The notes under the pieces were generated by a model. The model saw nothing but the letters and a program-made list of their open reading frames with translations, was not told the DNA's origin and did not search any database. Below are positions 1-30,898 of a DNA stretch of 30,898 bases, piece after piece. Each line of letters opens with the position of its first letter. The first letter of the stretch is position 1. The stretch is from Spirogloea muscicola (Eukaryota; Streptophyta; Zygnematophyceae; Spirogloeales; Spirogloeaceae). The position numbers and the translations under genes were made by a program. Location of the stretch: contig WELB01000046.1 of the NCBI GenBank assembly GCA_009602725.1, positions 720,177 to 751,074 on the forward strand, in the 5' to 3' direction.

Positions 1-685
1 TGCGTCAATGCCAGTGTGGCGAGCGAGGGGCCGAGCCTGGCGAGCTGGCTGCTCACGTCCTGCGCTGTTCCCACGGCGGCGAGAGGACGGCGGCCCACGA
101 CCGCCTCCGGGACGCGATGCCCGGCATCCTGGTGGAGGCTGGTTTCGCGGTGGCAGCGGAGAACTACGGCGTCATGCCGCTCCAGGAAAGGGCCGACGGT
201 CTCCACGCTGGTCGCGTCGACCTGGTGGCCACCCCACAGGCCGGCGGGCCACGTCTGCTTCTGGACGTGGTGACTACCGACGCATTCGACCGCTCCCACC
301 CAGCCCAGTCTGCCACCAAGGCTGGGTATGCGGTCGCCTGCGCCGCTCGGGCAAAAGAGATCAAGTACGCCGACCATCCGCCGGAAGACAAGTTCTTCCC
401 GTTGGCAAATGACATCCATGGGGCACTGGGCGCTCGGTGGCTTGAGCTACTTAACCAGCTCGCCCGCCACGCAATCGCCCGTCGCTTCCAGGGTGAGCCG
501 GTAGACTTTCCTGCAGCCGGGTCGCTGGCGCAAGTGTATCGCATGCGCTTGGCCGTCTCGCTGCAGAGGTCCATGGCCCGTGCGCTGCACCTTCGTGCCT
601 AGCTGCTGCCTCTGGCTCTGTCCAGGGGACCCACTTCCAGGACCCTAGCATCTCTGATCTGCGGCTGCTCAGCAGGAATTACTGA
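1..685 (+). pseudogene. Non-LTR retrotransposon C-terminal fragment (zinc knuckle plus restriction-like endonuclease), broken
   Basis: The reading frame is already open at the window edge (codons in phase with base 9) and runs to a stop at 600-602. It begins with a C-x-C...H-x4-C knuckle (CQCGE...HVLRC, bases 9-80), then H-G-G-E-R-T and H-D-R-L-R-D. A nuclease core follows with R-V-D-L, 14 residues, then D (LLLDVV), and later a K-x2-K-Y segment. This order matches the C-terminal CCHC plus restriction-like endonuclease region of R2/NeSL/CRE-type non-LTR elements; the exact clade is inference. The end of the protein (ISDLRLLSRNY, stop 683-685) continues in another frame. Compared with the copy at 1729-1928, about 10 bases are missing near 600, which created the early stop. 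The element is therefore dead here. The upstream RT domain lies outside the window or is absent. Codon use is GC-rich, unlike nearby spacer. Confidence 0.72.
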
Positions 686-888
686 GTCATTCGTAGCTGC
701 TTTGTTTCTTCTTGTGCTTGTTTTTCTTAGCGCTTCCCCTGGCTCCCTTCTCGTACTTTGTCCATTCTTTTTTGGGCTGGCTGTTCCAGCCCCTATCCTC
801 AATGGGCGAGCTCCTTCTCCTCCGAACCTTTGTCAATTCTTTTTGGGCTGGCTTTTCGTGCAGCCCTTGCCCCCATTGGGAGTGCCAC
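686..888 (+). repeat. Retroelement 3' tail with two stem-loops
   Basis: Downstream of the stop at 683-685 there is a T-rich tail with a perfect 7-bp stem-loop at 774-792 (GGGCTGG, CTGTT, CCAGCCC). A 6-bp stem follows at 845-866 (GGGCTG...CAGCCC). Both are preceded by a TTGTCNATTCTTTTT-like run, and the first is followed by CTCAATGGGCGAGC. The same arrangement recurs behind other copies in this window, so this is a family 3' untranslated region rather than chance. An inverted copy of 820-897 lies at 28550-28645. Confidence 0.7.
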
Positions 889-955
889 TTCTCTCTTAGT
901 TTGCAGCGCTCGCAAGCATTAGCTCTTCATCAACGTGCAAGTAGTGCGCTCTAAG
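889..955 (+). pseudogene. Retroelement coding scrap, LQRSQALALH segment
   Basis: A short stretch encodes SLSLQRSQALALHQRA and then stops. The same peptide (SLQRSQALALHRRAGRAL) is found in the longer copy at 29727-30317, just before its C-terminal tail. This is a 5'- and 3'-truncated fragment of the family. Confidence 0.55.
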
Positions 956-1009
956 TCAATTTTTCGGCACTTCTTTCTTTGGCTTTGGACATTGTCCATT
1001 CTTTCTTTT

Positions 1010-1028
1010 GGGCTGGCTTTGCCAGCCC
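1010..1028 (+). repeat. Perfect 8-bp hairpin of the retroelement tail family
   Basis: GGGCTGGC, TTT loop, GCCAGCCC forms a perfect inverted repeat. It is preceded by TTGTCCATTCTTTCTTTT and followed by CTATTCTCAATGG, as in the tail at 774-810. Confidence 0.75.
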
Positions 1029-1064
1029 CTATTCTCAATGGACGCGCCCTTTCTTCTAAGTCAG

Positions 1065-1142
1065 GCCTCCGGCTTTCGTGGCGGCGCTCCAGCTCCCCAA
1101 GTTAGCTTGTCGGATTTGTTTGTGCTCACCCGTGGGTACTAA
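1065..1142 (+). pseudogene. Retroelement C-terminal fragment ending L-T-R-G-Y-stop
   Basis: One frame encodes ASGFRGGAPAPQ then VSLSDLFVLTRGY and a TAA stop at 1140-1142. The close relative at 19256-19342 encodes ATGFRGGAPASQ then ASLSTLHVLTRGY. This is the extreme C terminus of the retroelement protein family in a 5'-truncated copy. Confidence 0.62.
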
Positions 1143-1213
1143 TGTCAACTTAGGCACCTCAGTTCAGGTGTCCGTATTATGTAGCCTTGTTTAATTTGCA
1201 CTAGGCTCTGCCT

Positions 1214-1320
1214 GAACACTGTATTGGCTTGAATTGGCCTCCTTTTCAATTTCATGCGCTCCGCGCGCCTTCTCGCTTTCTGGGCTGGCTTTTGACAGCC
1301 CCCACCCCTTTGGAAATACA
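1214..1320 (+). repeat. ATGCGC box followed by hairpin, repeat unit
   Basis: The segment TGTATTGGCTTGAATTGGCC followed by a pyrimidine run and TTTCATGCGCTCCGCGCGCC recurs almost unchanged at 29134-29180. Here it is followed 20-30 bases later by a GGGCTGGCTTTTGACAGCCC stem-loop (1282-1301). It is one of six plus-strand copies of this box in the window. Confidence 0.6.
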
Positions 1321-1368
1321 CGAATATTGTCCTTATAAATATCGGAAGCGCGGCCGAATTGACTGGTG

Positions 1369-1560
1369 GCTGGGAGAAGCCAGCCCAAAAGGAATGGACA
1401 AGGTCAAGAGGAGCCGAATGGCGCAGAAAGCAGGGGACTGAAGGCTAAGACGACAAGGAGGCTCTCAGTAACCTCTAGTAAGCAAGTGCAGGTCAGAATA
1501 GCTAGAGGGCGGGAAGACGTCGCCCTGACGAAACCCGGAGGCAGCCGCCAGGCAGCCGCC
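1369..1560 (-). pseudogene. Minus-strand retroelement C-terminal fragment plus tail hairpin
   Basis: Read on the minus strand, 1560 down to 1465 encodes AASGFRQGDVFPPSSYSDLH then LLTRGY and a TGA stop at 1465-1467. The family hairpin (GGGCTGGCTTCTCCCAGCC, 1386-1369 in minus orientation) follows about 80 bases after the stop. The family therefore inserted in both orientations. Confidence 0.6.
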
Positions 1561-1570
1561 TTATAAAGAG

Positions 1571-1629
1571 CTCCCTTCTTTCCATCTGCAACTTACTCCG
1601 ACTTGCGCCTGCTGACCCGGGGTTACTAA
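1571..1629 (+). pseudogene. Retroelement C-terminal scrap (YSDLRLLTRGY-stop)
   Basis: A plus-strand reading ends in TYSDLRLLTRGY with TAA at 1627-1629. It abuts, head to head, the minus-strand copy at 1369-1560 that has a similar end, so the pair forms an imperfect inverted arrangement. Confidence 0.55.
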
Positions 1630-1728
1630 GCTCCAATTTGCTCTAGTCTCGGTGTTGGGTTTAGAGCCTTTCGGCCCTTTGGACCTTGACCATTTTATCT
1701 GGGCTAGCTTTTCGCTGCTTCCATGGTT

Positions 1729-2060
1729 AGCCGGTGGACTTTCCTGCAGCCGGGTTGTTAGCGCAGGTGTACCGGATGCGCTTGGCCGTTTCGCTGCAGA
1801 CGTCCATGGCGCGCGCGCTGCACCTACGCGCCGGCAGAGCCCTCGCTGCTGCCTCTGGCTCTGGCCAGGGGACCCACTTTCAGGAGCCTAGCGTCTCTGA
1901 CCTGAGGCTGCTTAGCAGGGGTTATTGAGTGATACGTAGCTGCTTTGTCTCTTTGTGTGCTTGTTTTTTCTTAGTGCCCCCTGGCCCCGTCTCGTACTTA
2001 GTTCATCCTTTTCTGAGCTGGCTTTTCCAGCCCCTATCCTCAATGGGCGCGCCCTTTCTT
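1729..2060 (+). pseudogene. Retroelement C-terminal fragment with 3' tail and hairpin
   Basis: Bases 1729-1928 encode PVDFPAAGLLAQVYRMRLAV, a region matching 499-600 of the first copy, and then AGRALAAASGSGQGTHFQEP and SVSDLRLLSRGY with a TGA stop at 1926-1928. The copy is 5'-truncated but its end is intact. The tail has the family stem-loop at 2015-2033 (GAGCTGG...CCAGCCC), 87 bases after the stop, followed by CTATCCTCAATGGGCGCGCC. Confidence 0.68.
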
Positions 2061-2630
2061 CTTTTCCACAGCCCCCGCCGCCTCTCGGAAAGAAAGTGGC
2101 TGGTGCACCACTAGGCAAAAGCCAGTGCAAAAGGTGGGGCTACATGAAACGGAGCCCTATGCTAAGGAATGTTTTCGTGTATTTGAAACAAACAAAGGCC
2201 AAATGGCCACGTAAAAGGCAAGTACATCTAGTAACGGGTCCAAGGTAAGATACGAATGCAGGCTGAAAATGGACGTCTGTATCCACGGGCACATATGAAT
2301 CCAGGCTAACTTGGAGGAAGAAACAGCTCATTTAACGTAAGGCAATTGCTATAGAGGCCAGCCCAAGAACTGTACAAGGTCTGAAAGGGCCGGAAGGTGT
2401 AGAACCTTGGGGAGCCGGGGTACCACCAAGAGAGAAGATTCAGCCAGCGAGTCGCACACGCCCTGTGGACGTCGACTTTAACCGCGACAGTAGTAGAATC
2501 AAAGCTAGTTGTCGAAAAGAACAGCACTTCCAGTATACCGTAATGGCTGTGACAGGCCATGCCAATGGAACGTACAAGGCCTGAAAGAGAATTTGCTCGT
2601 CCATGGAAGAAGAGGGGCTAGGAAAGAAGA
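2061..2630. other. Repeat-derived spacer, no gene seen
   Basis: No coding stretch with recognisable similarity is visible. Bases 2355-2400 carry a degenerate minus-orientation tail motif (GGCCAGCCCAAGAA followed by a GGTCTGAAAGGGCCGG word that recurs at 2960-2980). Confidence 0.4.
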
Positions 2631-2639
2631 AAATGCTCG

Positions 2640-2860
2640 CCCATTGAGGATAGGGGCTGGGAAAACCAGCCCAAAAAAGACTGAACAAAGTACGAGAAGG
2701 GGGCCAGGGGAAGCGCTAAGAAAAGCAAGCACAAAAGAAACAAAGCAGCTACGAATTACTCAGTAACCCCTGCTAAGCAGCCGCAGATCAGAGATACTAG
2801 GCTCCTGGAAGTGGGTCCCCTGGCCAGAGCTGCCTAGCAAAGCCAGCCAGAAAAGAATGG
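2640..2860 (-). pseudogene. Minus-strand retroelement C-terminal fragment with tail hairpin
   Basis: On the minus strand the frame ends SSGQGTHFQEPSISDLRLLS then RGY, with the stop at 2762-2760. A perfect 7-bp stem-loop (GGGCTGG/CCAGCCC at 2654-2672) lies 88 bases downstream, followed by CTATCCTCAATGGGCGAGC at 2653-2635. Apart from orientation this closely matches the plus-strand copy ending at 1928. Confidence 0.68.
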
Positions 2861-3017
2861 TCAATATCCAAAGGCCACGAAAGAGGTGCCAACAAGAAAA
2901 TTCTACACAAGCAGAGACGAGATGATGCCGATGGAAGCTCAGTACCCACGAGAGGGCAAAGGCCTGAAAGGGCCGGATGGCGTAAGAGCAGGATACTCTA
3001 GGTCTCCAAGGCGTCAG

Positions 3018-3600
3018 CAAGAGATGCTCCATGACCTCTGTCAGCAAGTGCAAATCAGAATAAGTAGAGGGCGTGTTGGGGAGGGAAAGACTCTTCCAGT
3101 AGAGGGCGATGATTGGCTAGCCGAGACAAGGAATGGACAACGCTCGGAAAGCCAGAACAGCGCTAAAGCACACAGTGACTCGAGTGGCCACTAGGTGGCC
3201 AATATCCCCTGTTGAGCAGCCGCAGGTCAGAGAAACTAGTCTCCGGGTTGCGGGTCCCGTCTATGGGCGAGCACTTTCTCTATAGCCAGAGGCTGCAGCC
3301 AAAGCGGCGCGACCAGCACGTAGACGCAGCGCGTGTGAAAATGACCGTTCCAGCGACTCATCAGTCCGTCTCTAACAAGCAGTGTACTGGCCTGCAGTGG
3401 CCTCCCTCTAACAAGAATGTGCTCGCCCATAGAGAAGAGTGGCTGGCAAAGCCAGCCCAAGAAGTATGGACAATATCCCAAGCCAAAGAAAGAGGAGCCG
3501 AAAGAACTACACTACAGTCCATGCCTTTTGGACTAGGACGAAGACAGCAGCCAGAGGACGCTCAGTAACCTCTAGTCAGGAACCTCTAACAAGCAGTGAA
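3018..3600 (-). repeat. Cluster of minus-strand retroelement tails
   Basis: Several minus-strand ends are stacked here. One, around 3075-3020, has YSDLHLLTE in place of LLTRGY. Another, around 3265-3205, has FSDLRLLNRGY but with TGG where the stop should be. A doubled CTAGAGGTTACTGA/TTAGAGGTTCCTGA lies at 3600-3564. A perfect 7-bp hairpin (GGCTGGC, AAA, GCCAGCC) is at 3441-3457. Repeated CTCTAACAAG words occur at 3369, 3402 and 3586. No complete open element remains. This nest ends where the host gene begins. Confidence 0.55.
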
Positions 3601-3607
3601 CTGTCTT

Positions 3608-3650
3608 TGCAGTGGCCTCTTCAGTCCATGCGAACAGCGCGCCTTTCCGC
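3608..3650 (+). promoter_or_regulatory. ATGCG box upstream of the MOM1-like gene (repeat copy)
   Basis: GCAGTGGCCTCTTCAGTCC is followed by ATGCGAACAGCGCGCCTTTC. It is a diverged copy of the box found at 1251, 19540, 28838, 29168 and 29529. It lies about 145 bases before the chosen start codon at 3773, at the left edge of a GC-rich island. If transcribed, its ATG opens a reading frame (MRTARLSAITPSALAAP...) that overlaps the main start out of frame. A 5'UTR or promoter role is inference from position only. Confidence 0.4.
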
Positions 3651-3772
3651 CATCACCCCCTCGGCCTTGGCCGCACCATGCCGGCGCGGCCCCGCCGCGG
3701 CCTCGACGCCGCCGCCGCCGCCGCCGCTGCGCTTCGACAAGGCGGCGCCGCAGAGCCCTCGGGAGGGGCGGC

Positions 3773-6700
3773 ATGGTCGGCGGCTGGCTGGACCCCGACG
3801 TGGACGAGGGCTCGGAGGACGACGACGAGGAGGACTACGTCCCCGACGAGGGCGGCGGCGGCTGGCTCTGGCTGGCGAGCTCCAGCCCGCACGTCGGGGG
3901 GAAGGCAGCTGCGATCTCATCCAAGGACTTGCTTGCGAGCAGCTCGCCTCAGAGCGCCGGTGCTCCGCTCCCGCCGGCCAAGGCCTCAGGGCTGCCTGAT
4001 GGCAGCTCTGCGCAGCAGCTTGAGGCGTCCAACGGCAACGAGATCACTGCCACGTGCAAAACCTGTCCCCAAGGTCGCAGCGGCGACGACGAAGCGCCGA
4101 TGCTTCTTGAGGTGGAGGTGCCACAGAGCCTCGAGTTGAGCAAGAAGCGGAAGCGGGTCAACGGAGGAGGCGACGGTCACCTGGTCCGACAGCCTAGCTC
4201 AGCTTGCCCCCGGAGTCTAGCAGGCAAATACTGTGCCGTTGCATCAGAAGCAGCCGTAAACCCCTTCACCTTGTTGTCTTTGGGCAGACGACAAAGTACT
4301 GGAGATCGAGTTTGGCAAGCTGTTTGTCGTCTAGAAGTAGGGATTTGTGGCACGGCAGTCATGCTGACGTTATAAGAACCTGTGTGGACAGGTGAGTGAC
4401 AGTAATCAAGCCGTTGGCTCAAGAAGCACCGTCGGTGATAAGGTGCAGGTCAGCGATCATGGTCGTAACGTGGTGGATGTTGTAGCACAAGTGGGAGATA
4501 TTTCACCAGCCACAGCCAATGGTGGACAGTTGCCTAACACAGAACTGGAGCCAACGGATGCACAAAGGGTAGAAAGGACACCGCAACAACATCCAAATAG
4601 CATGCAGGCAGATATTCTGTCGCTTGAACACGCCCCAGTGGCCTCCCAGGTCAATGAGCAAGAACTAGTCAAAAGCAGTGATGCAGAGGCCGGTGAGAGG
4701 CGCTCGCGTGACGAGGTCATTGGAGGCGACGAAAGACAAGTGGATGACTCCGAGCTGCGGAGGAGGAAGAGCAAGATGCTGTGGCAAGTGCTGCTCCGGC
4801 AGGTGGACCTGAACAAGCTGCAGAAGAAGCTTGAGGTGGGCATCCTAGTCGAGCAGGCTGTTCCTGTACCTTTGGGGAAACATCCAGAATGCATGGACAG
4901 GAGCTGTCCACCTCACTTCTTCTCGTGGAGTAGGGAAAAGGGGAAACTTGCTGGAGAAGAGAGATATACAGTCAGCGTCAGCAATCTTAGTACTACAGAA
5001 CAATGCATGTCTTTGATACGCACCAGGCTGTGCTCGTTGGTCGGGATCAACAGGAGTACTGGCTTAAGCTGATACCCATCGTTTCTGATCCAGGAGCTCC
5101 CTACAGTACTTGAGGATACGCCTCCTGGGCTTATTCACATGGACAGTCCACGCAAGGAGGAGGAAGGCGAGGATGAGATACTAGATACAGAAGAGGAGGC
5201 CGAAGACCTCTCATACCCACCAACTTTCGTCCACAATGAACGCTGTGAGGCATGCTCAACCAGGGGGGAGCTCTTGTAAGTCGTATGCTGCCCTTCTGTT
5301 TGTGGACTTGTTGCCAATCTCTACTTAAGACGGGAGGGCAGGGGCAGCATTACACACCAAGAAGACCTATCCTGTATGCATGCCCTTCCTGCCCTCGATG
5401 ACTACGGCTTGCTCCAAGACCGTAGCTGGCTATAATCACCAATTACCAATGTTTGGCATATAGCAGGAGTGAAGATGGGCCAGGGAGGAGGTTGTATGAT
5501 CGGAGCATTTAACTTTGACCGGTGTTCGTGAGATTGTTGCTGACTATGATTTGTGGCACATTCTGGCAGACTGTGTGATGGAGCAGGCTGCACAATCACA
5601 TACCACCTAACGTGCTGCACTCCTCCTTGGGACGAAGTTCCCTTTGGCAACTGGTATTGTCCAGAATGCGCTTACAAGAGGATAAAGGAGGGCGTGGATG
5701 TTGTCGCCTCCACAGTTGAGTCTATTTGGGGCATGAGAAGCAATCGCCGTGGCCTGCCTCTCAAACTGCTGCCTAGTCCCAGCAAGCCAAAAGACACCTC
5801 ACTCCTGATTGAGATGGAGGACTTACTGCTCTTTCACTTCAGCATGCTACCTGGAGCACTTTCAGAAGAGGTGAGGACAGGACCAAGTAACTCGGACCCA
5901 GCATGGGTTGGTGAAGGCATCTCCAATGGCCAACAAAGTGAAGCAGAGTACTTTGTGAAGTGGGCGGGTGCCTCTCACTGCCACAACTCATGGCTGAAGG
6001 AGAGTGAGGTGCTTTTTGCCCCTCAAGGTGCCCGGGTGCTTGCAGCCTTTAAGAAGCTCTGGGCCGGCGGCAAGGTGAACTAGTAAATACCTTCCACTAT
6101 TGTTCTCTCCTTACTGTGTTAGGTGCTTCCTGCAGTGGAAGCATCACATCACGCCTCCTCTCTGTTTGTAGCTTGCTGTCTTCCAATATCACAGTAAGGG
6201 TTTGTGAGACAATTCTATCAAAGTCAACATACGCGAGCAAGTTTAGCATTGTGGAAGAGGCCCTGCAGCACTCAGCTTCAACTCGCCACACTGTTGGGTG
6301 CAGGTGAAAAAGTGGAAGGATTTGTGGACCAAGCCCCAAAGATTGCTACGCAGCAAGGAGATAATGCCCCCAATATACTCCCCATCTAGGCGGCTGAGCA
6401 GTGGTCGTATGAGGCGGCAGGCTGCCTCGTCTACAATTGGCAAGGAGTGGTGAGGTGCTTATGTACTGCCAGATCGGTTTGCACTCTGTATAGACAGTCA
6501 TGTATTGTTGGTCTCCAGGGCTACTTGTCATACCACCAGAGCAGCAGTCAGCTCTGCAGCTGCTGCTCACTTAGCAAACAGGTTTCTTGACTACTAACAG
6601 CATTCGGCCTTCACGTGGCTTGCGCATCTATTTTGCTCGCAGCTTGGTCTAATAGTTGTGCATATTGGCAAGAAGGCACTCTTCACTAGAGTATTACAGC

Positions 6701-9700
6701 TGTTGTGGGGTGCAGTCTCTTACAAGGGCATGTGTGCTTTCCCTCACATGGTGCAGTCTGTCAAGAAACACACCCATAAGAAGATGTAGCAGCAGGTGCT
6801 TTGTGAGTCGGGGTACTGATTGTGATCTTGAGAGAAAAAGAGCCTACTGATAGACCAAGCCAAGATTGCTCTCACTGCAGGCTTGTCAAGTGGAGGGGTT
6901 TGCCTTACTCTTGCTGCACATGGGAGCCTTCAAATGAGGAAACGTTGGCAACTGCTGAAGCTCTCACCCTGCAAAGCCACCTTCAAAGTCGTCACCTGAT
7001 ATATCAGAGTCGACTTGATCCAAGCAAGGCTGCCGAGGTGCGACTCAGACGACCATGGAAGTTGCCTTCATATGTGCCAAACATAAATGTATTATCATTC
7101 TTAAATCATTCAGCCTTCCCCAAAGCATCTCAAGTACGACTTGCAGCTTCTGTGGCTCAGGTTGAGGCCAAGCGAAAGGGTGAGCCCAGCATGAGCGTGC
7201 AACTCCCTAAAGGACTACAGAGTTTGGGAGCAAAGAGCATGTCTTATCAGGTGGACTGCCTTAATTGGCTCATATCTCGGTGGAAGTCAGCAGACGACCA
7301 CGCTCTCACTTCCTTCTCTCATGGCCTGGTGCGTCTCCCATGGCCAATCCCTTCTGTCGTTGTATGGAGATTGGCATTGGTAGTAGGAGATAGGCCTTAG
7401 GAACAACGCCATTCTTCATCCTGCACTTTAGCAGCTGCTGTGTTTGAAAACAGACATGCCAGGAAGACCCTGGTGCCTAACATGTCAGGCACCTGCGCCG
7501 TGTGCGGAGTGTATGATTTCAAGATTGCTTGTTGTCTGCTAGGGGAGGAGATTTGCTACCATATTATTTCTAGAAGTTGTTCTTCAACAATACCAGATGC
7601 CACGCGCAGTCCTCATCATCGGTGAAGCCTCATGCCTCTTTAGATGGGAGGCACAATTGGAGCACTTTCTCCCTGATGTGAACACTGTACATCTCAAAGG
7701 GGGCAAGGCAAGCAGGAACCTTATTGTCAAGGAAGAGCTTGGGCCCAATCCCACTATTGCTCAGTGCGTTCTAGCTTCACCAGAAGTCATCAACAAGGTG
7801 TGCGTTGCTTGCTGAGATTGAGCATCAGTGGCGCCCACTGATGCATGAAATTTGGCACAGCTCACCTTATGGGGTATTCTAATTCGCGTGAGCGTTGAGA
7901 TGCTTGCTTTTGTAGGTCCTCTCCTGCAGTTCGAGATAGGGAGCATGTGCAGGCAGTGACGTGCTATGATGAACTGCTTCAGAGAGGGCTGCCTTTGACC
8001 TGCAAGGAATGCTCGTGGGCTTTGCAGGAGTTAGACTTTTTCGTAAAGGAGAATTGGGGCATCATCGTACTAGAAAGTCCTGGTTGGGCTTCTGTGCCAG
8101 TAAAACCCTTGGGTTCATTTTCGCAGCTACATGCAGATTTTCGACTTGCGCTGTCAGAAAGACCACTTGCAGTAAGCTTTTCACACACTGGCCAGCTGTA
8201 TAATTTTAATTTCAAGAGCAAAGCTTGGGTGTTGATACTTAAAAATACAGTAGAATACACACCTACATTTGAGTTCCACGCAGATGCTTCAGCATGAATG
8301 TGTTGTTGAGTACAAAACACTAGTTGCCATTCAAGATCGAAGTTCTAATTGTCAGTAGCCCTTCAATTGAGATATTCAGTGCTTGTCCAATTTTGCTGAT
8401 GCTCATCATATATGAGGTGCCGTGCATCCTGCACACGGTACCATCACATTGACAGCCATTGTCCTTACAAAACACAGGATCAGCCAGAGGCCAGTGCCAG
8501 ATTTCTCCTCCACTTCATGAACCCCAGCAAATATAGTTTGGAGGAGCAGGCAGAGGGTTGGAGCCCAGCAGAGACGAGCTTGAAGAAAGTGACTGCCCGG
8601 GTGGAGAAGAGAGAGCACAAGGCGGTCAAGGTAGTGGAGATGTGGTTGCCTGTGGACATGCGCAGCATTCAGAAGGAGTACTACAGGTAAAACAGGGCAA
8701 TCATGCACTTGCCCGAGCTGCCCATCTGAGAAGTCAGAATGTTCTTCTGTAGCCAGATGAGACCTGAGCTTGCATTTCTTGCTCCTTGCTCTGGCACGTC
8801 ATGAGCTCCTCTTCGGGCTTAGTGAGACATGTGATATATAGCTGACCTGAGTTGGCCTCTAGAACCATTTCACCTGAGCACAATTTGGTGCCGTTGCATA
8901 GGGCAATCTTGCGGAGTCAAGCAGGCCTTTTGATGTCTGGCAAGCAGCAGTTGGAGAGTGGAGGAGTCACTCTGCAAGATGTTATTGCTCAGCTTCGTAT
9001 GGTGAGGACAGGGCGGTCTACTCTCCCTTGACTTGGTGCAATCTGCAAAGGCCAAGCAGCGAGTATGCCTTAAGCTGCAAGAAAGCCATGTGTTGTCTGA
9101 CAGTGTTGCGACCACGCATCCTTGGTGGCGGGAACAACCAGGATGCAGTGGGCCCTGCAGCTGGCAGATGAGTCCAGTGGCAAGCTGCAGGTGCTTCAGC
9201 ACCTCCTCAACCACTTTTGTCAGTTGGAAGAGAAGGTTGTCCTTCTTTACCAGGTACCTCCCTTTCTACCCAACTTCTACTCAAGGTTGTTATTGACAAT
9301 ATTAGCGAAGATACGCTGCTTACATTCAGCTGCTAAGGTCTGGATATTGTGGAGAATGTATATTGAGTATACTTTCTTTGCTCCTTTTGGTGTTCGCTGG
9401 AGGGCTTGTGGTGCTGTATTCTATGCTGATTTCATACTGCTGAGGGATGGTTGTACAGCTCAGTCACCTGCAGTGTCTATCACGTGTGCTGTCAGCACGA
9501 TTGAGCCAAGTTACTCAGTTGATGGCTCGCTTGTCACTTGACTGTGTTGGTGCCACCCTGTTGGGCTTTGCAAGGTGCATGCTATGGGAGCCATTCTTGA
9601 AGACAAATTCCTTAGGCGGGCAAAATTTAGTTACACCTTCATTGACAGTGCAAACACCATCGGAGTCAAATTGGCACAAGTTGCGGAGTTTAACACCTGG

Positions 9701-12700
9701 ACTTCAGGCGTGATAGTGATGACCCCACAAGATCTAGATATCTCAATGGACATTGCCACTATCAGTGTTGTCATAGTTTACGACCACAATTGGGACCCTC
9801 TGCTTGACCTGCAGGTCAGCCACTCGACTGGCCTTTCCTCTGGTCTTAGATAAAGCTTCAGCTTTAGATTCCCAACTGCAAGCGTCTAGAGGTTTGCTGA
9901 GTCTGCGGGCACAGGGGTTTCTTTCCAAATGGAGTCCATTGTATCTTGCATATGTCAAGGTTTTGTCAGTTGGTCGTCAATGGGAGTTGCTGATTTCTCC
10001 TCACAAAGCCCCCGGAGGATGGACAATCCTCACTGTTGTCTTATCTTACTAGTGGCACATGTAGGCCTCACAAGATCCTTCTTGCCTGGTCATCATACAG
10101 GCGCTTGAAAGACCAGCGAGATTTGGCATGGCTGGTCAGCCCCTGCAAGTTTACCGCCTGTTCACCAGACACTCGGTGGAGCAGCAGTGTTTCCAGCGCT
10201 ACCATGCAGCAGCCAGGGACGGCAGCACGAACAATCTCGGCAATTTTGTAGGCCCTACTGGCATCCCGTATGACACGAAGGAGGCGCCACAGCCATGCGA
10301 ATTAGTCAGAGAGTGTCAGGAAATACTTACAGGAGGGGCTGTACAGCAATTTAGTGACAACAGGTTGGCAGAAAGCCCGCAACAGGGAGAAGCCAAGCTG
10401 GTGGAGGAAATGGTCATCCGTTTGCATGCGGAGATGGTCGAAGCTTGTGGCCAGTCTCCAAGCCAGAGTGGGAGAGAAGTACTACTCTTTGGTGGTGACA
10501 ACAACGTGGAGGACGTCGAAACCTCAGGGCAACAGAGCAAGGCAAACAGGGCCTCGGGCCGTGACACAGGTGAGCAGGGTGACACTCAGAGCCCCTGGAA
10601 GTGGGTCTGGACGGACATACTCAGTGGACCTAAGAGGCAGGAGGATAGAGAGGAGAGCAGGAGTCCTGGACCTGGAGAAGCTCGCGCTCAGGAGACTCCG
10701 CAGGAGGACAGAGGTAGTCCCTTGGACCATGTTCAGCATAGTTTGGAGGTAATGGATGTCCCGACTACCATCTCAGCTTCCTACGATGCTGCACAATCGT
10801 CGGAGAGGCCTAGTTCTTGCGAGCAGGTCAGCGTCACTGGAGAGCTCGAGGTGCCACAGCCTGCAGAAGGCGCTGTCAACATCGCAGAACCTGCAGGCGG
10901 GTCCGGCCCCAGTCAGAAGCTTGCGGAGCCTGGGGAGCAGCCCAAACAAGCAGAAACTGTGAGCGGTGGTGCGGAGGACTTGGGAAGACCTGAGAGCCAT
11001 CAGCAGGTGACTCAAAGCCCAGAGCCGGAAGCTCAGCAACTTGCACCAGATGCGCAGAAGGATAACTCACAGCAGGACAAGGTTCTGGAAAATGGTAACA
11101 AGTTTCTGCTCCCCCCAGAGCCTGAGCAGCCACAGCTTGGAGGCAAAGAAAGCGCTAGGAGGGCTGCCCCACCTGCGGCAGAGCACTCTTCAGAGGTGCA
11201 TCTCGAAAGTCCAAGGGCTGCTGCTGTTGCCACAGGGGATGACGTTGAGGGAGAAGCACATGAAGTACGAGAAGGTGGCCACAGTGCGCAACTAGTGGCA
11301 TTGGACCAGGGTGGTGAGGGGAATCAAGTTCGTGCTGATAGTGTGCAGCAAGCTTCTCGAGAAGCTGAGCCTCGAGAACAAGTAGCACCTGAAGTAGCTG
11401 GAAGCCAAGCTGAAGCAGAAGATGACATCATCCGCGTCATAAGGAGCGAGTTGAAGCAGGCTTGCCGTTTACTCGAACTATCTGTAAGCTCCTGCTCTGT
11501 CGGCCTTTCTGTCTCTGTCAGGTCACTGTTGCCAAGTTGCAAGGCACAACAAGTGTGAGGGAGACGAGGAGTGTAAGGGGGCTGCTGAGATCAGTAGGCT
11601 TTGTGTTATTTGCAGGACAAGGTAGAGAAAGGGGCTTTGGAGGCATTTGTGGTCTTGACCAGCAGATACCGGCTAAAGAAGCGGACAGTGGTGGCCATGA
11701 TTAGCACCGTTTTGACCCTGGTACATTCTCTCTTATGCCAATGTTGTGTTGTAACAGTCAATCAAGAATGTCTGTCAAAGTCTTGCAGTATGTGCTTGTC
11801 TGGCGAACTGGTCCAGATTCAATGCCAATGCTTGCAGGACATTCACATGCACCATCTTTACCCTGCCTCTGTGAACCCCTCTGGCAGTGTCGCATCTCAG
11901 CAGAGCGCGAGCTGGTAGTCTTTGATTTCCAGGACTGGCTGGACCGTGTTGCAAAGCACAAGGATGTACGTGTGCCGCGCCATAAACTGGATGGTATATA
12001 CCAGAGGCTCGTCCGCACGCTGAGTTCACTCACGAACAACACGATTGACTCAACTCAATCACCCACTCCGCCAGAATCAGCTCCCACTGGCCGACCACAA
12101 TCTGATCAAGCCCAGGTGGATCAGCTATCCAAGCCCCCGTTGGCAGGAACTAGCGGACCGCTTCTTCAGGAGCACTTGGGTGTCGACGACTTCAGTACTG
12201 CAGCCGCCGACGAACCAGATGCCGTGTTGACCAGTGGCGCTCAGGACCCCGACCTTCCGCTAGCGCCCAGCCTCTTCAACCTCTCCATGCCTTCTGTCTC
12301 GAATGACTCGCTGGACCAGATTGCAAGGACTCCGGATCAGGGTGCTGCAAGCGAGCCTGTGCAGGCGCTACAGCCAGCACCAGAGATGCTGGATCATTTG
12401 ACAGATGCCACTAGCACTAGGGGGCTGCAAAGTACTCGAGCGCTAGCCAATGAAAGCCAGCCAGACCGGCCACCCTGCTCTCAATCCCGGAGCCCCGTAG
12501 AGGACCTGCAAGAGTGGCAGGCACATGACACACGGTCGCTTAGGCAGAGGCAGCAGCAGGAGTCGCAAAACCTGCAGCTCCGGCTTGAGAGTGCAATGGA
12601 TGCGCTGGACCGGCGGCTGGCGATGGAGGTCATGCAGCAGGTGGCAGCGGGCTACCCGTTAGACAAGCAGGAGATCGAGCAGCGCCAGCGCACGGCAGCC

Positions 12701-14274
12701 CGACTGATGTTGGTGCAGCAACATGCAGCGATCAGAAAGCAGCACGCATTGTTGATGCAGGAGGCTCGGGAGGCGCTGCGCCGGCAGCACCGCGAGCAGC
12801 AGCGCCAGCTGGCGTTCCAGCAACGGCGATCGAACGGCAGTGCCGAGGGGGCCACGGAGCCGTGCGCTGCCCTGCCAGCACCGGTAGCAGCCGCCGCGCC
12901 TGGGCAGGAGCCCAACTCCCAGCAGCGGCAGGTGGACATGTCGGGCCGCATCCAGGGAACTGGGCCTCAGCTGCAGGAGCTCGCCGAGGTTCTAGACCCT
13001 GCTCCGGCGCCGGCACTGAGGGAGGCCGCGACGGCAGCGGCCGAGCGCCCTCTGCGGCCTCTGATCCCTGCCAGGCCACCGCCGTCAGAAGGGATGCCAG
13101 AAGTGCTAGAGCGCTTGATCTCTGGGCAGGCCCAGCAGGCTGCAACATCACAGCTGCCGGCCCAACCACAGCGGGGCGCCAGCCATGGCTATGTCCGTGA
13201 CCAGGTGCTGCTGAGGGAGGCTGCTGCGCTTGCCAGGGGCTTGCAGCAGCAGCTGGGACGCCGTCAACTGACACCGTTGCCGCCTGGCCAGCCCTCACAG
13301 CAGCAGCCGCCTGTCGCCCAGGCCAGCCAGCCCCGCCAGTCGGTGGCGACGGCATCGGGCCAGCCTGTGGTCGTTCCACAGGCGCAGGCAGCGGTGCAGG
13401 CGCCGTCGGTGCTCCAAGCAACCCCGGCGGAGCAGCCGTCAGCACAAGCTTATGGGCCGCAGGCACTGCCGGCAATGCAGGCATCAGCAACGCCTCAAGC
13501 CCTCCCAGCTGCCCCGCCTTCGGCTGTGCCGCAAGGCAGCGACCAGCCGGGGAGCGACTTGCCTATGCTTCCGTTGCAGCTGGAGGCTCAGGGCAGTGCT
13601 GAGATGTATCCGCAGCCGGCCATGGCCGCGCTTCTTCAGCAAGTCGCGCCATCCGGGCAAGCCGAGGATGGGGAGCGAGTGTTGCCGGCGCCCACCATGG
13701 CGGCAGTCCCGCAAGGTCCTACCATAGAGTCGGGGAGCGCGGTCGATCAGATGATGGAACCGGTCTTCCTTCAGCCAGCTGACTTGCTCTCTGCTCAGAT
13801 CACGAGCCCCTTTGCTGCAGAGGAGTTGCGGCTCAAGATCAAGCTCAACTCCATCAACAACAAGTACAAGGTTACCGTAAGTACTCGACCCCCCACTTTT
13901 GATAATAATTCGAGAGCGGCAGGAGGTGTTCCTTAAGTTCCGGTAACTGAACCGTAGGATTCGGTATTAGTAGGAGCACTAAGCCCACTGCTTGGCAAGT
14001 GGAGGCAGCAGCTCTTTGGCATTCTCTGATCTGCTGGCCCAATCATCTCTGGGTGCAGTCCGCAAATACCATTGCGGAGTACGAGCAAGAAGCCAGCAGG
14101 TTACGGCAGCTATATCAAACCAAGCTGCACGACCTTAACAATGCAAGGCTGGGTCAAACACAGCTGGTCCTCGACATGCGGCATGTCTTGATGTCCAACC
14201 AACACCTTGCGGATGCAATGAAGAGCAAGTCCTCTTGGGACCAAGTAGGAGCTGAGAGCTTGCCAAGAATATAG
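3773..14274 (+). CDS. MOM1/CHD3-like protein: PHD finger, tandem chromodomains, degenerate SNF2 helicase, Q-rich region, C-terminal coiled coil
   Basis: Exons inferred by phase: 3773-4175, ~4392-4835, 5094-5275, 5570-6074, 6304-6449, 6881-7328, 7543-7797, 8028-8171, 8478-8686, 8902-9001, 9104-9253, 9575-9814, 10101-11483, 11616-11720, 11789-13876, 14059-14274, giving about 2,340 residues. Domain order: acidic N terminus (VDEGSEDDDEEDYVPDEGG); a KKRKR basic patch; a C4HC3 PHD finger split by an intron (CEACSTRGELL / LCDGAGC...WYCPEC); chromodomain 1 (EYFVKWAGASHCHNSW); chromodomain 2 (WLVKWRGLPYSCCTWEP); an SNF2-like core. Motif I reads GLGRRFA instead of GLGKTIQ, motif II LESP instead of DEAH, the GTP motif reads SERP, and motif VI lacks its arginine pattern. 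CCDHASLV, SSGKLQVLQHLL and YDHNWDPLLDLQ keep the fold. A Q/A/P-rich helical region and a terminal coiled coil (VLMSNQHLADAMKSK) resemble the MOM1 C-terminal motif. Likely a catalytically dead nuclear chromatin scaffold in gene silencing. The start and the exon 1-2 join (possible small exon 4287-4324) are uncertain. Confidence 0.78.
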
Positions 14275-16290
14275 CACAAGAATGGTGTTGTACCCTTATC
14301 AGATGCTGCTAGGTGCCACCACTGGACTCCCTCTTGAAATCCTTCCATATGCTCCCGCGTTGGCTGTGTTTTGGCTGTCTGGCAAGCACTTCGATACCTC
14401 AGTCATTGCATGAAGGGTCTATGTGGCATGTTCCCGCCAGCAATCATGGATGCCTCACATTCACATGTTTTACAGCTCAACTTTGGTTTTGTCATGTACA
14501 AAGGCTGCCAGCATCGAAGCCTGCGGTAGGATATTGAGTGAGCGCCTCTGCCAATGACCAACTACATCCAGCTCCGTCATTGTCAGTGACTCGCAAACAT
14601 AGCAACTGATCACACCAGGTAAGGTTCAGAGCGCAACACAATGGTCCTCTCCAGCATTCCTGGTTCGCCTTGACTTGTACTCCTGTTGTTGCATAACTGC
14701 AGTTTGGTACTGAAGCACTTCAGACTGATGAGGATTGCTTTAAGTGGTTCTGTGCTGCAGCTGCTGCAGACAAGGCTGATTGAAGGGCAATCGCATTGTT
14801 TCGGGCGTAAGAGCATGAGGGCGGGTGCTCAGGCAAAGTGCTTGATTCGAAGCCCTACACGACCAGCATTCCTGGAAGGCTGCTTGTAGTAGTAGGCAAG
14901 GTAGCCCGTTGTGCTCCAAAGCCCTGTGAGAGATTAGATTTATTCTCCCAGGTCAAGACAGCTTTGGGATGAGTGCTAACAACTCATGATGTGGTCCTTA
15001 AATGCAACTCGATGAAGTGTGCGCAAGCAGTTGCACTCTCGTGCTTAGCCAGTAAGGCTCATGGTAAAAGTGGAAACAGAAGCTCTTTCAAGGAGGCGAT
15101 GGCTATGAAAGGGCCAGCCTATACACTTTGAAGAGTACAATGGAAGCCATATTGCACAAATCCAATATGCTGAGTGGCTGAATGTGCATGCGATATGTAG
15201 CAAGGTGATGTCCCTCACCATTGCCTGGATACGTAGTAACTTAAATGTGATCTACACTGTTCTAAGAACATCTAACACGCTTGTTATGGCCATCAATCAC
15301 CGGGGCATGACAACACAACTTGAGCTACAGCCAGCACTTCAATATTAACAAGTCTGCTCAGACTGCTAAACTATCGTGCTCTAGAAGCAAACGGGATGTT
15401 CATTATCAGCGTCACTTGACAGCTGTAGTGAGCAGGTTGACGACACTGCTGATATTTTGAGTCTCAAAACTGGCCCGCACGTATGTCCTGATCCAGTCGG
15501 TCCGCATTTAACGTGCCTGGAAGCTCCTGAAAATTCTCATTGAATATGGAGTAGGCACTGCCTTGCAGCACACGAAACAGACTGTTAACACAGACACTGA
15601 GTTCTGGATACTATGTTATCTCACTTGTTAAGCACGTACATATCTGAGTATCTGAGTGCTGTGAGCCACCGAAAGCAGAATATAAGTCACTCATGTCAAC
15701 CAGAACAACAGCCAGGGTGCAATACAACTAACAATCTGGAAGCAGCATGACAAATCGACAATCATTCTGGAAGCAGCAACACAGGGACGTGCCTCATGTC
15801 CCCAGCCTGCCGTTCTCCGAGGTTGATGAAGATGATGGCAAAGCAAGTGGCCAGAATCTACATACAATCTTGCAGTAAGAAACTACATATTGCTGCTGAG
15901 ACAACGACGGCCTCCAGCCACTGAATGCAGTCAAGTACCTGAACCAAGTACCTGCCCACTCGAGCTCTCTCAGCCAGCGACACGGACCTAGTCTGTATTA
16001 CTTGAGGCATATGACCTGGCATATGCTAGAGTACATGTGATGCAGGTGCACGAGGCCCACAAAGGAACATGGCATTGCACTGCCGGCATTGTTGAGAGGG
16101 GCTGCTCACATAAACAGGGCCAAGCTGATAGTGGTGCATGACAGGGGCTGCAACGAACCACAGGATGATGCAGATCCATGTCCGGAGCTGCAGCCAGAAG
16201 AAGATGACAAGAACATAGTCTGCAGGAAGAAACAGCAGTGGCACTTTGTTATATAGCCCTCATATCAGTCCAGGTGCTCAAATTCCTAAT
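14275..16290. other. Spacer, no gene seen
   Basis: About 2 kb of lower-GC sequence with frequent stops in all frames and no recognisable coding similarity, tRNA or repeat unit. The first part should hold the 3' UTR of the MOM1-like gene. Further small exons of that gene after 14240 cannot be excluded, because GTAGGA at about 14244 could serve as a weak donor. Confidence 0.5.
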
Positions 16291-16342
16291 AAACCATGAA
16301 AGCAAGTGGTACAATGCATGACGAAATTTCGCAGTAAGGAGA

Positions 16343-16545
16343 ATGCAGAATCTGGCCAGTAATCTGCTCGCGGCTTCTGGTACCTGGGAGCTTCAGCCAG
16401 CGTCTCATGAAGCTCGCCGCTCGTCGCTGGAAGAGCGTCGCCGTCAGCGGGAGCCCGAAATGCTGTGCAAGGAGAAGGGCTTGCCGCAATCAGCAGTCAC
16501 TATACTGAGTGGCTCAGACCCCAGAGGACTTCTTGGTGGGTGATT
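16343..16545. other. Coding-like island of unknown origin
   Basis: This short GC-richer stretch is open in several frames. The plus strand encodes a charged, helix-prone peptide (SHEARRSSLEERRRQREPEM) with a stop near 16543. The minus strand encodes QALLLAQHFGLPLTATLFQR and ends at an AG-GTACC junction. It could be a downstream exon of the minus-strand UBL gene or the relic of something else. Neither assignment can be made from sequence alone. Confidence 0.25.
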
Positions 16546-16634
16546 CAACTCACTGTGAAGACTCCAGCACTGACGGTGGGCGGCTTGTGAGCGGGGCCCT
16601 TGTGGGTAGGATGGCGGCCAAGATGTGGTCCAGT

Positions 16635-16690
16635 ATTTAGGGGTGCAGGGTTCAGGGTTTAGGGATTAGGAATAGGGTTTGGGTTTAGGA
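16635..16690 (+). repeat. Degenerate interstitial telomeric repeat, TTTAGGG type
   Basis: The plus strand reads as imperfect units of TTTAGGG: ATTTAGGGG, GGGTTCAGGGTTTAGGG, ATTAGG, AATAGGGTTTGGG, TTTAGGA. This is the Arabidopsis-type telomere unit common in green plants and many algae. The tract overlaps the predicted 3' end of the UBL gene, whose last codons on the minus strand come from it. Confidence 0.7.
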
Positions 16691-17586
16691 TGCTGACAAT
16701 GACGTCGTCGCCGTCCTCATCGTCGGCGTCACCAGCTTCCACCAAGGAGGCGTGGTGCGGCGGCGGCGGCGGCGGCGGAGCCACGACGGCGATGAGGGCG
16801 TCTGCAGGAGGAGGAGGCAACGTGGGGGGTTTGGGACTTGAACCCTGATCCCCAGACGCCGACGCTCCTGCCCTATGCGGCGCTGGCGCCGGCGCTGACC
16901 TCCGTCGGAGAAGCTGAGGGGCTGGCCGTCGGGCAGGACGCCGCCGCGGCGCACGAGCTTGAGGCGCTCCGGCGGCAGGCCGGCGGCCGCGCCCACCAGC
17001 GCGCGAGCGGCNNNNNNNNNNNNNNNNNNNNNNNNNNNNNNNNNNNNNNNNNNNNNNNNNNNNNNNNNNNNNNNNNNNNNNNNNNNNNNNNNNNNNNNNN
17101 NNNNNNNNNNNNNNNNNNNNNNNNNNNNNNNNNNNNNNNNNNNNNNNNNNNNNNNNNNNNNNNNNNNNNNNNNNNNNNNNNNNNNNNNNNNNNNNNNNNN
17201 NNNNNNNNNNNNNNNNNNNNNNNNNNNNNNNNNNNNNNNNNNNNNNNNNNNNNNNNNNNNNNNNNNNNNNNNNNNNNNNNNNNNNNNNNNNNNNNNNNNN
17301 NNNNNNNNNNNNNNNNNNNNNNNNNNNNNNNNNNNNNNNNNNNNNNNNNNNNNNNNNNNNNNNNNNNNNNNNNNNNNNNNNNNNNNNNNNNNNNNNNNNC
17401 GCGCCGCCGCCGCCCGCGGCGGCCGCGCCCGGTGGCGGCGGGCTCGGGCAGCTGTCGCTCGAGCAGCTCCGCCAGGTGTGCGACGAGCCCCGAGGCCCCC
17501 GAGAATCCAAGCCCCTCCTGGCGCGAGCCCCCGGAAGTCTCGAGCCCCCGTCCTTCGACGTGTAGCCTGAAGTCGTTGTACGCCAT
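16659..17586 (-). CDS. Ubiquitin-like-domain protein, interrupted by an assembly gap
   Basis: On the minus strand a candidate ATG at 17586-17584 starts MAYNDFRLHVEGRGLETSGG, followed by LVAHLAELLERQLPEP. The sequence is then lost in the N run 17012-17399. After the gap, 17011-16900 encodes the second half of a ubiquitin fold (LVGAAAGLPPERLKLVRRGG, VLPDGQPLSFSDG). A 98-base intron (16899-16802, GT-AG, with a CTCCTCCTCCTGCAG acceptor) joins it to DALIAVVAPPPPPPPHHASL. The joined SFSDGDALIAVVAP fits the last strand of a ubiquitin-like domain. An acidic tail (EAGDADDEDGDD) follows, and the frame stops at 16659-16661 after LNPNPIPNP, which is encoded by telomere-like repeats. The C-terminal glycines for conjugation are not seen, so this is a domain rather than a modifier. 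More exons may exist. The frame across the gap cannot be verified and the family is not identified. Confidence 0.55.
17012..17399. other. Assembly gap (388 N)
   Basis: An unbroken run of N within very GC-rich sequence (CGCCGCCGCC on the right edge). It removes the middle of the UBL gene and possibly promoter sequence for the prefoldin gene. Its true length is unknown. Confidence 0.95.
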
Positions 17587-17651
17587 GGACGGCTGCTCGC
17601 CATAGCTCGGCCCCGCTCGACGGCGGCGGCAGCGGCGGCGGCTTCCCCCGC

Positions 17652-18762
17652 TTGGCCCAGGTCAAGGAGCAGCTGGAGTCTGAGGTGAGCGTGCTCGGGG
17701 ACTCGCTCGTCCACCTGCGCACCGCCCTGGCCCGCCTGGACGCCGCCGCCAAGTCGCTGCAGGCCCTCGCCACCCAGCCCGAAGGTGCGACCTCTGCTGG
17801 CTGGTCCCGCTGCCTGCCACCAAACAGGCCCACAACATGTAAAGCTGCATAATGGGCATCCGGAAGCAATCCAAGGCAACCGCAGGCGTAGTGGAACTCG
17901 ACGTGTGGCGTTACGACTTCGTAGGCCGGCGAGCTTACATGCTCTGCCGCAGAAAATTGTACCCAATGCTGTCTGCGCCTCCTTTTAGCTTCCTAGCTGT
18001 GCATTGGCAGCCAACCTTTAATCACTGAGACAGGAGTGCGTATAAAATAAAGTTCAGAAGACTCCCAGGTTCTCCGAACTCTCGGGGGCTAGCAGCACAC
18101 TGTGCTTGCACCAGGTTGACCGAGGGAAGGTCTGTACTTGTCCACAGGGAAGACGCTTCTGGTGCCGATGACTGGCTCCTTGTACGTGCCCGGCCAACTG
18201 AAGCAGCCGGAAAAGGTCATGATTGACGTTGGCACGGGGTACTATATTGAGGTCAGCCACACTAAGAGCTTCTGCATTGAGCTCATCTGCAGCCAGGTGG
18301 ATTGGCTTTTGCCTGCCCCTCTGATGTGGGCCTCTGGCCAACCATGACAATGCTGGAATGCTTGAATTGGATCTTGTTTGCAGAAGACCGTCGGTGAAGG
18401 CATTGACTACTGCCAGCGCAAGATGTCGATGCTTCAAGGCAACAATGAGAAAGTCCTGGAGGCAAGTGCTAGGCATCCTCGTATGACGCCTATGACGTCT
18501 AGCTAGACCTTTCCCTTGCCGGCAGTCAGCTAGATGTTTTGGGCATCTGCATTGCTGGACACCTCGAATCATGCATGCTGCTGGTTGACTCCACTTTAGA
18601 GTGTTGTGATGACACGGGAGACTCAGGAGCCGTGGTCCTCACAAGCTTCTGTGTCTGCAGGTAGCGAGCCAGAAGAACGACATCCTGAAGCAAGTTGTAA
18701 CACTACTCCAGGTCAAAACTCAAGGCCTAACGACCTCTCATGCCCTACAAGAGGAGTCCTGA
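17652..18762 (+). CDS. PFD5: Prefoldin subunit 5
   Basis: Exons: first seen coding to 17784, then 18148-18251, 18384-18461, 18661-18762 (TGA 18760-18762). The phases chain. The protein has the alpha-prefoldin layout: an N-terminal helix (QVKEQLESEVSVLGDSLVHL), then the beta hairpin (GKTLLVPMTGSLYVPGQLK, VMIDVGTGYYIE) that is highly conserved in PFD5/GIM5, then a C-terminal helix (QRKMSMLQGNNEKVLE, VASQKNDILKQVVTLLQVKT). Prefoldin hands unfolded actin and tubulin to the cytosolic chaperonin CCT, and subunit 5 is one of the two alpha-type subunits of the hexamer. The last intron (18462-18660) has a GC donor (GAG|GCAAGT). No in-frame ATG is found before 17652: the frame is open back to a TGA near 17566. 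The true start is therefore in an upstream exon, across an acceptor such as GGCCCAG at 17659, or lost to an assembly error. An ATG at 17584 is out of frame. Confidence 0.88.
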
Positions 18763-19245
18763 TCGTTAGTCCATGGGAAGGCTTGTACACCAGTGCCTCC
18801 CGCTGAAGTGGGTTTCCGATCTTGGCATTACAGTGGCCTGTGTCACGCATTACAGACAATTGGCAGTGACCGCACAATGACCACACAGAAACTCGTCCCA
18901 GCAGAACTCATTGGCCCAACAGCCACCAGCTGTGCTGCTGCGGAACGGCCCTTTGATGCCAGAATGAGCACCCGCAGCGCTGGCAATCATTTGAGTCTTG
19001 TCGCCAATCTGTTCTGTCATGTGTCAGCTTCGTTGGTGCCTACTGGCACCGACTGTTTGGGTCTTGCTCTGGCAGCAGGAATTTGTGTTCTTAAAAGTGG
19101 AGAGGGTCACGGGTGCAGGTTCCCTTTGTTTCAGAGACGACGAGTAGCGTTTTCACAGACAAAGGCATTAGTTGCATGTCGCAAGATTTGGATATCGTTT
19201 AGTGTGCAGACGGTTTCAAGCTTTGACTATCCGTCAGTGTGCTGA
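18763..19245. other. Spacer after the prefoldin gene
   Basis: This holds the prefoldin 3' UTR and about 450 bases without recognisable coding similarity. Nothing else was identified. Confidence 0.4.
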
Positions 19246-19249
19246 GCGC

Positions 19250-19345
19250 GCACCAAGCCAGGCCACTGGCTTCCGTGGCGGTGCTCCGGCTTCCCAAGCC
19301 AGCCTGTCGACTTTGCATGTGCTCACTCGGGGGTATTGGAGGCCC
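19250..19345 (+). pseudogene. Isolated retroelement C-terminal scrap between host genes
   Basis: Encodes ATGFRGGAPASQ, ASLSTLHVLTRGY and then TGG where other copies have the stop. It closely resembles the fragment at 1065-1142. It lies between prefoldin and cyclophilin, about 170 bases before the ATGCG box at 19512-19560. Confidence 0.6.
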
Positions 19346-19511
19346 CCTTCTGCCGGCTCTCGCACCGAAACCTCTGCCCCACTTAAGCGCAGGGCTTCGA
19401 CTATGCACTAGCTCTGCTCTTCTAGACCTTCTACAATCGTGTGGCCTGGCCTCAAACCGCCATGCCTCACAGTGTAAGAGCTGTTTCGTTTGGCCTGAAC
19501 CAGCAGTGACA

Positions 19512-19560
19512 TCGGCTTGATGTGGCCTCCCTTCCCTTTCATGCGGACCGCGTGCCTCTC
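19512..19560 (+). promoter_or_regulatory. ATGCG box upstream of the cyclophilin gene (repeat copy)
   Basis: GGCTTGATGTGGCCTCCC, a pyrimidine run, then TTTCATGCGGACCGCGTGCC and CTCTCGCTCT. It is strongly similar to the boxes at 29134-29185 and 1224-1275. It stands at the left border of the CpG-rich island containing the cyclophilin first exon (start codon 19969). A role as transcription start region is inferred from position alone. Confidence 0.42.
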
Positions 19561-19801
19561 GCTCTCCGCTCTGACGCCCACCCCGCCGTGCCCAGCCCGT
19601 GATCCGGGCGCTGCTCCGGCGACGCGGGCGACGACCGGCAGGCGCCCCCTCTGCGCCGTCGGATCAGCCGTGTGAGGCATCGGAGCGGTCCTGCGACGCC
19701 GCCGTGCGACGCAGGAGGGGGGAGGGGCCCTCCGGGGTATAGCCCCGACGGCCCAAGAGGGCCCTAGGCGCGCCGCTTGCCTTCCAGCCGCGCCGCCGTC
19801 T

Positions 19802-19830
19802 CGCTGGCGCTGGCGCTGGCGCTGGCGCGG
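19802..19830 (+). repeat. Tandem hexamer CTGGCG
   Basis: Four adjacent CTGGCG units in the 5' GC-rich leader of the cyclophilin gene. A simple repeat with no evidence of function. Confidence 0.8.
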
Positions 19831-19968
19831 CGGCTGACACCCTGACCCCCCAAACCCTCCCGGCCGAGCTTGGGAGCTCGCAGCTCGGAGCTCGGGCGTC
19901 TGCGGAGGCCGTTGGAGCTGCTGCTGTGGCCGTTGGCGGCCAGCGGCGGGAGCGGCGGGGAGGAGGCC

Positions 19969-22900
19969 ATGGGGAATGGCAAAGCCAACCCCCGGGTGTT
20001 CTTCGACGTCACCATCGGCGGCGACAAGGCCGGCCGCGTGGTCATGGAGGTCAGTGCCCCGCCCTGCTCCCAATGGTGCCTGGGCCGCCAAGCTCCAGCC
20101 GGCTCTCGCAAAGCGCTGGGCGACCACCAGGCTGGCACTGGAGTGGACGCCGCTCGTTAGAGCAGGCTTCACCTTGTTTCGCCTATCGTTAGCGTCTGAA
20201 GATTAGCGTCTGAAGAGCACTACAAGGAGAGAGCAGCTCCCCTGCCAGAAGTGCCATTCCACACAGTGCCTCACAGTGCTCTGTGTAGCTCCGAAGGCCT
20301 GTTACGATGCTACGGCGCAGGACTTGCCCGTTGTTCATCCAAGGCTGCTGTCGGAGAGAATCTTTAGAAGCTCGCTCAAAAGGGGCCAGCCAACATTCGG
20401 TTTCCCATGTCAGCTTTCATCACTAACCTTGGGAAGGGGGCTGGTTGTTGCAGCTCTTTGCAGACGTCGTCCCCAGGACCGCTGAGAACTTCCGAGCTCT
20501 CTGCACAGGTGTGCTGTCAAGCCATTGCGACTACTACTCGCAGCTTGGCTATGGGGCATGAAGTTAGCTAAACCCCAGGGCTTAGGCGGCCAGCAGTCAT
20601 CAGGGGACGTTTAAGTTGCCCTGTGATCATGCATCAATGGCTTGCAGCTTCATTGACCAGCCAAGCTCTAAGTGATGCTGCTGACGCTGTCAAGCTCAAA
20701 ACTCTGACAGCTATTGAGCCTGTATCAGACGCGGTAGGTGCACCACGTAGATGCACCAAGTCTTGAAGGGTTTGATGAGGGTTTGCTGTAATATCCTGTC
20801 GACCTGAGTTGCACTTCTTGGCGCAGGGGAGAAAGGCACGGGCAAGGTGACAGGGAAGCTGCTGCACTTCAAAGGCTCTACTGTTCATCGTGTCATTCCT
20901 GGCTTCATGGCTCAGGTGAGACCACGAGCTCGTCCCTGACAACCACTACACTTGAAGGAGGTGCTGCATCGATATTACAGAATACTTGGCTGTCACTGTA
21001 CGGCAGCCACAGACAGTCACACACCGATCCGCAAATTGAGGATCATGTGCACGAACTTTTATAATGTGTCTTCTTGGGTCCAGTGCTGCGCTGCTGGACC
21101 CAAGACAGCTGCACAGACTGACGTGCCAATGCGTAACAGACTGTACCCTAAGAAGATGTTGGGCATCAAGTCTGTCGAGCTGAGGTGGTTGTCCTTGATC
21201 ATGTTGCATGACATAGGGAGGCGACTTCACCAATAAGGATGGTGAGTGCTGCGGAGCATGAGAGTGGGCCACTTCTTTTGCGTTACAGCCCACGGAGTTG
21301 CTGCTTCCCTTGCTCAGGCAAATGAAGGTCATCTAGACATGTGTACAGGGGTCCTATAGCACTCCCTTGTTTGATGTTTGTTGGGAATGATTGCCAGGAA
21401 CATAGGGATGACGAGCCCTAAATTGTTGCAGTCGTTGTCGACTTTCAGGCACTGGTGGCGAATGCATATACGGGGGCAAATTTGCAGGCACAATCATCTT
21501 CCTAAACTGCTCAGCACAACTTGCATGGATTGCACTCATTTGTACACAGGGTTTTGTAGGAAGCAGACCTCTCCTATGCCACTGTGAAGCCTAGAACATG
21601 TCTGGAGTCTGTTCTGAGAACTGCCAGAGCGGGCTTCCGTTTCACGTGCATGATTGTGCAGTTGAGAGTTCCATGTGTGAATGCTCGCCATTCTCATTGC
21701 TCACTGAGCTGTTTACAGACGAGAACTTCAAACTCAAGCACGACGGGCCTGGGGTTCTCTCAATGGCAAATGCTGGTCCAAATACCAATGGATCCCAGTT
21801 TTTCATCACGTTCAAATCAACGCCACACTTGGATGGGTGCGTTTCTAGCACTTGCCCAGACACGTGAGGGCTTGCCCATGTTGGCGCTCTCTATGGCTGA
21901 TGCACCCCAATTTACCTGTACAGCACCAGGATACAGGGGAAGCATATTGTCCATGTACTATTATCTTCAGTAACACAGAGTGGACCAGTGCATCATTGTT
22001 CTCTGCTGTGCACCAGCAAGATGACGAGTCATGTTGATCCTTTGCTGGTTTTCTGGCTGGTCATTGAATGTTTCATGCTGCCCCCTGCTTTGAACAGGAA
22101 GCACGTTGTTTTTGGAAAGGTGCTTGAGGGGATGGACGTTGTACGCAAGATGGAGGCCTCACCAACAGGCCAAAGGGACAAGCCTGTCTTGCCGATCAGA
22201 ATTGCAAACAGCGGAGTCCTCGAGGAAAGTGACCTTGCAAAGGGCAAGATCGACAAGGCTGAGGACAAGAAGGACAAGAAGGAAAAGAAGAGACCCAGAG
22301 AGGATGCTGGTGATGGAGAGGGCTCCAGAAAGACTGCCAAGAAGGATAAGAATGCCAAGAAGAAGGAGAAGGTCAAGAAGAAGAGGTCCAAGTACGCATC
22401 GGAGTCAGAGTCCTACTCAGAGTCTGATTCTGCATCCTACTCGACCTCGGAGTCATCCTCCTACACGTCCAGCTCTGACTACTCCTCAGAGTCCGGTAGT
22501 GAGAGTGATTCCAGCGAGATAGAACAACGTGAGGCTAGGAAAGGGGGCAGATCAAAAGGCTCGAAAGGAAACACCAAGACGCTTCCCAGCAAGAGAAGCG
22601 CCACCGAGCCCGAGAAGAGGAAGAGGTGAGTGCTTGTCCAGAACTTTCAGGGCCACCTTGTGACCATGGAGCCTGCTTGCAACCGTGGCGCCTGCATGTG
22701 CATCTATAGTACGCACACGACAGTGCACAGATGGCTGGCTAAAGGCAGCTAGGAATTTTGCGTGCTGCCCAGTCAATGTACGTGCCAAGTAAGCCTGCCT
22801 GCTGGTGTGCGCTCCATCCATATCCTCAGGTTCCGTCATTAGACTAGGATGGGTGTTGGTTGAGCACGATGGAACTCCTGAATTCTGCTTTGCCTTGTTG

Positions 22901-24754
22901 TCCTTGTTAGTTCACGGAAGCGCAACAAGAAGGAGGGTGACAGAGACAGCCAAAGTGACAGCGAGAGAGATGGAGAGTACGAGCGCAGACAGGCAAGCAA
23001 AGGAGCGAAGAGAAGAGGTGAGTCGGCTCAACTCCATACTACTGCGACACTTGGGCCCACTGGCTAGAGAAGCTAGTCCTGCAGGGGGTGTTGCTAATGC
23101 AGGCAGTTTGGCTTTCGAAGCCTGCAGATTACTGCAGGTCACTACTGGTTCTTGTCTGCCTTCAGGGCATGTCAAGCTGCATAGCAACCTGTGCATAGGA
23201 GTATTCAGACCTCCTCGCTGACCCGAGGCAAGTGCTTGATGGTATCCCGCACAACAGACAAGAGCAAAGCAGGTGACAAAGAAGAAGCAGGTATGAAGCT
23301 GTCAGTTGATCAGCAGGGCTCGGAGGCGCTGCTCAGCAAGTCCAAGGTGCAGAAGAGTAGGAGGGAGGAGGAGCAGCGAGGGGGCTTGCAAGGGGTCGAG
23401 CCATCAAACAGGCACGGCGTAGCCGGCAGGAAGGTGGCCGAGAAGAGCGCGCTCGGCGACAGCGGCACCCAAGGCAAGGTGGTGGACAGGAAGGTGGCTG
23501 TGCATGACAGACTGGGTGCACGGGAGATGCCGGCGAATGCGACAGAGGAAGGCGGAGCAGCAGAGGACGGACGTGGGGGGACACATGAAGGGAGCACCGC
23601 AGCAGCTCAGCCGCCGGTCGGAGGGGCGAGGATCGAGTACAACGAGGACGGCACGATCAAGAGGATCAGGCGTGGCAGAGGGTTCAGTCAGCAGTACTCT
23701 TTTGCGAGGAGGTATCGGACACCCTCTCCTGAGCAAGACAACAAAAGAGTCGATGCTGCAAGGGCAAGCTATCGGGATGACAGATCATACAGGTATGTCA
23801 GCTATCTATGCTTGAGACAGGCTGTAGGTCCTTGCAGCTCAAAGACAAAGCCTGTGTGCACTTGTGCTTCACCCAGTGATGTTAGGACAGCAGGCTGCAT
23901 CTCTACCTTGCTCGCTCCCTTGGCTGGTTACGTGCTGTGCTCATGGCAGATGTGAGGTAGTCGAGAGGCAGAGGAAGTCTAGGCTTCTGTTTGTCATGCA
24001 CTTTGTGTTGAACGTAGCTTTCAGTCGTGTGTGCATAGTATGTGTCCGCAAAGTGCCGGCAAGCTGTGAAGGTAGTGGAAGCCATGGTTTGTGGTTGGAA
24101 GCTGGGTTGGTGGACAAACAGGCTGCCATGCCTATGTTGATGACGAGTAGGGAGCTATGACTTGTCATGCAGGGGCAATCACGACGACCGACGACATGGG
24201 AGGGAAGGAGACAGGGACGAAAGGTACACGGATTGTTGGCAGATGATTTACTTTTGCTTTGAAGATCTGGAATGACTATGCAAGAATGAATGCGGCGAAG
24301 TCTGGGGTCGCATCACACATGATCCTGCGACTTCTTGGTGCACGCGGAAGGAGGGCTCCTAGATCAGATTATGACAGCTCATCAATGCAACTAGTGATTC
24401 ACATTCTACTACAAGGTGTTGTTGGACATGGACGTGTTGCACTGCACCGGTCATCTCGCATTCGCGCTGCCTGTAGCAATGGTCTAGATTTCATGAGCAC
24501 GACAAGAGTGATTGATGTGTCACGATGTATGCAGGTACGGAGGTCGGCGCTACAGTGATCGTGAGGGGGGCGGTGCTTCCATGGATGCCAGGTGGAGGAC
24601 GGGAAGGGGGGAGTACGACAGGAGTAAGGACAGGAGGGACAGGGGCGGAGCACGAGGCAGAGATGAAGACAACAAACCTGATGACCCTCCCTCACCGCAC
24701 TATAGGAAGCGGGGCTTGGTGAGCTATGAGGAGGGGGACTCGCCATCTGAGTGA
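19969..24754 (+). CDS. Multidomain SR/K-rich nuclear cyclophilin (CYP63/CYP95/PPIG type)
   Basis: Eleven exons chain in phase to exactly 616 codons: 19969-20049, 20454-20508, 20827-20915, 21217-21241, 21449-21487, 21719-21836, 22098-22625, 22911-23017, 23258-23792, 24173-24223, 24535-24754. Residues 1-~170 are a complete cyclophilin domain: [49 protein letters not shown], the [10 protein letters not shown] loop, [11 protein letters not shown], and [14 protein letters not shown]. The catalytic Arg and Phe are present. The cyclosporin-contact Trp is His (TPHLDG), as is usual in SR-type cyclophilins. The rest is low complexity: Lys-rich ([11 protein letters not shown]), Ser/Glu/Tyr-rich ([11 protein letters not shown]), and a conserved [20 protein letters not shown] box as in plant CYP63/95, ending [14 protein letters not shown]. 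It is probably a peptidyl-prolyl isomerase in nuclear speckles that acts with SR splicing factors. Exon 4 is only 25 bases. The intron after exon 5 appears to use a GC donor. The exon 9 acceptor (23257) was chosen by phase. Confidence 0.9.
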
Positions 24755-25990
24755 TACTCACTCGCTCTGTTTGTTATAGCTTCCATTGATTACTTCAGGT
24801 GAAGCTCTGGCATGCATGTCTAAACCCTTGCCAGCATTGTTAATGTATCATCCGAAGTGCACACAAGTGTGAAAGGAAGATCTTCTCGAGGCTCTTACTA
24901 CCTTCTCGTTCTAGCATGGTGACCTGTCAGAAGTTCTTGGGTCACAGCTGCCTGACCGGTTCTTTGAACCCCCCTGTCAATGTTATCCTGCGCATCATCA
25001 GAACATATGCGCCTATTCTGAGCACCTTGGTACTCGGTAATACTTCCACTGGAGGTTGTGTTCCAACCACTTCAAGATGAAAACACCAAGTAGAGTGCCG
25101 CTCAGGTCAGAAGCAGTTGAAAGTCCTGCTCTCATCCAACCTTGCCTGCCAGAGTTGACGGAGTCAGGATCCTGTACTGCGACTCTAATTCCGTATGAGC
25201 ACCTTCAAGACCTTGTCCGTCTGCGAGCTGCATGACTTGGACTTGAGAAAGACCAGGATGTGACTTGCAAGGTCTGACAATGGGTGGCAACACTCGAGGT
25301 CCTGGAGAGAGAACAGCCATTGCTTGCAGTCTGAGCTGAGGACAATGTGATTGTGTTGTTGAGTGAAACAATAAGAGGACACCCTCGACAACTTTCTGCT
25401 GTCTAGTATGCAAAAGCATGACACCTGCATTGGGTGAGGCAGTGGCATACCGCCCAGGCAGGTGCGCTGAACATGGAAGAATGAATGCGTGGCAGCCTTA
25501 AAGCGCCTTGTATTGTCAGCTTACAAAGGGGTAGAGGATATTCCTATTGCCCTACAGAGGCAGTGAGCACCGTCGGCAGCACTGCCAGCAGTTGAGCAGG
25601 CCAGAGTTGGACGCTTGCAGAGCGGGAAGAGCTTGAGGGGCTGGCTACGCGAAGTGCAGCTTTTCGTGACGTGTAAGATGGCAGGACCAGGGGAAGACTA
25701 GCTGGCAAGCCAAGTCCCTCGGCCGGCAGGTCGAACTGGACGGATCGGCTGCCATGGAGTCGGAGTCTCGCTGGGGGTGGGGGGGCTGTGCACGATGAGG
25801 GAGCCGCATGAGGGCTCTTAGGATGCTGGCAATATAATGGCCCAATGCCGATGAGCACGCCCTTACAGGTGGGCGTCAGCACTGAGCATGCTCTGAGATC
25901 AGCGTGCAGTATGCGCCAGCCGCATGGATCTGCGACGGAGATGCGTGCAAAGAGCGAGGGAAGCGCATGGTCAGGTCGCGAGGTCGCAGC
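24755..25990. other. Spacer between cyclophilin and coiled-coil gene
   Basis: It contains the cyclophilin 3' UTR and about 1 kb with stops in all frames. No coding similarity, RNA gene or family repeat was recognised. GC content rises from about 25.55 kb toward the next gene. Confidence 0.45.
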
Positions 25991-26091
25991 CCAATCAAGT
26001 GTGCCGGAGCGGACACTTGTCCTCGAGTCCAACGATGGCGCCGTAGTCATGCAAGGCAGCGCTGTCTCGACACGAGCCACCGCGGCGGCAG

Positions 26092-26166
26092 ATGTGGGCG
26101 GTGGCGCTATCAAGGGCTGGGCTCATCATCGGGCGGGGGCGTGCGGGAGAGAGGGGTGAAAGGGAG

Positions 26167-26202
<36 letters not shown>

Positions 26203-27753
26203 TCCGCGGCAGCTGCCTCGACGGACCCTGCTCCTGCTCCTGCTGCTGACAATGCTGGCGCGCAGCCCAACGCCGCGCTACGACCAGTGGACCCAGCGCC
26301 CGCACCGCTGCACGGCCCTGGCCCGGAGCAGGCCAACGGCAGCTCGGACAAGTGCGACGCGGCGAAGGAGGTCCCGCGCGCAGACGCGGACGGGCCTGCA
26401 GCCAAGCGCCCCAAGCTGGAGACCCGGAAGAGTGCGCCGAGCGCCGCAGCGGAGGAGGACGGCGGCGGCAGCAGGTCCGGCGACAAGGCGGCGGCGGTGT
26501 CGGGGCAGGTGACGGTGGCCATTCCCGGCCCGGCCGGCGGCCAGGTGGCGGGCTTCCCTCCGGGCGTTGACGAAGTTCTGGTGCTGCCTGACACGCTCGC
26601 GAGCCAGCCGGGGCAGCTGGACCAGAAGGTCAAGGTGGCCATGGAGGAGCTCCTGAGCAAGCACGGGTCGGTGCTGGCGGAGCTGGAGCAGGAGCTGGAG
26701 GCGTGCGTGCAGCGCAGCGGGGCGGAGGACCACCGCGTGGTCGAGGCGCGGGCCCGGGCGACTCAGGCGGAGCTGGCGCTCAAGCGCGCCGAGGAGGCCG
26801 TCAGGATAGCCAGGAAGGCCGCCCGCAACCTGCAGGAGGCCGCTCAGGCTGCTGAGGACAGGTGCGCTGCAGGCCCGCTTCGCCACAGCACTTTGGCGGC
26901 CCCCTTGATCCGCATGTGATGTTGCAGATCATTTGCCCTCTGCCTCTGTCACAGTGGGCGAACTCCAGCATGCTTGCACCTGATACGGACACCCAAGGTC
27001 AAATGTCACGACCGCACCAAAGGTTGGCTGAATCTGCCATTCACTCGGGTGCAGAGCCCGGGAGGCGAGGCAAGTCTCGGATGAGGCCAGGGAGCGGCTG
27101 TTACAGGTCAGGTTGCGGCTGCAGAGAGTGCAGGACGCCACCCTCGGCCGCTTGGAGAGCCACAAGAGCCAGTAAGGGGCCCCAGCTTTTGGCAACATGC
27201 TGTCGACATGATGAGCTGCTGGCGTGATCATTGTCCCCCTTTAGCCTCAGGGTCGCTCTGACCTTTGCAGGCTTCTACTTGGCCACCAGCACCTTGCAAG
27301 CATGCTGTCATGCACGGCATGCATGGCAGCAGAATGCTTTCTCTGGCCTGCACAACAAGATAACTCACACCAAGCAGAAGCGGTCCTTCTTGAGAGTCCT
27401 GCACCTCTTGCTTCCCTACTAGCCCTGATCTTGCAAGCAGACCGTGGCTACTGGGTGCATGCGCAGCGTGGAGGCGGCCTACAAGGAGCTGAAGGATGCG
27501 ACCATCATGCTAGCCCTGGGCGATGAGGCTCATGGCAGCATTTCGGCGATGGCCAAGCTCCAAGAGGGGGTGACTGCGCTTGCATCCAGCTGGTTCCACT
27601 ACACTGTGGAGCAGCACCGCTTCAAGGTGGCCAGTGGTGAGGGTAAGAGCCAGTTACCTTCTGCAGATGTGTGACCACGCCGGGTTGGGGTGAGCAGCGG
27701 CCCCTGCTAATGCCGGCGACACAGGCCCAGTCATTGGCCTCAAGAGTTTCTAG
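26092..27753 (+). CDS. Unrecognised coiled-coil protein with poly-Ala run and candidate NLS
   Basis: Exons 26092-26861, 27055-27106, 27441-27642 and 27725-27753 add up to 351 codons, all GT-AG and phase-consistent; exon 2 could instead extend to 27171. The N-terminal ~150 residues are disordered: a 13-Ala tract encoded by GCC repeats (26167-26203), Pro/Ala-rich segments, and a basic AAKRPKLETRK stretch that resembles a monopartite nuclear localisation signal. A GVDEVLVLPDTLASQPGQLD segment follows, then a long heptad-like helix (KVAMEELLSKHGSVLAELEQ, ARATQAELALKRAEEAVRIA). This continues through AREARQVSDEARERLLQ and VEAAYKELKDATIMLALG, followed by TALASSWFHYTVEQHRFK. The end is short (PVIGLKSF). 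I do not recognise the family; helix-mediated assembly in the nucleus is the most that can be inferred. The ATG at 26092 is the first in the open frame and was chosen for that reason. Confidence 0.6.
26167..26203 (+). repeat. GCC trinucleotide run coding poly-Ala
   Basis: About twelve GCC units in frame inside the coiled-coil gene. Such runs expand by slippage. Similar CCG/CGG runs occur at 3708-3727 (leader of the MOM1-like gene) and 16757-16778 (poly-Pro of the UBL protein). Confidence 0.9.
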
Positions 27754-28340
27754 CTCCTACGACGGTAGCCACTGACAACACCTTTGGAGCTGGCGTAGTT
27801 GTCAGTCTCTGGCAGGGCTCGCACATAGTTCCTAAAGAACATTACACCTGCGACTGGAGCCTTCAGGTAACTACACTGCCTGCCACAAGCTAATGGCACA
27901 CAAGCAGAGTAGAAGCCGTATCCTAAAAATTCCTGTCCAAGACTTTCAGCTACACCTCCTACCTCAAAGTAGCAGCAATAAGTGGTATTGTTGACCTTGA
28001 GATCGGTGAGGTCATTGATTAGTTGGGCGCCTTCATGCTAACTGCAGGGTTCCATCAGTTCTGAAACTTTCATTTGGGTCCTGCATCTGTCACTTTGGCA
28101 GCTATCGCCAGGCTGTCCATAGCATTGAACAGCTTGACTGACTTGCCTGTAGAGTGCCCGTCTTGTAGCGTTGCCATGCCCCTGCCCCCCCGAGGAGACA
28201 TGGGCGCCACACCTGACTCCAGGAAAGCCGTTTAGGTACATAGTCTGCTTTACGCATCTTGTGGGCACTGTTACCAACTTACAGCTTACCGAGTGCCAAA
28301 GCGCCTTCGCCTCTGATTGCTAGTGAAGCGTACTTTGTCC
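27754..28340. other. Spacer, no gene seen
   Basis: Low-GC stretch after the coiled-coil gene with stops in all frames. Nothing identified besides a presumed 3' UTR. Confidence 0.4.
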
Positions 28341-28549
28341 GACACCCGGACCAACCACTAAGGTCGCCCCATGTATGAGAAGAGCCACACAAATTTGCAG
28401 AAAGAATGGACACAGTCTGCCTGTGTCAGTGGAGGCCATGCACCCCAGTTGGAGNCCCCCGTGCCGCCGCCCCCGCCGCCAGGCCCCCCCACGGCCTCCC
28501 TCGCTCAACTTGGCTCGTCCTCGATCTAGAAGAAGCCGCGCTCCCGACT

Positions 28550-28760
28550 TGACTGGTGGCTGTGAGAAGAAGTGGCACTCCCCACGGGGGCAAGGGCTGT
28601 GAAAAGCCAGCCCGACAAGAATTGACAGAGGCTCGGAGGGGCCGAAAGCAATTAGCAGCTGTGAGAGTTGAGGCTCCTCACTCGTACCTACTGAGTGAGT
28701 GGTCCATCCTCCACCCGTTTGTGAGAGGCCAGCCCGAAAGATTGGACAAGGTCGACTCTG
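28550..28760 (-). repeat. Inverted copy of the retroelement tail
   Basis: Read on the minus strand, 28645-28550 closely follows plus-strand 817-897: CTCTGTCAATTCT, GGGCTGGCTTTTCACAGCCC (28613-28594), TTGCCCCC, GGGGAGTGCCACTTC. A further GGCCAGCCCGAAAGATTGGA unit lies at 28732-28751. A single undetermined base is at 28455 in a C-rich run. Confidence 0.6.
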
Positions 28761-28816
28761 CAAGGTCGAACAAGGTCAATCTGCGCTCATTCGGTAGGAA
28801 CTGAGCTCTTCTCATT

Positions 28817-28860
28817 CAATGGGCCACCCTTTCCTTTCATGCGCACCGCGCGCCTTCGAG
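28817..28860 (+). repeat. ATGCGC box copy
   Basis: CAATGGGCCACCC, a pyrimidine run, then TTTCATGCGCACCGCGCGCC. It matches the core of the boxes at 29168 and 29529, and a long frame starting MRTARLRDIGERFPRT opens at 28839. No protein family recognised. Confidence 0.55.
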
Positions 28861-29125
28861 ACATCGGTGAGCGATTTCCACGTACCTGCTTTTTTATGTA
28901 CCTACTCGTGGTTACTGAGCGGGTCAGCTCAGCAGCAGGGTATGTGCACCTGTCAACGTGCTTGATTCTTACTTGGCCGCTCAGGCCCTCCATCGCTCAC
29001 TACACAGTCCCTATTTCCCTTCGAGAGAAAGGTCTCCTGTGGTGGATGGCTGTCATTTTGGCCAGCCGGAGAAAAGATTGGCCAAGCCCCCTTCTCTTGG
29101 CCCCCTTATCTTTGCGCTAGTTTTT

Positions 29126-29610
29126 GTCTGAACAATGTATTGGCTTGAATTGGCCTCGCTTTGCTTTCATGCGCACCGCGTGCCTTCTCTCTTCTGCCTG
29201 CCGCCGGCGGCGTCGCCCCCCCCCGGTCGTCGCACGCGCTCCCGTGGGCCCCTCCAGGCCCCGATTGGTTTACCGCGGCGCGCCACTCGCCCTGCCGACC
29301 CCCGCTCTCCTGCCGGGCCTACACATTCCTTGGGCCACTGCCAGTGCCTTACATTGGAAGATCTGTCTCATTGGGCTGGCCACCATTATTTGGGCTGGCT
29401 TCCCACAGCCCTCGCCCCCTTTTGGGAGAGCGATCTCTCACCCCCCTTGCCTTACATTGGAGGAGCTGCAACCCATTACTGCGTTACCAGGACATTTGTA
29501 CGGCTAGAATTTGCCTCTCTTTCAGATTCATGCGCACCGCGCGCCTTCTCTCAGAGGAGCTGCTTCTCCTTACATTGGAAGAGCTGCTTCCTTTCCTCGC
29601 TTGGACGCTT
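29126..29610 (+). repeat. Repeat block with two ATGCGC boxes and three CCTTACATTGGA units
   Basis: ATGCGC boxes lie at about 29134-29190 and 29505-29552. Three CCTTACATTGGA(A/G)GA units start near 29348, 29450 and 29569, spaced about 100-120 bases apart. A family stem-loop (GGGCTGGCTTCCCACAGCCC) is at 29392-29411. GC-rich stretches (29195-29330 and 29610-29740) follow the boxes, as at the host gene starts. No intact gene recognised. Confidence 0.55.
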
Positions 29611-29726
29611 GCCCGCATTGCCGCGCCGGCCCTCGACAGCCGCGGCCCCCTCCGCTCCACGGGGGAGCGCCGCCTCCCGCTCTCCGGGCCCCCCGCCACT
29701 GAACGCGCGCCGCCTGCTCTCCGCCC

Positions 29727-30317
29727 GTGGCATGGCCGCGCTTTGTCCTCTCGTTCTGCCTGTCCTCTCAAGTGGCGTTGGAGAGCACTGGGGTGATGCC
29801 CATCCTCCTCCGCAATGGGGTCCCTCGGACGAGGCGTGTCGATCTGGTCGGCGTCCCCCTGGGAGGTGGCAAGCGGCTCCTCATGGACGTTGTCCTCACC
29901 GACAGCTTCCGGACAAAGGGCCCCATTACTTCTGAGACCGGCTACGCTGTGAAGGTAGCCGAACGGAAGAAGCTGCACAAGTACAAGGATCACCCGGCGG
30001 GTGATACCTTTTACCCCCTGGCCATGGACATCCATGGGTGTTACGGGGGTCGGTGGTCCTCGTTACTTTCGCTGCTGGCCTCTCAAGCTGACCAGCGGCG
30101 TCGGGAGCAGGGTGCTGCCCTTCCCGGTGGCTCGGTGCCTTTGGGTCTGGTGTCCTGCTACCGTATGCGACTGTCTATGTCCCTGCAGCGCTCCCAAGCG
30201 CTTGCTTTGCACCGCCGCGCTGGTCGCGCCCTTGCAGCAGCCTCTGGCTTGCGCAGCGGGGTTGCTCTTCCTCCCCTCAGCTCATCTGACTTCCTACTGC
30301 TGACACGGGGGTATTGA
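29727..30317 (+). pseudogene. Retroelement endonuclease C-terminal fragment, open to its natural stop
   Basis: An open frame of 196 codons with homology from about residue 15. It aligns with the fragment at 117-600: ESTGVMP versus ENYGVMP, RRVDLV then D after 14 residues (D39 and D54), KYKDHPAGDTFYPLAMDIHG versus KYADHPPEDKFFPLANDIHG, and CYRMRLSMSLQRSQALALH. It ends SDFLLLTRGY with TGA at 30315-30317, the same end as the other copies. The nuclease core and C terminus are uninterrupted, but the zinc knuckle and the RT domain are missing, as expected of 5'-truncated retrotransposition. The tail has a weaker hairpin (CTGGCTGGCATTTCACAGCC) near 30368. Confidence 0.72.
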
Positions 30318-30898
30318 GGGCGCCCTGTCTGCCTAGCCTTTGGCTCCGACATGAACACCTGTATGCATCTGGCTGGCATTTCACAGCCGATTCTTTCATA
30401 TCAGCAGCCGCTTTGTCTTCTCTTTCCTCTCGCTAACGGCCGTCGGTCCCTCTTGGTTGGCCACCTCCTCCTCGCCCCACTCCACGCCGCCGGCCCGCGT
30501 GCGCGCGAGGGCTCCTTCGGCCGCCGCTGCGCATGCCTGCCGGGCGCGCCCATCTCCCCCACCGTCAGACGGCCCAGAGCAGCCAGCCCCTGGCGACGGC
30601 CAGTCGCCGCCGCTGCCTCCGCCGACGGGAAGCTCTCCAGCTCTGCTTGTGCGGTCCGGGCCGAGGGCCCCCATGCAACAGCGGCCGACCGTACACCGCG
30701 CCTCGACGACAGGCAGGTCGCAACCCTTGGGTGCCCCATCTTGCTGAGAGCAGGGGTGGTGCGGAGATGGTCGGGGAAGAGAGGGCGAGAGCGAGACTTC
30801 AGAGGGAGCAGGGGGGTGTGGGGGTTGTGGAGAGGGAAGGGAGATTTGTAGAGAGGAGGAAAAATGGGAAGAGTGAGAGCGAGAGGAGGGAAGGGGGG
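30318..30898 (+). other. GC-rich then purine-rich edge sequence
   Basis: After the retroelement tail a GC-rich stretch (30470-30700) gives way to a strongly purine-rich plus strand at 30740-30898 (GAGAGGGAAGGGAG, GAGCGAGAGGAGGG and similar). Open frames here are low-complexity and not convincing. It could be the leader of a gene beyond the window. Confidence 0.4.

Follow-up and report, generated by a model that had tools for sequence, protein, structure and literature searches.

The gene at this locus raises the question of whether MOM1, a plant silencing factor derived from CHD3 with a reduced helicase, is present in an alga, and in what form. The window, the whole stretch of 30,898 nucleotides that was analysed (contig WELB01000046.1, positions 720,177 to 751,074, forward strand), belongs to Spirogloea muscicola. 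We consider it highly likely that the gene is the MOM1 of this species: derived from CHD3 by duplication, with an ATP-dead SNF2 part, the MOM1-specific domain PF25029, a CMM2-like coil and a role in chromatin silencing.

The predicted gene (window positions 3773–14274, plus strand, as for all features below) has 17 exons and encodes 2,296 amino acids, with a reading frame open from the ATG at 3773 to the stop codon at 14272–14274 and 16 introns, all GT..AG. The model was computed from the sequence and a comparison of three copies in the genome. Exon 1 (3773–4156) carries the start codon, an acidic N terminus and, at its end, KKRKR, a possible NLS; its ATG, frame and donor are common to the three copies, and the choice of donor was aided by an insertion immediately 3′ of it in the copy on C66. 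Exon 2 (4392–4835) is followed by exon 3 (5094–5275), with an acidic stretch and the first part of a PHD finger, exon 4 (5570–6074), with the remainder of the PHD and chromodomain 1, exon 5 (6304–6449), with the inter-chromodomain part and the first residues of chromodomain 2, and exon 6 (6881–7037), with chromodomain 2. SNF2 lobe 1 starts in exon 7 (7161–7328); exon 8 (7543–7799) holds motif I, split across exons 7 and 8, and motif Ia, exon 9 (7916–8171) motifs II and III, exons 10 (8478–8686) and 11 (8902–9001) more of SNF2, exon 12 (9104–9253) the start of lobe 2, and exon 13 (9575–9814) Helicase_C motifs IV and V. Motif VI, a long linker and the first residues of the MOM1-like domain lie in exon 14 (10101–11483), a piece of that domain in exon 15 (11616–11720), its remainder, a Gln/Pro/Ala-rich linker and the coiled-coil start in exon 16 (11888–13876), and the CMM2-like coiled coil with the stop codon in exon 17 (14059–14274).

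The initial annotation had placed the gene at 5094–14274; the end stands, whereas the start lies about 1.3 kb further upstream, with exons 1 and 2 added. Our exon list also has one intron more, 7038–7160, inferred because translating through it puts a TGA in frame in both of the other copies (on C47 and C66); a single exon 6881–7328 was dropped accordingly. A coding exon at 9456–9574 was rejected, since the match across motif IV is continuous when 9253 is joined directly to 9575. For exon 16, an acceptor at 11901 breaks the frame and one at 11906 was considered on visual inspection alone; we preferred 11888, which is in phase 0 and common to three copies. Known MOM1 sequence also guided this choice, which the open frame and phase permit, and the PF25029 score given below is therefore not fully independent of it.

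A PHD finger and two chromodomains precede an SNF2-like core, as originally proposed. A Pfam search of the spliced first half matched PHD (27.5 bits), Chromo (48.9 bits, two stretches), SNF2-rel_dom (45.3 bits, profile positions 1–289 of 290) and Helicase_C (27.0 bits, 2–110 of 110). These bit scores, and the first search for copies, refer to an earlier gene model that lacked exon 1 and read intron 7038–7160 as exon; the motif reading, dN/dS, CMM2 shuffle and position tests, per-copy PF25029 scores, CHD4 comparison, six-frame scan, gap counts and domain coordinates refer to the final 17-exon model. The PHD finger (5244–5669, residues 327–370, split by intron 5276–5569) has its Cys and His ligands, and the chromodomain cores lie at 5943–6059 (residues 462–500) and 6439–6989 (residues 551–590, split by intron 6450–6880). 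Among PDB proteins, the PHD/chromodomain half matched CHD4 best (4.5e-21), with CHD1 behind (1.2e-11); the closest relatives are CHD4 and CHD5 for the reader half, and the ISWI and CHD1 ATPases for the SNF2 half. Judged by its order of PHD, double chromodomain and SNF2, the protein is descended from CHD3. DUF1087 (PF06465), a CHD3 mark behind the helicase, was absent from the nine families found at E up to 1 in a spliced 1,071-residue piece. The 150 matches listed, of 509 candidates, in a chromodomain search of the genome apparently represent retroelement chromodomains.

The catalytic motifs of the core are degenerate. The Walker A position reads GLGRRF (7323–7554, residues 661–666, split by intron 7329–7542), and in a phmmer alignment GLGRR aligns with GLGKT of ISW1. 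At the positions of motifs II and III we read LESP (8070–8081, residues 800–803) and LSERP (8151–8165, residues 827–831), both placed by spacing; this assignment rests on the end-to-end Pfam match and spacing because the phmmer alignment skips that part. Motif VI reads QALERPARFGMA (9812–10133, residues 1066–1077, split by intron 9815–10100). Every catalytic motif had been described as altered: GLGRR, LESP and LSERP indeed read as stated, but not all catalytic residues are lost, as ERPARFGM of motif VI retains both arginines of SRAHRIGQ, and LESP retains the Glu of DEAH. With motifs I, II, III and V changed, ATP hydrolysis is very unlikely, and catalysis has very probably been lost.

Placement in the MOM1 lineage, suggested by the initial annotation, is supported by the MOM1-like domain PF25029 (11415–12064, residues about 1505–1621, split by two introns), which was matched in all three copies (2.1e-7 to 5e-6) between SNF2 and the C terminus. 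Against a cut-off of 27 bits, the other copies score 31.2 (C47) and 29.9 (C66), and the window copy 28.5 as a 136-residue piece and 26.8, just under the cut-off, as a 115-residue piece; the score of the window copy is thus only just over the cut-off. The domain, missed in the first reading, is a stronger MOM1 signal than the likeness to CMM2 and, by position only, probably corresponds to the published CMM1. Searching the whole genome for PF25029 gave no match, the domain being split by introns and no control matching either.

The C-terminal coiled coil (13841–14229, residues 2214–2282, split by intron 13877–14058) is similar to CMM2 of structure 3VEM, as had been noted, though only weakly. The local score of the window copy was 59, as compared with a mean of 26.8 (s.d. 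4.9) for shuffled sequences and 33 for the reversed sequence. Plain shuffles reached the CMM2 score in 0 of 2,000 cases for the window copy, 0 of 2,000 for C47 and 1 of 2,000 for C66, shuffles keeping the hydrophobic pattern in 0, 1 and 2 of 3,000, and those keeping five residue classes in place in 56 of 3,000 (window), 58 (C47) and 42 (C66). An ungapped diagonal of 51 residues scored 48; elsewhere in the protein the best score was 12. Arabidopsis CMM2 positions 1765, 1769, 1772, 1776, 1780 and 1783 (spacing 4-3-4-4-3) are hydrophobic in both proteins, Ala counted. Alignment with hhalign gave a P value of 0.0039 yet a probability of 8.6%, BLASTP against CMM2 returned no alignment, and phmmer against PDB returned nothing up to E 10. 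We lean towards reading this C-terminal stretch as a hendecad coiled coil of the CMM2 kind.

Could the gene instead be a CHD3 paralogue that degenerated independently and is not a MOM1 orthologue, with a C-terminal coil that arose by chance? The CHD3-like reader half and the weak CMM2 similarity by BLASTP, phmmer and hhalign probability would fit, as would the second plant CHD3, At5g44800, for which SNF2 changes are reported (available part of PMC2507757). We nevertheless regard this as improbable, given that a family named for MOM1 is matched between SNF2 and the C terminus in all three copies and that the coil is located in the extreme C-terminal region. Furthermore, the CHD3 on contig C107 of the same genome has intact GLGKT, DEGH and TGTP and a DUF1087 match (24.3 bits; cut-off 22.8), and no PF25029 in the 20 ORFs scanned of 119 listed, where introns could hide the domain.

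The two further copies agree with the window copy in their exons, in almost every splice site and in both GLGRR and LESP; they gave 28 exon-level protein matches at 59–98% identity, 18 of them at 85% or above. They were found by protein search, a DNA-level search having returned 35 matches that are ends of a dispersed repeat only. For the three pairs, dN/dS was 0.25, 0.18 and 0.22 in SNF2 lobe 1 and 0.18, 0.11 and 0.16 in lobe 2, as against 0.78, 0.65 and 1.13 in the linker at residues 1111–1500 and 0.55, 0.71 and 0.53 in that at 1626–2150; the C-terminal coil gave 0.32, 0.12 and 0.06. In the chromodomain regions the dN/dS intervals extend to 1 or beyond, as do those of the MOM1 domain and coil in one pair. 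The dead SNF2 part is therefore under purifying selection (0.11–0.25 versus 0.53–1.13 in the linkers). A pseudogene in decay, whether of MOM1 or of CHD3 origin, to which an in-frame stop in exon 9 of C66 and a TG in place of the exon 9 acceptor AG in C47 (possible defects in two of three copies) might point, is very unlikely in view of this selection, of the 2,296 open codons in the window copy, and of gap positions at 5–11 per kb in exons versus 60–106 per kb in introns.

The Walker Lys is Arg in all three copies, and GLGRR and LESP are identical in them (motif III reads SERP, SEKP and SEKP), where a CHD3 of the PICKLE/Mi-2 type would be expected to have intact motifs I and II. Although the gene model was computed from sequence, an active CHD3 misread through an unnoticed exon or sequence error that hides GLGKT and DEAH is scarcely credible, since the three copies lie on different contigs and scanning all six frames of each gene for GxGK[TS], DE[AGS]H, TGTP and a motif VI consensus revealed no such exon, only a single chance GLGKT within the linker of the window copy, in the wrong frame.

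We thus return to MOM1 as the preferred reading. A CHD3 remodeller would have been duplicated to give a gene keeping the PHD, two chromodomains and whole SNF2 fold. PHD and chromodomains would hold the protein on chromatin, the dead SNF2 fold perhaps serving as an ATP-independent clamp on nucleosomes or DNA, while the C-terminal coiled coil would dimerise and dock PIAL-type SUMO ligase partners, the assembly keeping repeats and transposons silent. The sequence and the comparison of the three copies establish the gene structure, the domains, the loss of catalytic residues in every copy and the purifying selection on SNF2; from these we infer ATPase deadness, dimerisation, partner binding, silencing and target class.

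The initial annotation had tied the interest of the gene to a non-vascular host, and the host is a zygnematophyte, a unicellular green alga near to land plants. In keeping with this host, its genome shows genes in threes, GRAS genes and few WRKYs, and a group I intron at the 3′ site of 18S in the C139 copy; its absence from the C33 copy, taken by itself, had pointed the other way. An Rfam search of the insert in the C33 copy found nothing, and an rbcL search of the assembly found none, as expected of a nuclear assembly. The available part of PMC2507757 dates MOM1 to the origin of vascular plants and reports that Physcomitrella and Chlamydomonas yielded none. A zygnematophyte MOM1 with the ancestral layout would make its origin at least as old as the ancestor shared with Zygnematophyceae, so that this factor appears to pre-date land plants, and the absence from moss then looks like loss. 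PIAL, a MOM1 partner, is reported from the same algal group, in Mesotaenium and Spirogloea, and called sporadic in chlorophytes and streptophytes (PMC11371177, available part). For NRPD1/E1, PMC7994812 gives none in streptophyte algae, contradicted by PMC10991848, which places them in Klebsormidiophyceae and Charophyceae; our search for DUF3223, which marks the largest subunit of Pol IV/V, had no match and, lacking a control, is uninformative. We tentatively propose, with slightly less than even confidence, that the MOM1–PIAL platform pre-dates land plants, arising in or before the Zygnematophyceae–embryophyte ancestor, was lost in Physcomitrella, and first worked via an ATP-independent, chromatin-binding SNF2 fold still under selection, either in the absence of RNA-directed DNA methylation through Pol V or before coming to depend on it. 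With a dead helicase kept by selection, the role of a catalytically dead CHD3 fold in silencing becomes testable, in an algal system perhaps apart from Pol V.

Among known systems, CHD3/PICKLE/Mi-2 (CHD4) has the same order of PHD, double chromodomain and SNF2 and includes the closest PDB matches to the reader half, whereas in the algal gene DUF1087 was not detected, catalytic residues are missing and a MOM1 domain has been gained. The CHD3 genes of the alga itself (C107, C3 and C56) share chromodomain and SNF2 lobe 1 with the MOM1-like query at 28–29% identity, and C107 has a PHD-like ending, read by eye; they differ in GLGKT, DEGH, TGTP and DUF1087, features taken from C107 alone of the three. 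Arabidopsis MOM1 (At1g08060) has a degenerate SNF2 and the CMM2 that the algal coil resembles, with identity of only 11/51 across the ungapped core; it is without PHD, chromodomains and part of SNF2, all kept in the alga, and silencing in Arabidopsis is said not to require the SNF2, PHD and chromodomain parts (PMC2507757, available part). Closest by description is poplar PtMOM1, in which a PHD and double chromodomain are combined with an SNF2 region of full length that bears substitutions at conserved residues and has MOM1 motifs behind it, and Selaginella SmMOM1 is said to be alike (same source); the algal gene has this layout, with the MOM1 domain behind SNF2, so the family was already known and the lineage is what is unexpected, the other hosts being vascular. 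Since PtMOM1 and SmMOM1 also retain PHD and chromodomains, the term intermediate, originally applied to a gene that had lost catalysis (very probably so) and kept its readers, is not needed, and ancestral layout fits better. To these descriptions the algal gene adds purifying selection on the SNF2 part.

The MOM1-like gene of the window has two further copies in the S. muscicola genome, found by protein search on contigs C47 (from ~735 kb) and C66 (from ~628 kb) and 86-89% identical to it in DNA over the gene. A first model of the window gene, made from reading of the sequence, stop-to-stop open reading frames and splice sites, was corrected by comparison with these copies. The final model, computed from the sequence and the copies, predicts 17 exons from an ATG at 3773 to a stop at 14272-14274 (2,296 codons); the initial annotation, which placed the gene at 5094-14274, was right in its location and end, not in its start. 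When the window boundaries were transferred, GT..AG was present at 31 of 32 intron ends of the C47 copy, and at 32 of 32 in the C66 copy (using the first of two duplicated donors after exon 15). Gaps between the copies occupy 5-11 positions per kb in exons versus 60-106 in introns. The frame of the C47 copy is open throughout, its one exceptional intron end being the exon 9 acceptor (AG changed to TG), and the C66 copy has a single in-frame stop, also in exon 9; these defects possibly represent early decay. Intron 1 of the C66 copy carries a ~42-base telomere-like insertion of the CCCTAAA type. A dispersed repeat with 35 matches on many contigs lies upstream of the window gene, at ~3647-3830, and extends into its first-exon region.

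Pfam, run on spliced pieces of the first window model, matched the PHD finger (27.5 bits), chromodomains in two stretches (48.9 bits) and SNF2 core originally read there, the latter as SNF2-rel_dom (45.3 bits, profile 1-289 of 290) and Helicase_C (27.0 bits). After a long linker, the 'MOM1-like domain' PF25029 was matched at 28.5 bits (E 1.4e-6, cut-off 27) in the window copy, at 26.8 bits, slightly below the cut-off, in a shorter piece of it, and at 31.2 and 29.9 bits in the C47 and C66 copies; from its position alone, we take it to be the published CMM1. Among PDB chains, CHD4 was the top match of the PHD and chromodomain half (4.5e-21), with CHD5 next and CHD1 further down (1.2e-11), an order that fits a probable origin from CHD3 rather than CHD1. 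DUF1087 (PF06465), the mark of CHD subfamily II, is present in the alga's own CHD3 gene on contig C107, whereas Pfam found no match to it in the spliced pieces of the first window model.

Aligned to ISW1, Walker A (GLGKT) is changed to GLGRR in the window copy; motifs II and III, placed by Pfam coverage and spacing, read LESP in place of DEAH and SERP in place of TGTP, and the glycines of motif V are gone. GLGRR and LESP are found in all three copies, motif III being SERP, SEKP and SEKP. The motif changes first described are upheld, though some catalytic residues remain: LESP retains the Glu of DEAH, and motif VI both arginines. The same reading of the CHD3 gene on C107 gave GLGKT, DEGH and TGTP. 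Scanning all six frames of the three genes gave no support for an alternative exon that restores intact motifs: the one hit, a GLGKT in the window copy's linker, is out of frame and due to chance.

Pairwise dN/dS between the three copies (Nei-Gojobori, gap and stop codons excluded, 300 bootstrap draws) was 0.25, 0.18 and 0.22 in SNF2 lobe 1 and 0.18, 0.11 and 0.16 in lobe 2, where the widest intervals were 0.09-0.46 and 0.03-0.39, respectively. Linker 1111-1500 gave 0.78, 0.65 and 1.13, and linker 1626-2150 gave 0.55, 0.71 and 0.53. Therefore, the helicase, very probably dead in catalysis, is conserved as protein, in contrast to the linkers. Values were 0.47, 0.41 and 0.39 for the N-terminal part, 0.17, 0.24 and 0.28 for the PHD region, 0.31, 0.54 and 0.69 for the chromodomain 1 region, 0.64, 0.21 and 0.23 for chromodomain 2, 0.30, 0.33 and 0.27 for the MOM1 domain, and 0.32, 0.12 and 0.06 for the C-terminal coil. 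Because dS between copies is low (0.06-0.29), intervals of small domains are wide: for chromodomain 1 every pair has an interval reaching 1, and the window-C47 pair also has such intervals for the coil, the MOM1 domain and chromodomain 2.

The last 105 residues were compared with the 76 residues of CMM2, the C-terminal coiled coil of Arabidopsis MOM1, in 3VEM. The window copy scored 59, a value never reached when either sequence was shuffled 2,000 times; one of 2,000 shuffles of the C66 tail reached the score of that copy. The ungapped core spans 51 residues with 11 identities (score 48), and the best other placement anywhere in the window protein scored 12. For the last 80 residues, the window-copy score was reached by 0 of 3,000 shuffles preserving the hydrophobic/polar pattern and by 56 of 3,000 preserving five residue classes. 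Several spaced hydrophobic positions are retained; of the tip residues that the available text of a 2012 study gives as mutated (PMC3276543), I1802 is Met, and N1799 and L1806 are both His. The proposed resemblance to the MOM1 coiled coil is favoured by the shuffles, not by BLASTP or phmmer, which found no similarity to CMM2, nor by hhalign probability (8.6%, P 0.0039). We consider homology of the tail to CMM2 likely, though not proven.

The genome search covered 153 Mb in 471 contigs, the published assembly being given as 174 Mb (PMC11096116). By eye, the MOM1-like gene, CHD3 (contigs C107, C3 and C56) and GRAS genes occur in threes; S. muscicola is described as the sole streptophyte alga to have undergone a genome event of this kind, a triplication (PMC11712027). 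Dynein_heavy had no match in the genome search, run without a positive control, as fits a flagella-less group. WRKY gave 25 exon-level matches; numbers in seed plants are far higher. Of three 18S copies (C139, C33 and C264), the one on C139 (~888-1387, minus strand) is split by a group I intron, with GTAACAAGGT on one side and TTCCGTAGG on the other; introns at this site are typical of Zygnematophyceae. The C139 intron matches RF00028 at 40.9 bits (E 8.2e-9), under the Rfam cut-off of 50. The copy on C33 (~1357-3030) is without an intron at this site and is interrupted elsewhere by foreign sequence, in which Rfam found nothing. As assignments of the host, we rate Zygnematophyceae as very likely and Spirogloea as likely. 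Chromodomain matches on many contigs (at least 150 among 509 candidates) apparently belong to retroelements; the same genome keeps three MOM1-like copies. The window also holds a run of N at 17012-17399, either a gap or masked bases, in GC-rich DNA where both strands contain open frames. At 21595-22626 on the plus strand it encodes a cyclophilin-type prolyl isomerase (PF00160) whose tail is rich in Lys and Ser.

In Arabidopsis, CMM2 dimerises and binds PIAL1 and PIAL2, and MOM1 acts with MORC6 and RdDM, according to the available text of two papers (PMC3276543, PMC10338684). PIALs are known from Mesotaenium and Spirogloea, their occurrence in chlorophytes and streptophytes being termed sporadic (PMC11371177). 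On this basis we propose that the algal protein could be a chromatin-reading scaffold with a dead ATPase, which would dimerise via its C-terminal tail and recruit SUMO ligase-like partners, and that the recruited assembly may silence repeats; beyond the anatomy and the selection test, this mechanism is what we infer.

No report of MOM1 in an alga was seen among the papers listed for charophytes, streptophytes, Zygnematophyceae, Klebsormidium, green algae, Marchantia and Physcomitrium/Physcomitrella, in a literature that includes few subscription journals. The available text of Caikovski et al. (2008, PMC2507757) places the origin of CMM2 and MOM1 with vascular plants, and describes a full SNF2 in rice MOM1 and, in poplar and Selaginella, the same PHD finger, chromodomains and full SNF2 as in the algal gene. 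The layout is therefore not new; those hosts are vascular, and the novelty is the host, an alga. According to the same text, the SNF2 remnant of Arabidopsis MOM1 is dispensable, silencing being retained upon its deletion, whereas the SNF2 part of the algal gene is conserved.
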